Shown here in pieces: positions 1-64,000 of a DNA stretch of 64,000 bases. Source of the DNA: Salibacter halophilus. Its GTDB lineage: Bacteria > Bacteroidota > Bacteroidia > Flavobacteriales_G > Salibacteraceae. Position 1 is the stretch's first letter; every line of letters starts with the position of its first letter. The DNA lies in assembly GCF_008806325.1 (NCBI RefSeq), contig NZ_WACR01000003.1:248001-312000 (forward strand). The letters are read 5' to 3'. The notes beneath the pieces were generated by a model. The model ran no database searches. It saw only the letters and a program-made list of their open reading frames with translations, and was not told where the DNA came from. The translations under genes were made by a program, and so were the position numbers.

Positions 1-60
1 TTTTATTCTTACTGCTTATAAGTTACAAAATCCACGTAAGTTAATCCTGATGTGTTTTAT

Positions 61-3000
61 ATGGAAAAGCCTATTGATGAAATGCATTTGCTAGACCTTC
101 AATTATCAACATTGAAGAACTGCATTGAGAAAAGTCCATCAAACGGAATCTCAAAGTTGCTCAATATAGCTACAGATTCGGTTGCAGTTGTTGTTTCCCT
201 TTTCGCAAAAGATGCCGAGTTAATTTTTAGTCAAACAAATACCGAGATTGAGTTAGCTGAACAAATCGGTTTTTATTCTAATTATGGTGGTTCTGAAATA
301 TCGCAGAAACTGAATACTACTGACTCAAAGCAGCTTTTCGGATCTGACCAAAAAGAACGGTTTATTCTGTCACTTGATCTTAACTTCAACAGTGAATTAA
401 TCGGCTCAGTTTATTTGATCACTGATAGAGAAATTGACAAAAAACACATTGCAAATGAAGAATTTCAATACCTCATTCATGAAACAGCTAATGTGTTAAG
501 GAGAGAGTACGAGTTGTGTGTATCCAGGACGAATACTAACAGGATGCTGGACATAATCAACTCTACAAACGTTGGAACCTGGGAATGGCATGTTCAAAGT
601 GGTGAGGTATTTATCAACGATAGATGGGCTAATATAATAGGCTACACTAAAAAAGAATTAGACCCTATATCTATTGAAACCTGGTACAATTATGTTCATC
701 CTGAGGATCGCCCTTACAGTGATGAGGCTATACACAACTGTCTTGATGGTAAAACAGATTTCTACAACATCGATTGTAGAATGATTCACAAAAAAGGACA
801 TGTAGTTTGGATCAATGACCGCGGAAAAGTAACTGAGCGGGACAGCAATGGAAAGCCACTTGTAATGACAGGTGTTCATGTTGAAATTACGGAACGGATA
901 AAATCCAGAGAAAAACTACAAATCAGCGAAGAGAGATTTAAGTCGCTTGTTCAGGATGGATCTGAATTGATAGCAGTTGTGAACAGCGAAGGTTTTTATT
1001 CTTTTGTAAGCCCGAGCTATAAACACTATTTGGGCTATGATGAAAAGGAGTTGATCGATGAAAAGGCTTCACAATTCCTCCATCCTGAAGAAAAAGAAGA
1101 AATAAAAGAAAAATTCAGAGAGCTCAGTTCCAAGAAAAATGTAAAAACACCACCGTTTAGGTACAAACATAAATACGGTGAGTACAGGTGGCTACAGTGT
1201 TCAGCAACAAATCTACTCGACAAACCAGAGGTAGCCGGTGTAGTGCTCAACAGTACTGATGTAACGGAGCTCATGAAAACTCAAAACAAGCTCAAGAAAA
1301 GTGAAGAGCGCTACAGAGGGTTTTATGAATCACAAACGAATTATGTTGTTAGAACAGATTTAAAAGGTGATTATACCTATGTCAACAAAAAGTTCATTTC
1401 GGAGTTTGGGTGGATCTACCCCGATAATAAGATTATTGGTAAGCCCGGACTATCCTCTATTTGTGAATACCATCATGAACTTGCACTAGAAACTGTTCAA
1501 AAATGTATTAAAAACCCGGGCACACCCATAAAAGTAGAACTCGATAAACCGGGCCCAAATAGTGATATAATTACTACACTATGGGATTTTATCTGCCTAA
1601 CTAATGAAAGTGGTTCTCCAACTGAAATTCAGTGTATGGGTATTGACATTACCGAAAGAACGCAGTTTGAGTTAGCTCTTAGAGAAAGCAATGAAAGATT
1701 TGAAAAACTTGCTAAAGCCAGTTCTGAAAGTATTTGGGATCTCAACTTAATCAGCGATGAACTCTATTTGAGTGATGGATTTGAAAGAAATTTGGGAGTT
1801 GATGTAAATGCTGTTGGTCAAAACCATCATCACATCAATGAATATTTACACATAGAGGATAGAAAAAGAGTTTTAAGTTCATTCTCAAATGCACTTAGCA
1901 ATCCCAAAATAGAAAACTGGACTGAGGAATACCGCTTTAACAGATCAAATGGAAGTATTGCCATTGTGAGAGATAAAGCGATCATCATCAGAAATGATAA
2001 AGGTGTAGCTGAGAGAGCGATTGGTGTCATGAAAGACATTACCACAGAATACGTTTACGATAAATTCGATGAAATAGAAAAGAATACCATCGAGCTAAGC
2101 ATGAAGCCTGATGTTCCTTTTGACGATGTTCTCCACTACTTCACAATTGAAATCGAGAAAATCATTCCAAGAATGATGGTATCGATAATGGCTATCAGGA
2201 ACAACAAGTTAGAAAACTTATCATCTCCATCACTTCCAAAAGCTTATATCGATAGTATCTCTGGAGTTGAGATTGGACCAAACACTGGCTCATGCGGAAC
2301 AGCAGCTTATGAAGAAAAAAAGGTAATTGTTCCCAATATTTTCAATGATAAGCGCTGGGAAAAATACTCAAATCTCGGGGAGATCTATGGATTTAAAGCT
2401 TGTTGGTCAAGCCCCATTTTTGACAGTAATGGCAAAGTAGTAGCAACCTTCGCTAATTACTACAAAGAAGTAACAATACCGTCTAAAATAGAACAACACA
2501 TCATTGAAAGATCTGAAAGGTTGATTTCTCTGCTCTACAATAAATTCGAATATGTTGAGCAAATAAAGAAAAACAACGAGCGCTATGAATACGTGAGCAA
2601 AGCTACTAAGGATGCCATTTATGACTGGGATCTGACCAATGATCACTTCGTTTGGGGAGAAGGCTTTCAACAACTATTCCAGCATCAAAGCGCACCAAAA
2701 TCGCTTGCAGAATGGCAAAAACTCGTTCATCAGGACGATGAAGAAAAAACGGTAGCTGACCTCAAAAAATTTCTCTATAAAAGACACGGTAAAAGATGGA
2801 CAAGTGAGTATCGTTTTCAAAAAGCTGATCAAACATACAGTTGGGTTGAAGAAGTTGGCTATTTGATTAGGGACCAACACAGCAAGCCCACAAGGATGAT
2901 AGGAACGCTGAGAGATATAACTGAAGAAAAACAGAGAAAAACAAAAAGAGAAGTACAGCACGAATTATCTCAGTTCTTCAAAAACAACGATCATTTATTT

Positions 3001-5160
3001 GATACACTGGACGATACACTCATCTATTTATCAAAAATTACAACTTTTGAATTTGCTGAAGTATGGTTGACAAGTTCAGATGATAAGCACATAAACCTCG
3101 TCACAAAATATGCATCCAACCAATCTGCTAAGAAATTCCATCAAAAAACGATTAAAACAAACAAGTTCCCTGTTGATACTGGAATGCCCGGAAATGCCTG
3201 GTCAAAGGGTGAAACTATAATTTGGAATCTCAATGAGAACGACCTTTTCATAAGAAAGAAGGAAGCTCTTGAATGTGGTATAAATTATATAGCAGGTATC
3301 CCTATTTATCACGATAATGAGGTAATTGGTGTATTGGTTTTTGGCAGCCATTCATTGATTAATGGTCAGAGCCAAAATTTCAAAGCAATAGAGGACTCTA
3401 AACATTTCCTCGGTGCTGAAATAAAACGCAAGCAACAAGAAAACGAAATGCAACTTCTCTTTGAAAGTGCACCAGAAATACTGGGTGTAGCGAGTCCTGA
3501 TGGTCATTTCGTCAATGTTAATCCAGCTTTCTGCAATTTACTCGGATATTCCAAAAAAGAACTCACCAGTAATCCCTTTGCTGAGTTCATTCATCCAAAT
3601 GATCTTAAAGCAACCGAAAATGAATTTGAAGAAACGAAAGACGGTTCTCGCGTTGCCAAAAACTTCATCAACCGATACAGAACTAAATCTGGCGAGTACA
3701 AATGGATTTCATGGAATTCTTCTATTCCATTTGGTGAAGATCAACTCTTCTTTTCATTTGGTAGGGACATTACAGAAGTCAAAGAGCTCCAAACACTACT
3801 CGATAATGCCTCTAAAATGGCCAAAGTTGGTGGTTGGGAAATAGACTTAACGAACGACCAAATGAAGTGGTCAAACATGACCAAAGAGATTCATGGTTTA
3901 CCAGCTGATACAAATATATCGCTAGACGAAGCACTTAAATTCTATCGTGACGATGTTCAGCAAAAAGTAACTGAAATCGTTATTGATGCCCTCACAAAGG
4001 GAAAACCATTTGATTACGAATTACCAATTATTACAGCAAATGGAAATGAGAGATGGGTAAGAGCTGTAGGAAATGCTGAAATGCTAAATGGCGAGCCTGT
4101 TAGAATTTACGGTAGTTTTCAGGATATTCATGAACGCAAGCAGGCAGAAATCGAACTTCTCCGTTTTAAAGAAGTCATTAAAAACTCACACGATGGAATT
4201 GGTATAATTGACAATAATGGAGCTCCAATCTATGTCAATCCCTGGTTCAGCAAAATGTTAGGCCATACTGCTGAGAGCATGCAAAAAGTGGGCGGCCCAC
4301 GAGCAGTTTACAAAAATAGCAACCTTGCGGATGAAATCTTCACTAAATTACTAAATGGTAAGTACTGGAAAGGTGATATCGAATTAATCAACTACAAAGG
4401 AGAAACGGTCAGTTTTCATCTCAGTGGCGGACCTATTTTCAACATTGAAGGTGAGCAAATTGCCGCTTATGGAATACATACTGATATAACTAAACGCAAA
4501 AAAGCTGAAAAGAAAATCAAAGAATCAAATGAGCGCTTTGAACTCGTTACAAAAACGACAAATGATGCCATTTGGGACTGGGATGCTAAAAATAACCACC
4601 ATTATTGGGGAATAGGTTTTAAAACCATCTTTGGTTATCGACTGTCAGATCCTGCTCTTTCACACTGGCGAAATAACATCCACCCCGATGAAGCTGAACC
4701 AGTAATATCAGGGTTTAATAAAGCACTTCAAAATCCCGATGTCGATAGATGGAGTGCTGAATACAGGTTCAAAAGAAAAAACGGTAAGTACGCCAATGTA
4801 ATCGACAGAGGTACAATCCTGCGATCAAAGGATGGAAAAGCAAAACGAGTTGTTGGTGCTATGACCGATATTACTCAGCGAAAACAATACGAGGAATCAC
4901 TCAAAAGATTGAATGAGGAACTTACTGATGTAGCCTGGACTCAGTCTCATGTAGTTCGTGCCCCACTTGCAAAAATTATGGGGCTGGTTGATCTCATCAA
5001 AAAAATGTCTTACAAAGAACTCAAAGAAGACCAAATTCTCGAGCACATAATGGAATCTGCTTCAGAGTTTGACAAAATCATTAAAGAAATCATCGAGAAA
5101 TCTCAAAAAACACTAAACCAGGATAATGACACAACAAATTCAAGTAACACTAAAGCCTAA
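61..5160 (+). CDS. Multi-PAS/GAF sensor protein ending in a HisKA-like helix, no ATPase domain
   Basis: About 1,699 residues from ATG at 61; a GTG three codons upstream (52) is also possible. Domain order read from the protein: an N-terminal GAF-like region (about 1-150), four PAS domains (about 160-670), a GAF (about 690-830), a PAS (845-965), a second GAF (970-1125), then four PAS domains (1130-1620). PAS boundaries are marked by recurring [ED]ITER/DITQR-type PAC endings. The last ~70 residues are a coiled phosphoacceptor-type helix with the H-box SHVVRAPLAKI. The protein stops there: no N, G1 or G2 boxes of a histidine kinase ATPase domain exist in this frame, and the next gene overlaps the end. 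No membrane segments are seen, so it is probably cytosolic. By family knowledge it would sense several ligands or redox states. Its output must go through another kinase or act by dimerisation; this is inference. The stand-alone Hpt protein just downstream is a possible partner. Confidence 0.85.
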   Translation: MEKPIDEMHLLDLQLSTLKNCIEKSPSNGISKLLNIATDSVAVVVSLFAKDAELIFSQTNTEIELAEQIGFYSNYGGSEISQKLNTTDSKQLFGSDQKERFILSLDLNFNSELIGSVYLITDREIDKKHIANEEFQYLIHETANVLRREYELCVSRTNTNRMLDIINSTNVGTWEWHVQSGEVFINDRWANIIGYTKKELDPISIETWYNYVHPEDRPYSDEAIHNCLDGKTDFYNIDCRMIHKKGHVVWINDRGKVTERDSNGKPLVMTGVHVEITERIKSREKLQISEERFKSLVQDGSELIAVVNSEGFYSFVSPSYKHYLGYDEKELIDEKASQFLHPEEKEEIKEKFRELSSKKNVKTPPFRYKHKYGEYRWLQCSATNLLDKPEVAGVVLNSTDVTELMKTQNKLKKSEERYRGFYESQTNYVVRTDLKGDYTYVNKKFISEFGWIYPDNKIIGKPGLSSICEYHHELALETVQKCIKNPGTPIKVELDKPGPNSDIITTLWDFICLTNESGSPTEIQCMGIDITERTQFELALRESNERFEKLAKASSESIWDLNLISDELYLSDGFERNLGVDVNAVGQNHHHINEYLHIEDRKRVLSSFSNALSNPKIENWTEEYRFNRSNGSIAIVRDKAIIIRNDKGVAERAIGVMKDITTEYVYDKFDEIEKNTIELSMKPDVPFDDVLHYFTIEIEKIIPRMMVSIMAIRNNKLENLSSPSLPKAYIDSISGVEIGPNTGSCGTAAYEEKKVIVPNIFNDKRWEKYSNLGEIYGFKACWSSPIFDSNGKVVATFANYYKEVTIPSKIEQHIIERSERLISLLYNKFEYVEQIKKNNERYEYVSKATKDAIYDWDLTNDHFVWGEGFQQLFQHQSAPKSLAEWQKLVHQDDEEKTVADLKKFLYKRHGKRWTSEYRFQKADQTYSWVEEVGYLIRDQHSKPTRMIGTLRDITEEKQRKTKREVQHELSQFFKNNDHLFDTLDDTLIYLSKITTFEFAEVWLTSSDDKHINLVTKYASNQSAKKFHQKTIKTNKFPVDTGMPGNAWSKGETIIWNLNENDLFIRKKEALECGINYIAGIPIYHDNEVIGVLVFGSHSLINGQSQNFKAIEDSKHFLGAEIKRKQQENEMQLLFESAPEILGVASPDGHFVNVNPAFCNLLGYSKKELTSNPFAEFIHPNDLKATENEFEETKDGSRVAKNFINRYRTKSGEYKWISWNSSIPFGEDQLFFSFGRDITEVKELQTLLDNASKMAKVGGWEIDLTNDQMKWSNMTKEIHGLPADTNISLDEALKFYRDDVQQKVTEIVIDALTKGKPFDYELPIITANGNERWVRAVGNAEMLNGEPVRIYGSFQDIHERKQAEIELLRFKEVIKNSHDGIGIIDNNGAPIYVNPWFSKMLGHTAESMQKVGGPRAVYKNSNLADEIFTKLLNGKYWKGDIELINYKGETVSFHLSGGPIFNIEGEQIAAYGIHTDITKRKKAEKKIKESNERFELVTKTTNDAIWDWDAKNNHHYWGIGFKTIFGYRLSDPALSHWRNNIHPDEAEPVISGFNKALQNPDVDRWSAEYRFKRKNGKYANVIDRGTILRSKDGKAKRVVGAMTDITQRKQYEESLKRLNEELTDVAWTQSHVVRAPLAKIMGLVDLIKKMSYKELKEDQILEHIMESASEFDKIIKEIIEKSQKTLNQDNDTTNSSNTKA

Positions 5161-5539
5161 GAATAGAGGCTTTCACCTCGTGACAGATGAAATATTAGAT
5201 CGATTACCCGATCTACCAAAAATAGGATTGCTTCATGTATTCATCAAACACACATCAGCCGGTTTGACAATTAACGAAAATGCTGATCCAACAGTACGCG
5301 ATGATTTTGAAATGATGATCAATAAGATAGTCCCTGAAAATGACCCCGATTACAAACATACTCTCGAAGGGCCGGATGATATGCCCGCTCATATCAAATC
5401 TTCTATGATGGGTTCTAGCGTTAGCGTACCCATCACCAATCATCAGCTGAATACCGGCACATGGCAGGGAATTTACCTGTGCGAATTCAGAAACTCAGGT
5501 GGAGCCAGAAAATTAGTTGTAACGATTACAGGAGATTAA
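5126..5539 (+). CDS. YjbQ family protein (UPF0047)
   Basis: 137 residues, the normal length for this family. It carries the conserved core of YjbQ proteins: KHTSAGLTINENADP near residues 41-55, the acidic DxxxDY stretch, the HIKSSMMGSS segment and the C-terminal GTWQGIYLCEFR. E. coli YjbQ and archaeal relatives are small trimeric metal-binding proteins with weak thiamine-phosphate synthase activity; the physiological role is unclear. The ATG at 5126 lies inside the end of the upstream sensor gene (35 bp overlap, different frame), which suggests co-transcription and translational coupling. The gene converges with the Hpt gene, overlapping it by 4 bp at the stop codons. Confidence 0.92.
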   Translation: MTQQIQVTLKPKNRGFHLVTDEILDRLPDLPKIGLLHVFIKHTSAGLTINENADPTVRDDFEMMINKIVPENDPDYKHTLEGPDDMPAHIKSSMMGSSVSVPITNHQLNTGTWQGIYLCEFRNSGGARKLVVTITGD

Positions 5540-5877
5540 ACCTCGCTTTTGATCTGCTCGACAGCTTTTGGCATAATCTCGTTGAATTCTTTCATTAGGC
5601 CAGGTAATTTATCCAACTCCTCTCCTGTTTTACCAATGTGCTCCATATCCTTAATTTTCTCAATGAAAGATGGGATTTGGACAGTTTGGATTGTCGACTT
5701 GAGCTTGTGCGCCTCTTTACCTAACTTTTCGTATTCTTCGTCTTCGTAAAATTTGTTGATCTTTTCGATTGACTCGGGAACAGATTCTATAAAGAGTTCA
5801 ATTAACTGTTTAGTAAACTCTTCATTTCCACCCGACATTTCCTGTACAAATTCTAAACTGTATAATTTTTCACTCAT
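5536..5877 (-). CDS. Hpt (histidine phosphotransfer) domain protein
   Basis: 113 residues, all helical, with the phosphotransfer motif AHKLKSTIQ; the phosphoacceptor is His57. Length and helix pattern fit a single free-standing Hpt domain that shuttles phosphate between response-regulator receiver domains. It starts at the ATG read from 5877. It lies convergent to yjbQ and close to the multi-PAS sensor, which has an H-box but no ATPase domain. A shared phosphorelay is plausible from proximity only. No response regulator is encoded in the window. Confidence 0.88.
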   Translation of the reverse strand: MSEKLYSLEFVQEMSGGNEEFTKQLIELFIESVPESIEKINKFYEDEEYEKLGKEAHKLKSTIQTVQIPSFIEKIKDMEHIGKTGEELDKLPGLMKEFNEIMPKAVEQIKSEV

Positions 5878-6042
5878 TGCTATGAATTATTATTCCGAAA
5901 TTACAATTATTTGTGATACTAACAGCAACACCTTTACTCACTTTTCAATGTTAGTAATTTAGTATATGAGTACTTTCAGGTTCCATCAGTCACCTTTACT
6001 TTGTAACTAAATTTAGGAATTGCTGTATAAAAGCGAATAAGT

Positions 6043-8649
6043 TTGAAAAACCGATTTAAAAAAGATCTCGATTCTTCTAAATCCAATGCAGATGAAAAAA
6101 AAGCTGCAAAGGATTCAAAAGCTAAAAAAGAGAAGAAACAAAAGCCTGATAACAAAAAGAGTTTCCTGAAAGATCAGCGAACCAGAAACCTTGTTGGACT
6201 GGCATTTTTGTTCATCTCAGCTATTTTGATGCTCGCCCTCACCTCTCATCTTTTCACAGGGAATGCTGATCAAAGTATTTTGAATACTCCACTTTCTGAG
6301 TTTGAAGACGAACGTGAAATTCGCAACTGGCTGGGATCATTTGGAGCTCATATTTCGCAAAAACTGGTGTCAGATTGGTTTGGTATAGCCTCATTTTCGT
6401 TTGTGATTCTAGCATTCCTCATCGGGTTTCGCATACTATTTGGATTTTTCTTACTGCCATTTAAGCAAGTACTCAAATACACAATCTTTACACTGCTTTG
6501 GCTCCCTGCTTTCCTCGGCTATTTCTTTACATCGTCAGATCTCCTGCTGCTTGGCGGAGGTGTTGGACAAACGATCAACACCTGGCTCAGCATCGCGATG
6601 GGTGACGTGGGTGCGCTGTTATTCATCATTTTTACTGCAATCGGATTTGTCGCTGTCAACTTCAAAGTTTCCTTCGCTAAAATCACCCAGTTCTTCGGAT
6701 CTGAAAAAGAACTGAACGAGAGCGAAAACAGTAGCTTCTACAAAAAGGAAGAGTTTGAAAAACGCGAACAGTATTTGAAAGAGACTGCTGACGAAGAAAG
6801 CGATGATGAAGTTGAAGAATCACAGTCAGAACCACAACCAGCAGCCATTGAAGAGGACGAAAATCAAGAAATAGCCCTCTCACAATCAGAAGACGAAGAG
6901 AAAGACGATGAGTCTGATGAAAATGCTGAAGAGGAAAACAATGAACCATCTGAGGAACTCGAAGTTGACTTGAAGCAAGACGAAGAGAAAGCTGAATCCG
7001 GTTCTGACCAAAAAGAGGAAAAAGACGGTGAATCTGATGAAGAAGATGTAGAAATTGAAATCGAACAATCAGATGAGGATGAAGAGCTTAGCGATCGTGA
7101 TGTAAACAAAAAAGTGAAGGACTTTGGCGAGTACGACCCAACGCTGGATTTGTCAAAATTTAAGCTCCCAACCATTGAGTTATTAGACGATCACGGTGGC
7201 GGAGAAATCAAGATCAACCGCGAAGAACTCGAAGAGAATAAGAACAAAATTGTCGATACGCTCAAGAACTATAAAATTGGAATCGACAAAATCAAAGCTA
7301 CGGTTGGGCCAACTGTTACGCTTTATGAAATCGTTCCTGAGGCCGGTGTGAGAATCTCGAAGATCAAAAACCTGGAAGATGATATTGCGCTCAGTCTTTC
7401 TGCTCTAGGGATTAGGATTATCGCCCCAATTCCCGGTCGCGGTACAATAGGTATTGAAGTACCAAACCAGGATCCCGACATCGTTTCAATGCGCTCGCTC
7501 ATCAAATCTGACAAGTTCCAGAATTCAAAATACGCTCTCCCAATAGCGCTCGGTAAAACAGTGAGCAACGAAACGTTCATTGCCGATTTGGCGAAAATGC
7601 CTCACTTATTAATGGCCGGTGCAACCGGACAGGGTAAATCAGTCGGACTCAACGCCATTCTGGTTTCACTACTCTATCGCCTGCATCCATCACAAATCAA
7701 GTTTGTGCTCGTGGATCCGAAAAAAGTGGAACTCACACTTTTCAATAAAATTGAGCGCCACTATCTCGCCAAATTGCCTGATACTGAAGAAGCGATTATC
7801 ACAGACAACTCACAGGTGATCAACACGCTCAACTCATTGTGTATCGAAATGGACAAGCGTTACGAATTGCTCAAAGACGCTATGGTCCGGAATGTGAAAG
7901 AATACAACAACAAATTCATCAACCGCAAGCTGAATCCGGAAAACGGTCACAAGTACATGCCTTACATTGTGCTTGTTGTGGATGAGTTTGCCGATTTGAT
8001 CATGACAGCCGGTAAAGAAGTGGAAACACCTATCGCGCGTTTGGCTCAGCTAGCTCGTGCTGTTGGTATTCACCTGATCATCGCCACACAGCGACCATCT
8101 GTGAATGTGATTACCGGATTGATCAAAGCTAACTTCCCTGCCCGTATCGCTTTCCGCGTGACATCAAAAGTTGATTCGAGAACAATTCTAGACAGTGGCG
8201 GAGCTGATCAATTGATCGGCCGTGGTGATATGCTCCTCAGCCAGGGAAGCGATTTATTGCGCTTGCAGTGCGGCTTTGTGGACACACCTGAGGTTGAAGA
8301 AATTTGTGATTACATCGGCAATCAGCAAGGTTTCCCCGATGCTATGCACCTACCCGAATACAGCGATGACAGCGCTGGAGGTGGCGGAGCCGGTGGCGGT
8401 GGCGACATCAGCGACCGTGATGCGCTTTTTGAAGATAGCGCTCGAATTATTGTGCAAACTCAGCAAGGTTCAGCATCTTTGCTACAGCGTAAATTAAAAA
8501 TCGGGTACAACAGAGCCGGCCGAATCATAGACCAGCTCGAAGAAGCAGGGATCATTGGTCCGTTCGAAGGAAGCAAAGCCCGCCAGGTTTTAATCCCAGA
8601 TGAATACGCTTTGGAACAATTGTTGAATAGTGAAAGCGAAAACGATTAA
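6043..8649 (+). CDS. ftsK: FtsK/SpoIIIE family DNA translocase
   Basis: 868 residues from a TTG codon at 6043; no in-frame ATG occurs before the first membrane segment, so TTG is the likely start. Order: a very basic lysine-rich N-terminus, four hydrophobic segments (about residues 48-215), an extremely acidic Asp/Glu/Ser-rich linker (about 220-355), then the motor. Walker A GATGQGKS is near 526-533 and Walker B VVDEFADLI near 645-653, and the C-terminal winged-helix gamma domain covers about 795-860 (SASLLQRKLKIGYNRAGRI). The protein is expected to be a septal DNA pump that clears the terminus and activates XerCD recombination at dif. The gamma domain normally reads a polar DNA motif (KOPS), which this window does not identify. 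A Gly-rich tract sits between motor and gamma. lolA follows with 14 bp or less of spacing. Confidence 0.95.
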   Translation: MKNRFKKDLDSSKSNADEKKAAKDSKAKKEKKQKPDNKKSFLKDQRTRNLVGLAFLFISAILMLALTSHLFTGNADQSILNTPLSEFEDEREIRNWLGSFGAHISQKLVSDWFGIASFSFVILAFLIGFRILFGFFLLPFKQVLKYTIFTLLWLPAFLGYFFTSSDLLLLGGGVGQTINTWLSIAMGDVGALLFIIFTAIGFVAVNFKVSFAKITQFFGSEKELNESENSSFYKKEEFEKREQYLKETADEESDDEVEESQSEPQPAAIEEDENQEIALSQSEDEEKDDESDENAEEENNEPSEELEVDLKQDEEKAESGSDQKEEKDGESDEEDVEIEIEQSDEDEELSDRDVNKKVKDFGEYDPTLDLSKFKLPTIELLDDHGGGEIKINREELEENKNKIVDTLKNYKIGIDKIKATVGPTVTLYEIVPEAGVRISKIKNLEDDIALSLSALGIRIIAPIPGRGTIGIEVPNQDPDIVSMRSLIKSDKFQNSKYALPIALGKTVSNETFIADLAKMPHLLMAGATGQGKSVGLNAILVSLLYRLHPSQIKFVLVDPKKVELTLFNKIERHYLAKLPDTEEAIITDNSQVINTLNSLCIEMDKRYELLKDAMVRNVKEYNNKFINRKLNPENGHKYMPYIVLVVDEFADLIMTAGKEVETPIARLAQLARAVGIHLIIATQRPSVNVITGLIKANFPARIAFRVTSKVDSRTILDSGGADQLIGRGDMLLSQGSDLLRLQCGFVDTPEVEEICDYIGNQQGFPDAMHLPEYSDDSAGGGGAGGGGDISDRDALFEDSARIIVQTQQGSASLLQRKLKIGYNRAGRIIDQLEEAGIIGPFEGSKARQVLIPDEYALEQLLNSESEND

Positions 8650-8659
8650 TATATCAAGC

Positions 8660-9319
8660 ATGAAAAATTTACTTGCCTCATTACTAGCAACTTTTTTAGT
8701 GGTCGGAACCGCAACCAGCCAGGAAGATTACAATCCGCAAGACCCAAAAGCAAAAGAGATTTTAGAAAATCTATCTGCTAAAAATAAAAAGTACACTTCA
8801 ATAAAAGCCAATTTCGAGTACCGCATGCAAAACGAAGCGGCTGATATCGATGAAACACAAAAAGGTATCGTTTGGCTCAAAGGAGACAAATACCGTGTAG
8901 AGCTCGATGGCGTTGAACGTGTATCAGATGGTAAGACAAACTACACCTACCTCACTGAGGAAGACGAACTGCAAATTACTTCAGCAGAAAACGAAGATGA
9001 AGGCGGTATGATGAAGCCTTCAGAGATTATGAACATCCACGAACAGGGCTTTAAGTACAAATACATCGGTACTAAAACGATCGATGGAAAAACGCTCGAG
9101 TACATTGAACTCTATCCTGAAAAAGCAGATAAGCCTTTTCACACGATAGAGTTGTACATCGACAAAGCCAAAACACAGATTTACATGATCAAAGTGAAAT
9201 CTAAGAACGGTAATACTTTCACATACAAGCTCGACAACTACCAAACGAACATGACCATCCCCGATTCAAAGTTTGACTTTGACAAAAGCAAAGCCGGTGA
9301 TGTTATTGACTTGAGGTAA
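8660..9319 (+). CDS. lolA: LolA-like outer membrane lipoprotein carrier
   Basis: 219 residues from ATG at 8660; an in-frame GTG at 8630 lies inside ftsK and would spoil the signal peptide. The sequence begins with a Sec signal (MKNLLASLLATFLVVGTATSQ). The mature part has the LolA pattern of repeated beta strands: SIKANFEYRM, GIVWLKGDKYRVEL, GKTNYTYL, and the C-terminal MTIPDSKFDFDKSKAGDVIDLR. LolA binds lipoproteins released from the inner membrane in the periplasm and passes them to the outer membrane. The ftsK-lolA order is common in this phylum. A strong rho-independent terminator follows immediately. Confidence 0.9.
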   Translation: MKNLLASLLATFLVVGTATSQEDYNPQDPKAKEILENLSAKNKKYTSIKANFEYRMQNEAADIDETQKGIVWLKGDKYRVELDGVERVSDGKTNYTYLTEEDELQITSAENEDEGGMMKPSEIMNIHEQGFKYKYIGTKTIDGKTLEYIELYPEKADKPFHTIELYIDKAKTQIYMIKVKSKNGNTFTYKLDNYQTNMTIPDSKFDFDKSKAGDVIDLR

Positions 9320-9341
9320 AGTTAGAAAGAACAACTTTCAG

Positions 9342-9377
9342 AACCCCGTTTCAATTGTTGGAACGGGGTTTTTATTT
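9342..9377 (+). terminator. Rho-independent terminator after lolA
   Basis: Perfect 9-bp stem AACCCCGTT/AACGGGGTT (9342-9350 with 9362-9370) with an 11-nt loop, followed by TTTATTT. It lies 22 bp after the lolA stop codon. Confidence 0.9.
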
Positions 9378-9391
9378 AATAAGTCTTTATG

Positions 9392-9850
9392 TGAATCGTA
9401 CCTACGGCACTCAAGGTTCTTTTCTCACGCTGACTCCGGGCTCACACCCGGAGGTAGAAGTTTGTCGTGCCTACGGCACTTTTTTCATCTGGAAAACCTG
9501 ACAGGTTTTTGAGACCTGTCAGGTTTAAGGCACAAACAATATAAAGGGCCATTAGGCACGGAACACAATAAACTCGGAGTTTTAGCCAACGGCACTATTT
9601 TTCAATACAAAAGCTATATTCTGGCTAACCTAACAGGTTTTGGTGGTAAAAACAACCATAAGTGCCGTTAGGCACTAAACCCATTTAACTCTGGGTTTTA
9701 GCCCAGAGTAATTGAGTCTGAAAGAAAGCATCGAGTGCTGTAGGCACGATCCACATTTTTTAACCAAAATTTTATTTATCGGTCAGAGCCCTACATCGTT
9801 TGATAGAGCGGGGTTTTTCTTTAATTTAGGCGGCCTAAACACAAAACTCT
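9392..9850. repeat. Gene-free stretch with short-palindrome array 1 (REP-like)
   Basis: About 500 bp between lolA and the M49 peptidase gene without a credible ORF. It holds alternating short palindromes. One family is built on GTGCCTACGGCAC or its reverse (about 9398, 9466, 9547, 9661, 9733). A second is a hairpin of the type CTCTGGGTTTTAGCCCAGAG (9435-9453 as a CTCCGGG/CCCGGAG variant, 9689-9708). A third is an inverted pair of ACCTGACAGGT/ACCTGTCAGGT (9496-9525). The same three families recur at 15.6-15.86 kb and 46.56-46.84 kb. One GGTCAGAGCC decamer sits at 9781. No promoter of clear consensus was found before 9851. Confidence 0.8.
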
Positions 9851-11890
9851 ATGAACTGGATTAAATACACTGTCCTGGCGACTACGGCTACAATTGCCTT
9901 TTCGTGTGGCGCTCCGACAGAGAAAAAAGAAACAAAAGACAAAAAAGCTGAAACAGTGAAACAAGACACATCAGACTTTGAGTATTTAGCTGAACAGTTT
10001 GCTGATTTGCGCATTATCCGCTATCAAATTCCGGGTTGGGACAAGCTTTCAGCTCAGCAAAAAGAATACGCTTACTATTTAACTCAGGCAGGTTACGCTG
10101 GTCGAGACATCATTTGGGATCAAAACTATCGTCACAACCTCGAAATTCGCGATGTGCTGGAAGGTATCGTCAAGAATTACAACGGTGACAAAGAAAGTGA
10201 AGACTGGAAAAACTTCATGACGTACACCAAACGCGTGTGGTTCTCGAATGGAATTCACCACCACTACTCCATGAAGAAATTCGTCCCAAAATTCTCGAGA
10301 GAGTATTTTGAGCAATTGATGAAGATCACGGGAGCAGAATTACCTGAAGAGGCGTTGAAAGCAATGTTTGATCCGTCAAAAGACGCGAAGAAAGTTAACC
10401 TCGATCCTGAAAAGGACCTCGTGGCTGCTTCAGCGGTAAACTTCTACGATCCGGATCTGACCGAAAAAGAAGTTGAAAACTACTACAAGCAAAAAATCGA
10501 TAAATCTGCCAAGAAACCAGTTTCGTACGGACTCAACTCGAAGCTCGTAAAAACGGAAGACGGCAAGATTGAAGAGCGCGTTTGGAAGATTGACGGAATG
10601 TACGGCTCTGCGATTAAAGAAATCGTTCACTGGCTCGAAAAAGCTGTGAAAGTAGCAGAAAACCAAAAGCAAGCTGATGCGCTCAAACTCCTCATCGAGT
10701 ATTACAAAACCGGTGATCTCAAGAAATGGGATGAGTACAACATCGCGTGGGTAAATGCTACTGAGGGCGATATCGATTACATCAATTCGTTTATCGAGGT
10801 TTACAACGACCCGATGGGCTATCGCGGCTCTTACGAAACAATTGTGCAGGTGAAAGACTTCGAAGCATCTGAACGCATGAAAACGCTTTCTGACAATGTT
10901 CAATGGTTTGAGGACAACTCGCCAATCATGGACGAGCACAAAAAGGAAAACGTGACAGGTGTTACGTATAAAGTGGTGAATGTTGCCGGTGAATCCGGAG
11001 ATGCATCGCCTTCTACTCCAATTGGCGTGAATCTGCCAAACTCAAACTGGATCAGAGCCACTCACGGTTCTAAATCTGTGAGCCTGGGTAATATCGTTGA
11101 AGCTTACGACAAATCGAGCAAAGGTGGCTACCTGAAAGAATTCGCTTATTCGCAGGAAGAAATCGACCGCGGATTGAAATACGGGAACCTTTCTGATAAG
11201 CTGCACACTGCTCTTCACGAAGTTGTAGGTCACGCGAGTGGTAAACTGAACGAAGGCGTGGGTACACCAAAAGAAACGTTGAAAAACTACGCTTCTACTC
11301 TCGAGGAAGCACGTGCAGATCTCGTTGCTTTGTACTACCTCTACGACAAAAAGATGGTTGACCTGGGATTGATGGACAACCTCGAAGTTGGAAAAGCACA
11401 GTACGATGCCTATATCAGAAACGGTTTAATGGTTCAATTGCGCAGATTAGAGCCGGGTGACAACATCGAGGAAGCGCACATGCGTAACCGCCAGCTCGTT
11501 GCTCTTTGGGCTTACGAAAAGGGTAAAAAAGACAACGTGATCGAAAAGAAAACGAAAGACGGAAACACGTACTTCGTTGTGAACGATTACAAGAAACTTC
11601 AGGAACTCTTTGGCCAGTTAATGAGAGAAATTCAACGCATCAAATCTGAAGGTGATTACGAAGCCGGAAGAGCACTCGTAGAGAACTACGGTGTTAAAGT
11701 TGATAAGGAAATTCACGAAGAAGTTCTATCACGTAGTGAGGAACTAGGAATAGCTCCTTACGGTGGTTTCATCAATCCGCGCTTGATGCCGGTTGAAGAA
11801 AACGGAAAAATCGTTGATGTTGAAGCGAAATACGGTGAGTCATTCACTGAGCAAATGCTCCGCTATAGCAGCGATTACGACAATCTATAA
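9851..11890 (+). CDS. M49 family metallopeptidase (dipeptidyl peptidase III-like) lipoprotein
   Basis: 679 residues. The N-terminus is a lipoprotein signal with lipobox AFSC (acylated Cys at about 19) followed by a Lys/Glu-rich linker. The zinc motif HEVVGH is at residues 456-461, matching the family's HExxxH, and EEARAD at 485-490 corresponds to the EECRAE motif that supplies the third zinc ligand and a catalytic Glu. Length fits DPP III. The enzyme should remove dipeptides from the N-terminus of short peptides. The lipobox places it on a membrane facing the periplasm, unlike the cytosolic eukaryotic enzyme, as in other Bacteroidota homologues. It stands alone between a repeat region and its own terminator. 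Confidence 0.93.
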   Translation: MNWIKYTVLATTATIAFSCGAPTEKKETKDKKAETVKQDTSDFEYLAEQFADLRIIRYQIPGWDKLSAQQKEYAYYLTQAGYAGRDIIWDQNYRHNLEIRDVLEGIVKNYNGDKESEDWKNFMTYTKRVWFSNGIHHHYSMKKFVPKFSREYFEQLMKITGAELPEEALKAMFDPSKDAKKVNLDPEKDLVAASAVNFYDPDLTEKEVENYYKQKIDKSAKKPVSYGLNSKLVKTEDGKIEERVWKIDGMYGSAIKEIVHWLEKAVKVAENQKQADALKLLIEYYKTGDLKKWDEYNIAWVNATEGDIDYINSFIEVYNDPMGYRGSYETIVQVKDFEASERMKTLSDNVQWFEDNSPIMDEHKKENVTGVTYKVVNVAGESGDASPSTPIGVNLPNSNWIRATHGSKSVSLGNIVEAYDKSSKGGYLKEFAYSQEEIDRGLKYGNLSDKLHTALHEVVGHASGKLNEGVGTPKETLKNYASTLEEARADLVALYYLYDKKMVDLGLMDNLEVGKAQYDAYIRNGLMVQLRRLEPGDNIEEAHMRNRQLVALWAYEKGKKDNVIEKKTKDGNTYFVVNDYKKLQELFGQLMREIQRIKSEGDYEAGRALVENYGVKVDKEIHEEVLSRSEELGIAPYGGFINPRLMPVEENGKIVDVEAKYGESFTEQMLRYSSDYDNL

Positions 11891-11910
11891 GAACTGTAAT
11901 ACAGTCAAAG

Positions 11911-11950
11911 AAAAACCCTGACAAGCAGAAAAGCTTCGTCAGGGTTTTTT
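11911..11950 (+). terminator. Rho-independent terminator after the M49 peptidase gene
   Basis: Stem AAACCCTGAC/GTCAGGGTTT with a loop of about 15 nt and a T6 tract, beginning 20 bp after the stop codon. The A-rich left flank would let it work in both directions. The 210 bp that follow, to the next gene end at 12165, show no other structure except a near-match (AGTCAGATCC, 12073) to the window-wide decamer. Confidence 0.88.
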
Positions 11951-12164
11951 GTTGAGCAGATTTTAGATTGAGTTGAGTTTTGCCTTTTAAACGTTGAGGA
12001 AAAACCTGCTCCAAACCTGAGCTGGTAAATATCCGAACTCAGATTTTAACGTTGAGTGACACAAATGTGCACAGTCAGATCCGGATCCCCAACCAAAATG
12101 TGATGAGCGTAAAATACGTGTGATGAGAGACGTTAACAAAAGTTAACCCGCTGAAAATAAAAGG

Positions 12165-12683
12165 CTACCACTCGGTTTTGAGGATAGCGTAAACTACATC
12201 ATCAACCCATTCGCCTTTAAACCAAAGGCTTTTCTTGAAATGTGCTTCTCTCCTCATTCCCAATCGTTCAAGTAATTGAATAGAAGCCTCATTCCGCGGA
12301 TCTACCGATCCCGTTATTCTGTGCTTGGTCAGATCGCGAAACAGGTAATCAAAAACACCGCTCAGCGATTCTGTTGCAAATCCCTTTCCTAAAAACTGTT
12401 TATCCAGTGTCACTCCCACCTCGCACTGGTCTTCATCGATGAAATGGATTCCTACATCCCCGATCACTTCATTAGAATCATTTAGCACAATCACCAACTG
12501 AAACCAGGTTTCCGGCAAATTGAATTCTTTAGGATTCTTGGCGATAAAAGACTCTACTTCATCAAGGCTTTCCGGTACCCAACCTTGATATTGGTTGTGA
12601 TTAGAATCGCTTCGGTAGCTAAAGACACTTTTCGAGTCAGCACGCTCAATGGGTCTGAGTGTAAGTCTTTTGGTTTTAATCAT
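12165..12683 (-). CDS. GNAT family N-acetyltransferase (RimJ/RimL type)
   Basis: 172 residues. It begins with the typical TKRLTLRPIERAD of the RimJ/RimL-like subfamily and contains the acetyl-CoA binding segment FLGKGFATESLSGVFDYLF, followed by HRITGSVDPRNEASIQLLERLGMR, the conserved end of this group. It should transfer an acetyl group from acetyl-CoA to an amine; the substrate (protein N-terminus, antibiotic or small molecule) cannot be told. Its ATG overlaps the TGA of the upstream membrane-protein gene by 4 bp (12680-12683), so the two are translationally coupled. Confidence 0.9.
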   Translation of the reverse strand: MIKTKRLTLRPIERADSKSVFSYRSDSNHNQYQGWVPESLDEVESFIAKNPKEFNLPETWFQLVIVLNDSNEVIGDVGIHFIDEDQCEVGVTLDKQFLGKGFATESLSGVFDYLFRDLTKHRITGSVDPRNEASIQLLERLGMRREAHFKKSLWFKGEWVDDVVYAILKTEW

Positions 12684-13318
12684 TGAGATAATTGTTGGTC
12701 CACTTCCCGACTCACAATTTCATTTATCATAGGCTGAATAAACCACACACCAATTGGGAAAAACCAAATCAAAAAGAACTCCCCTATGTAATCTGAAGAA
12801 GTGACTTTACGCTGCAGTTCTGCTGACTTTATCGACTTTGCAATAAAGTAGATGACGTAAAAGGTGCAGAATACAGCAAAAAGATGAATGAGGAAAAACA
12901 CACCTATTCCGAGAAATAACAAAGGCAAAAATGTATCGGGAGATTGAGGGCCCGGAAAAGTTGGTGTTGTTCCGAATAATGACGTTGATATTGATATAGT
13001 CAATGTTAATAAGATAATGTAGATCAAAGGAAAAAAGAAGAAAAACCTGAACCTGGTGAACTTCATTCTTGCTTCTTCAGGTAACTTACTATTGATTCCT
13101 TTCGCTACCGACCAATACCAACAATAAATTGGAACAGTATACAAGAGAATGATTATAGGAAGTACACCTGTAAAGATGTTCATCCCTTCTAATGGGCTTT
13201 CAGTTGTTTGAAACTTGAAAAACATTGAGCCCATAAATATTAATTGGAAAACGAAAGGGACAACAAAAATCAACAGAAAGATTTGCCAGTGTTTTGCCTT
13301 CAAAAATTTATCAATCAT
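12680..13318 (-). CDS. Hypothetical integral membrane protein
   Basis: 212 residues with five strongly hydrophobic segments at about 13-33, 48-68, 90-112, 132-162 (long, possibly two) and 178-197. Aromatic residues, especially Phe, are very frequent. I do not recognise the family. The start is the ATG read from 13318. The stop overlaps the start of the acetyltransferase gene (ATGA), suggesting a two-gene operon, but no shared function can be inferred. Confidence 0.75.
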   Translation of the reverse strand: MIDKFLKAKHWQIFLLIFVVPFVFQLIFMGSMFFKFQTTESPLEGMNIFTGVLPIIILLYTVPIYCWYWSVAKGINSKLPEEARMKFTRFRFFFFFPLIYIILLTLTISISTSLFGTTPTFPGPQSPDTFLPLLFLGIGVFFLIHLFAVFCTFYVIYFIAKSIKSAELQRKVTSSDYIGEFFLIWFFPIGVWFIQPMINEIVSREVDQQLSQ

Positions 13319-13374
13319 AGCGTTTGGGTTTGATGTACGCTAAATTACTCTTTTCAAAAGAGCCACCAAAAAAG

Positions 13375-13998
13375 CTACTCCTTCTCAAAGCACCAGTTGA
13401 TAAGTGGTAACGAGCGTTTTTGATTCGTATTCCACAAGCCTAATTGAATACCGCGGAGTTTAGTTGCATTGTTCACAAGCCCAACCTGAACGCCATTCAT
13501 TTTACCCGTATGATTCACCATCCCGATCGAAACACCGTTCAGATATTCATACCTGTTGTAAACAAGATTAAAGGAAAAGCCATTGAGTTTTAATCCGGCA
13601 CTCATCCATCCCGATAGCGAAACACCATTGATCTGACTCGTAAGTGTCCCCATTGGAGAAACAATCAATCCATTGTGCAATGCTCCTACTTGAATCGTAT
13701 CCATTTTATTCCCGGTCAGAGCCTTAGCTTGAATCGGCTTAATCATAAAAACCGAGTTGAAACCCTGTCCGGGGATTTGGATGTTTAATCCGTGCGATTT
13801 CTTGGTGTACGACATAAAACAAACAACCTCAGAACCGACCGGACCAATAGCAATTCCGTAAATGTTCATCGCCCGTGATGGAATCACCCGAATGCCGTAA
13901 TAATTTTTGATCGTATCCTGCTGTTCACCTGAAGTTGATTGGCCTACGCCAGCTACAGTGATGAGTAGGAATAGTAGAAGTGTGAGGGGGTTGGGCAT
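13375..13998 (-). CDS. Secreted LA_2272-type surface repeat protein
   Basis: 207 residues. It has a signal peptide (MPNPLTLLLFLLITVAGVGQS) and a series of degenerate repeats of about 20 residues with the pattern NGxxxGxxN: LNGVSIGMVN, MNGVQVGLVN, LRGIQLGLWN near residues 150-190. The last repeat runs into the family's usual end (LPLINWCFEKE). This matches the LA_2272-type repeat proteins common in Bacteroidota and Leptospira, presumed beta-structured envelope proteins of unknown function. The next gene on the same strand ends 3 bp upstream of its ATG. Confidence 0.75.
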   Translation of the reverse strand: MPNPLTLLLFLLITVAGVGQSTSGEQQDTIKNYYGIRVIPSRAMNIYGIAIGPVGSEVVCFMSYTKKSHGLNIQIPGQGFNSVFMIKPIQAKALTGNKMDTIQVGALHNGLIVSPMGTLTSQINGVSLSGWMSAGLKLNGFSFNLVYNRYEYLNGVSIGMVNHTGKMNGVQVGLVNNATKLRGIQLGLWNTNQKRSLPLINWCFEKE

Positions 13999-14001
13999 AA
14001 A

Positions 14002-14691
14002 TCAACTTTTATCAATTGTTTCAATTAAATTTCCTTCTTTATAAACTTTGATTTTGGTTAGTTTTCCATTTTCGTCAAAATACTCCCAGCGACCATTTTC
14101 TATTCCTTCATCATATTTTTTTATGTTTAGTAAATTACCATTTTGATCAAAATACTTCCAGTACCCATTCTTTTCCCCATTTTCACAATCACCAATAATT
14201 GCTAACCTTCCAGTTTTATGGTAAACAATCTGACCTCCCTGAAGCTTATCATTTTTAAAATTATTAATCTCTTCAACCTGCCCGTTCTTATAATAAAAGA
14301 TCCATCCCATTTGCTTCAAGTTATTCTTATCTAAATAGCCTATAATTTTAGGTATTCCAGTCTTGTAGTACTCAATATGCAAACCATTAACACTCATACC
14401 CTCAGCTAAATTCAATTCCTTGGGAACATTGTTTTCGTGAAAAATCAACGTGTATCCATTGTGAACTCCATCTTCAAAAAAACCTGAAGAATGAACAGAT
14501 CCATCATCTCTAAAATCAACTGAGAAACCATCTCTGTTACCTTTATTGTTTATAGCTTGCTGACTTTTAATAAAACCAGATTCATAATATTTTAAAGTTA
14601 CATTCTCGTTTTGTTTTGTACATATATTGTTATTGCATGATAGGCAAACAAACATTGATAAAAGAGAAAATACGCTTATAGAATATTTCAT
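14002..14691 (-). CDS. MORN-variant (YwqK-type) repeat lipoprotein
   Basis: 229 residues. The N-terminus is a lipoprotein signal (ISVFSLLSMFVCLSC, acylated Cys about 19). The rest is roughly eight copies of the MORN_2 unit, about 23 residues with the pattern YYxxGxxKxxxxxxxxxxxGxWxxY; the clearest are NGYWKYFDQNGNLLNIKKYD and NGRWEYFDENGKLTKIKVYK near the C-terminus. Annotation pipelines often call such proteins YwqK family antitoxins, but no toxin gene is adjacent and the name is not evidence of function. The gene lies 3 bp before the LA_2272-type gene, on the same strand. Confidence 0.85.
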   Translation of the reverse strand: MKYSISVFSLLSMFVCLSCNNNICTKQNENVTLKYYESGFIKSQQAINNKGNRDGFSVDFRDDGSVHSSGFFEDGVHNGYTLIFHENNVPKELNLAEGMSVNGLHIEYYKTGIPKIIGYLDKNNLKQMGWIFYYKNGQVEEINNFKNDKLQGGQIVYHKTGRLAIIGDCENGEKNGYWKYFDQNGNLLNIKKYDEGIENGRWEYFDENGKLTKIKVYKEGNLIETIDKS

Positions 14692-14715
14692 TTTGACTGT
14701 AATTTACTTTTTCAT

Positions 14716-15159
14716 TTATGTTTCAGTGACTTTAGAAGCCCCTCTCAAAAACAAATACTTCTTCCTTCCCACTGTCAAAAAGTAACCCATAACACCTAAA
14801 ATGATAATTGAAACTCCCAGCAGCACATACATGACCGCTTGAGGAATTAGATCATTGAGCAACAGAGAAGTGACTGTTGCAATAAATGAAATTGCCAGGA
14901 ATGACAGGAACACGTAGCGCAAAGCTTTATTCCGGCTCATGAAGCTGGAAAGTTCGACATCAGTATCTCCTGAAATTTTGAGAGTATTGCTCCTTGCCCA
15001 GTCTATCTTAGAATAAAACACTACTTCACCTTCAGGGATCTCGATCTCGATTGTTTCTCCATCATCGATTGAAGCAACCTTTTCGTCATTTACATAAAGG
15101 TCTATAGCTCTCAGCTTATTGATCCATTCTCTTTTGCGGTAAATACGGAGTTTAGGCAT
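14716..15159 (-). CDS. Hypothetical protein with N-terminal beta domain and two membrane segments
   Basis: 147 residues. Residues 1-70 look like a small beta domain (IDLYVNDEKVASIDDGETIEIEIPEGEVVFYSKIDW reads as strand-turn-strand, similar in style to PEGA-type or carrier domains). Two hydrophobic segments follow at about 82-101 and 108-128, and a basic tail ends the protein. I do not recognise the family. It precedes the YwqK-type gene on the same strand with 24 bp between them. A stretch of about 1 kb without genes lies upstream. Confidence 0.65.
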   Translation of the reverse strand: MPKLRIYRKREWINKLRAIDLYVNDEKVASIDDGETIEIEIPEGEVVFYSKIDWARSNTLKISGDTDVELSSFMSRNKALRYVFLSFLAISFIATVTSLLLNDLIPQAVMYVLLGVSIIILGVMGYFLTVGRKKYLFLRGASKVTET

Positions 15160-16116
15160 TGAGTAGTTTTTTCACTTGAATAAAAGCAGTTTGATCATGT
15201 AAATATATACAAATTGGAGTTCAATTTTGCTAATCAGAATATCAGACTAAATCATTCCCAGCATCCACCCGATTGTATCGCGTGGATTATAAGCTCTTTT
15301 ACAGTACTCCAAATTACTATTAGAACGCTCTCGACCTCGGCCTTGATCTTAATGCCCTCCTACTTCGACTCCGCTAAAGCTACGCTCAGCATTCGGGCCT
15401 GGAGGCTAAATCAAACCTCCCAAACACCAAACCCTTTACCATCAAGCAATCCCAATACATTATTAGAACTTCCCTCAACCTTAACCTTAACCTCGGCCTC
15501 AAACCTTAACGACACTTCACTTCTTCATGGTTCCTTCAACTTTTCTAAAGTGTTGAACTTTAGAAAAGTTCTTTATCATGATTTAAGATTACAGATAACC
15601 AATAAAGTGCCGTTAGGCACGATTCACATCTATCTCCGGGTGATAACCCGGAACATAAGTTTTCAACCAGGACTTTGAGTGCCGTAGGTACGGTTCACTT
15701 TAAAAAGCATGACTTTTCTATTATTCTGTGGTCCGTGCTTACAGCACTCGTTGTTATCACTACTTCCTTTTGCTCTGGGCTAAAACCCAGAGTTAGGATT
15801 AAGTCGTGCCTACAGCACTTAACATCATGACCAAGACCTGACAGGTTTTGGAAGCCTGTATAAATAGCGATCGATTGCTAGAAATTCGAGCGAAGTTGCC
15901 GTCAGCATTGATCTTTCCGTCCTTTTGCATCAAGGCAAAAGGATAAAAGTAATCGAATGAAACAAGGAGTGAAACAAAAAAACTCACCTGCTAATGCGTG
16001 ATTGAGTCGCCTGGTTTATATACTTTTTACAACTCCAAATTACTATTAGAACGCTCTCGACCTCGGCCTCAAAACTCAACGGCACTTCACTTTTAATAGT
16101 TAAGATTTTTTGGACA
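15160..16116. repeat. Gene-free repeat region: direct repeat, 14-bp hairpin, palindrome array 2, element copy
   Basis: No convincing gene. A 38-bp exact direct repeat lies at 15306-15343 and 16032-16069, with shorter echoes of its right flank (cctcggcctcaaa...cacttcactt) at about 15492-15522. A perfect 14-bp stem-loop, AACTTTTCTAAAGT/ACTTTAGAAAAGTT, is at 15538-15551 and 15557-15570. From about 15605 to 15857 the GTGCCGTTAGGCAC, CTCTGGGCTAAAACCCAGAG and ACCTGACAGGT palindromes of array 1 recur. At 15858-15943 there is a reverse-oriented copy of the element also found at 57936-58020. An ORF of 154 codons (15214-15678) and one of 62 codons (15799-15987, minus) are products of these repeats. Confidence 0.75.
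15858..15943 (-). repeat. Dispersed repeat, copy 1 (inverted relative to copy at 57936)
   Basis: Read on the minus strand, about 86 bp match 57936-58020 at roughly 80-85% by eye, including the shared run CTTCGCTCGAATTTCTAGCA. Each copy begins with a hairpin of CCTTTTG/CAAAAGG type. In both copies the same frame translates to a similar peptide (GNFARISS core), but the frame is short and has no plausible start, so I treat it as a repeat rather than a gene. Confidence 0.7.
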
Positions 16117-16147
16117 TAAAAAAAGCCTGACAAAATTTTGCCAGGCT
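16117..16147 (-). terminator. Terminator of tRNA-Asp transcript
   Basis: On the minus strand, stem AGCCTGGCAAAA/TTTTGTCAGGCT with one G-T mismatch, followed by T7. It lies 10 bp beyond the tRNA 3' end. Confidence 0.85.
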
Positions 16148-16156
16148 AACTGTAAG

Positions 16157-16230
16157 CGGTCCGGACGAGACTCGAACTCGCGACCTCCTGCGTGACAGGC
16201 AGGCATTCTAACCAACTGAACTACCGGACC
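16157..16230 (-). tRNA. tRNA-Asp (anticodon GTC)
   Basis: 74 nt cloverleaf on the minus strand: acceptor GGTCCGG paired with CCGGACC, discriminator G, D-arm GTTCAGTTGGTTAGAAT, anticodon arm CCTGCCTGTCACGCAGG with anticodon GTC, and T-arm GCGAGTTCGAGTCTCGT. The discriminator G and GTC anticodon fit aspartate identity. CCA is not encoded. No other tRNA is adjacent. Confidence 0.97.
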
Positions 16231-16408
16231 TTTTTCGGTGGCACAAATGTAAGATAATTTATCTTTATGCAAACAACTTTTCAAAAAGTTTTTTCTGCTG
16301 TATTCCGCGCTGTGTGCGGCTTAAATCATCATTTCAAAGTGCCTTTCCCTCGTTGGGAGCGACAAAAGTAATTCAATTTTCATTTTCTCCAAGAGGATTG
16401 AAAAAATT

Positions 16409-17323
16409 TTAGATCATTTTTTTGCGCCTCGCCAGGTAGGCCATCAATATCTTGCTGAATCCCTGATTGATATCAGCCTCAACAAAATCGACTTTATTTT
16501 GGTGACAGCGCAACTTAAGCTCTTCCTTGTAACTCTTGAGCTGTTTGCGGTATTCGTCCTTGATCTCTGAAGGGTTCAACTTCACTACTTCCCCACTCTC
16601 CATATCCACGAATTTATACGGGCGGTTGTCGTATTCGAAATCGATTTCGTGATTTTGGTCTACGGTGTGGAAAAGAATGACTTCGTGTTTATTGAAGCGC
16701 AGGTGCTGTAGCGCTGAAAACAGCTTATCGAGGCCGGCTTCGCTGCTCTCAAACATATCGGAAAAAATCACGACAACTGAGCGTTTATGGATTCGTTCAG
16801 CTAATTCGTGTAGTGCGCTGGCGGCTGCGGTGGATCGGCTCTGACCGTCATAATCGAGTTTTTCTTCGAGCAGATGGTACAGGTAATTGAGGTGTCGCTG
16901 CGATAATTTTGCCGGAGTGATCTCGCGGACTTCCTCATCAAATAAGCCCAGTCCAACAGCATCGCGCTGTGTGCGCAAAAGATGGATAAGAGCTGCAGCC
17001 GCTTTCACGGAGAAACTGAATTTCGTTTCCTCCCCGTCTTTTGGAAAATACATGCTCGATGACTGGTCGATGAGGATGTGGCAACGCAAATTTGTTTCTT
17101 CCTCGTAGCGCTTTGTGTAGAGCTTTTCGGTTTTACCAAAGAGCTTCCAGTCGATGTGTCGAGTGCTTTCACCGTTGTTGTAAGCCCTGTGCTCAGCAAA
17201 CTCTACTGAAAAACCGTGGTACGGACTGCGGTGAAGGCCTGTAATAAACCCCTCAACAACCTGTCGTGCCAGGAACTCGAGCTTTCCAAATTGCCTAACG
17301 GCTCTGTCGTTGAACTGACTCAT
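16409..17323 (-). CDS. DUF58 domain protein (VWA-like)
   Basis: 304 residues with the DUF58 signature: HRSPYHGFSVEFAEHRAYNNGESTRHIDWKLFGKTEKLYTKRYEEE near 32-78, then a VWA-like fold with the partly conserved metal-site start LIDQSSSM near 88 and a late VVVIFSDMFES near 181. Such proteins usually sit beside a MoxR-family AAA+ ATPase and act with it in envelope or stress functions. Here the MoxR gene is 37 kb away (54517), so the pair is split. A TACATTTG box (17328-17335) lies only 5 bp upstream of the ATG. The gene follows trxA on the same strand, but a terminator hairpin separates them. Confidence 0.9.
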   Translation of the reverse strand: MSQFNDRAVRQFGKLEFLARQVVEGFITGLHRSPYHGFSVEFAEHRAYNNGESTRHIDWKLFGKTEKLYTKRYEEETNLRCHILIDQSSSMYFPKDGEETKFSFSVKAAAALIHLLRTQRDAVGLGLFDEEVREITPAKLSQRHLNYLYHLLEEKLDYDGQSRSTAAASALHELAERIHKRSVVVIFSDMFESSEAGLDKLFSALQHLRFNKHEVILFHTVDQNHEIDFEYDNRPYKFVDMESGEVVKLNPSEIKDEYRKQLKSYKEELKLRCHQNKVDFVEADINQGFSKILMAYLARRKKMI

Positions 17324-17340
17324 GTTTCAAATGTAGTAAC

Positions 17341-17377
17341 AAAAAAACCGCTAAAGCCAAGCCTCAGCGGTTTTTCT
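17341..17377. terminator. Terminator hairpin between trxA and the DUF58 gene
   Basis: Perfect 10-bp stem AAAAACCGCT/AGCGGTTTTT with a 13-nt loop. The T-tract on both strands makes it potentially bidirectional; for genes here it ends the minus-strand trxA transcript. Confidence 0.85.
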
Positions 17378-17395
17378 AATCTCAAATATCAAAAT

Positions 17396-17713
17396 TTACA
17401 GTTGCGCATCGAGCTTAGAAGCCAACGCTTCTTTAGATGCTGCGCCTACCTGCTTATCTACTACTTCACCGTTTTTGATAACGAGCAATGTTGGAATTGA
17501 ACGAATTCCGAATTTACCGGCAACACCGGGATTTTCGTCAACGTTTACTTTTCCAATTACTGCTTTACCTTCGTATTCTCCGGCCATTTCTTCAACGATT
17601 GGCCCCACCATACGGCAAGGTCCGCACCATTCTGCCCAAAAGTCAACTAATACCGGTTTATCTGATTTTAATACAGTTTCTTCAAAATTTCCGTCTGTGA
17701 TTTCTAATGCCAT
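17396..17713 (-). CDS. trxA: Thioredoxin
   Basis: 105 residues, standard thioredoxin length. The active site WCGPC places the redox cysteines at 30 and 33. The conserved buried Asp (VDFWAEWC) and the cis-Pro loop (IRSIPTLLVI) are present. It is a cytosolic disulfide reductase that serves ribonucleotide reductase and others. There is no signal peptide, unlike the TlpA-like protein at 55.5 kb. It has its own promoter just upstream and a terminator hairpin just downstream, so it is likely monocistronic. Confidence 0.97.
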   Translation of the reverse strand: MALEITDGNFEETVLKSDKPVLVDFWAEWCGPCRMVGPIVEEMAGEYEGKAVIGKVNVDENPGVAGKFGIRSIPTLLVIKNGEVVDKQVGAASKEALASKLDAQL

Positions 17714-17755
17714 AATTGTATGTGTTTCAAAAATTCAAATTCAAAATTAATGTTA

Positions 17756-17788
17756 CAAATCTATTACCAATGTCTATTTTATGACAAA
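17756..17788 (-). promoter_or_regulatory. Bacteroidota-type promoter of trxA
   Basis: Minus strand: -33 TTTG (17785-17788), 21-bp spacer, -7 TAGATTTG (17756-17763), an exact TAnnTTTG. It ends 43 bp upstream of the trxA ATG. Confidence 0.75.
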
Positions 17789-17817
17789 TTGGCTTCTTTA
17801 TTGTTTTTATCAATCTA

Positions 17818-20800
17818 TCAGTTCAACTTATAATGCACGTGATCCCAGCGTTCCAGCTCTTCGATGAGCTCGTTTGAGATGTTCACCCTCAACGTGCGCG
17901 ACATCAAATTTAACTTGATTTTTTCGTCCCTGTCATACACGTTAACAATCACTTTACAATTTCCTTTATTTTCGGTCAGAACCCGATCCAAATCATCGAC
18001 AGTTTGCTCGGTTATCGACCCCAACTCCATGTTGATGTTGAGCGTTTGAGCAAGCTTTTCCCTGAGTTCTGACAGTAATTCCATTTGCGCAATGCGAAAG
18101 CTGAAATTGTCAGTGTCTTCATTCTTCCTTCTCCACTTCTCTACTTTTCCTTTGATGAATAGGAAGTAATCCTTTTCCAGCATCGGTTTGAATTTGAGGT
18201 AATCGTCTCCAAAGAGCACAAACTCAAAACTCTCGCTGTAATCCTCAACCATGAACTTGCCAAAAGGTTTACCGCGACCGGTTGTGAGGTGTTTCACATC
18301 TGTCACAATTCCGGCAACGCGCATTTCCTTGTTGACGTATTCTTCAATTTTGTTCAGAGCCGAGAGCTCATAAGTACAAAAGTGCTTGATCTCGAGGTTG
18401 TAGTCATCGAGCGGATGGCCGGAGATATAAACCCCAACTATTTCTTTTTCGCGCCTCAACTTGGCGAGCGTGTTCCACTCCTCAGCTTCTGGTACCTGTG
18501 GTTCAGGAATATCAACTTCGCTGGCTTCTCCAAATAACGAAACCTGAGAGGAATTTTTGCTCTCCTGGAAGTTGTTTCCGAACCGGATAACGTTTTCCAA
18601 AAAGTAGCGTCCGTTGTCCTCGGCAAAGTACTGCGCGCGATGCACTCCGGGGAACGAGTCAAACGCTCCACCGAGAGCCAGACTCTCAAACGCTTTCTTA
18701 TTGCACGCTTTGAGGTTCACACGCTTGGCAAAATCAAATATAGACTGATACGCACCTTCCTCTTCGCGTTCCTCCACGATGGCTCTGACCGCACCGTCAC
18801 CAACTCCTTTGAGAGCTCCGAGACCAAAGCGGACTTCTCCTCTTTCATTAACCGTAAACTTGAGCTTAGATTCGTTGACATCAGGCCCCAGGACTTTCAC
18901 GCCCATTCGCCTGCACTCTTCCATGAAGAATGTCACCTGTGAAATGTCATTCATGTTGTTGCTCAACACAGATGCCATGTACTCGGCAGGATAATGCGCT
19001 TTGAGGTAAGCCGTTTGGTAAGCTACCCAGGCGTAACATGTCGAGTGCGATTTGTTGAAAGCATAAGAAGCAAATGCCTCCCAGTCTTTCCAAATCTTTT
19101 CGAGTGTTTCTTTGTCGTGGCCGCGTTCTTCGCCCTGGTTGAGGAATTGAGGCTTCAGTTTGGCGAGAAGGTCAAACTTCTTCTTACCCATCGCTTTACG
19201 CAGCGTATCGGCCTCACCTTTCGTGAATCCCGCAAGCTTTTGCGAAAGCAACATCACCTGCTCCTGGTAAACAGTAATACCGTAGGTTTCTTCAAGGTAC
19301 TCCTGCATATCAGGCAGATCGTACTTGATCTCTTCCTGTCCGTGCTTACGTTTGATGAAAGACGGAATGTATTCCAGCGGTCCCGGACGATACAGGGCGT
19401 TCATCGCAATGAGATCGGCAAAGGTTGTGGGTTTGAGATCGCGCATGTATTTCTGCATTCCGCGCGATTCGTACTGGAAAATCCCCACTGTTTCTCCGCG
19501 TTGGAAAAGCTCATATGTCTTTTCATCATCGAGCGGAAATTGCTCGGGATTCAAATCAATATCGTGACGCTCTTTTACGATCGATACCGCATCCTTGATC
19601 AGGGTGAGTGTTTTCAGACCCAAAAAGTCCATTTTCAACAAGCCGGCATCTTCCACCACCGAGTTGTCGAATTGTGTACACCACATGTCAGAATCCTTAG
19701 CTTTTGCTACCGGAACGTAATCGGTAATATCTCCCGGAGTGATGATAACTCCACAAGCGTGAATACCTGTGTTTCGCAAAGAACCTTCTAAAATTCTGGC
19801 CTGATTGATCGTCTTTCCTTCGAGCGTTTCTTCCTCTCCTGATATTTCTTTAATACGCTCGGCCTTAGCTATTTCATCACCATTGTTCTTAAGCTTTTCT
19901 TTAAGGTCTTTTTCCTCCATTCCAAAGAGCTTGTGAAGCTTGAGGTCTGGCATCGTTTTCGCGAGCTGATCCGTATCGGGAAGTGGTAATTCGAGCACTC
20001 TACCGGTATCGCGAATGGCGCTTTTTGCGGCCATCGTTCCGTACGTGATAATCTGCGCAACCTGGTTAGCTCCGTACTTATCGATCACGTAATCGATTAC
20101 CTTTTGGCGACCTTCATCATCAAAGTCGATATCGATATCGGGCATGGATACACGATCGGGATTGAGGAAACGCTCAAACAGCAAATCGTAGGCGATTGGA
20201 TCGACATTCGTAATACCGATACAGTAAGCTACGGCAGAACCGGCAGCTGAACCACGCCCGGGTCCGACCGAAACGCCCATTTCTCTTGCTGCAGTTGTAA
20301 AATCCTGAACGATGAGGAAGTATCCGGGATAGCCGGTACGTTCAATCGTTTCGAGCTCAAAATCAAGTCGCTCACGAATTTCATCCGTTATTTCATCATA
20401 ACGTTTTTTCGCTCCTTCATAAGTAATGTGACGCAGGTAATTATTCTCACCTCGATTTCCGCCATCTTCCTCATCTTTAGGATCTTTAAATTCCTCAGGA
20501 ATCTCGTATTTGGGAAGCAGTACATCGCGAGCCAGCGAGAAAGCTGTGCATTTATCCACAATCTTTTGCGTGTTGGATATTGCATCGGGAAGGTCCTTGA
20601 AAAGTTCCTTCATCTCATCCTGTGGCTTGATGTAATATTCCTGATTTGGCAGGCCATAGCGATAGCCACGTCCACGACCGATTGGTGTTGACTGGCGCTC
20701 TCCGTCTTTCACACAGAGTAAAATATCGTGAGCATTCGCATCAGATTTATCGAGGTAATAAGTCGAATTTGTCGCCACGACTTCCACATCGTGTTTTTTG

Positions 20801-22188
20801 GCAAAATCGAGCAATACTTTATTGACTCTGTCCTCATCTTCCTGTCCGTGACGCATCAGTTCGATGTAAAGATCTTCACCAAACTGCTCTTTCCACCAAA
20901 GCAAAGACTCTTCGGCCTGTTTCTCTCCCACATTCAGAACCAGATTAGGCACTTCACCACTCAGGTTACCAGTGAGGCAAATGACATCTTCTTTGTATTT
21001 CTCAACGACTTCTCTGTCGATTCGTGGAACGTAGTAAAAACCTTCAGTATGCGCGATTGACGACATTTTAGCCAGGTTGTGATAACCTTTCTTGTTCTTG
21101 GCGATCAACACAGCCTGATTTCCGTTGTCCTTTTTTGATTTATCGTTGTGATCTTTACAAACATTGAACACACAACCTACAATCGGTTTCACTTCAACCG
21201 CATCGATCTCCTGCCCTTCCTCTTTTTTTGCCTTTAATGAGTTATTGTAATTAATGGCCGTTTGAGTAAATAGATATGCGCCCATCAGGTTTCCCATATC
21301 TGTCATCGCGATAGCCGGCATTCCGTCTTTCGATGCTTTTTCAATCATTGCATCGAGTTTAGTGGTAGCCTGTAAAACAGAGAACTGGGTGTGATTGTGA
21401 AGATGCGAGAACGCAACCTCTTCCAGTTCTTTGAGGTTGTCTTCGATCTCCTCTTTGGTCAGATCCGGTTCTGACTGTGTTTCTACGTCCTCAAACTCTT
21501 CGTGATCTGGCGTGTACGGTTCAATATTCAGCCCGATTAACTCAAACGGTTTCGGGTTCTTTTCTTTGAATTCCGTCAAATAGCCCGGATCAGCATGTAG
21601 CTCGTGCTCTGTGAAATTCTCGATTCTCACGAGCTCGAGGAAACAGCGGGCTGTTGCTTCCACATCGGCACTGGCATTGTGCGCTTCGTTGAAAGCTTCG
21701 CCAAAGAGGTGTTCGTGGAGCTCTGTAAGTGTGGGGAGTTTGAATTTACCACCTCGTCCGCCCGGGATCTGACAGAGATTAGCTGTTTTCTCAGTACAGG
21801 TATCGAGACTCTCCATGTTCATCATAGGAGTTTCAACATCAATGCGGTGGAACTCGGCCCCCATGACATTGATGTCAAAGCCGATGTTTTGCCCTACAAC
21901 GAAGTCAGCTTTTTCAAGCGCTTCATTGAATTCTTTGAGCACCCATTCCAATTCCACACCCTGGCGCATTGCACGCTCAGTGGAAATACCGTGAATCTTT
22001 TCAGAATTATATGGAATCGTGAAGCCGTCTGGCTTAATGATATAGTTTTTGACCTCTATGAGTTCACCCCATTTATCGTGAATTTGCCACGCTAACTGTA
22101 CACACCTGGGCCAGTTTTCACTGTCAGTTACAGGAGCGTTATAATCACGGGGTAAACCAGTGGTTTCGGTATCAAATACAATGTACAT
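17818..22188 (-). CDS. dnaE: DNA polymerase III alpha subunit with fused DEDDh exonuclease
   Basis: 1,456 residues. Residues 1-185 form a DnaQ-like proofreading domain: FDTETTGL (Asp6, Glu8), a second motif with NIGFDIN near 100, and HNASADVEAT near 164. A PHP domain follows from about 265 (SHLHNHTQFSVL). The polymerase core has the catalytic pair in MPDIDIDFDD near 687-693 and the fingers and tau-binding regions after it, and an OB fold lies near 1230-1320. In the PHP domain several expected metal ligands are replaced: TDHGN reads TDMGN, the Cys of the LSGCLG segment is Asn, and NDGHY reads NSTYY. PHP nuclease activity is probably lost, with proofreading supplied by the fused domain. This N-terminal fusion is usual for Bacteroidota replicative DnaE, which is family knowledge. 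It is the main chromosomal replicase subunit. Confidence 0.96.
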   Translation of the reverse strand: MYIVFDTETTGLPRDYNAPVTDSENWPRCVQLAWQIHDKWGELIEVKNYIIKPDGFTIPYNSEKIHGISTERAMRQGVELEWVLKEFNEALEKADFVVGQNIGFDINVMGAEFHRIDVETPMMNMESLDTCTEKTANLCQIPGGRGGKFKLPTLTELHEHLFGEAFNEAHNASADVEATARCFLELVRIENFTEHELHADPGYLTEFKEKNPKPFELIGLNIEPYTPDHEEFEDVETQSEPDLTKEEIEDNLKELEEVAFSHLHNHTQFSVLQATTKLDAMIEKASKDGMPAIAMTDMGNLMGAYLFTQTAINYNNSLKAKKEEGQEIDAVEVKPIVGCVFNVCKDHNDKSKKDNGNQAVLIAKNKKGYHNLAKMSSIAHTEGFYYVPRIDREVVEKYKEDVICLTGNLSGEVPNLVLNVGEKQAEESLLWWKEQFGEDLYIELMRHGQEDEDRVNKVLLDFAKKHDVEVVATNSTYYLDKSDANAHDILLCVKDGERQSTPIGRGRGYRYGLPNQEYYIKPQDEMKELFKDLPDAISNTQKIVDKCTAFSLARDVLLPKYEIPEEFKDPKDEEDGGNRGENNYLRHITYEGAKKRYDEITDEIRERLDFELETIERTGYPGYFLIVQDFTTAAREMGVSVGPGRGSAAGSAVAYCIGITNVDPIAYDLLFERFLNPDRVSMPDIDIDFDDEGRQKVIDYVIDKYGANQVAQIITYGTMAAKSAIRDTGRVLELPLPDTDQLAKTMPDLKLHKLFGMEEKDLKEKLKNNGDEIAKAERIKEISGEEETLEGKTINQARILEGSLRNTGIHACGVIITPGDITDYVPVAKAKDSDMWCTQFDNSVVEDAGLLKMDFLGLKTLTLIKDAVSIVKERHDIDLNPEQFPLDDEKTYELFQRGETVGIFQYESRGMQKYMRDLKPTTFADLIAMNALYRPGPLEYIPSFIKRKHGQEEIKYDLPDMQEYLEETYGITVYQEQVMLLSQKLAGFTKGEADTLRKAMGKKKFDLLAKLKPQFLNQGEERGHDKETLEKIWKDWEAFASYAFNKSHSTCYAWVAYQTAYLKAHYPAEYMASVLSNNMNDISQVTFFMEECRRMGVKVLGPDVNESKLKFTVNERGEVRFGLGALKGVGDGAVRAIVEEREEEGAYQSIFDFAKRVNLKACNKKAFESLALGGAFDSFPGVHRAQYFAEDNGRYFLENVIRFGNNFQESKNSSQVSLFGEASEVDIPEPQVPEAEEWNTLAKLRREKEIVGVYISGHPLDDYNLEIKHFCTYELSALNKIEEYVNKEMRVAGIVTDVKHLTTGRGKPFGKFMVEDYSESFEFVLFGDDYLKFKPMLEKDYFLFIKGKVEKWRRKNEDTDNFSFRIAQMELLSELREKLAQTLNINMELGSITEQTVDDLDRVLTENKGNCKVIVNVYDRDEKIKLNLMSRTLRVNISNELIEELERWDHVHYKLN

Positions 22189-22298
22189 ACTGTCGGTAAA
22201 ATTTCACCACTAATGTAAATCAGCCAAAGATGAAATGCCATATCGACCAAAAAAACTTGTCAACAGCAAATAGATTAAGTGCAGTAGTAAAGAATCTT

Positions 22299-22306
22299 TA
22301 GATTTG
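22299..22306 (+). promoter_or_regulatory. Probable -7 box of the M1 aminopeptidase gene
   Basis: TAGATTTG, an exact TAnnTTTG match, 22 bp upstream of the ATG at 22329. No clear TTTG was found at the proper -33 distance. Confidence 0.5.
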
Positions 22307-22328
22307 TGGTGCTTTAAAATAAAAACAC

Positions 22329-24215
22329 ATGAGATACACAAACATTGCATTACTTTTCATTGTAGGATTGCTAATAGCAAGTTGCGGTTCAAAAGAAACC
22401 AAAACAGAGATGAAACAAGCTGATATACCTAAAGACTGGTCAGATCCTCACTCCTATGCGAAACCTTTGGAAGCTGCTGTAAAACACCTTAACTGGATTG
22501 CTCAGGTAAGCTTCAAAACGAAAAAGATCAAAGCATCTGCAACATGGGATATTGAAAATAACAATGCCGACTCAATTGTTTTTGATACGAGAAACCTCGA
22601 TATCCATAAGGTTTTGGTTGACGGAGCTGAAGAAGCAGATTACTACCTGGGAGAAAACAATCCTGTTTTGGGTCAGCCGCTCGTGATCAAACTTCCTGAA
22701 GGTGCAGAATGGGTTGCCATCAACTACAGCACGACAAAAGATGCTGAAGCACTTCAGTGGTTGAACGCACAACAAACCCACGATAAAAACAATCCATTCC
22801 TCTTTACGCAATCTCAGGCTATTTTGGCTCGTACATGGATTCCTTGCCAGGACAGTCCCGGAATTCGCTTCACTTACGAAGCCGAGGTGAAATCTCGTCC
22901 TGAGCTTCTCACGCTCATGAGTGCTGAGAATCCGGTTAAAAAGAATGCTGATGGCATTTACAAATTCAAAATGACTGAACCGATTCCATCATACCTCATG
23001 GCGATGGCAATTGGTGATATTGAATTCCAAAAAATCGGAGAACAAACTGGTGTTTATGCTGAGCCTGGAATGATTGAAGCATCAGCAAATGAGTTTGCCA
23101 ATATGGATAGTATGCTCGTTGCTGCTGAAAAGCTCTACGGCAAATACCGCTGGGGACGTTACGATGTAATCGTTCTTCCTCCGTCATTCCCTTTTGGCGG
23201 CATGGAAAACCCTCGATTGACATTCTCTACTCCAACAATTATTGCCGGAGACCGCTCACTCACATCGCTTATCGCCCATGAACTTGCTCACAGCTGGAGT
23301 GGAAATCTCGTAACCAATGCAAACTGGAACGACTTCTGGTTGAACGAAGGCTTCACTGTTTACTTTGAGCGCAGAATCATGGAAGAGCTTTACGGCAAAG
23401 ATTACGTAAACATGTTGCGTGAACTTGGCATGCAGGATCTCAAGAAAGAAGTTTCTGAACTACCGGCTCGCGATACATGGTTAAAATTAGATCTCGATGG
23501 TCGGAACCCTGATGATGGTATGACCAGCGTAGCATATGAGAAAGGAGCTTTCTTCCTGGAGAAAATAGAAGAGTTATACGGTCGCAAGGAGTTTGACAAA
23601 TTCCTAAATACCTATTTTGACAAGTTTGCATTTGAAACAATGACGACTGAGAAGTTTGTCAGTTACCTCGACTCAAGTTTATTGAGTTCTGACACAGCCT
23701 TAAAAGCAAAACTCAGACTCAACGACTGGATCTACGGTCCCGGTATTCCTGATAATGCTCCGGAAGTTACCAGTGAACGTTTTCAACGTGTAGAATCGGC
23801 TCTTAAAGCCTGGAGTGATGGTGCTTTTGAAGCAAAAGAACTCAAGACTGCAGGTTGGACATCTCACGAGTGGTTGCACTTTTTGAGAAATTTACCTGAT
23901 ACGCTTTCTAACGAACAGATGACTGAATTAGATAAGTCATTTGGCTTTACGAAATCAGGAAACAGCGAAATTCTCGCTGCATGGTTTGAACACACGATCA
24001 AGCACAATTACAAGCCTGCTGATGATGCGCTTGAAAGCTTCCTCGTATCAGTGGGACGCAGAAAGTTCCTCGTTCCGCTATACTCGGCTCTGACCGAAGC
24101 AGATCCTTCTAAAAACAGGGCTACTGCAATTTATAAAAAGGCTCGTCCTAACTACCACAGCGTTTCTACAAACACGATTGATGAAATGTTAAACTATGAA
24201 AATGACGAAGAATAA
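22329..24215 (+). CDS. M1 family aminopeptidase lipoprotein (leukotriene A4 hydrolase-like)
   Basis: 628 residues. The lipoprotein signal ends at LIASC (Cys about 19). The exopeptidase motif GGMENP is near 291-296. The zinc site HELAHSW has His317, Glu318 and His321, with Glu340 in WLNEGF as third ligand. The C-terminal ~150 residues form the helical domain found in the LTA4 hydrolase/cold-active aminopeptidase branch. It should release N-terminal residues from peptides outside the cytoplasm. Together with the M49 enzyme at 9.9 kb it suggests extracytoplasmic peptide use. The gene diverges from dnaE and is followed 75 bp later by the proline dehydrogenase gene. Confidence 0.95.
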   Translation: MRYTNIALLFIVGLLIASCGSKETKTEMKQADIPKDWSDPHSYAKPLEAAVKHLNWIAQVSFKTKKIKASATWDIENNNADSIVFDTRNLDIHKVLVDGAEEADYYLGENNPVLGQPLVIKLPEGAEWVAINYSTTKDAEALQWLNAQQTHDKNNPFLFTQSQAILARTWIPCQDSPGIRFTYEAEVKSRPELLTLMSAENPVKKNADGIYKFKMTEPIPSYLMAMAIGDIEFQKIGEQTGVYAEPGMIEASANEFANMDSMLVAAEKLYGKYRWGRYDVIVLPPSFPFGGMENPRLTFSTPTIIAGDRSLTSLIAHELAHSWSGNLVTNANWNDFWLNEGFTVYFERRIMEELYGKDYVNMLRELGMQDLKKEVSELPARDTWLKLDLDGRNPDDGMTSVAYEKGAFFLEKIEELYGRKEFDKFLNTYFDKFAFETMTTEKFVSYLDSSLLSSDTALKAKLRLNDWIYGPGIPDNAPEVTSERFQRVESALKAWSDGAFEAKELKTAGWTSHEWLHFLRNLPDTLSNEQMTELDKSFGFTKSGNSEILAAWFEHTIKHNYKPADDALESFLVSVGRRKFLVPLYSALTEADPSKNRATAIYKKARPNYHSVSTNTIDEMLNYENDEE

Positions 24216-24290
24216 TTGAACAATCTTTGGGGTTGATGTTTTACAGCTAAAGAATATGCCTTTACTTTGGGATGTTTTTTTAGCTAGCTT

Positions 24291-25508
24291 ATGACAAGAG
24301 AAACTGATACAAGAAAAAGAAACGAAATAGACTTTAGTAATAGCAAGGTTGCCTTCGCTCATAAAAGTGATGGTGATCTTGCTTTTTCTGTTTTTATATT
24401 CCGCCTGATGCAGTACAGCTGGGTTGTGAAACTCGCAACTAAACTGACAAATATTGCATTGAAGCTCAAACTCCCAATTTCAGGGATAGTCAAGCAAACT
24501 GTTTTCAGGCAATTTTGTGGTGGAGAATCGATCGAAGATTGTGAGAATAAAGCAATCGTTGATCTCGCCAAGGGAAACATCGGTGCCATCCTTGACTACT
24601 CTGTTGAAGGACTCAAAGATGAAGAGACTTTTGATCACACTGCTGAGGAGTTAATTCGCGTTATTGACAAAGCCAAGTCTTCACCTCACATTCCGGTTAG
24701 TTGCATGAAGATTACGGGAATCGCTCGTTTTGATTTACTCGAAAGAGTATCAGAAGGCGGTGAGCTTTCAAAAGAAGATAAAGAGGCTTTTGCACGTGTG
24801 GTTAGAAGAGTTGATAAGATATGCAAACGTGCAAACGAAAATAAAATCCCTATTTACATCGATGCAGAGGAAAGCTGGATTCAGCCAGCTATCGATCAAC
24901 TCATAGCATCGATGATGCGCAAATACAACAAGGAGCAGGCGATTGTTTACACAACCTTCCAGATGTACAAACACTCTATGTTGCCTGTTATTGAAAGAAT
25001 GATTGAAGAAGCTAAGCAAGAAGGCTTTGTTCTCGGGATTAAGTTTGTGCGGGGTGCATACATGGAAAAAGAACACAAACGCGCCAAAAAAATGGGATAC
25101 CCCACTCCTATTCAGCCAGACAAAGAAAGTACTGATAGAGACTTTGACCGCGGTATCAAAATTGCTATTCGGAACCTCGATTACTTAGAGTTCAGTTGCG
25201 GTACACACAATGAATTGAGCTGCTACAAGCTTGTTGACTTGATGGATGACATGGATATTCCGCACGATCACCCATCAATCTATTTTGCTCAGCTCTACGG
25301 CATGAGTGATAACATCAGTTTTAACCTATCTAACGAAGGTTACAATGTTACCAAGTATTTGCCTTATGGTCCGGTTAAATCTACTATTCCTTATCTAACT
25401 CGCAGAGCTGAAGAGAATTCTGCCATTTCAGGACAAATGGGTAAAGAATTGCGCTTCTTATTAGCTGAGCGCAAGAGACGTAAAGAAGAGCAAAAGGCTA
25501 AAAACTAA
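24291..25508 (+). CDS. Proline dehydrogenase
   Basis: 405 residues with the PRODH beta-barrel: KITGIAR near 139, the FAD/substrate segment YIDAEESWIQPAID near 194, IVYTTFQMYK near 222, GIKFVRGAYMEKE near 245, THNE near 304, and the C-terminal YLPYGPVKSTIPYLTRRAEENSA with the two arginines that bind proline carboxylate. It oxidises L-proline to pyrroline-5-carboxylate with FAD and passes electrons to quinone. The next enzyme of the pathway, P5C dehydrogenase, is at 43468, so the two steps are separate genes, not a PutA fusion. There are no membrane segments; the enzyme is probably a peripheral membrane protein. Confidence 0.95.
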   Translation: MTRETDTRKRNEIDFSNSKVAFAHKSDGDLAFSVFIFRLMQYSWVVKLATKLTNIALKLKLPISGIVKQTVFRQFCGGESIEDCENKAIVDLAKGNIGAILDYSVEGLKDEETFDHTAEELIRVIDKAKSSPHIPVSCMKITGIARFDLLERVSEGGELSKEDKEAFARVVRRVDKICKRANENKIPIYIDAEESWIQPAIDQLIASMMRKYNKEQAIVYTTFQMYKHSMLPVIERMIEEAKQEGFVLGIKFVRGAYMEKEHKRAKKMGYPTPIQPDKESTDRDFDRGIKIAIRNLDYLEFSCGTHNELSCYKLVDLMDDMDIPHDHPSIYFAQLYGMSDNISFNLSNEGYNVTKYLPYGPVKSTIPYLTRRAEENSAISGQMGKELRFLLAERKRRKEEQKAKN

Positions 25509-25582
25509 CTTTTTATTGACCGGAGAAGGTTTTATTTCATAAATTCGAAGCTACAAACGAACCTTTGAAATAAATCAGCTCT

Positions 25583-28500
25583 GTGAAAAAGTTATCCCTC
25601 TTATTGGCGATATTAGCTTTTATGCTACCCGGCCTCTCAAAAGCCACTCACCTCATTGGTGGAAACATGAGCTACGAAGACCTTGGCCCCTCCAGTACAT
25701 TTCCCGGAAACAGAAATTATAGAATTCGTTTTCAGGCCTATATGGATTGTAATTCTGTAAACTGGCCAAATACTTTTCCTGAACCCAACATTGATATAGG
25801 TATTTACGAAGGCTCTATTAATGATTTCGATGTAGATTTTGTATCTACCGCTACAATGGATACTGTTAGTGTTGGTGTAGTAGACCCTAACTTACCTCCA
25901 GGTTGTAGTTTTTCAACCAGCAATTGTGTTGCACTTGTAGAGTATTCAACCATTGTATCATTAGCTCCTTCAAATGAAGGATACCATATTCTTTACGATC
26001 GCTGTTGCAGACCGGGAGGGATAGTCAATCTGGACAACTCTGGTGCACAAGCTCTGACTTACAAAGTATTCATTCCTTCAGATGGAAGTGGTAATCTTCT
26101 CCCAAATAGTTCGGCTGCATTTAATGACACTCTTGTCTCTTTTATCTGCGAGGGCGACACTACATTTATTCCCAATTCCGCAATTGATCCGGATGGTGAT
26201 TCATTAGTTTATTCACTGGAACAACCATATGACGGAAATACAACAAATACGGCCCCCGGCCCTGCTTACAGCAGCCCAAATTTTGATCCGTATCCTAACC
26301 CTCCAAATCTAGTCACCTGGGGCCCCGGTTTTTCAACGAATCAAATATTTGGCAATACTGGTTTTCAATCTATTAATTCATCAACGGGAACAACTCAGTT
26401 TGGAGCGAATAACCCGGGGAATTATGCTGCAGCGGTTGAGATTAAAGAGTTTAGAAATGGTCAGTTGATTAGTGTAACACGTAGAGATATTCAGTTATTA
26501 GTTGTTCAATGTCCGCCAAACCCAAATCCTGCGCAGGACACTTCAAATCTAGACACAACAGCACTATCACCTGTTGAATACCAGGTTACTGCCGGAGATT
26601 CCTTCTGTATTGATTTGGATTATTTTGACCAGGAAGGTGATTCACTCTTCATGACAGCAACCGGCAATATTTTTGATCCAAACCTCGTGAGTCCGTCAGC
26701 TAATATTCTTGCACCATTGAATGGTGACAGCGCAATTACAACTCAATTGTGCTGGCAAACAACGTGTGCTCAGGGTAGAAATGCTCCTTATACTTTTAAT
26801 GTTGCTGTTCGTGATAATGGCTGCCCGCCTAAAACTTTCACTCAGAATTACGCTATCGATGTTCAGCCATTTGAAATAAATCAGGAAATTCAAGGGCCTG
26901 ATTTACTCTGTAGTGGTCAGAGCCAGGAAACGTATTCATTGCCCAGTATTCAGGGTGCTTCATACTCCTGGACAGTTAATGGTGGAAATATCGTATCTGG
27001 ATCAGGTACTAATCAACTAGAAATTAACTGGACAGGCAACAATGGCTCAGTTCAAGCTACTGTCACAAGTAATAATGGCTGCGTTGTGAACAAATCTCTA
27101 TCAGTTATTATTACTCAGGTATTTGCTAATGCCGGACAGGATACCAGTATTTGCTTTGGTGATACAACCTCTATTGGTGGTGGTTCTTTAGGCGTAGGCG
27201 AAACAGTAAGCTGGACACCTACTACAGGACTTTCAGATCCTAGTATACTATTTCCAAATGCATCACCGATTGGTACAACAGATTATGTTCTGCAAATAAC
27301 TGATTCAAATTCCTGCTCTACAACTGATACGGTAACTGTCATCGTCAATCGACCAGATACACTCGACCTCAGTACGAATTACTTCTTATGCCCGGGAGAT
27401 ACACTGGAGTTAGATCCTGATGTACCGAGCTTTCAATGGACATCAAACTACTTTATATCAAATCAAACTTCAGTACCAACAAGGTTTTTCCCTCCCAACG
27501 ACACTACTTATTATGTGGATTATATCGATACAAATGGGTGTGCTGCAACTGATTCAATCAATGTTGTTACACAACCTGAAGTTCCGACTAATGCCGGACC
27601 AGATAGAGCAATTTGTGTTGGTGATTCAATTCTTCTTGGAGCAAATCCCACTTCACCTCCTTTTACTGATTATGCGTGGAATCCTAATACAAGTATGAAT
27701 GACAGCACATTGTCAAATCCATTGGTTTTCCCTACTAACTCTCAGGTTTACATTGTAAATACAACAAACGACACCTGTACCGGATCAGACACGGTAAATA
27801 TTGTCGTTAACCCAAACCCTACTCTATCTACATCACCTGATACTTTTGCATGTGAAGGCGATACCACTCAAATTTTCGCTTTTGGTACGGGTGATTTTGT
27901 TTGGGATAATGGTGATCTTCTCAGCGACTCAACTTCAGCTTCACCATTTGTTTTGAATCCGACTGACACTTCTTTCGTGGTCACGCTCACTGATGCTAAT
28001 GGATGTCAAGCTACAGACAGCGTGGGTGTTAGAGTTCAGGAATTACCTACGATCAATCCCGGATCTGACCGATATATTTGCAGAACAAGGGGCGCTATGC
28101 TTGGCGGTAATCCAACCGGACCTTTGGGATCTACCTATCAATGGTCTTCGGGTTCTGAAATTGAAAATGACACTTCAGCAAATCCGGTTGTGTTTCCTGA
28201 CCAAACAACAGATTACTCGGTAATTGTCACTGATAGCCTTGGTTGTGCTGATTCAGCATCTGTGACTTTATCAGTAATGTCACTCTTTGGCGGTTTTGAT
28301 ACAATTGTTTGTAGAGGAGCTGAAGTTCCTATGACATTCAGTGTATCTGACGGAATTGAACCCTTGAACTACTCGATAAGCCCCTCACAAGACATAGAGT
28401 TCAATGAGGGAGACAGTATTGTTGCGCGAATTACTAATCCTCGCAATTACGAAATTAGAGTTACTGATAGCCTGGGATGTACTGATACAGCATCGGTTGA

Positions 28501-29035
28501 GGTACAAACATATCAGGAACCGGAGGCTGAATTTAACTACACCATAATTCCGGGTTGTGAACAACCTAAAATAGAGGTTGAAAACTTCAGTGCCAATACT
28601 GAAAATTCAACGTGGTTATTGAATGGGGAACCCTACACTACTGAGGAATTAAAGAGTCTCGATTTTGCTTACGGTTTGGAATTGGATTTAGTACTGATTG
28701 CTGAATCTCCAAACGGCTGTATTGACACAACCGCTGTAAATATCAGTCCAAAATATTTAGAAACATTATTGAACCTCAAAACACCAAATGTCATTACTCC
28801 CAACAGTGACGGAGTTAACGATTACTTTGAAGTAAAAAGTAATGGAAATGTTGTGAATTGTTTGAGTTTAAGAATTTACAACCGCTGGGGAGCTTTGATA
28901 TTTGAGAATGAAGGCGGCTTTGCGAGCTGGAACGGTAAAAACTTCTCAGGTGAAGATGTAGCTGTTGGAACGTATTATTACATCCTCGAAATTCAGAATA
29001 TCACCAAGAAAGGTTCTGTTACACTCTACCGATAA
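25583..29035 (+). CDS. Large secreted T9SS type B (gliding-motility C-terminal) surface protein
   Basis: 1,150 residues from GTG at 25583; no ATG precedes the signal peptide MKKLSLLLAILAFMLPGLSKA. The mature protein opens with THLIGGNMSYED, a start often seen in this group. The middle is a chain of Ig/PKD-like repeats, with recurring units such as NAGQDTSICFGDTTSIGG, NAGPDRAICVGDSILLG and NPGSDRYICRTRGAMLGG from about 515 to 900. The last ~85 residues (PNVITPNSDGVNDYF ... NRWGALIFENEGGFASWNGK) are the CHU_C/type B sorting domain that directs export by T9SS and surface attachment. Thr, Asp, Ser and Asn dominate. It is likely an adhesin or structural surface protein. It converges with the peroxidase gene, 5 bp apart. 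Confidence 0.93.
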   Translation: MKKLSLLLAILAFMLPGLSKATHLIGGNMSYEDLGPSSTFPGNRNYRIRFQAYMDCNSVNWPNTFPEPNIDIGIYEGSINDFDVDFVSTATMDTVSVGVVDPNLPPGCSFSTSNCVALVEYSTIVSLAPSNEGYHILYDRCCRPGGIVNLDNSGAQALTYKVFIPSDGSGNLLPNSSAAFNDTLVSFICEGDTTFIPNSAIDPDGDSLVYSLEQPYDGNTTNTAPGPAYSSPNFDPYPNPPNLVTWGPGFSTNQIFGNTGFQSINSSTGTTQFGANNPGNYAAAVEIKEFRNGQLISVTRRDIQLLVVQCPPNPNPAQDTSNLDTTALSPVEYQVTAGDSFCIDLDYFDQEGDSLFMTATGNIFDPNLVSPSANILAPLNGDSAITTQLCWQTTCAQGRNAPYTFNVAVRDNGCPPKTFTQNYAIDVQPFEINQEIQGPDLLCSGQSQETYSLPSIQGASYSWTVNGGNIVSGSGTNQLEINWTGNNGSVQATVTSNNGCVVNKSLSVIITQVFANAGQDTSICFGDTTSIGGGSLGVGETVSWTPTTGLSDPSILFPNASPIGTTDYVLQITDSNSCSTTDTVTVIVNRPDTLDLSTNYFLCPGDTLELDPDVPSFQWTSNYFISNQTSVPTRFFPPNDTTYYVDYIDTNGCAATDSINVVTQPEVPTNAGPDRAICVGDSILLGANPTSPPFTDYAWNPNTSMNDSTLSNPLVFPTNSQVYIVNTTNDTCTGSDTVNIVVNPNPTLSTSPDTFACEGDTTQIFAFGTGDFVWDNGDLLSDSTSASPFVLNPTDTSFVVTLTDANGCQATDSVGVRVQELPTINPGSDRYICRTRGAMLGGNPTGPLGSTYQWSSGSEIENDTSANPVVFPDQTTDYSVIVTDSLGCADSASVTLSVMSLFGGFDTIVCRGAEVPMTFSVSDGIEPLNYSISPSQDIEFNEGDSIVARITNPRNYEIRVTDSLGCTDTASVEVQTYQEPEAEFNYTIIPGCEQPKIEVENFSANTENSTWLLNGEPYTTEELKSLDFAYGLELDLVLIAESPNGCIDTTAVNISPKYLETLLNLKTPNVITPNSDGVNDYFEVKSNGNVVNCLSLRIYNRWGALIFENEGGFASWNGKNFSGEDVAVGTYYYILEIQNITKKGSVTLYR

Positions 29036-29040
29036 AAGAC

Positions 29041-30117
29041 TTATTCAAAAGGATTGCTGAATTTTTCGTCCTCTACAAATGATGAATCATTTAATGTGTT
29101 GAGGAATGCGATTAAAGCCTCTTTCTCTTCATCTGTCAAGTTTAAAGAGCCATTTTCCCTATTACTTTTAAGCATAACAGGATCGATATTTGGGCTTTGT
29201 TGATTTACACTATCGCTGTAAAAATTAATTACCTGCTCAAGTGTTTGGAAACGACCATCATGCATATATGGTGCTGTAAAACCGATATTTCGTAAAGTCA
29301 CAACTTTGAATTTTGCAACATCTCTTGGATTCCCGTTAACTCCTCCAAGTCCTGAATCCCTAACCGTACTTTGCAAACCGTTATTTCGAAACGAATTATC
29401 AGTAAAAGTAACGCCATTGTGACAATGGAAGCAATCTGCTCTTTCACTATTAAACAAATCCAATCCCAAACGTTCCTGATCTGTTAAAGTGGCTTCACCA
29501 CGAAGGTATTTATCATACTTTGAATCAGCTGAGATCAATGTTTTTTCAAACTGGGCAATTGCTTTTACAACATGGGTTGAATCAAAATCCTGTACTCCAA
29601 ATGCTCGCTCAAATAGCAATGGATACTCTTCATGGGCCTTGAGTTTTTGTATAGCTTGTGGCCACGGTAAGTTCATCTCAATAGGGTTTGACACCGGATC
29701 TAATGCCTGATGCTCGAGAGAAAAAGATCTACCATCCCAAAAAAACTCTCTTCGCCATGCAAGGTTGATTAGAGCCATAGCATTTCTTTTGCCAATTGCT
29801 CCAGGTGCCGCTCCGGGACTCACTCTCCTGGGATCAGAAAAACCTTTGGATTGATTGTGACAACTTGCACAACTCTGTCTATTTCCATCGCTTAATATAG
29901 GATCGTGAAAGAGCTTTTTACCTAAAGAAATTCCCTCAAGCGTGAGTGGGTTATCAGGGTTGCGGTAATAATCACCAAAACCCTGCGGAATCCTCAATTC
30001 GTGAGGTGTGGGATCTGGAATTTCATCCTTTACAGTTTTACCTTCAGGAAATTCAACGTCACGTTGACACCCAACGGATGCAAAAAATATTATCAGAATC
30101 CAACTCCACTTCATCAT
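29041..30117 (-). CDS. Di-haem cytochrome-c peroxidase family lipoprotein
   Basis: 358 residues. A lipoprotein signal (LIIFFASVGC, Cys17) precedes the CcpA/MauG-type fold. There are two CxxCH haem sites: CASCH at 83-87 and CFHCH at 230-234. The segment NLAWRREFFWDGRSFSLEHQALDP near 119-142 and the C-terminal TLRNIGFTAPYMHDGRFQTLEQVINFY are typical. It should reduce hydrogen peroxide with electrons from small cytochromes, or oxidise a protein target, at the periplasmic membrane face. Its ATG overlaps the TGA of the upstream subtilase gene by 4 bp, so translation is coupled. Confidence 0.95.
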   Translation of the reverse strand: MMKWSWILIIFFASVGCQRDVEFPEGKTVKDEIPDPTPHELRIPQGFGDYYRNPDNPLTLEGISLGKKLFHDPILSDGNRQSCASCHNQSKGFSDPRRVSPGAAPGAIGKRNAMALINLAWRREFFWDGRSFSLEHQALDPVSNPIEMNLPWPQAIQKLKAHEEYPLLFERAFGVQDFDSTHVVKAIAQFEKTLISADSKYDKYLRGEATLTDQERLGLDLFNSERADCFHCHNGVTFTDNSFRNNGLQSTVRDSGLGGVNGNPRDVAKFKVVTLRNIGFTAPYMHDGRFQTLEQVINFYSDSVNQQSPNIDPVMLKSNRENGSLNLTDEEKEALIAFLNTLNDSSFVEDEKFSNPFE

Positions 30118-32162
30118 CTCACAATCACTTTTTCTGTTTTTACAGGATTTCCGTCACTATGAATTTTGAAAATATAAAGTCCGGATGGTAAACCCGTTAA
30201 GTCGATCATTTGTTTATCGAGTCTTTCGGTCAGAACCACTTTACCCACTACATCCAATACATCGAGGGTTAAACCGCGAGCACCTCCGGTTCTGACTGTC
30301 ACCAAACCTTTGGTTGGATTTGGATAAATGCTGATATCGTTTTCTGTAAGTTCATCTGATCCGCTCAAAAACATATCAAATGACTTCGTCACTGAACATC
30401 CGGTAGAGTCGGTCACAGTAACCTGATAATTTCCCTGACTTAAGTTTTGAATCGCATCAGTTGTGTCACCGGTTGACCATTCATATTCAATATTTCCATT
30501 GCCTCCGCTTACCTGTAGTTGGATTGAGCCATCGCCAGCATTTGGAGCAGAAATCAGATTAACCTGTGAAGTGAGAACGATAGAATCAAACTGTGAAATC
30601 TCAATATTCACAACTTTCCCGTTACCATAGCGATCTACTCCGGTAACTGAATAATTTCCGGCACACATGCCTGATCGTACATTATTATCAGTTACAAGTC
30701 CATCATTCCAATAATATTCTATGGGAGCTACTGCGTAATGCAGATCGACAATTACTTCAGCACCGCAAGGTTCACAATTTGCCTGAGAAGATTCAAATGA
30801 AATATCAGTACAATCAAAGCGAAGCATTTCTTCTATAGCTCTTGTCAGGTTTAATTTTCCTTCTGTAGCTGAAGTCCCCTGAAGCAAAGAGAGTGTATCG
30901 GCTCCTTTCAAAATTGATTCGCGAACATACAATGCAATACTGTCTGGATTTTGCTTGTACAGATTGATCAGATCAGGACACATAGCACTGTACAACAATC
31001 CAATAGCTCCGGCAACTTGCGGTGCTGCCATAGACGTTCCTGTTGAATTAGAATATGAGTTTGAAGGAACAGTACTGTAAATGTCTGTACCCGGAGCTGC
31101 TATGTCAATGTGTGTTGTTCCGTATCCAGCACCCGCATTTTTTACTGCATCTTCAGTCAAATTAGTAACGGAAAGCAAATATGGACTTGAACAGGTTGTG
31201 GGCATATCTCCAAACTGATCGATATCAATATTACCATTAATCGTAGCCCCGGTACTCAAAACGCCCTCAGCACCAAGAGAATCGTAAAAATTACACCACA
31301 GCGGATATTGAGAAGCATCAGCAAAGTTGATTCCAAAACTAGAGTTTGCAGCAACTACAAAAGCTCCTTTTTGACCATCTGTTTCGTTGTAAAGTGCTCT
31401 CATCTCCAGGATATAACCATAAGCAGCAAGAACAACAGCTTCTGAACCGCTGGAACCTGCAATAGGCAACACTTCCATTCCCCATCCTACTCCGGTTACA
31501 CCTTGATTGTTATCGCCTTTTGCTGCGGCAATTCCGGTAACATGAGTCCCGTGTTGTTGTGTCGGAATTACATTTGTATCGTTATATGCATTCCAACCAT
31601 TCACATCATCGACATAACCGTTTTGGTCATCGTCAATATTGTTATTCGGAATTTCATTCGTGTTTTCAAAAAAAGATAAGTCCTGGTGATTCAAATCAAA
31701 CCCATTATCAACAACAGCTATCACAATCTTTTCACCAGTGGAGGTAGTATCGCCTGTTGAATAATCCCAGGCAGTTGGAGCTGCCATATTTCCCAATCTG
31801 GTTTCATTCAATGCCCATTGAGCTGGATAATCCAGGTCGTTCGGAGTCTTATCGCGCAATTCCACATTTGTGTGGTTTGGCTGTACAGCAATTGTTCTTT
31901 GGTCAGAGCCAAATACACCGAGTAGTTTGTCGATATTAGCTAAATTGGTGTCGAAGTGAATGAGGTGCATATTCATTCGGCCAGATAGCTCTTTGCTTTT
32001 GTAAACCAACTGATTTCCAAACGCATTATTCATGTCGTGCGTAAACTCATCGATATTCACATCATTGTGAAATTGCACGATGAGTTGGTCAGTTGCGAAT
32101 TGTGCTCTGACCATTACAGTCGTAAAAAGCACAAAAATTAATATCCCTACAATTCTTTTCAT
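30114..32162 (-). CDS. Subtilisin-like S8 serine protease with T9SS type A sorting domain
   Basis: 682 residues. Signal peptide MKRIVGILIFVLFTTVMVRA, then an inhibitor-like propeptide (about 20-110). The catalytic domain has Asp in IAVVDNGFDL (about 150), His in HGTHVTGIAA (about 204) and Ser in GTSMAAPQVAGA (about 374). A region of Ig-like or SprB-like repeats (about 490-600) contains YSVTGVDRYGNG and YQVTVTDSTGCS. The final ~75 residues begin ISIYPNPTKG and end with LPSGLYIFKIHSDG...VIVR, the por secretion tail (type A). It is predicted to be exported across the outer membrane by T9SS. It forms an overlapping pair with the downstream peroxidase gene. Confidence 0.95.
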   Translation of the reverse strand: MKRIVGILIFVLFTTVMVRAQFATDQLIVQFHNDVNIDEFTHDMNNAFGNQLVYKSKELSGRMNMHLIHFDTNLANIDKLLGVFGSDQRTIAVQPNHTNVELRDKTPNDLDYPAQWALNETRLGNMAAPTAWDYSTGDTTSTGEKIVIAVVDNGFDLNHQDLSFFENTNEIPNNNIDDDQNGYVDDVNGWNAYNDTNVIPTQQHGTHVTGIAAAKGDNNQGVTGVGWGMEVLPIAGSSGSEAVVLAAYGYILEMRALYNETDGQKGAFVVAANSSFGINFADASQYPLWCNFYDSLGAEGVLSTGATINGNIDIDQFGDMPTTCSSPYLLSVTNLTEDAVKNAGAGYGTTHIDIAAPGTDIYSTVPSNSYSNSTGTSMAAPQVAGAIGLLYSAMCPDLINLYKQNPDSIALYVRESILKGADTLSLLQGTSATEGKLNLTRAIEEMLRFDCTDISFESSQANCEPCGAEVIVDLHYAVAPIEYYWNDGLVTDNNVRSGMCAGNYSVTGVDRYGNGKVVNIEISQFDSIVLTSQVNLISAPNAGDGSIQLQVSGGNGNIEYEWSTGDTTDAIQNLSQGNYQVTVTDSTGCSVTKSFDMFLSGSDELTENDISIYPNPTKGLVTVRTGGARGLTLDVLDVVGKVVLTERLDKQMIDLTGLPSGLYIFKIHSDGNPVKTEKVIVR

Positions 32163-32187
32163 TGTATCTTATAAAACGTTGAAAAGC

Positions 32188-32195
32188 TAAATTTG
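32188..32195 (+). promoter_or_regulatory. Probable -7 box of the AddA-like gene
   Basis: TAAATTTG matches TAnnTTTG; a TTG at 32162-32164 lies 23 bp upstream as a possible -33 element. The ATG is at 32240. Confidence 0.5.
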
Positions 32196-32239
32196 TTAGT
32201 TTCGAAGATATTAAAGATTCATTTAACGCCCAGTACTAA

Positions 32240-35200
32240 ATGTCACTAATTGTCTTAAAAGCATCAGCAGGATCGGGGAAAACGTTCCAATTAGCCAAGC
32301 GATTTTTGTATCTGGTTTTAACCGCTGAAAACGAAGATACTTTTAAATCAATTCTCGCTATAACCTTTACTAACAAAGCGGCTCAGGAGATGAAAGACCG
32401 CATTGTTTTCACGCTTCAGGAATTTGCAACCTCAAATGAATTAAAAGGCCGAGAAGCTGTTTTACTGGAACAACTAATTGAGGAAACAAACTTGAGTGAA
32501 AGCGAATTAAGATCGCGTTCAAAAAACGTCCTCTTTTCACTCCTCCACCATTACGGAGATTTTTCTGTGAGCACAATCGATAGTTTCACTCACAGACTCG
32601 TAAAGTCGTTCAGCTTTGATCTCAAAATTCCATCAAACTTCAAAGTTGAGTTGGATGTCAATTCATTACTTACAATGGCTGTCAATGAGCTACTTTTTGA
32701 GATTGGAAATAATGATAGGTTGCCCACTAAAATCCTTGAAGATTTTGTGGAAAAACAGGTTGATAACGAGAAATCATGGAACATTAACAACTTACTCGTT
32801 GAATTTGCCGAACCGCTTTTAAGAGACGACAATAACAGAGAAATTGCTGCATTAGAAGAAGTTGAGCTCGATGTATTCAAAAAACTAGCTGATAAACATC
32901 AAAAAGATTGCGAATCATTAGAAAAACAAATCAGTGAAATTGCTGATGAAGGTCTCTCTTATATTCACGATAACAATTTAGCGGAATATGTGAGCCGTGG
33001 TTCACTGATAATACGACTGACATCTTTCAAGGACTCAGACTTCGAAAAAATATCGAATGATGAACCGGATTTTTACAACAATCCTGATAAATGGTTTAAA
33101 AAAGATCTTGAAAAAAACTTCCCCGACTCCGATTCTATCAAAATAAAAGCTCACAGCTACATCGAATCCATAATTGAGCTTTACGAGAAGTACGTTTACA
33201 ACAAAATCATCGCCAACGAAGTTTTCAGAACCGGAACTCTGAGCCTTGTAGGTGAGCATCTCGAGTTACTCAAAAAACAATTGAACACACTTCATATTTC
33301 AGACTTCAACAAAAGCATTGGAGATGTTGTACAGTCAGAGCCGGCACCATTTATCTACGAGCGTTTAGGAGAGCACTACCGTCATTACATGCTCGATGAA
33401 TTCCAGGATACTTCAATCATTCAATGGCATAATTTAATTCCTCTGCTAGGTAATGCACTCAGCCAGGGTGGATCTTCACTAATTGTGGGAGATGCCAAAC
33501 AAGCAATATACAGATTTAGAGGTGGTGAAGCCAGGCAATTTGTCGCTCTTCCAGAATTGTACAACCCTTATGCTGATCAGGTTATTGCAGGTTGGCAGGC
33601 ACCTTTCTTAAATGTTGAAGATTCAAGTCCGCTCGATCACAACTTTAGATCGTGGCAAAACATAGTAAACTTCAACAATAAGTTCTTCAGCCGCGCAAAA
33701 GAAAAACTGTCTGATGATCAAAAAAAGATGTACGATGATGTTGAGCAAACTCCCTTTCACGATGAAGAAAAGGGGTTTGTTTCATTTACTCTTCACAAAT
33801 ATCACAAAGGGAATAAGATGGAGCTCAATAAAAATGAGTTCATAAGATGGGCAAAAGAAGAAAACGAAACTGCTGTAGTCGAATTAATTCAGGATCTGAC
33901 CAAAAACGGGTTTTACAAGCCTTTTGAAATAATGATTCTAGTGAGGAATGGCAAGGAATCGAGCAAAATAGCTTCAATACTCAAAAAGCACAATATTGAT
34001 GTGCATTCTGAAAAAAGTACGATTCTAGGTAATACTCCAGAGTTCAGATTAGCAATAAGCTTTTTTAACCTGCTCCTCTCTCCTACTGAAAAATATTACA
34101 AAGTTGAATTCCTTACCGCTGTAGATAATCTCAACTTACTAGATGATCCATTACCAAACTTCTTATCCAGGGATTTCCTATCTGTAGAATTGAATGATTT
34201 TTTTGCAAAATCGTTGGGAACACGAATCGTTGTAAATAGTCAAAAATCAATTGCCGAAAACTTTGAAGAACTGATTTCCAGTTTGACCGAAAATGAGAAA
34301 AATGCAGCCTTCTTATCCATTTCAGAGTTCATCCAGTCCTTTACCGATAAAAACGGCAACAACCTCACGAATTTCATCAATAAATTGGAAGTCAAAAAAG
34401 AACAAATTAACGTAGAAACTCAGCCTCATGAGAATGCAGTTCAAATAATGACCATGCACAAATCAAAAGGATTACAATCTGCAGTGGTTATTTGTCCTTA
34501 TTTGGATGGAGATCTTAAAAAGATTGGAACAGAATGGGTACAAACAAAAGAATCTGAGCTGCCATTCATGCAAATCGATTTAAAAGGAAAACCCATAAAA
34601 TTCACATCTTTCAGGGATTATCAAACACTAAAGGAAGAAGAGGAAATTGCCGATACTCTGAATCTACTCTACGTGGCATTTACCAGAGCTGAGGAACAAC
34701 TTTACGGCTTTTCTGCAGAAACTACTGATGCTAAAACTGGCGGATTGATCCTCGACTACATTTCTGATTTTGCTAACACAGATAACAATGTCACGTTCAC
34801 ATATGGAAGTCCAGTCACAAACAGAATAGCTAAGACTAAGGAACAAATCAACACAATGGCTGATTCAGACTTTCATTTCTATGATCACAAAAAGGATTTG
34901 AAAGTGTCGAGGCCTAAAGTTCAGTATTCAAAGTCTGCTGAGAAAACAGCTTCACAACTTGGAGCTATCACCCACGAAATACTGGAAAAAACCAATGGTC
35001 AGATCCAGCTGAATGAATTACTCAATCAGGCTTGTGAAGTTCACAGATTGAGTGATTCAGAAAAAAGACAAATTGAAAGTTGGATCGAAAACGTTCTTCA
35101 ATCTGATTATTCAGAAGCCATACTTTCAGCCAACTCACTTTCTGAACGCTCATTGTACGTTCCGTCAAGCAAATCAACATACAGGCCAGATAAAGTGGCT

Positions 35201-35368
35201 CTGACCGGTGAAAATACAGCCCAGGTATTCGATTTTAAAACCGGTGGAAGAACATTTGAGCATCAGGAACAACTCAATAATTACGCATCAGTGATGACTG
35301 AGATGGGACTGAAAATCGAAAAAACGGTATTGTGCTACTTAGATGAAAATGAATTCGTAGAACTGTAG
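32240..35368 (+). CDS. AddA/RecB-like UvrD-family helicase-nuclease
   Basis: 1,042 residues. SF1 helicase motifs: Walker A ASAGSGKTFQLAKRF at 8-22, motif Ia AITFTNKAAQEMKDRI near 42-57, motif II LDEFQDTS near 385, motif III LIVGDAKQAIYRFRGG near 415-430, motif V VQIMTMHKSKGLQ near 733, and motif VI LNLLYVAFTRAEEQLYGF near 809. The C-terminus has a RecB-type nuclease core, with YRPDKVAL then QVFDFKTG (Asp and Lys near 998-1000). This is the architecture of AddA, which resects double-strand breaks with AddB until a Chi-like sequence is met. No addB is adjacent: the upstream neighbour is a divergent protease gene and the downstream is nqrF. It may act with a distant AddB or alone. Confidence 0.9.
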   Translation: MSLIVLKASAGSGKTFQLAKRFLYLVLTAENEDTFKSILAITFTNKAAQEMKDRIVFTLQEFATSNELKGREAVLLEQLIEETNLSESELRSRSKNVLFSLLHHYGDFSVSTIDSFTHRLVKSFSFDLKIPSNFKVELDVNSLLTMAVNELLFEIGNNDRLPTKILEDFVEKQVDNEKSWNINNLLVEFAEPLLRDDNNREIAALEEVELDVFKKLADKHQKDCESLEKQISEIADEGLSYIHDNNLAEYVSRGSLIIRLTSFKDSDFEKISNDEPDFYNNPDKWFKKDLEKNFPDSDSIKIKAHSYIESIIELYEKYVYNKIIANEVFRTGTLSLVGEHLELLKKQLNTLHISDFNKSIGDVVQSEPAPFIYERLGEHYRHYMLDEFQDTSIIQWHNLIPLLGNALSQGGSSLIVGDAKQAIYRFRGGEARQFVALPELYNPYADQVIAGWQAPFLNVEDSSPLDHNFRSWQNIVNFNNKFFSRAKEKLSDDQKKMYDDVEQTPFHDEEKGFVSFTLHKYHKGNKMELNKNEFIRWAKEENETAVVELIQDLTKNGFYKPFEIMILVRNGKESSKIASILKKHNIDVHSEKSTILGNTPEFRLAISFFNLLLSPTEKYYKVEFLTAVDNLNLLDDPLPNFLSRDFLSVELNDFFAKSLGTRIVVNSQKSIAENFEELISSLTENEKNAAFLSISEFIQSFTDKNGNNLTNFINKLEVKKEQINVETQPHENAVQIMTMHKSKGLQSAVVICPYLDGDLKKIGTEWVQTKESELPFMQIDLKGKPIKFTSFRDYQTLKEEEEIADTLNLLYVAFTRAEEQLYGFSAETTDAKTGGLILDYISDFANTDNNVTFTYGSPVTNRIAKTKEQINTMADSDFHFYDHKKDLKVSRPKVQYSKSAEKTASQLGAITHEILEKTNGQIQLNELLNQACEVHRLSDSEKRQIESWIENVLQSDYSEAILSANSLSERSLYVPSSKSTYRPDKVALTGENTAQVFDFKTGGRTFEHQEQLNNYASVMTEMGLKIEKTVLCYLDENEFVEL

Positions 35369-35370
35369 TC

Positions 35371-35402
35371 AAAAAAAAGGCTCGCCTTAAGCGAGCCTTT
35401 GT
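35371..35402. terminator. Bidirectional terminator between the AddA-like gene and nqrF
   Basis: Perfect 10-bp stem AAAGGCTCGC/GCGAGCCTTT (35376-35385, 35391-35400) with a 5-nt loop and an A8 run on the left. It serves the two convergent transcription units. Confidence 0.88.
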
Positions 35403-35424
35403 ATCAATTTTCAATTTGGAAAGA

Positions 35425-36720
35425 TTATCCTCCAAAGTCGTCAAATGAAACGTTTTCTTCAGGGATTCCCCAGTCGTCACACATTTTGAGAACGGCCTGG
35501 TTCATCAATGGAGGTCCGCAGAAATAAACTTCTACTTCTTCCGGTTCATCATGGTTCTCGAAGTAATGTTCAATAACAGCTTCGTGAACAAAACCCAGGA
35601 ATCCATCTCCTTCGTCATCTAGACTTTTCTTTTCTTTCCAGTTATCTTCTTCAAGTGGTTCTGAAAGAACTACATGGAAGCTAAAGTTTGGAAATTCCTT
35701 TTCTATTTGTCTGAAATCTTCAAGGTAGAAAAGCTCACGTTTTGAGCGTCCACCGTAGAAGAACGTCACTTTACGGTCTGTCTTTAAAGTGTGGAACAAG
35801 TGGAATAAGTGAGAACGCATAGGCGCCATTCCTGCACCACCACCAATGTAAAGCATTTCAGCATCAGTATCTTTGATAAAGAACTCACCGTAAGGTCCAC
35901 TAATTGTTACTTTATCTCCCGGCTTACGCGTAAATACATAAGAAGAGCAAATTCCAGGATTAACATCCATCCAAGAATTCTTAGAACGATCCCATGGTGG
36001 AGTTGCAATACGGATATTCAGCTTAATAATATTTCCTTCTGCAGGGTGGTTTGCCATTGAGTATGCTCTGAAAATTTCTTCGTCATTTTTCATTTTCAGA
36101 TCCCAAAGACCAAATCCGTCCCATTCCTTTTGGAATTTTTGAGGATCATCGTGCATCTCAGGGTGAGCGGTGATGTCCATATCCTTGAAATCAACTTCAA
36201 TTTTAGGAACATCAATTTGAATATAACCACCGGCTTCAAAGTCGAGATTTTCACCTTCAGGTAGTTTTACAACAAACTCCTTAATAAATGAAGCCACATT
36301 GTAATTGGAAACCACTTCGCATTCCCATTTCTTGATACCGAAGATCTCTTCAGGAATTTCGATCTTCATGTTATCTTTAACCTTTACCTGACAGCCAAGT
36401 CTCCAGTCGTCCTGAACTTCTTTTCTGGTGAAATATGGTTTCTCAGTTGGTAGAATTTCACCTCCACCATCGTGAACCTGACACTTGCACATTGCACAAG
36501 TACCACCACCACCGCAGGCTGATGGTAAAAAGATTTGATTGTTACCAAGTGTTGACAACAAAGTGCCGCCAGCTTCAGTTTCTATAGTTTTTTCTCCGTT
36601 AATCTCAATTTTCACTGCACCAGATGGGCTCAGTTTTGCTTTAGCGAAAAGCAATACCGCGACCAATAACAAAATAAGCGCGAGGAAAATTACAATTGTA
36701 AGTAATACTGTTGTCGTCAT
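35425..36720 (-). CDS. nqrF: Na+-translocating NADH:quinone reductase subunit F
   Basis: 431 residues. There is one N-terminal membrane anchor (about 5-28). The 2Fe-2S ferredoxin domain has CGGGGTCAMCKC near 69-80 and the fourth Cys in WRLGCQVKV near 111. The FAD domain has RAYSMANHP near 219, and the NADH domain ends in FCGPPLMN and the last residues FDDFGG. NqrF oxidises NADH and sends electrons via FAD and 2Fe-2S into the Na+-pumping complex in the inner membrane. It is the last gene of nqrABCDEF, 24 bp after nqrE. Confidence 0.98.
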   Translation of the reverse strand: MTTTVLLTIVIFLALILLLVAVLLFAKAKLSPSGAVKIEINGEKTIETEAGGTLLSTLGNNQIFLPSACGGGGTCAMCKCQVHDGGGEILPTEKPYFTRKEVQDDWRLGCQVKVKDNMKIEIPEEIFGIKKWECEVVSNYNVASFIKEFVVKLPEGENLDFEAGGYIQIDVPKIEVDFKDMDITAHPEMHDDPQKFQKEWDGFGLWDLKMKNDEEIFRAYSMANHPAEGNIIKLNIRIATPPWDRSKNSWMDVNPGICSSYVFTRKPGDKVTISGPYGEFFIKDTDAEMLYIGGGAGMAPMRSHLFHLFHTLKTDRKVTFFYGGRSKRELFYLEDFRQIEKEFPNFSFHVVLSEPLEEDNWKEKKSLDDEGDGFLGFVHEAVIEHYFENHDEPEEVEVYFCGPPLMNQAVLKMCDDWGIPEENVSFDDFGG

Positions 36721-36744
36721 GCCTTACTATCTATCTGTTAACAA

Positions 36745-37362
36745 TTAAAGTTCAATTCCCATGAAACTCATGAAAGCAATTCCCATAAGTCCAGTGATGA
36801 TAAATGTAATTCCGAGTCCGCGCAAAGGTGCAGGTACATCAGAATAACGAATTTTTTCGCGAATAGCAGCAATTGCAACAATTGCGAGGAACCAACCAAC
36901 ACCAGAACCCAATCCGAATGAAGTTGCCTCTGCTATTGAAGCGTATTGTCTTTCCTGCATAAAGAGAGAACCACCCAATATTGAACAGTTTACTGCGATG
37001 AGCGGAAGGAATATACCGAGTGCTCCATAAAGTGCCGGAGCAAACTTTTCAACGATCATCTCTACAAGCTGAACCATTGAAGCAATTACTGCAATGAACA
37101 TGATGAAGCTCAAGAAACTCAAATCTACACTTGCAAAGTCATCACTTATCCAGGTTAGAGCTCCTTCTTTCAACACGTAATTTTCAAGAAGGTAATTGAT
37201 AGGAACAGTAATACCGAGAACGAATATTACAGCAGCTCCCAGTCCGACTCCCGTGTTGACAGTTTTCGATACTGCCAGGTAAGAACACATACCCAAAAAG
37301 TATGCGAAAATCATATTATCAACGAAAATCGACTTGACAAATATGTTTACTAAATCTTGCAT
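36745..37362 (-). CDS. nqrE: Na+-translocating NADH:quinone reductase subunit E
   Basis: 205 residues with six hydrophobic segments. It begins with [30 protein letters not shown], including the conserved Cys of the inverted NqrD/NqrE repeat. A second conserved motif, [15 protein letters not shown] near 118, carries the other Cys. The two subunits D and E coordinate an iron centre in the membrane. Length and order are standard. It lies 22 bp after nqrD. Confidence 0.97.
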
Positions 37363-37384
37363 AACTCTCTATTAAAATAGTTTC

Positions 37385-38071
37385 TTAATCTTCGATCAAT
37401 TTCGTGTTTTTAGAACGCTGTATCCAAATGATGATACCAACAGTTACAAGAGCCATTGGCGGTAAAATCATCATGTTGTTGTTCATGTAACCAAATTCAT
37501 AAAAACCTTGCGGAATGATTTGCAACTGTCCTACTCCGGGGAAGCTAATAGCTCCTGAACCAAAGAATTCACGAACAACAGCCACAGCGATCAAAATCCA
37601 ACCGTAACCGGCAGCGTTACCAACCGCATCGAGGATTGAAGGCCATGGTTTATTACCGAGAGCAAAAGCCTCTAAACGACCCATGATGATACAGTTTGTA
37701 ATAATCAGACCCACAAATACCGAAAGTGCTTTACTGATATCGTAAACAAATGCTTTCAGGATTTGATCAACTAAAATTACAAGTGATGCAATTACTACGA
37801 GCTGAACAATAATTCTAATTCGGTTCGGAATAATGTTGCGCATCAATGAAATGATGAGGTTACCTCCTATCATTACAAAAACAACTGATAACGCCATGAT
37901 GATAGCCTGTTGAACCTGTACGGTAATCGCAAGTGCTGAACAAATTCCCAAAACCTGAACAGTAATGGGGTTATCATCATCCAGTGGATCAGTTAATAAC
38001 TTGCGGTTTTTCTTAGAGAATAATGGTTCTTTCTCTTCAACATTATCTTTTTCTGCTACTTCTTCTGCCAT
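37385..38071 (-). CDS. nqrD: Na+-translocating NADH:quinone reductase subunit D
   Basis: 228 residues with six membrane segments. The motifs VLGICSALAITVQVQQAIIMA near 42 and LIITNCIIMGRLEAFA near 123 hold the conserved cysteines that bind iron with NqrE. An N-terminal hydrophilic, Glu-rich extension of about 30 residues precedes the core. It lies 5 bp after nqrC. Confidence 0.97.
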   Translation of the reverse strand: MAEEVAEKDNVEEKEPLFSKKNRKLLTDPLDDDNPITVQVLGICSALAITVQVQQAIIMALSVVFVMIGGNLIISLMRNIIPNRIRIIVQLVVIASLVILVDQILKAFVYDISKALSVFVGLIITNCIIMGRLEAFALGNKPWPSILDAVGNAAGYGWILIAVAVVREFFGSGAISFPGVGQLQIIPQGFYEFGYMNNNMMILPPMALVTVGIIIWIQRSKNTKLIED

Positions 38072-38076
38072 AGCTC

Positions 38077-38796
38077 CTAAGCTTTTTTCGTTTTGAAATA
38101 AGGAACGTAAGTTCCAATAGTCCTGTCGATCATCTCATCAACACCTTTAGAAGTGATAGTTCCACCGGTGATTCCGTCAACAGCATGCTTGTTTCCTTCA
38201 GCACCTGACTTGAGAACACCAACAGAAACAAATTTACCTTCCTGATTGAAAATCGTTTTACCCTCAAATTGTTCCTGGAAAGAAGACTGAGAAATTTCAG
38301 CTCCAAGTCCTGGAGTTTCACCTTTGTGGTCAAACGATGTTCCGTAAATTGTCTCCATATCACCTTCCAGTGCTATATAACCCCAAATCGGACCCCAAAG
38401 TCCGGTTCCGACCATTGGAATTACGTAATATGTCTCTCCGTCTTTTTCGCAAACGTACAATGGATAATGACGTTTCGATTGTGGCAGAGATTTATATTCT
38501 TTTCTCACATCAATTTTAAATGCTTCAGGTGCATCTTCCATGATTTCGCCTTCTGCATTGAAAACCTTTTGTTCCACAACGTGCTTGTCGAACAGACCTT
38601 TGGCCTTTGACCGGTCACCATCTGCTTTCATAGCACCAATTGTGGAAAGAATATTTTTCATTTTTTCCTGTTGAACATTGGCCTTTTGACGATCTTTAAG
38701 TCCCATTGCAGCAACTGCCAAAACAGTTCCAACAACTACAACCATTGCGATTGCAAAGCCAAATGTAAATACGTTACTGTCTTTATTTATTGCCAT
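38077..38796 (-). CDS. nqrC: Na+-translocating NADH:quinone reductase subunit C (FMN-binding)
   Basis: 239 residues. One N-terminal membrane helix (about 10-31) is followed by a periplasmic FMN-binding domain. The covalent flavin site is in VDGITGGTITSKGVDEMI near 207-224; the usual SGAT context reads TGGTITS, and the Thr that takes FMN is retained. The conserved TPGLGAEIS lies near 162. FMN is attached by an ApbE-type transferase, whose gene is not in the window. It lies 9 bp after nqrB. Confidence 0.97.
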   Translation of the reverse strand: MAINKDSNVFTFGFAIAMVVVVGTVLAVAAMGLKDRQKANVQQEKMKNILSTIGAMKADGDRSKAKGLFDKHVVEQKVFNAEGEIMEDAPEAFKIDVRKEYKSLPQSKRHYPLYVCEKDGETYYVIPMVGTGLWGPIWGYIALEGDMETIYGTSFDHKGETPGLGAEISQSSFQEQFEGKTIFNQEGKFVSVGVLKSGAEGNKHAVDGITGGTITSKGVDEMIDRTIGTYVPYFKTKKA

Positions 38797-38805
38797 AACT
38801 CTAAT

Positions 38806-40014
38806 TTATGCAGCTACAACCTGAGCTCTTTTTTGACGCTTTTTGATATTTGATTGAACTACGTAGTGATCGATCATTGGAGCCATCACATTCATGAATA
38901 AAATCGCGAGCATTACACCCTCAGGATAAGCAGGGTTGAAAACGCGAATCATGATAGCGAATAATCCACCCAAAAATCCGTAAATCCATTTACCCATACT
39001 TGTTTGTGCGGCTGATACGGGATCAGTCGCCATAAATACCATCCCGAACATAAATCCACCGATTAAAACATGGTGTAGAGGGTTCAATTCCATGAAGTCA
39101 TTAACAGCAAAAGCGTTGAAAATACCGCCCATCACCAATCCTCCAACGAGGAAAGAGAACATGATTTTCCAACTACCAATTCCTGTAATCAACAAGATGG
39201 CTGCACCTATCAAAATAGCAAGTGCAGATGTTTCTCCAACTGAACCTGGAATCCAACCCATGAATGCGTTGAACAAACTGTAAGTTCCGTCAGCTCCAAA
39301 TTTTGAAACAACTTCGGCATTTTGACCCATCGGCTGGCCAACTGTTGTGGCCAAATCACCTAGAGCTGTAGCTCCTGTAAATCCGTCTGCAACAGACTGT
39401 CCTGCTTCTGTACTTGTACTCACCCATACCTTGTCTCCAGACATTTTAGTTGGATATGCAAAGAAGAGGAATGCTCTCGCGGTCAGAGCCGGATTCAAAA
39501 TATTCATTCCTGTACCGCCAAATACTTCCTTACCGATTACCACAGCAAAAATCGTAGCAACAGCTACCATCCACAATGGTACTTCAACCGGCATACATAG
39601 TGGTATCAGCATACCTGAAACGAGGAAGCCTTCCTGTATCGGGTGTCCTTTTGATGCTGCGAAGAGGAATTCAACTCCAAGTCCAACAGCATAAGAGACA
39701 ATAACAAGCGGTAATACTTTGATCGCCCCAAAAAGAATTTTATCCCAAAAAGGAGCGCTGTCCATTCCAAGAGCAATGTAATGTTGGTGACCTGTGTTCC
39801 ATATTCCAAAAAGCAAGGCCGGAATAAGCGCGATAACAACAGTAAACATTGTACGCTTAAGGTCTACTCCATCACGAATGTGAACACCTTTTTTGGTAGT
39901 TTGAGCAGGCGTAAATAGAAAGGTATAAGTACCATCCCAAATAGTATGAGCCAATGGCAACTTGCCATCTTTCTTAGGCTCCATTTTACGCATGAAATTT
40001 TCTAAAGCCTTCAT
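38806..40014 (-). CDS. nqrB: Na+-translocating NADH:quinone reductase subunit B (FMN-binding)
   Basis: 402 residues with about ten membrane segments. The covalent FMN threonine is in GFTGATALGD near 213-222. The conserved GKEVFGGTGMNILNPALTARAFLFFAYP near 162-189 and ending HHVLIGGFMFGMVFMATDPVSAAQTS are present. NqrB carries FMN and riboflavin and is the core Na+ channel and quinone-reaction subunit. It is the second gene of the operon, 11 bp after nqrA. Confidence 0.98.
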   Translation of the reverse strand: MKALENFMRKMEPKKDGKLPLAHTIWDGTYTFLFTPAQTTKKGVHIRDGVDLKRTMFTVVIALIPALLFGIWNTGHQHYIALGMDSAPFWDKILFGAIKVLPLVIVSYAVGLGVEFLFAASKGHPIQEGFLVSGMLIPLCMPVEVPLWMVAVATIFAVVIGKEVFGGTGMNILNPALTARAFLFFAYPTKMSGDKVWVSTSTEAGQSVADGFTGATALGDLATTVGQPMGQNAEVVSKFGADGTYSLFNAFMGWIPGSVGETSALAILIGAAILLITGIGSWKIMFSFLVGGLVMGGIFNAFAVNDFMELNPLHHVLIGGFMFGMVFMATDPVSAAQTSMGKWIYGFLGGLFAIMIRVFNPAYPEGVMLAILFMNVMAPMIDHYVVQSNIKKRQKRAQVVAA

Positions 40015-40025
40015 ATCCTATACGT

Positions 40026-41372
40026 TTATCCTAATTCTTCTTTTGCGACATCAAGCCCTTTTCTCACGATGTCCTGCAAATCTTGTTTTGATGTGCAAAC
40101 ATATTCGCAAAGAGCAAAATCTTCCGGTATAACTTCATAAATACCCAACAACTCCATCTGTTCTACATCTTCAACAATGATTGACTTAATAAGTTGTTGC
40201 GGCAAAATATCCATTGGCATCACCTTGTCGTACTGACCGGTAACCACAAATGCACGTTCTTCACCGTTGGTATTTGTATTTAAATCGTATCGCTTTCCTC
40301 CCTGCAACCAGCTGAAGAAAGTGCGCGACATACTGAACTTGTCAAAGTTTGGAGCGATCCAACCTAAAAATTGTGGAGAGTCTCCTTCAGGTAGAACACA
40401 AATAGAGTTGTGATAATGACCAATGTAGCCATCTTCCTCAATTGCATCACCAACGAGTGGGTTACCTGAAATGAAACGAAGATTTTCAGGAGATTCTGTA
40501 AGGTTGTCTTTAACCATATCTTTAATAGAAGCTCCCATCAACGTTTTGTAATAGCGTGGTTTTTCAACTCTGGAACCACCTAACGATACAACAATGCTCG
40601 CATCGTAAATTCCTTCGTTGAAATAACGACCGATTACCGCTACGCGTTGAGCATCTATAGTCCAAACGACATCACCTTTATTGATCGGATCAACTTTATT
40701 GATTTGAACGCCTACTAAACCTGAAGGATGGTCTCCTTCAAATTCATTGATTTGAACACCTTTAGCATTTCTAAATACTTCAGATGTTGTTTTGATTCGG
40801 TGGACGTTCAAATGAACTTTACCTTCTGTCAGTTTAGAAAGTACATCCAAACCTCTTTGAAAGTCTTTCTCTCTTCCGTGTAAGCAAAAATCCAAATCAG
40901 CACCCAGCGGAGCTGTGTCAAATGCAGATATATGAATCGACTTTGGTGTCTCTTCAGCATCAGCAATAACATCATAAGGACGTTGCTTGAGGAAAGGCCA
41001 CAAACCGGCATTACTCATTGTTTCGATGACTTCTTCTCTAGAGCCATCTTTAGGATCTCCCTTTTCGTACTTCAATTCTTTGTCTGCAAGAATTTTAACT
41101 TCGAGCATTTTGCGTTTTGCACCGCGTTTAACTTCAACAATTTCTCCAGAAACTGGTGAAGCAAACTTGGCATGCTCGTTGTACTTGTCGTAAAGAATTG
41201 GAGTTCCGGCTTTAACTTCATCGCCTTCGCGATGAATTAACTTGGGAAATATGCCGTGGAAGTCGGTTGGCTTAATCGCATAAGTTTCAGGAGTTGCAGA
41301 TTCGTAAACTTTGTCTGCTACACCTTCTAACTTAATGTCAAGCCCTTTGGTAACTTTATAAACCTTGGACAT
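40026..41372 (-). CDS. nqrA: Na+-translocating NADH:quinone reductase subunit A
   Basis: 448 residues from the ATG at 41372 (MSKVYKVTKGLDIKLEG, the expected NqrA start). A longer frame to 41420 would reach into the promoter and is rejected. The conserved HREGDEVKAGTPILYDK and TAPLGADLDFCLHG are present. NqrA sits on the cytoplasmic side and takes part in quinone binding. It is the first gene of nqrABCDEF, which links NADH oxidation to Na+ export and is the likely main entry of electrons to the respiratory chain. Confidence 0.97.
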   Translation of the reverse strand: MSKVYKVTKGLDIKLEGVADKVYESATPETYAIKPTDFHGIFPKLIHREGDEVKAGTPILYDKYNEHAKFASPVSGEIVEVKRGAKRKMLEVKILADKELKYEKGDPKDGSREEVIETMSNAGLWPFLKQRPYDVIADAEETPKSIHISAFDTAPLGADLDFCLHGREKDFQRGLDVLSKLTEGKVHLNVHRIKTTSEVFRNAKGVQINEFEGDHPSGLVGVQINKVDPINKGDVVWTIDAQRVAVIGRYFNEGIYDASIVVSLGGSRVEKPRYYKTLMGASIKDMVKDNLTESPENLRFISGNPLVGDAIEEDGYIGHYHNSICVLPEGDSPQFLGWIAPNFDKFSMSRTFFSWLQGGKRYDLNTNTNGEERAFVVTGQYDKVMPMDILPQQLIKSIIVEDVEQMELLGIYEVIPEDFALCEYVCTSKQDLQDIVRKGLDVAKEELG

Positions 41373-41408
41373 ACTGTTTAAATTGATAAATTCGCCAAAA
41401 TTGAAGGG

Positions 41409-41438
41409 CAAAAATAGCAATTTACTTTTCCCTTCAAA
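41409..41438 (-). promoter_or_regulatory. Promoter of the nqrABCDEF operon
   Basis: Minus strand: -33 TTTG (41435-41438), 18-bp spacer, -7 TATTTTTG (41409-41416), an exact TAnnTTTG. Its position supports the nqrA start at 41372. Confidence 0.65.
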
Positions 41439-41522
41439 CAGACCTAAATTTTACTTTACAGTACGATATCTATTTAGATTGTTTCTAAATAACAAAATTA
41501 ATAATCAACTCAAGACAAAAAA

Positions 41523-42815
41523 ATGAAAAAGCATCTTTTATTGATTTTACTAACCATCTCAACTGCTTTTAGTTCTGTTCTCAATGCACAAAATGAATTC
41601 TACGATGAATCGTATATCAGGTTTGATAATTACGTGTACAAAGACAGCATCAAAACTGTTCAACTGTTTAGAGAAGGCTGGAAAGATGGCTTTCCGCTAA
41701 TCAACCTAAACTCTGCTGAACAACTGGTTCTGAATTTTGAAGATTTATCTGGTCTTGTAGAAAACTACGCCTACTCCTTTGTACACTGTAATGCAGACTG
41801 GGAGCCATCTGAATTAATGCCCATGGAATACATGGAAGGAATACAGGAAAACCTCATAAACAATTACCAGTATTCAGGAAACACGCGTGAACAGTTTATC
41901 CGCTACACTCTGCGGTTCCCAAACCAAAATATCAAACTCACAAAATCTGGAAATTATTTGCTCAGGGTTTTCGATATGGAAAATGATGAAACAATCATTA
42001 CGTGGCGATTCTTTGTTGTTGAAAGCAGAGTAAATGTGAGTTTTGATATTAAACGATCAACCCAGGCACGATACAGGCTCACTCACCACGAAGTAGATTT
42101 TTCATTACAACCCGGTAAATACAACCTCACAAATCCCTACACTGATATGAAAACAGTAGTTCTCCAAAACCACGATTGGCAAGGGGCTATGCGAAATTTG
42201 GAACCAACTTTTGTGAAAAGTACAGAACTCGTATTCAACTACGATGATCGGAACCTTTTTCCGGGTCTGAATAACTGGCGCTTTTTCGATACCAGAAACC
42301 TCAATTACATAGCTGAAAACACACGCGAAATTGAAATTTACAACAATCGCTATCACGTACTACTGCAACAAGACGAACCGCGTAAAATCAAGCAATATCT
42401 CGACAGGGGCGATATCAATGGCGGCTACCTGATTCGCAATGATGACCGCAGGCTCAACGACATACTAGAGGCCGACTACGCCTGGGTACACTTCTCTCTT
42501 CCCTATCCACAAGAGTTGAAAAACGGCAACCTTTACATTTACGGGGAATTGTCAAACTGGAGAATTCGTGATGACTTTAAACTCAAATACAACTCCAGTA
42601 CCAACCAATACGAAACAGCTCTCTACCTCAAGCAAGGCTATTACAATTACCTTTATATGTACACCAAAGACGGTTCTGACAGTGGCGACCTCACTTTCAT
42701 TGACGGAAGTCATGCTCAGGCTGAAAATGATTACTCAATATTTGTATATCATCGACAAAATGGTGATATTTATGATCGATTAGTGGGATTTAACTCAACG
42801 TCTTTCCCACGCTAA
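41523..42815 (+). CDS. T9SS plug protein (DUF5103 family)
   Basis: 430 residues. Signal peptide MKKHLLLILLTISTAFSSVLNA, then the DUF5103 pattern: IKTVQLFREGWKDGFPLINLNSAEQLVLNFEDL, FVHCNADWEPSELMPMEYMEG near 89, NQNIKLTKSGNYLLRVFD near 138, and HEVDFSLQPGKYNLTNPYTDM near 190. DUF5103 proteins have been assigned to the plug that closes the periplasmic side of the SprA translocon of the type IX secretion system. This fits the T9SS cargo proteins encoded nearby (25.6, 30.1 and 62.8 kb). apaG starts 10 bp later, so the two are probably co-transcribed. Confidence 0.88.
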   Translation: MKKHLLLILLTISTAFSSVLNAQNEFYDESYIRFDNYVYKDSIKTVQLFREGWKDGFPLINLNSAEQLVLNFEDLSGLVENYAYSFVHCNADWEPSELMPMEYMEGIQENLINNYQYSGNTREQFIRYTLRFPNQNIKLTKSGNYLLRVFDMENDETIITWRFFVVESRVNVSFDIKRSTQARYRLTHHEVDFSLQPGKYNLTNPYTDMKTVVLQNHDWQGAMRNLEPTFVKSTELVFNYDDRNLFPGLNNWRFFDTRNLNYIAENTREIEIYNNRYHVLLQQDEPRKIKQYLDRGDINGGYLIRNDDRRLNDILEADYAWVHFSLPYPQELKNGNLYIYGELSNWRIRDDFKLKYNSSTNQYETALYLKQGYYNYLYMYTKDGSDSGDLTFIDGSHAQAENDYSIFVYHRQNGDIYDRLVGFNSTSFPR

Positions 42816-42825
42816 ACATATTTTA

Positions 42826-43212
42826 ATGGTCAGAGCCGAAACAGATGGAATCATTGTGAGCGTGCGCTCAGGGTACAAAAAAGAATACTCTGACCCCGAT
42901 CGCAAATTTTTCATCTTCGCCTACCGGATTAGAATAACCAATACAACTTCCAGCTCAATCCAGCTCAAAAGTCGCTACTGGAATATCATGGACTCAAATG
43001 GAATTTCACGAGTTGTGGAAGGTGAAGGCGTTGTGGGCAAACAACCCGTTTTAGAGCCGAGCGAATCCTATGAGTACGAATCTGCTTGTGATTTGAGTAC
43101 TGAAATCGGGAGAATGAGCGGCTTTTACACCATGAAAAGATTGAAGAACGGAACCGAATTTTACGTCACTATTCCTGTCATAAATATGGAAGTCCCTTTT
43201 AAACTGAATTAA
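42826..43212 (+). CDS. apaG: ApaG domain protein
   Basis: 128 residues, usual length. The ApaG fibronectin-like fold is recognised by FFIFAYRIRITNTTSSSIQLKSRYWNIMDSNGISRVVEGEGVVGKQPVLEPSESYEY and the late GFYTMKRLKNGTEFYVTIP. ApaG influences Co2+ tolerance and diadenosine tetraphosphate levels in other bacteria, but its molecular role is unsettled. The start codon is embedded in the decamer GGTCAGAGCC (42828-42837): codons 1-4 read ATG GTC AGA GCC. Confidence 0.93.
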   Translation: MVRAETDGIIVSVRSGYKKEYSDPDRKFFIFAYRIRITNTTSSSIQLKSRYWNIMDSNGISRVVEGEGVVGKQPVLEPSESYEYESACDLSTEIGRMSGFYTMKRLKNGTEFYVTIPVINMEVPFKLN

Positions 43213-43319
43213 AGCCCGAATAAAAAATTTCTAATACCGCTTTCATTTTTCTTGTAGGATTTGTGGTCTCAGCACTCCAATTTAGTTCCCATAATAATTT
43301 CACGCTATATTCTTGCTCC

Positions 43320-43357
43320 AAGGAGATTGTTACCCAATGACAATCTCCTTTTTTTAT
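43320..43357 (+). terminator. Rho-independent terminator after apaG
   Basis: Perfect 11-bp stem AAGGAGATTGT/ACAATCTCCTT with a 9-nt loop and a T-rich tail. It lies 107 bp after the apaG stop; the rest of the 255-bp gap to 43468 holds only the pruA promoter. Confidence 0.88.
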
Positions 43358-43417
43358 TTCTTTAAGTTTTCATAACATAATTCCAGTAAGACAGGTTTTT
43401 ATCATAATCTCTTTTCT

Positions 43418-43425
43418 TAGATTTG
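43418..43425 (+). promoter_or_regulatory. Probable -7 box of the P5C dehydrogenase gene
   Basis: TAGATTTG, exact TAnnTTTG, 42 bp upstream of the ATG at 43468. The -33 region is T-rich (GGTTTTT) without a clean TTTG. Confidence 0.5.
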
Positions 43426-43467
43426 TCCGTATTGAAACTCAATCAATAACAAAAACAAAAAAGAAAT

Positions 43468-45105
43468 ATGATTAAAGGTTTTTTTAACGTACCTCCGGCT
43501 AAAAACGAGCCGGTTGTGGATTATTCTCCGGGAACTCCTGAGAGAGAAGCTCTTCAAAAGAAATATAAAGAACTTTACAACGGACACATTGAAGTGCCCA
43601 TGTACATTGGTAGCGAAGAGGTAAAGACAGGAGACACTCACGAGCTCACTCCTCCACATGACCACAAACATGTAATTGGTAAATACCACAGAGGAAATAA
43701 AGAACACGTTCAAAAAGCAGTTGACTCAGCATTAGCAGCAAAATCTAAATGGGAAAGAATGAGTTGGGAACACCGCGTTTCTATTTTCCTCAAAGCTGCC
43801 GATCTCATCAGCGGTCCATACCGTGCTGAGATGAATGCTGCAACAATGCTCGCTCAATCTAAAAACGCTTATCAATCTGAGATTGACGCTGTAGCTGAAA
43901 TCATCGACTTCCTGCGCTTCAATGCAGATTACATGACTCAGCTCTACAGAGAGCAACCTTACAGTCCAAAAGATACGTGGAACCGAATGGAGTTTAGACC
44001 ATTAGAAGGTTTTGTATTTGCTATTACTCCTTTCAATTTTACTGCAATTGCAGGTAACCTTCCATCAGCTCCTGCAATGGCTGGAAACACAGTTGTTTGG
44101 AAACCTGCAGATAGCCAGATTTATTCTGCTCAGCTCGTAATGAGAATCTTCAAAGAAGCAGGATTACCTGATGGCGTAATCAACCTCATTTATGTTGATG
44201 GTCCAGACGCAGGTGATGTTGTATTTGATCACGAAGACTTTGCCGGATTGCACTTTACAGGTTCTACAAAAGTGTTCAAGCACCTTTGGAAGACAATTGG
44301 TTCAAACATCGATAAATACAAGTCTTACCCACGCATTGTTGGTGAAACTGGTGGTAAAGACTTTATCGTGGCGCACCCATCTGCTGAAACGCAAACACAA
44401 GCTATTGCAACAGCGATTATCAGAGGTGCATTTGAGTTCCAGGGACAAAAGTGTAGTGCAGCATCTCGTTGCTACTTCCCTTCTAACTTTTGGCCACAAC
44501 TCAAAGATGAGTTACTCAACGATATGAAAACACTCAAAATAGGTGCTCCTGATGATTTCAGTAACTTCATCAACGCTGTGATCGATCGCCCGGCATTTGA
44601 TAAGATTTCAGGTTACATCGACAAAGCAAAAGAATCTAAAGATGCTGAAATTATTGCCGGTGGAAATTACGATGACAGTAAAGGATACTTCATCGAGCCG
44701 ACAGTAATTTTAACAACTGATCCTCATTTCGTAACAATGGAAGAAGAAATCTTTGGTCCGGTTGTTACGATTTATGTGTACGATGAAAAAGAAAAATGGA
44801 GTGATGTTCTCAAAATGGTTGATGAAACTTCTCCATATGCGTTAACTGGTGCTGTATTCAGTCAGGATCGTTACGCTATACAAGAAGCTACTGAAGCATT
44901 GACACACTCTGCCGGTAACTTCTACATCAACGATAAGCCAACCGGATCAGTAGTTGGGCAGCAACCATTTGGTGGTGCTCGCGGATCTGGTACAAATGAT
45001 AAAGCCGGAGCTAAATTGAACATGTTGCGTTGGATGAGCGCTCGTTCAATCAAAGAAAACTTTGTTCCGGTTAATGATTACCGCTATCCTTTCTTGGGTC
45101 AGTAA
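43468..45105 (+). CDS. pruA: L-glutamate gamma-semialdehyde (P5C) dehydrogenase
   Basis: 545 residues, the length of the stand-alone P5C dehydrogenase family. The Glu of VGETGGKDF is residue 293 and the catalytic Cys of FQGQKCSAASR is residue 329. The Rossmann segment FTGSTKVFKHLW and the late EEEIFGPVVTIYVY are present. It oxidises glutamate semialdehyde to glutamate with NAD+, completing proline breakdown begun by the enzyme at 24291. It is monogenic, with its own promoter and terminator. Confidence 0.97.
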   Translation: MIKGFFNVPPAKNEPVVDYSPGTPEREALQKKYKELYNGHIEVPMYIGSEEVKTGDTHELTPPHDHKHVIGKYHRGNKEHVQKAVDSALAAKSKWERMSWEHRVSIFLKAADLISGPYRAEMNAATMLAQSKNAYQSEIDAVAEIIDFLRFNADYMTQLYREQPYSPKDTWNRMEFRPLEGFVFAITPFNFTAIAGNLPSAPAMAGNTVVWKPADSQIYSAQLVMRIFKEAGLPDGVINLIYVDGPDAGDVVFDHEDFAGLHFTGSTKVFKHLWKTIGSNIDKYKSYPRIVGETGGKDFIVAHPSAETQTQAIATAIIRGAFEFQGQKCSAASRCYFPSNFWPQLKDELLNDMKTLKIGAPDDFSNFINAVIDRPAFDKISGYIDKAKESKDAEIIAGGNYDDSKGYFIEPTVILTTDPHFVTMEEEIFGPVVTIYVYDEKEKWSDVLKMVDETSPYALTGAVFSQDRYAIQEATEALTHSAGNFYINDKPTGSVVGQQPFGGARGSGTNDKAGAKLNMLRWMSARSIKENFVPVNDYRYPFLGQ

Positions 45106-45130
45106 TCAGGTTACTGGCTGTAACAAATCA

Positions 45131-45165
45131 AAAGGCTGTTTCGCAAATCGAAGCAGCCTTTTTTA
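45131..45165. terminator. Bidirectional terminator between pruA and the HD-domain gene
   Basis: Stem AAAGGCTGTTTCG/CGAAGCAGCCTTT with one internal mismatch, 5-nt loop and T-tract. It overlaps the stop of the convergent HD gene by a few bases. Confidence 0.88.
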
Positions 45166-45822
45166 TTTCAATTCACCGGGAAATTCAATATCCAATTCGC
45201 TGTAAAACTGTTTGAGGAAATCAATCATGAATTCGTGTCGTTCAGCAGCCAACTTTTTTCCTGTAGCTGTATTCATTCTGTCTTTTAATAACAACAACTT
45301 TTCGTAGAAATGATTGATCGTTGTACTCCGCTGTTCTTTGTATTCCTCAAAACTTTCATGTTCGGTCGGATTTAACTTTGGGTCAAAAATGGGCTGATTT
45401 ACAGATCCACCGTATGTAAAAGTGCGGGCGATGCCAATTGCACCAATCGCATCTAACCGATCAGCATCCTGAACGATTTCTCCTTCAAGTGAATCTGGTT
45501 TTTCCTTTTGCTGCTTTCCTTTAAATGAAACTTGCTCGGCAATTGAAATGATAGCTTCTTGTTGGTCAGATCCCAAATCAATTTCATTCAAAAACTCACC
45601 GATTAACTCTCGCGGACTTTTATTAAAAAGTTTATGATCACCTACATCGTGCAACAAAGCAGCCATTTCCACGATAAATCGATCTCCACCTTCAGTTTTT
45701 TGAATCTGCAAAGCATTGGTCACGACACGCTCAATGTGCAGATAATCATGACCAGTCCCCTCGCCTTCGAAAAATCGCTGAATGTAATTTCGGGTCTGAC
45801 CGATAATTGAAGCCTTATCCAT
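45163..45822 (-). CDS. HD domain phosphohydrolase
   Basis: 219 residues from ATG at 45822 (MDKASIIGQ); a TTG five codons upstream is less likely. Metal-site motifs of the HD superfamily: HDYLHIERV near 24-32 (His), AALLHDVGDHKL near 54-65 (the HD pair), and later QDADRLDAIGAIGIARTF near 119-136 (Asp). It resembles the YedJ/YpgQ-like group, thought to hydrolyse nucleotides. The substrate is unknown. It is separated from the upstream hsp20 by a terminator hairpin. Confidence 0.9.
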   Translation of the reverse strand: MDKASIIGQTRNYIQRFFEGEGTGHDYLHIERVVTNALQIQKTEGGDRFIVEMAALLHDVGDHKLFNKSPRELIGEFLNEIDLGSDQQEAIISIAEQVSFKGKQQKEKPDSLEGEIVQDADRLDAIGAIGIARTFTYGGSVNQPIFDPKLNPTEHESFEEYKEQRSTTINHFYEKLLLLKDRMNTATGKKLAAERHEFMIDFLKQFYSELDIEFPGELK

Positions 45823-45834
45823 GGCCGAAAGATG

Positions 45835-45867
45835 CAAAAAAAAACCGCCACCCTAAAAGGATGGCGG
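45835..45867 (-). terminator. Terminator after hsp20
   Basis: Minus strand stem ACCGCCATCCT/AGGGTGGCGGT with one mismatch and T8. It lies 84 bp after the hsp20 stop; a further 7-bp hairpin (GTGAGTC/GACTCAC, 45898-45918) lies in between. Confidence 0.85.
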
Positions 45868-45950
45868 TATTTGCACTAACCTAACCCTACTAACTCTGTG
45901 AGTCTAGAATCGACTCACACCACTATTAACGAGTGCAAATTAAATTTAGT

Positions 45951-46367
45951 TTACGAAATTTCGATTAATCGCTGTTTTGGCTGATCAGGAATCATTTTAG
46001 GTAACGTCAACCTTAGGATTCCGTCATTGTACTTCGCTTCGATTTTCTCAACATTTACGCGTTGCTCAGGCAATTTGAATGAACGCTGGAATGACGAGTA
46101 CGAAAACTCTTTACGAGTGTAATTCTTTTCTTTTTCACTCTTTTCATCCTTGTGCTCAGCCGAAATAGTAAGTACATCATCATCCACATTAACCTTGAAG
46201 TCATCTTTCTTCATACCTGGCACAGCCAATTCAACTTCATAGTTTTTTTCGTCTTCATGAATATTCACTGCGGGTGAAAACTCATTTCCGTTGTAAAAAT
46301 CGTTGTACACATCAGAGTCAAAAAATGATGGTACAAAAGGCCAGTTGTTTCTTCTTGCTAGTTTCAT
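45951..46367 (-). CDS. Hsp20/alpha-crystallin family small heat shock protein
   Basis: 138 residues. The alpha-crystallin domain spans about 30-130, with VNIHEDEKNYEVELAVPGMKKDDFKVNVDDDVLTISAEH, the conserved strand SSFQRSFKLPEQ, and YNDGILRLTLPK. The C-terminal tail lacks a clear I-x-I/V motif and ends PKQRLIEIS. It is an ATP-independent chaperone that holds unfolding proteins in the cytosol. No heat-shock operator such as CIRCE is visible upstream. Confidence 0.94.
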   Translation of the reverse strand: MKLARRNNWPFVPSFFDSDVYNDFYNGNEFSPAVNIHEDEKNYEVELAVPGMKKDDFKVNVDDDVLTISAEHKDEKSEKEKNYTRKEFSYSSFQRSFKLPEQRVNVEKIEAKYNDGILRLTLPKMIPDQPKQRLIEIS

Positions 46368-46888
46368 AATTCTATTGTTTTAATGTTGTTTTTAAATTCG
46401 TTTGGCTACATAAAATCAATTCATGTACCAAAACAAAATGCTGGAAACGAGTCAGTAATTTTGACGGTCAGAACCGAAATAACATGTCTTTTTGACTGGT
46501 TTTGTGAGTTTTAGCTGACATTTTTACTGAAAGAAGTTTTAGACATCCAATACTTAATGTGCCCCGTACCTACGGCACTTTAGTTTTATCAAACGACAAA
46601 ATGCTCCGGGTTTCACCCGAAGAAAAAAGTGACTCGTGCCTAACGGCACTTCAAACATGATAAATAAGCTTAAGCATGATTTTATATACTCATAAAATGA
46701 ATCTATACCTGAATGATTGAAAACTGAAATGTTTATACACTCTACAATGAGTGCCTTTAGGCACGGTTAAACCTTTAACTCTGGGTTAAAACCCAGAGTT
46801 AAAGCATGGAAAACTTATCGTGAGTGCTGTAAGCACGGATAACAAAATAAAAACTGGTTTTCACTCTAATTCACAATGATGAAGAGCA
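46368..46888. repeat. Gene-free stretch with short-palindrome array 3
   Basis: About 520 bp between hsp20 and the sugar mutase promoter. One GGTCAGAACC decamer lies at 46466. From 46560 to 46836 the palindrome families of arrays 1 and 2 recur: CGTACCTACGGCACT (46566), CTCCGGGTTTCACCCG (46603), CGTGCCTAACGGCACT (46635), GAGTGCCTTTAGGCAC (46750), CTCTGGGTTAAAACCCAGAG (46780) and GAGTGCTGTAAGCAC (46822). No ORF is credible. Confidence 0.8.
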
Positions 46889-46920
46889 TTTGTATTAAGT
46901 TGGTAAGTGAATTACATTTG
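46889..46920 (+). promoter_or_regulatory. Promoter of the phosphosugar mutase gene
   Basis: -33 TTTG (46889-46892), 20-bp spacer, -7 TACATTTG (46913-46920): a full Bacteroidota consensus, 31 bp upstream of the ATG. Confidence 0.75.
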
Positions 46921-46951
46921 AAAACGAATAAGACAACCTAAATCACGATTG

Positions 46952-48682
46952 ATGCAACAAGAAGCAACGATAGAAGAATCACTCGAACATAAAGCGAAAG
47001 CATGGACATCAGCCTTTTTTGATGAAGAAATAAGAAATGAAGTAGAAGAACTTCTCCAACAAGGTGGAGACGCACTGGCTGATGCGTTTTACAAAGATCT
47101 GGAATTTGGAACAGGCGGAATGCGCGGTATTATGGGAGCCGGCACAAACCGGATCAATAAATATACAATCGGTCAGGCTACTCAGGGATTGAGTACTTAC
47201 CTCACTAGACAATTTGAAGGCGAACAGATAAAAGTGGCAATCGCCCATGATTGCCGACACAACTCAAGGAAGTTCGCAAAACTCGTTGCTGATGTATTCA
47301 GCGCAAATGGCATTGACGTGTACCTGTTTGAGGACTTACGCCCTACTCCTGAACTTTCATTTGCTATTCGTCATTTGGGCTGCCACAGCGGTGTGGTTCT
47401 GACCGCTTCACACAATCCGCCAGAATACAATGGCTACAAAGTTTACTGGAATGATGGCGCTCAACTCGTTCCACCTCACGATAAAAATGTGATCAATCTC
47501 GTTCGCGAGACAGATTTTTCTAATATTCAGTTTGAAGCTGACGAAAAACGCATCCACACGATTGGTGAAGAAATCGATAAAGCCTATTTCAAAGCAATTG
47601 CTGAGCAATCGATGGGAAATGCCGGAAAGAATGATCTCAGCATCGTTTTCACCTCAATCCACGGAGCATCAATAAAATCAGTTCCTCCGGCTCTGAAAGA
47701 AGCTGGTTTTTCAAATATCCATATCGTTGAAGAACAGTCAGAACCGAACGGAGATTTCCCCACAGTAAAATCACCTAATCCAGAAGAGCCGGAAGCCCTC
47801 AAAATGGCGATCGAAAAAGCTGAGGAACTCAATGCAGATGTCATTGTAGGCACTGATCCGGATGGAGACAGAATTGGTGTTGGCGTTCGCGACAGCAATG
47901 GAAAAATGCAACTCCTAAACGGCAACCAGGCAGCTTCTCTCCTTACCTGGTACCTGATTGATCAGTGGAAAAAGGCAGACAAATTGAGTGGCAAAGAGTT
48001 TATTGCTGAAACAATTGTCACCTCTGAACTACCTGCTGTAATTGCCAGAGATTATGGTGTCAACACTTATTACTGCCTGACCGGTTTCAAATGGATTGCA
48101 GATATCATCCGCAAAAAAGAAGGAAAAGAAACATTCATTGGCGGTGGTGAAGAGAGCTACGGCTACATGATTGGCGATTTCGTTCGCGACAAGGATTCTG
48201 CAAGCTCCAGTGTGATTTTTTGTGAACTGGCTGCGCTTGCTAAATCTCAGGGGAAAACAGCATTTGATTTTCTCATCGAGTTGTACATGAAGTACGGATT
48301 CTACCAGGAACACCTGATCAGCATTGTGAAGAAAGGCCGCAACGGTGAAGCTGAAATTACTCAAATGATGAAAAATTTCCGCAATAATACTCCTGTTGAA
48401 ATTGACGGATCAAAAGTTATACAAACCCGCGACTTCGAAACACAAATCGAAACACTGGAAAATGGCGAAACGCAGCCTTTAGACTTCCCTAAATCAAATG
48501 TTTTTCAGTTAATTACTGAAGACGGAACACGCGTAACCGCTCGCCCATCAGGAACTGAACCAAAGATTAAATTCTACTTCAGCGTGAACCAAAAACTCGA
48601 AAATAAAGAGGATTTTACTAGTGTTCAAAGCCAATTGAAAAGCAAAATTGAGAGGATTGTGGAGGAGCTTGGTATTTCATAA
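46952..48682 (+). CDS. Phosphoglucomutase/phosphomannomutase family enzyme
   Basis: 576 residues from ATG at 46952; a TTG one codon upstream is less likely. The phosphoserine loop is LTASHNPPEYNGYKVYW with Ser153. The metal loop is GTDPDGDRIGVGV near 300-312. The sugar-binding loop is GGGEESYGYMIGD near 391, and the phosphate-binding end is RPSGTEPKIKFYF near 531. It interconverts hexose 1- and 6-phosphates via a bisphosphate intermediate. Sequence alone does not fix glucose against mannose or the PgcA-type role, but the length and the early EFGTGGMRGIMG motif fit the phospho-sugar mutase group that includes PgcA. Confidence 0.93.
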   Translation: MQQEATIEESLEHKAKAWTSAFFDEEIRNEVEELLQQGGDALADAFYKDLEFGTGGMRGIMGAGTNRINKYTIGQATQGLSTYLTRQFEGEQIKVAIAHDCRHNSRKFAKLVADVFSANGIDVYLFEDLRPTPELSFAIRHLGCHSGVVLTASHNPPEYNGYKVYWNDGAQLVPPHDKNVINLVRETDFSNIQFEADEKRIHTIGEEIDKAYFKAIAEQSMGNAGKNDLSIVFTSIHGASIKSVPPALKEAGFSNIHIVEEQSEPNGDFPTVKSPNPEEPEALKMAIEKAEELNADVIVGTDPDGDRIGVGVRDSNGKMQLLNGNQAASLLTWYLIDQWKKADKLSGKEFIAETIVTSELPAVIARDYGVNTYYCLTGFKWIADIIRKKEGKETFIGGGEESYGYMIGDFVRDKDSASSSVIFCELAALAKSQGKTAFDFLIELYMKYGFYQEHLISIVKKGRNGEAEITQMMKNFRNNTPVEIDGSKVIQTRDFETQIETLENGETQPLDFPKSNVFQLITEDGTRVTARPSGTEPKIKFYFSVNQKLENKEDFTSVQSQLKSKIERIVEELGIS

Positions 48683-48690
48683 TTGAAAGA

Positions 48691-48722
48691 AATGGGTTCT
48701 GACCATTAAACCAGAACCCATT
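48691..48722 (+). terminator. Hairpin after the mutase gene, containing the window-wide decamer
   Basis: Perfect 11-bp stem AATGGGTTCTG/CAGAACCCATT with a 10-nt loop. The left arm and loop contain GGTTCTGACC (48695-48704), the reverse complement of GGTCAGAACC. Only a weak T-tract follows, so termination is likely but not certain. Confidence 0.65.
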
Positions 48723-48774
48723 ATTCTATTTTCATCCTCCCCTATATCACAAACCAATAACATTTTTTTACATC

Positions 48775-48802
48775 TTGTTTCCTATATAAATCGCTACTTT
48801 TG
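48775..48802 (+). promoter_or_regulatory. Promoter of guaB
   Basis: -33 TTG (48775-48777), 17-bp spacer, -7 TACTTTTG (48795-48802), exact TAnnTTTG. It is 37 bp upstream of the ATG. A rare clear Shine-Dalgarno-like AAAGGAG lies at 48828-48834, 5 bp before ATG 48840, and decides the start. Confidence 0.75.
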
Positions 48803-48839
48803 TGCAATTTTTAACACGTGATATACAAAAGGAGTGCTT

Positions 48840-50315
48840 ATGTCAGTTTCAACCAACAAGATTAAATACGAAGGGTTAACTTACGATGATGTTTTATTAG
48901 TACCTCGCTACTCTGAGGTATTACCACGTGAAGTGGACATCTCGTCAAAATTTTCACGCAACATAACACTCAAAACACCAATCGTTTCAGCAGCAATGGA
49001 TACGGTTACTGAATCGGCACTGGCAATTGCCATTGCCCAGGAAGGTGGAATTGGTGTTCTCCACAAGAACATGAGCATTGAAGCTCAGGCTGCTGAAGTA
49101 CGCAAAGTGAAGCGTAGCGAGAGCGGTATGATACAGGATCCTCTCACAATCAGTGAAGACGGACTTGTGACTGACGCACTCCAAATGATGAAAGAGCATT
49201 CTATTGGTGGTATTCCGGTTGTCAAAAAAAATGAAGACCTCGTTGGTATTGTAACCAATCGCGATCTCCGTTTCGAGAAAAACATGCAACGCCCCATCAC
49301 AGAGGTAATGACAAAGGACAACCTCATTACTATCTCGCAAAACGATGACCTAGAAAAGGCAGAAGACATTCTCCAGGAAAATAAAATCGAAAAGCTTCCG
49401 GTAGTTAATGAAGAAGGAAAACTAACCGGACTCATCACTTTCAAGGATATCATTAAAGCCCGTATAAAACCAAATGCCTGTAAAGATCAATACGGCCGCT
49501 TGCGCGTAGCTGCTGCTGTGGGTATCACAGCCGATATGATGGAGCGCGTCAATGCACTCGTTGATGCAGGTGTTGATGCTGTCATTATCGATACAGCTCA
49601 CGGTCACTCAAGAGGAGTTATTGAAGCACTTAAAACTGTAAAAAGTTCCATTACCGATAAAGTTGATGTAATTGTTGGAAACATCGCAACTGCTGAGGCG
49701 GCTCGTGATCTGGTTGATGCCGGAGCTGATGGAGTTAAAGTCGGAATTGGACCGGGTTCTATTTGCACAACTCGTGTTATTGCCGGAGTCGGTTTTCCTC
49801 AACTCAGCGCCATACTCGAAGTTTCAGGTGAATTAGCCAATACTGACGTTCCATTAATCGCAGATGGCGGCATCCGCTTTACAGGAGATATCGTAAAGGC
49901 ACTAGCAGCCGGAGCGAGCAGTATCATGGCCGGGTCGTTATTTGCCGGAACTGAAGAGTCACCGGGTGAAACGATCATCTACGAAGGAAGAAAATTCAAG
50001 TCGTACCGTGGAATGGGATCAATTGAAGCCATGCAAAAAGGTTCAAAAGATCGTTACTTCCAGGACGCAGAGGACGACATCAAAAAACTCGTTCCCGAAG
50101 GGATTTCAGGCCGTGTACCATTTAAGGGAAGTATCGCAGAGGTTCTCTACCAGCAAATTGGCGGCATAAGAGCCGGAATGGGATACTGCGGAGCTAAAGA
50201 CATTCCTTCACTCCAGGAAGCACAATTCGTTAAAATTACACCTGCGAGTGCTATCGAGGGTCACCCACACGATGTAACCATCACGAGAGAAGCACCTAAT
50301 TATTCAAGAAAATAA
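48840..50315 (+). CDS. guaB: IMP dehydrogenase
   Basis: 491 residues. The start at ATG 48840 is preferred because of the Shine-Dalgarno-like sequence before it. The barrel begins [20 protein letters not shown] and includes the catalytic loop [12 protein letters not shown] with Cys309. Two CBS domains are inserted at about 95-210 ([57 protein letters not shown]). The flap and late motif [11 protein letters not shown] are present. It oxidises IMP to XMP with NAD+, the rate-limiting step to guanine nucleotides. The CBS pair usually gives ATP/GTP control. A foldase gene follows 7 bp later. Confidence 0.98.
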
Positions 50316-50322
50316 TAAAGCA

Positions 50323-52299
50323 ATGAATAAGATCAAATCAATCCTTTTGGTCGGAGCCGTTATTGCCTCCACTCTAGCAACTGCTCAGGTTAAAAAGAGC
50401 GCTACCATTTTAAAAGTTGAAGATGAAGAAATCACCGTTCAGGAATTTGAACGCATCTACAACAAGAACAATAACAAAACTACAGTTGACAAAAAGACTG
50501 TCAGCGAATACATGGAATTGTTCATCAATTTCAAACTCAAGGTTAGAGAAGCTGAAACGATGGGACTCGACACTTCAGCAGCTTTCCAAAAAGAGTTGGG
50601 TAGCTACATTGGTCAACTGCAAAAACCTTACCTCACAGATCAGGAATACATCGATCATTTAGTGAAAGAAGGTTACGAACGCATGCAAAAAGACGTGAAC
50701 GCAAGTCACATCTTATTCCGCATACCAAAAAACCCAACACCGGAGGACACTTTAAAGGCTTACAAAACTGCCATGAAAGTGTACAATAAAGCAAAAAGCG
50801 GGGTTGATTTTGAAGTGCTCGCAGCCGAACACTCACAAGATCCATCTGCTGAAAAAAATAAAGGAAACCTGGGTTGGTTCTCAGCTTTTAGAATGGTTTA
50901 TCCATTTGAAACGGCAGCATATGAAACGCCTGTTGGTGAGGTATCTAAGCCGGTCAGAACCAGATTTGGCTACCACCTCGTGAAGGTGAACGATAAACGC
51001 GATGCAATCGGTGAAATCAAAGCTGCTCACATCCTTATCAAACATGATGAAGAAGGACAAAACAAAGAAGACGAGGCTAAAAAGAAGATAGACGAAGTTT
51101 ACGAACAGCTCGAAAACGGTGAGAGCTTTGAAAGATTAGCCCGTACTTATTCTGAAGATCGCGGATCTGCTAGAAAAGGTGGCGAACTACCAAAGTTTGG
51201 AGCCGGCAGAATGGTCCCTGAATTTGAAGATGCAGCATTTGGACTCGAAAACGATGGCGATTACAGCAAACCATTTGAAACTGAATACGGCTGGCACATC
51301 GTAAAACGAATCAGCAAAGATGATCTGGGTTCGTTTGAAGAGGAAAGAGACTTTATCCAGCGTCAGGTTGAGCGTGATGGTCGTGGATCTGACAGTAAAG
51401 CATCTCTTGCCAAAAAACTGGCTGATGAATACAATGTAAAGGTTTACCAAAAGAATATTGACGCGATGGTTGATGTCCTCGACTCATCAGTTTTTGTTGG
51501 CGATTGGAGTGCCGATAATGCTGAGGGAATGGACAAAAAAATCATGCAGCTCAACGATAAAGAATACGGAAAAGAAAAAATCACCTGGACTCAGCAGGAT
51601 TTTGCGAAATTCCTCGCTAAAAGACGCCACATTAAGCCAATGGATATGAAAATGGCTGTCAATTCTTTCTTTGAAGATTTCAAGACAGATGAAATTTTGG
51701 CTTATGAAAAGTCTATTCTGACCGAGAAATATCCGGAGTACGAAGCACTTTACAACGAATATCATGATGGCATCCTCCTTTTTGACCTCATGGAAAAGAA
51801 GGTTTGGAAAAAAGCGATCAACGATACTACCGGACTCAAAGCCTTCTACTCTACTCGCAAAAGTGAGTACATGTGGCCAAAGCGTGTAAAAGGAACAATT
51901 TACACTTGCTCTGACAAAGACGAAGCTGGTCAGGTTGTTGATCTATTAAAAGAAAATGCCTCAGACTCGGCTATCGAAGCTAAACTCAACAAAGACAACG
52001 CACTTGCAGTGAAAATTCAGCAAGGAACTTACTCTGCTGATCAACGTCCGGTTCTGACCGATATCAAATGGAAAAAGGGTATTTCAAAAATCGTTGAGCA
52101 CGATGGCAGCTTTGTTATTGTTGAAGTTGAAGAGGTTCTTGAGCCTGCAGAAAAGAAACTCAAAGAAGCTCGTGGAGTTGTCATTACAGATTACCAGGAA
52201 AAACTGGAAAAAGACTGGATTGAAGAACTTCGCAATAAATATGACTTTGAAGTGAATCAGGAAGTTCTTGACAAGCTTGAAAAAGAATACGAGAAGTAA
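50323..52299 (+). CDS. Periplasmic parvulin-type peptidyl-prolyl isomerase with two PpiC domains
   Basis: 658 residues. The signal peptide (about 1-21) ends at ATAQ. A SurA-like N-terminal helical region is followed by two rotamase domains: about 125-225 (ASHILFRIPKN ... GNLGWFSAFRMVYPFETAAY ... GYHLVKV) and about 230-335 (AAHILIKHDEE ... RKGGELPKFGAGRMVPEFEDAAF ... GWHIVKR). The C-terminal ~300 residues resemble a third, degenerate region (MWPKRVKGTIYTC). It probably folds outer-membrane proteins in the periplasm. It is the first of three envelope-folding genes after guaB. Confidence 0.92.
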   Translation: MNKIKSILLVGAVIASTLATAQVKKSATILKVEDEEITVQEFERIYNKNNNKTTVDKKTVSEYMELFINFKLKVREAETMGLDTSAAFQKELGSYIGQLQKPYLTDQEYIDHLVKEGYERMQKDVNASHILFRIPKNPTPEDTLKAYKTAMKVYNKAKSGVDFEVLAAEHSQDPSAEKNKGNLGWFSAFRMVYPFETAAYETPVGEVSKPVRTRFGYHLVKVNDKRDAIGEIKAAHILIKHDEEGQNKEDEAKKKIDEVYEQLENGESFERLARTYSEDRGSARKGGELPKFGAGRMVPEFEDAAFGLENDGDYSKPFETEYGWHIVKRISKDDLGSFEEERDFIQRQVERDGRGSDSKASLAKKLADEYNVKVYQKNIDAMVDVLDSSVFVGDWSADNAEGMDKKIMQLNDKEYGKEKITWTQQDFAKFLAKRRHIKPMDMKMAVNSFFEDFKTDEILAYEKSILTEKYPEYEALYNEYHDGILLFDLMEKKVWKKAINDTTGLKAFYSTRKSEYMWPKRVKGTIYTCSDKDEAGQVVDLLKENASDSAIEAKLNKDNALAVKIQQGTYSADQRPVLTDIKWKKGISKIVEHDGSFVIVEVEEVLEPAEKKLKEARGVVITDYQEKLEKDWIEELRNKYDFEVNQEVLDKLEKEYEK

Positions 52300-52345
52300 T
52301 TGAGTTATCGACAAACTGATCTACATATTATCGCTCGCTCTGTTG

Positions 52346-53155
52346 ATGCAATCGTGTAGTTTTTTCAACTCTGATGAAGAGGAAAGAGAGCCGGTTGCAA
52401 GAGCCTATGACAGGTATTTGTACGCTGATGAGCTGGCTCAGAATATTCCCAACAGCTTATCTGATGAAGACAGCACGATCATGGCTCACAGCCTGATCAA
52501 GAACTGGATCGAAAAGCAAATACTCGTTTACCAGGCTGAGAGCAACTTACCGGGCGAAAAGAAAAATGTAGAAAAGAAGCTTGAGGAGTACCGAAGTGAC
52601 TTGCTCATTTACACTTACCAAAACGAACTCCTCAGTCAAAAGCTCGATACTACGGTTACTGAAGCTGAAATCAAGGCTTATTACCAAAACAACAAGAAGA
52701 ACTTTCAGCTCAAAGACTATATCGTCAAGGTTTACTACGTAAAAGTAGACACCAATGCGCCACGTGTAGATGAACTCAAGTCCAATATTTTAGCTGATGA
52801 TACTGAGTCATTGCGCAAAGTTGAGGACTACTGCTACCAGTTTGCCCACAACTTTTACCTCGATGAAAACAAGTGGCTCTACCTCGATGATATTTTGAAA
52901 GAAATTCCGGTTGAAGATTACAACCGCGAAAAATTCCTTCGCAAGAACAAAATATTTGAACTCGAGCACGGACAATACAAACACATTTTGCGAGTTTTAG
53001 ACTACAGGATGAAAGACAGCACCAGTCCCCTGTCGCTTGAACACGATAAAATAAAAAGCATCATTTTGAATCAGCGAAAAGTCGAATTTGTCAAAAATTT
53101 AAAAAACGATTTATTTGCTGAGGCAGAACGAAAAAATAACTTCGAAATTTACTGA
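52346..53155 (+). CDS. Periplasmic (lipo)protein of the foldase operon, start uncertain
   Basis: 269 residues from the first ATG (52346). Helical and charged, resembling the N-terminal chaperone part of SurA-type proteins, but with no parvulin motif; family not firmly recognised. The annotated N-terminus MQSCSFFNSDEEERE is the end of a lipoprotein signal. The open frame continues upstream to a stop at 52301-52303 and would encode VIDKLIYILSLALLMQSC, a perfect lipobox peptide. However, no ATG, GTG or TTG exists between the stop and codon 52343 (TTG), which would give no signal. Either a non-standard start (ATC at 52307 or GTT at 52304) is used or there is a sequence error. It is preceded by a PPIase gene and overlaps the surA-like gene by 1 bp. 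Confidence 0.8.
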   Translation: MQSCSFFNSDEEEREPVARAYDRYLYADELAQNIPNSLSDEDSTIMAHSLIKNWIEKQILVYQAESNLPGEKKNVEKKLEEYRSDLLIYTYQNELLSQKLDTTVTEAEIKAYYQNNKKNFQLKDYIVKVYYVKVDTNAPRVDELKSNILADDTESLRKVEDYCYQFAHNFYLDENKWLYLDDILKEIPVEDYNREKFLRKNKIFELEHGQYKHILRVLDYRMKDSTSPLSLEHDKIKSIILNQRKVEFVKNLKNDLFAEAERKNNFEIY

Positions 53156-54510
53156 TGAAGAAATTAATAGCACTACTCTTATTTATCGTAACACTTTCGG
53201 TCAGAACCGAAGCACAGCCCGAGCAAAACAAAGTCATCGATGGCGTTATAGCTGTGGTAGCTGACGAAATTATCCTGCGATCAGATTTGGAAAACCGTAT
53301 GACGCAGTACAGGCAAGGCGGTAATCCTGTCAATGAAAACACCAAATGCACGGTAATGGAGGACTTGATGTACAACAAACTCCTTTTGGACCAAGCTAAA
53401 ATCGATTCCATTCAAGTGCAGGAAAGCCAGGTAAACTCTGAGCTATCGAGGCGTATCGATTATTTCGTGCAACAGATTGGATCAGTAGAAAAGCTAGAAG
53501 AATTTTACGGGAAGTCAATCGCTAAGATCAAGGATGAGTTTTACGATCTCATCAAAGATCAAATGACGATTCAGCAAATGCAACAACAACTCTCCTCTGA
53601 TGTGCAGGTAACCCCAAAAGACGTTAGAGAGTTTTACAACAGTATTGATCCTGACAGTCTCCCTTACATCAATGCTCAGGTTGAAGTATCGCATATCGTA
53701 ATCGACCCGGTAATCAACGAGGAAGAAAAAGAATCAACCAAGCAAAAGCTACGCGAGTTGAGACAACGTGTTATGGATGGCGAGGATTTCGGAACCCTTG
53801 CCTACCTCTACTCTGAAGATCAGGGAAGTGCTGAAAAAAACGGTGAACTCGGATTTATGAAACGCGGCATGCTCGTTCCGGAGTTTGCCGCTGCAGCATT
53901 CAGCCTTGATCCGGGTGAAGTATCAGGCATTGTAGAAACAAAATTCGGTTTCCACCTGATTAAAGTAATCGAAAAGAAAGGTCAGCAAGTTAATGCGCGC
54001 CACATCCTGTTAAAACCAAAGGTTTCCGGATCTGACCTTACCCGCGCTAAAGCTAAGCTCGACTCAATCAGAAAAGTCATTATCGAAACCGACTCTATTT
54101 CTTTTGCAGATATGGCTGAAGAAGTGAGCACTGATGAAAAATCGAGCAAAAACGGTGGTAAGATCATCAATGAATCATCCGGCTCTGCTCGCTTTGAAAT
54201 GAACCAAATGAGTGAAGTTGATCCCAACCTCTTTTTCGTACTCGACAAAATGGAACCGGGTGAGATATCAAAGCCTGTTGTTTACAACAAACAAGACGGC
54301 TCAAAAGCTTACAGACTCGTTAGACTCGATACCGTTTACGAACCACACCGCGCAAATCTCAAAGATGATTATCAACGAATTCAAAGTGTCACGAAAGCTC
54401 AAAAGCAAAAAGAGTTGATTGACGAATGGATTCAGGGGAAAATTAAATCTACCTACATCAAAATCAATGAGCAATACAGAGAATGCTCATTTGAACACTC
54501 ATGGCTCTGA
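53155..54510 (+). CDS. SurA-like periplasmic chaperone/peptidyl-prolyl isomerase
   Basis: 451 residues. The signal peptide (1-20) ends at TEA. The SurA N-domain starts VIDGVIAVVADEIILRSDLENRM. The first parvulin domain (about 175-275) has VEVSHIVIDPV and NGELGFMKRGMLVPEFAAAAFSL then GFHLIKVIEKKG. A second PpiC-like domain begins NARHILLKPK near 282. It is expected to escort beta-barrel proteins to the BAM complex. The ATG overlaps the preceding stop codon (TGATG), and a MoxR gene follows 6 bp later, so all are probably one transcript. A GGTCAGAACC decamer lies in the signal-peptide codons (53199). Confidence 0.93.
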   Translation: MKKLIALLLFIVTLSVRTEAQPEQNKVIDGVIAVVADEIILRSDLENRMTQYRQGGNPVNENTKCTVMEDLMYNKLLLDQAKIDSIQVQESQVNSELSRRIDYFVQQIGSVEKLEEFYGKSIAKIKDEFYDLIKDQMTIQQMQQQLSSDVQVTPKDVREFYNSIDPDSLPYINAQVEVSHIVIDPVINEEEKESTKQKLRELRQRVMDGEDFGTLAYLYSEDQGSAEKNGELGFMKRGMLVPEFAAAAFSLDPGEVSGIVETKFGFHLIKVIEKKGQQVNARHILLKPKVSGSDLTRAKAKLDSIRKVIIETDSISFADMAEEVSTDEKSSKNGGKIINESSGSARFEMNQMSEVDPNLFFVLDKMEPGEISKPVVYNKQDGSKAYRLVRLDTVYEPHRANLKDDYQRIQSVTKAQKQKELIDEWIQGKIKSTYIKINEQYRECSFEHSWL

Positions 54511-54516
54511 TACATT

Positions 54517-55494
54517 ATGGAAAATAAATACAAAGACGAAGTTGAAGCTGCAGAAGCATTTGCAGCAAAATATAAAGCACTAAACGAAGAAATTGGCAAA
54601 GTCATCATCGGTCAGCGAGAGGTTGTGAAAGACATCGTGATCTCGATCTTTAGTGGCGGTCATGCTTTGCTCGTTGGTGTTCCCGGGCTCGCAAAAACAC
54701 TTTTGGTCAACACGATTTCAAAATCACTTGGCCTCAAGTTTAGTCGGATCCAGTTTACGCCCGATCTCATGCCAAGTGACATCATCGGATCTGAAATACT
54801 GGACAAAGAGCGAAATTTTAAATTCGTGAAAGGACCGGTTTTCGCCAATGTGGTACTCGCTGATGAGATCAACCGTACTCCGCCTAAAACGCAGGCGGCA
54901 CTCCTGGAGGCGATGCAGGAAAAATCAGTTACTGCGGGTGGTGAAACCCACCGATTAGAAGAACCTTTTTTCGTATTGGCCACTCAAAACCCGATTGAAC
55001 AGGAAGGGACTTATCCCCTGCCTGAGGCTCAGCTCGACCGTTTCATGTTCAACATTTGGGTCGATTATCCTTCTTTCCAGGAAGAAGTTGATGTGGTTAA
55101 AGCCACAACTACCGACAAAAAAGTAGATGTCAATTCTGTGATGGATGCTGAAGAAATCAAGTATTTCCAGCAGCTCGTCCGCAAAGTACCGGTAACCGAT
55201 AATGTCATGGAATATGCTGTAAACCTCACAGCTATGACAAGACCTGAAGGCGATCGCGCTCCGCAACTCGTAAAAGACTATATCAGCTGGGGTGCTGGTC
55301 CGCGTGCTTCACAATACCTGATTTTGGGAGCTAAATGTCACGCTTTGATCAACGGCAAATACGCTCCTGACAATGAAGATGTTCGCGCAGTTGCTACACC
55401 AATATTACGACACAGAATGGTGAAAAACTACAAGGCTGAGGCAGAAGGTTATTCAATCGAGAAGATTATTGAAGAACTCAAGAATCAACGTTAA
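54517..55494 (+). CDS. MoxR-family AAA+ ATPase
   Basis: 325 residues. Walker A VGVPGLAKT near 53-61, Walker B VVLADEINR near 111-119, the MoxR-specific PPKTQAALLEAMQE near 120-133, sensor 1 FFVLATQNPIEQEGTYPLPEAQLDRFMF near 150-177, and the C-terminal lid with RHRMVKNY. MoxR ATPases act as chaperones, usually with DUF58/VWA proteins encoded beside them. The only DUF58 gene here is at 16409. The gene ends the guaB-to-moxR run; the TlpA-like gene converges 2 bp after it. Confidence 0.95.
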   Translation: MENKYKDEVEAAEAFAAKYKALNEEIGKVIIGQREVVKDIVISIFSGGHALLVGVPGLAKTLLVNTISKSLGLKFSRIQFTPDLMPSDIIGSEILDKERNFKFVKGPVFANVVLADEINRTPPKTQAALLEAMQEKSVTAGGETHRLEEPFFVLATQNPIEQEGTYPLPEAQLDRFMFNIWVDYPSFQEEVDVVKATTTDKKVDVNSVMDAEEIKYFQQLVRKVPVTDNVMEYAVNLTAMTRPEGDRAPQLVKDYISWGAGPRASQYLILGAKCHALINGKYAPDNEDVRAVATPILRHRMVKNYKAEAEGYSIEKIIEELKNQR

Positions 55495-55496
55495 AG

Positions 55497-56090
55497 CTAT
55501 TCTTTAGCGAGTTCCTGTAAAAAATCTTTGAAGGAAGAAGTGTTGTACTTGGCCATTCCGCTTTTAGCTGAAACCACTTCTCCTTTTTTGTTCAGTACAT
55601 AAGTTCGTGGAATTGCACTTCCTGTAAACTGCTGTGGTATGTTACTCGCTACTGCAAAAACGGGGAATGAATACGCTTCATCGTGTTTGAAATCGATTGC
55701 TTTTTGAAACTCCTGATCGCGCGAGAGCATCACAAAAACAATATCATCACTTTTCACTTCTTCATACAACTCCTGAATTCCGGGCATTTCAGCTTTGCAT
55801 GGCGGACACCACGTAGCCCAAAAATTCACAAATACCACTTTTCCTCTAAGATCAGCGAGATTTAAAACTTCTCCCCTTTCATTCATCAACTTCATTGAAA
55901 CCGGTCCGCTCGAATCTAATGGTTCCTTGTCAGTATCTGGCTGAATGATTCCCGTTGATAAAATTACGCGCTGTACACCACTTATTAGCGGTTTGTAAAG
56001 GCCGCTGAAATACAGGGAAAGTGCAACTGAAATGAAAACAGCCCAGTTGATTACTTCTTTTTTTGTCTCTTTATTTGAAAAGATTTTCAT
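55497..56090 (-). CDS. TlpA-like membrane-anchored thioredoxin-fold protein
   Basis: 197 residues. A single N-terminal membrane segment (about 15-31) anchors a periplasmic thioredoxin fold. The active site WATWCPPC has Cys95 and Cys98, and the cis-Pro segment is GSAIPRTYVLNKKG. CPPC sites and the GKVVFVNFWATWCPPCKAEMP context are typical of TlpA/ResA proteins that reduce disulfides outside the cytoplasm, for example during cytochrome c maturation. This is consistent with the di-haem peroxidase encoded in the window. Confidence 0.93.
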   Translation of the reverse strand: MKIFSNKETKKEVINWAVFISVALSLYFSGLYKPLISGVQRVILSTGIIQPDTDKEPLDSSGPVSMKLMNERGEVLNLADLRGKVVFVNFWATWCPPCKAEMPGIQELYEEVKSDDIVFVMLSRDQEFQKAIDFKHDEAYSFPVFAVASNIPQQFTGSAIPRTYVLNKKGEVVSAKSGMAKYNTSSFKDFLQELAKE

Positions 56091-56148
56091 TCTGATTTAA
56101 TCGTATTGCAAAGCTCTAAAAAACGAACTCAACAAGCTGTGACAAGCA

Positions 56149-57024
56149 TCACCGTTTGTCGTTTTTTGTGACTCTGGACTTGTAAAACCAGGCGATAATG
56201 AATGTAGAGAAAAATGAAAAGGAACTGTAAACAACAGCTATCAGCGCCATTTGATTGTTTTCAATAACATTTGTTGCAATGAAAATCGCCAGAGCACTGT
56301 TCTGTAATCCCATTTCGATGGCTATCGTGTAAATAGATTCCTTCGACTTTAATATTCGTTTTAATCCAATAAAAGCGATCAGCATAACGCCAATATTTAA
56401 GATAAGACCGGGAACAGCGAGCTGAACAAATTCACTCACACCAAATGACTCCTTATCCGTAAAGAACAACACGTAACCAAAAACCAACAACAAAATAGCG
56501 GGTAAAATATAGCGCAATGGCTCTTTCAGTTTTGAAGTGAGATCAGGTTTGTAGTGATTGACTGTCATACCAGCTAAAACCGGTAACAAAACAGTGCTTG
56601 TCACCTCTCCGGCCGTACTCGAAAACGAAACATCAACAGGCTGATCCTTTCCCAAAAACACATTCAGAGCCAGCTGAACAATGAGCGGAATGCTGAACAC
56701 AATAATGAAGCTATTGATGGTCGTGAGCGAAACTGACAGCTCCGTATTGCCTTTAAGAATATATGTCACCAGGTTTGAAGCCGTTCCTCCCGGGCAGGCA
56801 GCAATCAAAACAAGACCTACTTTGTAAATTGGATCTAAGGGATAAATCCACGCGACCAAAAAAGCTACCAGAGGCATTACAATCATTTGCCCTACCAATC
56901 CGGTAAACATGGACTTCGGTTTTTTGAAAACCGTTTTAAAATTGTCAAACTCCAAATTGAGACCAATCCCCAACATGATGATCCCAATTGCGATAGGCAT
57001 TAAAAGTGAATCGGAGTTTGCCAT
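56149..57024 (-). CDS. Bile acid:sodium symporter family protein (BASS/SBF)
   Basis: 291 residues with nine to ten hydrophobic segments and the BASS signatures: GIGLNLEFDNFKTVFKKPK near 19, AACPGGTASNLVTYILKGNTELSVSLT near 74-100, and EMGLQNSALAIFIA near 240-253. Members use the Na+ gradient to import organic anions, which would fit a cell that pumps Na+ with NQR. The substrate cannot be told. No operon partner is evident. Confidence 0.93.
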   Translation of the reverse strand: MANSDSLLMPIAIGIIMLGIGLNLEFDNFKTVFKKPKSMFTGLVGQMIVMPLVAFLVAWIYPLDPIYKVGLVLIAACPGGTASNLVTYILKGNTELSVSLTTINSFIIVFSIPLIVQLALNVFLGKDQPVDVSFSSTAGEVTSTVLLPVLAGMTVNHYKPDLTSKLKEPLRYILPAILLLVFGYVLFFTDKESFGVSEFVQLAVPGLILNIGVMLIAFIGLKRILKSKESIYTIAIEMGLQNSALAIFIATNVIENNQMALIAVVYSSFSFFSTFIIAWFYKSRVTKNDKR

Positions 57025-57123
57025 TTACTTTTCTTTGGCTCGAAGAAAGGCAATTTACGATAATTTAAAGTCAAAGATCGGGCTAATTTTGCGCATCGTA
57101 GTATAATTGCCAAAATTTGAAAT

Positions 57124-57930
57124 ATGCGTCACTTCATACTTGCACTAACGGTTGCGTCAACAATTGCTAGTTGTCAACCTGCAAAATCTCCACAGTCAGA
57201 ACCGAACAATCAGCTCAGCTTATTGAGCGCCACCGCTTACACGCAGCAATCAGCGGAGTACCGTGCGGTTTGTTTGCAAACGTATCAGCTTGCGGGCAGG
57301 GCTCTGACCGAAAAAATGGCTGAATATAACTCAGATTCTCTCAAGCCGGCAATTGTATTAGACCTCGATGAAACGGTGCTGGATAATTCGCCTTACACCG
57401 CCTGGCAAATTGCGAATAACAAACCGTACACCACCGAAACGTGGCAAAAGTGGACAGCGATGGGAAAAGCCAAAGCTGTACCCGGATCAAAAAAGTTTCT
57501 CAAACTTGCAGATAGTCTGGATGTCACGATTTTTTACCTCAGCAACAGGCGTGTAAACAGATTAGAACCGACTGTGAAAAACATGAAAGATTTGGGAATG
57601 CCACAGTCAGAACCGGATCATTTTTACCTGAAATCGAGCACTTCAGATAAACAACCACGAAGAGATTCCATCATGAGCCAGGGTTACGATATCTTGCTTT
57701 TTTGTGGCGATAACCTCGGTGATTTTGGATCTGAATGGGATCACGGTACAACTGCCCAGCGAAATGAAACAGTCTTGAATTCTTCTTCGAGTTTTGGCAC
57801 TGAATTTTTCATTTTCCCCAACCCGATGTACGGCAAATGGGACGCTGCCCTACTCGACTACAACCGCGACACATCAGAGGCAGCAAAAAATCAAATGAGG
57901 ATTGATAAGTTGGAGAAGGTTGAAATTTAG
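57124..57930 (+). CDS. Class C (e(P4)-type) acid phosphatase / 5'-nucleotidase lipoprotein
   Basis: 268 residues. Lipoprotein signal VASTIASC (Cys about 17). HAD motif I VLDLDETVLDNS has Asp80 and Asp82; the segment YTAWQIANNKPYTTETWQKWTAMGKAKAVPGSKKFLKLAD and motif II FYLSNRR follow. The e(P4) signature CGDNLGDF near 197-204 gives the last acidic pair. It should dephosphorylate nucleotides or other phosphomonoesters at the outer or inner membrane surface. It is the last core gene before the cassette island. Confidence 0.95.
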   Translation: MRHFILALTVASTIASCQPAKSPQSEPNNQLSLLSATAYTQQSAEYRAVCLQTYQLAGRALTEKMAEYNSDSLKPAIVLDLDETVLDNSPYTAWQIANNKPYTTETWQKWTAMGKAKAVPGSKKFLKLADSLDVTIFYLSNRRVNRLEPTVKNMKDLGMPQSEPDHFYLKSSTSDKQPRRDSIMSQGYDILLFCGDNLGDFGSEWDHGTTAQRNETVLNSSSSFGTEFFIFPNPMYGKWDAALLDYNRDTSEAAKNQMRIDKLEKVEI

Positions 57931-58251
57931 GCTGTCCTTTTGGCTTGATCCAAAAGGACGAAAAGATCAAGGCACACGGAAACTTCGCTCGAATTTCTAG
58001 CAGTCAATCGCTATTTTTACTGAACTCGCAAACGCCTTTAGCGTGTTTTTCTTTAGGAAAAACCCGAAGGCTGAGCTCAGGCACAGCAAAAATTTACGCT
58101 TACTCTGCTGAAATTCTACGCGTCAGTTCCCGAGGCCGTAAAAGCTCGTTAAAATATATCGTGAGTAGATTGAGTTCCGTTCTCGTCTCGTGTTTTCGGA
58201 TAAAAAACAAGCGTTCCTTAACTCAACAATTAACCAAAATGTCAATCGTAG
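57931..58251 (+). repeat. Gene-free junction with dispersed repeat, copy 2
   Basis: 320 bp between the phosphatase and the recombinase fragment. 57936-58020 matches 15858-15943 in opposite orientation (about 80-85% by eye). It starts with a perfect 10-bp hairpin GTCCTTTTGG/CCAAAAGGAC. The remaining sequence up to the in-frame stop at 58249-58251 has no structure I can name. A 115-codon ORF (57945-58292) runs through it but has no credible start or family and is probably not a gene. Confidence 0.65.
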
Positions 58252-58758
58252 TTTCGTCTCATCAGTCAGCGATATGCAGCGGATGCGCGTAGAAGCGAAT
58301 TGACAAACATTAGAATTAAGGACCTTGAACTTGACCGAAACCAACTGTTTGTGAGAGGAGGTAAAGGAAAAAAGGATAGGGTAACAATTTTGAGTGAAAG
58401 CTTGATCAATCAGCTTTTGATATATTTGGAGGAGTACAAGCCGAAGTATTGGCTTTTTGAAAATATGAAACGTGGCAAATACTCTGCTCAAAGTGTTTTA
58501 AACGTTGTTAAAAAGTCTGGGAAAATGGCAAAAATTTCACGTACTGTAACTCCACATATGCTGAGACATTCTTTTGCTACTCATTTAATGGATCATGGAG
58601 TGGACACTCGAAAAATCCAGGTAATGCTTGGACATAATTCGATTAAAACAACTGCAAGATACACCCACGTGAGCAATAATGATTTCCACAAAATAAAAAG
58701 TCCCCTGGACCAAATACAGACAAATAACAATTTAATTAACAATAACTTAAAACAGTAA
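58252..58758 (+). pseudogene. Tyrosine recombinase, N-terminally truncated (catalytic domain only)
   Basis: The open frame runs from after a stop at 58249-58251; the only usual start is TTG at 58300 (152 residues). Upstream codons still read YAADARRSELTNIRIKDL, equivalent to the region with the first catalytic Arg. Counting from 58300, the beta-hairpin Lys is in GGKGKKDR, then HMLRH (His86, Arg89), LGH (His112) and the nucleophile in ARYTH (Tyr121). The roughly 150-residue N-terminal DNA-clamp domain is missing, so this copy is probably inactive. Between the KGKKDR hairpin and HMLRH there is no room for the extra segment that marks integron IntI, so it is Xer-like. However, the end ...IKSPLDQI resembles the SPLD end of IntI and related plasmid integrases. 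It lies directly upstream of, and in the same direction as, the cassette array. Confidence 0.8.
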
Positions 58759-58809
58759 CGGATATAAGCGTATAAAGAACACTGTTTCTTTATATATACG
58801 TTGTGCTGC
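58757..58809 (+). other. attI-like or first attC-like hairpin site at the head of the array
   Basis: Overlaps the recombinase stop codon. AACG (58757-58760) and CGTT (58799-58802) close an imperfect hairpin: TATAAAGAA/TTCTTTATA (9 bp, 6-nt loop) continues into ATATA/TATAT with a small bulge. The junction G58800/T58801 is where the first cassette begins (GTTGTGCTGC). Confidence 0.55.
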
Positions 58810-58828
58810 ATTAGAATAAAACCCACGA

Positions 58829-60346
58829 ATGGACATTCTTAAAAAGCTAAAGAAAGAGACCGTATTTGGAAAATTGCTCGACTATGGACTATTTTCTGAA
58901 AAGCTTAATCCAATTTTTTCAAGTGAATCTTATGGCAAGTGGATTAGAAAAGAAGGTCTTAAAGTCTACAAAAAGCGAGAGTTTTCGACTGTATCCTTTC
59001 ACTTAACCAGAAATAACAATGCTCCCAGAGTAATTGAAATACCACACCCAATTAGTTATTACCGACTTTGCAATGAAATAAAGAAGAATTGGACTGAAAT
59101 CATCAAGAAGATTGGAGAAATAGATGACTACGCTGATAGAAGTATGGTAATTCCCAAACCCAATAATTTGAATAAGCGTTTGGTGTCTATGCTCTCGTAC
59201 AACAAAAACAAAGACGAAAAATTCCTCATTCTCGACAAGTCTTTTAAAGCAAAATATTACGTACACGCGGACATAGCTAACTGCTATCCCAGTATCTATT
59301 CCCACTCAGTTCCTTGGGCGCTTGTTGGTCACCAAGAAGCCAAGGATAATATGGATGATAAATCAAAATGGTATAATAAACTTGATTTCGCTATTAGGTC
59401 AATGCAAAGAAATGAGACTGTGGGAATTGCTATTGGTCCCGACACATCAAGTATAATAACTGAACTTATCCTAACTCGTGTCGACAAAGCACTTTCAGAT
59501 TATAAATATCTCCGATACATTGATGATTACAAGTGCTATTGTGATTCAAAGGAAGAAGCTGATACTTTTCTTAGAAAACTCAGTAAAGAATTAGAAAAGT
59601 ATCGATTAAGACTAAATCCCAAAAAGACGGAAATAATTGAACTACCTAAGCCACTTGACCAAGATTGGGTTCGAGAATTAAAAGCTTACACAAATAAGTT
59701 TCTGACTAGTAAGGAAGTCACTAAAAAAGACATCAATGTATTGAGCGAGTTCATTGACTTAGCTCTCAATCTCGCAAAATCTAATCCAGGTGACTCTCCA
59801 ATAAGATACGCTGTAAAAATACTATCTAAAAAGCTGTATAAGGACAATGATGTATTCGCTTTTGTGATAATGTACCTATCTAGACTGTGTTTCATCTTTC
59901 CATATTTTATTGATGTCTTTGACCTTCTTTTGGAAAAGAACACACCAAGTGACGAAATCTTAGAATTAGTTGAAAAGGAGATTAACTCTATTGCCAAAGA
60001 ACATATAAAGTACTCTCGTTCTGATGTGTCATTATGGAGCATCTATCTTGCTATTAAATATGATTTCCTTATTGATGACTTTGAAAAGTTTTCGGACTTT
60101 TTAATTACGGATAGAGACTGTTTACCAGTCCTAATGAGCTATGAGTACGCAAAAGCCAAAAAACATAAAACCAAGAAATTTTTCGATTTCATTGACACCT
60201 TAGTGACCGAAAAAATTGAAGAAGAATGGTGGATTTACATTTACACACTTTACTTCGATTCACATCGAAAAGCCATATTCAAGAAAATAGCCTTTAAGGA
60301 ATTCTATGAAGAAATGAGAAAAGGAAAAGTGAAATTTCTGAAATAA
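58829..60346 (+). CDS. Reverse transcriptase of UG/Abi (defence-associated) type
   Basis: 505 residues from ATG 58829. RT motifs: an early TRNNNAPRVIEIPHPISYYRLCNEI (57-81); motif A VHADIANCYPSIY with Asp148; motif B GIAIGPDTSSII near 200-211; motif C RYIDDYKCY with Asp232 and Asp233; then RLRLNPKKTEI near 255-265. The catalytic triad is intact. The last ~230 residues are helical, without the maturase X, D or endonuclease domains of group II introns. The RYIDDY and GPDTSS patterns and the helical C-terminus fit the UG/Abi class that includes DRT anti-phage proteins. Similarity to Drt3b-like sequences is my impression, and no Drt3a partner is present. The cassette has only 28 bp before the ATG and a few bases after the stop, so there is no space for a separate ncRNA unless the flanking repeats supply it. 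Confidence 0.85.
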   Translation: MDILKKLKKETVFGKLLDYGLFSEKLNPIFSSESYGKWIRKEGLKVYKKREFSTVSFHLTRNNNAPRVIEIPHPISYYRLCNEIKKNWTEIIKKIGEIDDYADRSMVIPKPNNLNKRLVSMLSYNKNKDEKFLILDKSFKAKYYVHADIANCYPSIYSHSVPWALVGHQEAKDNMDDKSKWYNKLDFAIRSMQRNETVGIAIGPDTSSIITELILTRVDKALSDYKYLRYIDDYKCYCDSKEEADTFLRKLSKELEKYRLRLNPKKTEIIELPKPLDQDWVRELKAYTNKFLTSKEVTKKDINVLSEFIDLALNLAKSNPGDSPIRYAVKILSKKLYKDNDVFAFVIMYLSRLCFIFPYFIDVFDLLLEKNTPSDEILELVEKEINSIAKEHIKYSRSDVSLWSIYLAIKYDFLIDDFEKFSDFLITDRDCLPVLMSYEYAKAKKHKTKKFFDFIDTLVTEKIEEEWWIYIYTLYFDSHRKAIFKKIAFKEFYEEMRKGKVKFLK

Positions 60347-60349
60347 AAA

Positions 60350-60490
60350 CGCAGCACAACAATGGGTATAAAACATAGGGCGGATAGTGGTTTCCGCAGG
60401 GTTTCGTCTTCGTAGCTACCTTTGTCACAGGCGGACAGGAAATAACTCCGTAGCACCCCACGTTTCTTAGCTGCAAAACGTTACCACACA
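60350..60490 (+). repeat. attC-like site A (after the RT cassette)
   Basis: Begins CGCAGCACAAC (60350-60360) and ends GCAAAACG^TTACCACAC. The interior shares with sites B and D the segments GGGCGGATAGTGGTTTCCGC, GCTACCTTTGTCACAGGCGG, GACAGGAAATAACTCCG and CCCCACGTTTCTTAGCTGC. GCAGCACAAC is the exact complement of the cassette start at 58800-58809. The left part (AATGGGTATAAAACATAGGG) diverges from the CCTAAGAAAACATGGGGC of the other sites. Confidence 0.75.
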
Positions 60491-60495
60491 TTAAA

Positions 60496-61290
60496 ATGAA
60501 AACGACACTTTCAACAATATGGATTCTGATTTTGATTCTTATTTCCTGTGAGAGTTATCTTAAAAAGGATTCTAAAGATCCAGACTTTCCTTATACATTA
60601 AGTCAGATATTAGAATACAAATTGATTGGTGAGTCAGTTGAGTTCAGTGCTATCTACCCAGACTCAAGCAGCAAAGTTTTAAACATGTTCTGTGACACCT
60701 TTGATGCAAACCCAGAACTGTATTTAGATAAATACTATACAAAAATCGATTCTACTACTTATCATTTTTTTCATGCGAGCCCAGTAGAGTTTCCATGGAT
60801 AGACGAAGCTGGCACTTTCTATTTCAATATTGACAACTTAGATAGTCTATTTCAATACAATGAAGAATTTAAGTATCCATCTGATTCTCTAACAGAGTTG
60901 ATAATTCAATCTGCAGCAGATGAGAATATGACAATCTCAGAATTATTAAAATTTCGTCAATTTGAGAGTTCTACTTTTTGGACTCCGAAACTATTTTTCG
61001 TCATTGGTTTTAATGAATGTGAAGATATGACGCTGCTCAAGATAAACGAAGCGATAATGAGAATTGACAATTCATTAGAAGAACTGAAAACAAAATATTT
61101 AGAATCAGGAATAAACCTTACACCAAGAATAATAATTAAAAAACGTGTGCCAACAGCACCTAAGAAAACATGGGGCGGACAGTGGTTTACGCAGGGTTCG
61201 TTCTTCGTGGCTACCTTTGTCACAGGCGGACAGGAAAGTACTCCGAAAAGCCCCACGTTTCTTAGCTGCAAAACGTTGTGCAGCCTTTAA
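60496..61290 (+). CDS. Hypothetical lipoprotein; frame runs through the attC-like repeat
   Basis: 264 residues. Lipoprotein signal MKTTLSTIWILILILISC (Cys18). The body (about 19-213) is acidic and unknown to me; SLTELIIQSAADENMTISELLKFRQFESSTFWTPKLFFVIGFNEC suggests a helical envelope protein. From about residue 215 (IIKKRVPTAPKKTWGGQWF) to the stop the frame is encoded by the cassette's terminal repeat. The stop codon, at 61288-61290, lies in the next cassette. Either the native stop was lost by a frameshift or the protein truly has a repeat-encoded tail of about 50 residues that would change when the cassette moves. It starts 15 bp after the cassette junction. Confidence 0.65.
   Translation: MKTTLSTIWILILILISCESYLKKDSKDPDFPYTLSQILEYKLIGESVEFSAIYPDSSSKVLNMFCDTFDANPELYLDKYYTKIDSTTYHFFHASPVEFPWIDEAGTFYFNIDNLDSLFQYNEEFKYPSDSLTELIIQSAADENMTISELLKFRQFESSTFWTPKLFFVIGFNECEDMTLLKINEAIMRIDNSLEELKTKYLESGINLTPRIIIKKRVPTAPKKTWGGQWFTQGSFFVATFVTGGQESTPKSPTFLSCKTLCSL
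61141..61285 (+). repeat. attC-like site B
   Basis: Starts AAACGTGTGCCAAC and ends GCAAAACG^TTGTGCAGC, with the cut expected between 61275 and 61276. The ends fold on each other: CAGCACCTAAGAAAACATGGGGC-type left arm (about 61153-61176) with the complement of GCCCCACGTTTCTTAGCTG (61250-61268), about 20 pairs with small bulges. It is nearly identical to site D in the interior. Confidence 0.78.
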
Positions 61291-61301
61291 ATAAAAATCA
61301 T

Positions 61302-61802
61302 ATGACAAAAATTAGACTCCTCTTCTTGGTGACCATTTTCATTTCAAGTTTTGCGTTCGGACAGTCAGACAACAAAAAGAAATTAAAAGCTGAACTAATC
61401 GGAACTTGGGAATTTGTGGAGCTAAGAGACGCGCAAGGCAATAAAGTGGACACGATTTTTCATAATGTTCCAGGACTCGACAAACAAGGTTGGGAAATTC
61501 CAAAAGGACCTTTGTTGACTTACAACTCTAACGGTACTTATTCAAAGCAGTTTACTCCGCAGAACACCGACACGGGAAATTGGTACTATGACAAGAAGAA
61601 AAAATCAATAATTCACAAGCTGTACTATTCAAAACCTTATGGAGCAGCAGCTCAGTACTTAATTGACAAAGGACACGCAAAACAGGATGAAAGTGGCAAC
61701 TACTACGAAGTGATTACAGACCAAGTTGTAAAACTCACGGACGACAAATTGATAATTCTTGAGCGTGAAGGTCGACAAAGAACATTTAAGAAAAAGAAAT
61801 AA
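61302..61802 (+). CDS. Secreted lipocalin-like protein
   Basis: 166 residues from ATG 61302; a TTG at 61278 in the same frame lies at the cassette junction and is unlikely. Signal peptide MTKIRLLFLVTIFISSFAFG. The body has the lipocalin-like layout: KAELIGTWEFVELRD with the G-x-W start, repeated strands, and LIILEREGRQRTFKKK at the end. It probably binds a small hydrophobic ligand or is structural; the function is unknown. It is the only gene of its cassette and starts 27 bp after the junction. Confidence 0.7.
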   Translation: MTKIRLLFLVTIFISSFAFGQSDNKKKLKAELIGTWEFVELRDAQGNKVDTIFHNVPGLDKQGWEIPKGPLLTYNSNGTYSKQFTPQNTDTGNWYYDKKKKSIIHKLYYSKPYGAAAQYLIDKGHAKQDESGNYYEVITDQVVKLTDDKLIILEREGRQRTFKKKK

Positions 61803-61803
61803 A

Positions 61804-61949
61804 AAACGCATCACAACAGCACCTAAGAAAACATGGGGCGGATAGTAGTAAACGCAAGGCACCTCTCTCCTATCAAGCTCTTTAACGAGCAGACAGGAAA
61901 AAACTCCGTAGCACCCCACGTTTCTTAGCTGCAAACCAGTGGGGCTAAT
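61804..61949 (+). repeat. attC-like site C
   Basis: Starts AAACGCATCACAAC, shares CAGCACCTAAGAAAACATGG with site B at the left and CCCCACGTTTCTTAGCTGC at the right. The centre differs (ACCTCTCTCCTATCAAGCTC replaces the TTCGTGGCTACC part). It ends GCAAACCAG^TGGGGCTA, a degenerate core. The cassette that begins there has a matching degenerate end, which supports real recombination history. Confidence 0.7.
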
Positions 61950-61954
61950 GTAAA

Positions 61955-62674
61955 ATGATCAGAATATTATTGACCATATCGATTCTTTTAGGACTAACAG
62001 ATTTTACCTTCTGTCAAGTCGATCAAGATAGTCTTAAATCAATGAAAACGATTTCTAATTTGATTAAGAATCAAAAAGAAACTGTTGAAAATGACTCTTT
62101 GAGATTTCTTTCGGGACATGTGTTTTCAAAATCAATAAACCACAAGTACATAAGACTATCAAATCGCTCAGGTACCTACATTCATGTTTATTCGGAACAA
62201 GACCAATATACAGAGCCAATTTTCACTGCACGTCTTCATTGGATGAACTTTATGAAAGATTCAATTTTTGACATCAATGGAGATAAAATAAGAGACTTAG
62301 CAATTCATTGGTACCCTTCTTCGGGGTGCTGTTTAGCAGACATATATTACTGCTGCATTTATGATGAAAACACTGACCATTTTTCAGAAAAATTGGAAAT
62401 ACTGAATCCAACATTCTATCCAGATCAATTTCAAACTTTCAGCATGACCTACGGACACCCAGGAGAAACCAAGTTTTATGAATTCAAATGGACAAATAAT
62501 ACATTGGATACATTGAAATCTTACGAATGGAATGACAGATCTCATAACCATATAATTCTGACAAACTTTAAAACAGGAACCCATACGGACTTGAAAAATA
62601 TCCCAAAAAACCTTCCAGAACTATATGGATTTGATTGGTTCATGATGAGATTAAATAATGAAGATGAGAAATAA
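61955..62674 (+). CDS. Secreted hypothetical protein
   Basis: 239 residues. Signal peptide MIRILLTISILLGLTDFTFC; the Cys at its end could also be a lipobox, but LTDFTFC is atypical. The mature part has FMKDSIFDINGDKIRDLAIHWYPSSGCCLADIYYCC, a DxNxDxxxD calcium-like loop followed by paired cysteines. The family is not recognised. It is the single gene of the fourth cassette, 15 bp from the junction. Confidence 0.65.
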   Translation: MIRILLTISILLGLTDFTFCQVDQDSLKSMKTISNLIKNQKETVENDSLRFLSGHVFSKSINHKYIRLSNRSGTYIHVYSEQDQYTEPIFTARLHWMNFMKDSIFDINGDKIRDLAIHWYPSSGCCLADIYYCCIYDENTDHFSEKLEILNPTFYPDQFQTFSMTYGHPGETKFYEFKWTNNTLDTLKSYEWNDRSHNHIILTNFKTGTHTDLKNIPKNLPELYGFDWFMMRLNNEDEK

Positions 62675-62676
62675 TA

Positions 62677-62822
62677 AACACTAGCTCCAACTAAACCTAA
62701 GAAAACATGGGGCGGACAGTGGTTTCCGCAGCGTTCGTTCTTCGTGGCTACCTTTGTCACGAGCGGACAGGAAATAACTCTGTAGCACCCCACGTTTCTT
62801 AGCTGCAAAACGTTCTATCGTT
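62677..62822 (+). repeat. attC-like site D (end of array)
   Basis: Starts AACACTAGCTCCAAC and ends GCAAAACG^TTCTATCG. The interior closely follows site B (ATGGGGCGGACAGTGGTTT, TTCGTGGCTACCTTTGTCAC, GAGCGGACAGGAAATAACTC, CCCCACGTTTCTTAGCTGC). The subtilase gene ends 15 bp beyond on the opposite strand. Confidence 0.78.
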
Positions 62823-62836
62823 GACTTAAACTAACC

Positions 62837-64000
62837 TTATTCCAAAACAATAACAGGAAATTGGCGATCATTGATTTTGAGGTAATACACTCCCGCTGAC
62901 CAGTCTGACAGATTGATGCGCTTCTGTTTCTCGACACGACCAATTTCTATCAATGAACCTCTGGCATCGTAAATTTTGTAAGGGTTTGAGTTAATCACTT
63001 CAATGTCGATGAAATTCCTGGCTGGATTCGGATAGACTTTAATACTTCTGCTTTGGTTGATCGCTTCTGCGCTCAACAATCCGGCATCAGCGAGTTGATA
63101 CGCTTTGTAGAAGTCTGGAATACCATAACCCAATTGATTATTGGGATTATCATAAATGGAACCAGATTGTTCAATAGCCTGCTTTATTTCACTCCACTTG
63201 AAATTTGGTAGTCCCTGCCATAAACAAGCTGCGGCTCCAGCAATGAGCGGACTACTAAACGATGTTCCGGTCACTCTCTCTATTTGACCAATGTTAGTTG
63301 GCGATGGAATTGCCGCTTGAGAGCCTCTCGCCACAACATTTGGCTTGATAGCTCCATCAGCTGCCGGTCCGAGGGAAGAAAACCCACTCCAATCGCCATC
63401 TTCATTGACTGAACCTATTGCCAAAGCATCATCAGCATCGGCCGGAGTTGATATCTTTTGCCACGGATCATTCCCAAAGTTCCCGGCACTCACTACGATC
63501 AGCATACCGCGGGATGCCGCAAAATTAGCTCCACGAGCAGCAACTGTCGATTGACCATCAAACTCGCTGTAAGTGTGGCTCTGACCGGGATCATCAAATT
63601 CAGTGTAAGAAAGAGAAGAGTTAATAATATCAGCTCCGGCACTGTCAGCAAATTCGGCTCCGGCAATCCAATTGTACTCCTCGATAATGTTTTCTCCACC
63701 GTTATCCTCGGTGACAATCAACATATAATCAGCTTCAGGAGCAGCTCCAATTGCCTGGAAACCAATATCGACTCCCATCATCGCGAGCACATCAGTTCCG
63801 TGTCCACCATCATCGTAAACATCGTGATTTTGCGGATCTACGAAATTTCGCGTAGCAACAATCCTGTTTTCCTGAAAAAGGGGCTCAAAAACTGATGAAG
63901 TATCGACATGCCTAAATCCATTATCCAAAACGGCAATGGTCATCCCATTTCCGCGATACCCCATGTTGTGAAGCCTTTGCAAGTTTATCTGAGTGATTTG
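62837..64000 (-). CDS. Subtilisin-like S8 protease with T9SS type A sorting domain (partial, N-terminus outside window)
   Basis: At least 387 residues; the frame is open to the window edge, so the signal peptide and propeptide lie beyond 64000. The TTG at 63982 is not the true start. Catalytic Asp in MTIAVLDNGF, His in DDGGHGTDVLAM, oxyanion Asn in VVSAGNFGND, Ser in GTSFSSPLIAGAAACLW. The C-terminal ~75 residues (IKVYPNPARNFIDI ... GVYYLKINDRQFPVIVLE) form the type A sorting domain for T9SS export. It is a second secreted subtilase, different from the one at 30114. The cassette array ends 25 bp from its stop codon, and a GGCTCTGACC decamer marks return to core-genome character. Confidence 0.93.
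   Translation of the reverse strand, partial: QITQINLQRLHNMGYRGNGMTIAVLDNGFRHVDTSSVFEPLFQENRIVATRNFVDPQNHDVYDDGGHGTDVLAMMGVDIGFQAIGAAPEADYMLIVTEDNGGENIIEEYNWIAGAEFADSAGADIINSSLSYTEFDDPGQSHTYSEFDGQSTVAARGANFAASRGMLIVVSAGNFGNDPWQKISTPADADDALAIGSVNEDGDWSGFSSLGPAADGAIKPNVVARGSQAAIPSPTNIGQIERVTGTSFSSPLIAGAAACLWQGLPNFKWSEIKQAIEQSGSIYDNPNNQLGYGIPDFYKAYQLADAGLLSAEAINQSRSIKVYPNPARNFIDIEVINSNPYKIYDARGSLIEIGRVEKQKRINLSDWSAGVYYLKINDRQFPVIVLE

What the first reader, a model, noticed from the sequence alone, without database searches (positions are those of the whole stretch)
58252..62824. Integron-like cassette array next to a Xer-like (non-IntI) recombinase in a Bacteroidota genome
Seen: four single-gene cassettes in one direction, each ended by a related ~140-bp folded repeat with AAC near the left end and CGTT at the right, directly after a tyrosine recombinase fragment facing the same way. 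Known: integrons have an IntI with a characteristic extra segment, usually facing away from the cassettes. Here the recombinase lacks space for that segment and faces the cassettes. Inferred: either an integron lineage with an unusual integrase or an independent cassette system using a Xer-like enzyme. The integrase is truncated, so this copy is likely frozen unless another recombinase acts in trans.
Basis: partly seen in the sequence, partly recalled or inferred. Interest (0 to 1): 0.88.

Follow-up and report, generated by a model that had tools for sequence, protein, structure and literature searches.

The report
Bacteroidota integrons with I2-less integrase
The stretch is a small gene-collecting array (an integron) whose enzyme lacks the segment thought essential for integrons; intact copies are widespread in Bacteroidota, and the tigecycline-resistance gene tet(X) turns out to be one of the gene cassettes such arrays carry.

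Summary
Window 58255-62814 is a four-cassette array: a C-terminal tyrosine-recombinase fragment, an attI-like junction at 58800, and four ~122-nt attC-like sites (AAC..GTT). The genome holds further cassettes elsewhere but no full-length copy of this recombinase and no IntI. Relatives hold full-length homologues (~350-490 aa; Flavobacteriales, Pontibacter, Rufibacter, Chryseobacterium) with arrays directly downstream, same strand: 125 detected cassettes in 437 kb downstream, 19 in 688 kb upstream, 6 in shuffled sequence. Cassette ends are self-complementary, attC arms co-vary, the bottom strand folds better in 110 of 124 sites, and shared cassettes have exact GTT borders in different contexts. 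The enzymes lack the IntI-specific I2 insertion (58 residues between Lys and His motifs; IntI 100). They join IntI in one clade (99/95) apart from XerC/XerD/XerA; whether IntI arose inside the family is unresolved (AU p=0.24). tet(X) is a cassette of this system in four contexts. I found no paper linking these recombinases to attC arrays; a 2026 Riemerella paper reports homology-free integration of a resistance gene with an attC-like 3' end, mechanism unknown. Recombination itself is inferred, not shown. The window copy is probably inactive in cis.

The parts
58255..58758 (+). Truncated I2-less integron-type tyrosine recombinase (C-terminal catalytic domain, 167 aa + stop; keeps RRSEL, GKGKKDR, HMLRHSF, LGHNS, RYTHV, ends IKSPLD)
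58768..58802 (+). attI-like junction: inverted repeat ATAAAGAA..TTCTTTAT just before GTT, 41 nt after the recombinase stop
   Evidence: 24 such junctions, mean MFE -3.2 vs -1.0 shuffled, 0 of 500
58800..60479 (+). Cassette 1; start GTTGTGCTGC is the exact reverse complement of its end GCAGCACAAC
58829..60346 (+). DRT4 antiviral reverse transcriptase (505 aa), gene of cassette 1
   Evidence: PADLOC Drt4 1e-155; NCBIfam Drt4 413 bits, cut-off 450
60358..60482 (+). attC-like site 1, hybrid arms (left AATGGGTATAAAACATAGGG, right CCCCACGTTTCTTAGCTGC)
60480..61274 (+). Cassette 2; gene from 60496, unknown lipoprotein-like protein, reads through attC to 61290
61152..61277 (+). attC-like site 2 (bottom-strand fold z -2.8)
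61275..61936 (+). Cassette 3; gene 61302-61802 (166 aa, unknown, secreted-like)
61815..61939 (+). attC-like site 3 (bottom-strand fold z -3.6); crossover GTT changed to CAG
61937..62811 (+). Cassette 4; gene 61955-62674 (239 aa, weak XAC2610-like domain)
62689..62814 (+). attC-like site 4, last of the array (bottom-strand fold z -2.2)

Best explanation
This is the remnant of a chromosomal integron of a lineage common in Bacteroidota. Its integrase is a tyrosine recombinase that forms one clade with IntI but lacks the I2 insertion; it sits directly before attI and faces the array. Most likely mechanism: the integrase binds the inverted repeat of attI and the hairpin formed by the bottom strand of an attC site, cuts next to the conserved GTT, and inserts circular single-gene cassettes at attI or at other attC sites, or excises them. 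Shown by computation: array anatomy, attI/attC structure, cassette-end complementarity, arm co-variation, bottom-strand bias, exact GTT borders of cassettes in different contexts, absence of I2. Inferred: that this recombinase does the recombination, that one strand of attC is used, and the cleavage position. In the window the integrase has lost its N-terminal half, so the array is probably static unless something acts in trans.
For: Position: 125 cassettes in 437 kb downstream vs 19 in 688 kb upstream vs 6 in shuffled sequence; 42 of 55 loci with >1.5 kb downstream have at least one; Rufibacter sp. SYSU D00344 has 13 sites in a row. Cassette start/end complementarity 6.0 of 9 vs 3.1 for other pairings, 0 of 20000 permutations. 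attC arms chosen without using the fold: own arms -9.2 vs -5.9 kcal/mol for arms of other sites in the same array, 0 of 2000. Bottom strand more stable in 110 of 124 sites, p=1e-19, although sites were chosen on the top strand. Inverted repeat at 24 attI junctions, 0 of 500 shuffles. Mobility: a 688-bp cassette twice in one Pontibacter virosus array, 100% identical, GTT borders; the GTTGGCCGTG cassette is first, at attI, in three Pontibacter loci and second in a fourth. 92 of 97 cassette genes point the same way as the integrase gene. No I2: 58 residues vs 100 in IntI and 60-66 in XerC/XerD. Clade with IntI 99/95. Independent experiment by others: homology-free integration of a resistance gene with a 140-bp attC-like 3' end in Riemerella (PMC13148043).
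Against: No recombination experiment; no demonstrated contact between this enzyme and attC. 13 of 55 loci with enough downstream sequence gave no cassette with my detector, so some members may do something else. I2 is reported as necessary for IntI1 activity (PMC7790495). Part of the cassette test requires a hairpin, so counts depend on thresholds. The upstream control is not free of real arrays.
Confidence: 0.86

Rival explanations
1. Same cassettes and sites, but the enzyme recombines double-stranded attI and attC like XerC/XerD or a phage integrase; the attC hairpin is not the substrate.
For: No I2, which in IntI docks the extrahelical bases of folded attC; attI is an inverted repeat as for ordinary Xer sites; extrahelical bases are not at one fixed place here: of 46 sites 21 carry more unpaired bases on the L'' arm, 11 on the L' arm, 10 only symmetric mismatches, 4 none, tet(X2) among the last.
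Against: Strong bottom-strand folding bias (110 of 124) and arm co-variation have no reason to exist if only the duplex is used.
Confidence: 0.2
2. The sites are ordinary attC sites moved by a classical IntI acting from elsewhere; the neighbouring recombinase is a bystander.
For: True IntI over cut-off in 84 of 297 genomes of the phylum.
Against: None in this genome, and among the matching genomes only one is of the same class; arrays start at a short distance after this recombinase in many genomes; cassettes are enriched downstream, not upstream.
Confidence: 0.04
3. Dispersed palindromic repeats (REP/MITE-like) or homologous recombination between repeats, not site-specific recombination.
For: Copies in the window are similar and one site is a hybrid of two repeat types.
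Against: Cassette ends pair with their own start, borders are exact at GTT although the attC sites differ, arm sequences differ widely while pairing is kept.
Confidence: 0.03

Closest known systems
Integrons with IntI (chromosomal and mobile), including reverse-oriented spirochaete integrons
   Same: attI, attC with R/L boxes and better-folding bottom strand, single-gene cassettes in one direction, GTT crossover; integrase in one clade with IntI. Reverse-oriented integrases are known in Spirochaetota (PMC9668308).
   Different: Integrase has no I2 insertion (58 vs 100 residues), falls below TIGR02249 (177-214 bits, cut-off 265), carries an extra N-terminal DUF5710-like domain, faces the array; extrahelical bases of attC are not at a fixed place.
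Archaeal XerA / NCBIfam NF040815 'site-specific tyrosine recombinase/integron integrase'
   Same: Best or near-best model for the full-length proteins (210-222 bits, cut-off 220); nearest solved structures are XerA and IntI4.
   Different: XerA falls outside the family+IntI clade; XerA acts as a chromosome dimer resolution enzyme without cassettes (own knowledge).
CALIN (attC clusters without integrase)
   Same: The window and the other arrays of this genome would be filed here if IntI is required.
   Different: An integrase remnant of the cognate, non-IntI family is present, and relatives are complete.
tpnF-tet(X3)-ISCR2 units of Acinetobacter plasmids
   Same: TnpF is a member of this recombinase family, tet(X3) begins at the GTT of its attI and ends in the left part of an attC.
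   Different: Described so far as an ISCR2 unit (PMC7722449); attC cut short there.

Membership tests
Integron (IntI type) | Integrase with the IntI-specific I2 insertion | tested here: not met
   58 residues between GKGxKxR and HxLRHSFAT in 89 of 114 members (57-61 in 106) vs 100 in 19 of the 20 IntI (the 20th not measurable); AlphaFold model has no extra helix there
Integron (IntI type) | Passes curated integron-integrase model TIGR02249 | tested here: not met
   177-214 bits for six full-length members, cut-off 265
Integron (IntI type) | Integrase groups with IntI in a tree | tested here: met
   family + IntI 99/95 against XerC, XerD, XerA; nesting of IntI inside the family not resolved, AU p=0.24
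Integron (functional sense) | attI next to the integrase gene, first cassette joined there | tested here: met
   Junctions 24-154 nt after the stop, conserved inverted repeat; window at +41
Integron (functional sense) | attC sites: imperfect inverted repeats ending in GTT, folded bottom strand | tested here: met
Integron (functional sense) | Cassettes: one or few genes, same orientation, own ends complementary | tested here: met
   92 of 97 in one direction, median 595 bp; end pairing
Integron (functional sense) | Cassettes move as units between sites | tested here: met
   Exact GTT borders in different contexts; comparative evidence only
Integron (functional sense) | Integrase-dependent recombination, single strand of attC | not testable with these tools
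   needs a bench assay
Integron (functional sense) | Pc promoter driving the array | not tested
   Bacteroidota promoters are not covered by the promoter scan

The most novel reading that the evidence does not exclude
Integron cassette capture, with folded bottom-strand attC, works without I2 and is older than I2: the I2-less Bacteroidota enzymes are the grade from which IntI arose, and a large natural cassette pool including tet(X) moves by them.
Probability: 0.4. Interest if true: 0.95.

Novelty: new variant of a known kind. Interest (0 to 1): 0.86.

Why it matters
I2 is described as necessary for cassette capture and found in no other protein, and no pre-I2 ancestor was available (PMC7790495); a natural I2-less group with attC arrays makes the origin of single-strand recombination directly testable. 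Tools that define integrons by IntI with I2 would call such arrays CALIN, which may be why complete integrons look nearly absent from Bacteroidota (PMC9024848). It also offers a mechanism for the spread of resistance genes in Bacteroidota: tet(X) has exact cassette borders and an attC in Bacteroides, Sphingobacterium and another genome, and sits at the attI of TnpF in Acinetobacter plasmids.

Tried and rejected
A score-based hairpin finder did not separate real sites from shuffles on its own, and AAC..GTT hairpins are strand-symmetric, so plain counts up/down or by strand said nothing; replaced by the cassette-end test. A first tree held wrongly extracted rows (loci are not turned to the match strand) and was redone. 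An attC covariance model was not built: the long-type alignment (A1) is out of register in the stems between types, so a model would have been poor; arm permutation was used instead. The IntI-in-trans idea was dropped. Empty-site comparison in the genus failed: only a 65-nt match of the flanking gene in G002. The 'recombinase is a short complete enzyme' idea was dropped: the core-binding domain is absent and relatives have it.

Full report
WHAT IS IN THE WINDOW. The window lies in G000:C3:248001-312000, a 3.12-Mb, 32-contig genome. At 58255-58758 an open frame encodes the catalytic half of a tyrosine recombinase. Against a full-length relative it covers residues 240-395 of 407. It retains the catalytic motifs but has no core-binding domain. 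Forty-one nt after its stop, GTT at 58800 starts the first of four cassettes. Each ends with AAC, about 122 nt, GTT. Cassette 1 encodes a DRT4 antiviral reverse transcriptase; genes 2-4 are unknown or only weakly matched. Cassette 1 starts GTTGTGCTGC and ends GCAGCACAAC, exact complements; cassettes 2 and 3 pair at 6 of 9 further positions; cassette 4 starts with CAG instead of GTT. Sites 2-4 fold better as bottom strand (z -2.8, -3.6, -2.2) than as top strand (-0.5, -0.75, -1.1); site 1 has mismatched arms and does not.

THE REST OF THE GENOME. The right-arm core occurs at several further places on contigs C1 and C3. Cassettes with paired ends and attC lie at C1:66485-68607 and from C1:186629. 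The second starts at what looks like an attI without any recombinase gene (orphan). The only other recombinases found with the query are at most 40% identical over the matched part and are XerD, XerC and two distant ones. No IntI is present. The arrays are therefore probably static in this genome, unless an enzyme acts in trans.

RELATIVES. Of 60 relatives, 35 have a homologue at E<=1e-25, most full-length. A scan of species genomes gave 174 loci, the best 80 kept: Pontibacter, Rufibacter, Adhaeribacter, Roseivirga, Flavobacteriales, Bacteroidales and a few Cloacimonadota/Delongbacteria. Many contigs end shortly after the gene, as repeats would cause. Where sequence continues there are arrays: Rufibacter sp. 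SYSU D00344 has 13 sites in 9 kb, R. ruber five. A test for cassettes (start and end of one cassette complementary, followed by a hairpin to GTT) gives 125 in 437 kb downstream, 19 in 688 kb upstream, 6 in shuffled downstream sequence. Complete plasmids of Rufibacter tibetensis, Pontibacter kalidii and a Chryseobacterium carry the same arrangement.

WHY SITE-SPECIFIC RECOMBINATION. (i) Ends of the same cassette pair, ends of different cassettes do not (6.0 vs 3.1 of 9; 0 of 20000). (ii) For 83 sites picked without using the fold, left and right arms of one site pair better than arms of different sites in the same array (-9.2 vs -5.9 kcal/mol; 0 of 2000). (iii) The bottom strand is more stable in 110 of 124 sites. 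This is a known mark of attC (own knowledge) and was not selected for. (iv) Cassettes shared between arrays begin and end at GTT: one of 688 bp occurs twice, 100% identical, in Pontibacter virosus; one that is first at attI in L149, L151 and L161 is second in L166. (v) In Pontibacter about 205 nt counted from near the stop are conserved up to GTT and then diverge; these and other attI junctions carry an inverted repeat. (vi) 92 of 97 cassette genes point the same way.

THE ENZYME. Between the Lys motif (GKGxKxR) and HxLRHSFAT there are 58 residues in 89 of 114 members, 60-66 in XerC/XerD, 100 in IntI. So I2 is absent. Six full-length members score 177-214 bits with TIGR02249, below its cut-off of 265, and 210-222 with NF040815 (cut-off 220), which NCBI names 'site-specific tyrosine recombinase/integron integrase'. 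The C terminus (SPLD) resembles IntI. An N-terminal beta-alpha domain with weak DUF5710 similarity precedes the SAM-like domain. The AlphaFold model (pLDDT 81) resembles XerA and IntI4. The tree puts family and IntI together (99/95) against XerC, XerD and XerA. IntI falls inside the family in the best tree (97/99 branch), but a tree with the family as one clade is not rejected (AU p=0.24). IntI rows came only from this phylum.

MECHANISM. I commit to integron-type recombination, attI x attC and attC x attC, on the folded bottom strand of attC, at the GTT. Anatomy and comparative mobility are shown. The enzyme's role is inferred from position and conservation. Single-strand use is inferred from (ii) and (iii). 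How it would work without I2 is unknown. It may matter that extrahelical bases are not at a fixed place in these sites, and that tet(X2) has none.

TET(X). A plasmid search with the Rufibacter enzyme found TnpF of Acinetobacter tet(X3) plasmids. tet(X) starts GTTATGTGCCATTTTTGAATG and, in the tet(X2) copies, ends CGGCACATAAC followed by a full attC. It stands at the TnpF attI (L239, tet(X3), attC cut short), after other attC-like sites in Bacteroides fragilis (L250) and Sphingobacterium (L251), and in an array of G531 next to an SMR-like and an aminoglycoside-adenylyltransferase-like cassette (the last two named from their sequence, not searched). In the tet(X4) plasmid the attC is lost just at its start. 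The literature I could reach describes these as ISCR2 units or XerD neighbours (PMC7722449, PMC11194056). A 2026 paper reports that Riemerella integrates aph(3')-IVb with 27 bp before and 140 bp after it, without homology, and notes that the 140 bp folds like attC (PMC13148043).

KNOWN OR NEW. Integrons are known, also reverse-oriented ones. IntegronFinder 2.0 reported one complete integron in Bacteroidetes proper, Salinibacter. I found no report of I2-less integrases with attC arrays in ten library searches of open PMC papers; subscription papers and preprints were not covered. I class it as a new variant of a known kind.

Noticed in passing
window 60358-60482; also L017:4421 and L018:11539: Hybrid attC-like sites: left arm of one type (AATGGGTATAAAACATAGGG) with the right arm of another (CCCCACGTTTCTTAGCTGC); intact partners of the left-arm type exist (L124, L018:6440-6557). 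Recombination inside the shared loop sequence would make them; unexplained.
   Followed up: partly
window 60496-61290: Gene of cassette 2 has no stop before its attC and reads through it into cassette 3.
   Followed up: no
window 61937: GTT of the third site is changed to CAG, which may fix cassettes 3 and 4 together.
   Followed up: no
L018 (G000:C1) about 186585-186629: Orphan attI-like inverted repeat followed by cassettes, with no recombinase gene upstream.
   Followed up: partly
L239, L250, L251, L252, L253, L254: tet(X) is a gene cassette of this system; tet(X4) lost its attC at an ISCR2-side junction.
   Followed up: yes
L240 12041-13042 and 14507-15823; L242 16295-17353; L244 11183-12538: IS110-family insertions, one close after the AAC of a cassette end, and a group II intron inside these arrays; both kinds of parasite are also known from classical integrons.
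   Followed up: no
A1 columns 100-135; window attC loops: Long-type attC loops share a motif like GGACAGnAAnnnnCTnCGAAA across species; it is not part of the stem and its role is unknown.
   Followed up: no
L126, L153 and other Cytophagales loci: These recombinases are about 490 aa and appear to carry the N-terminal DUF5710-like unit twice.
   Followed up: no
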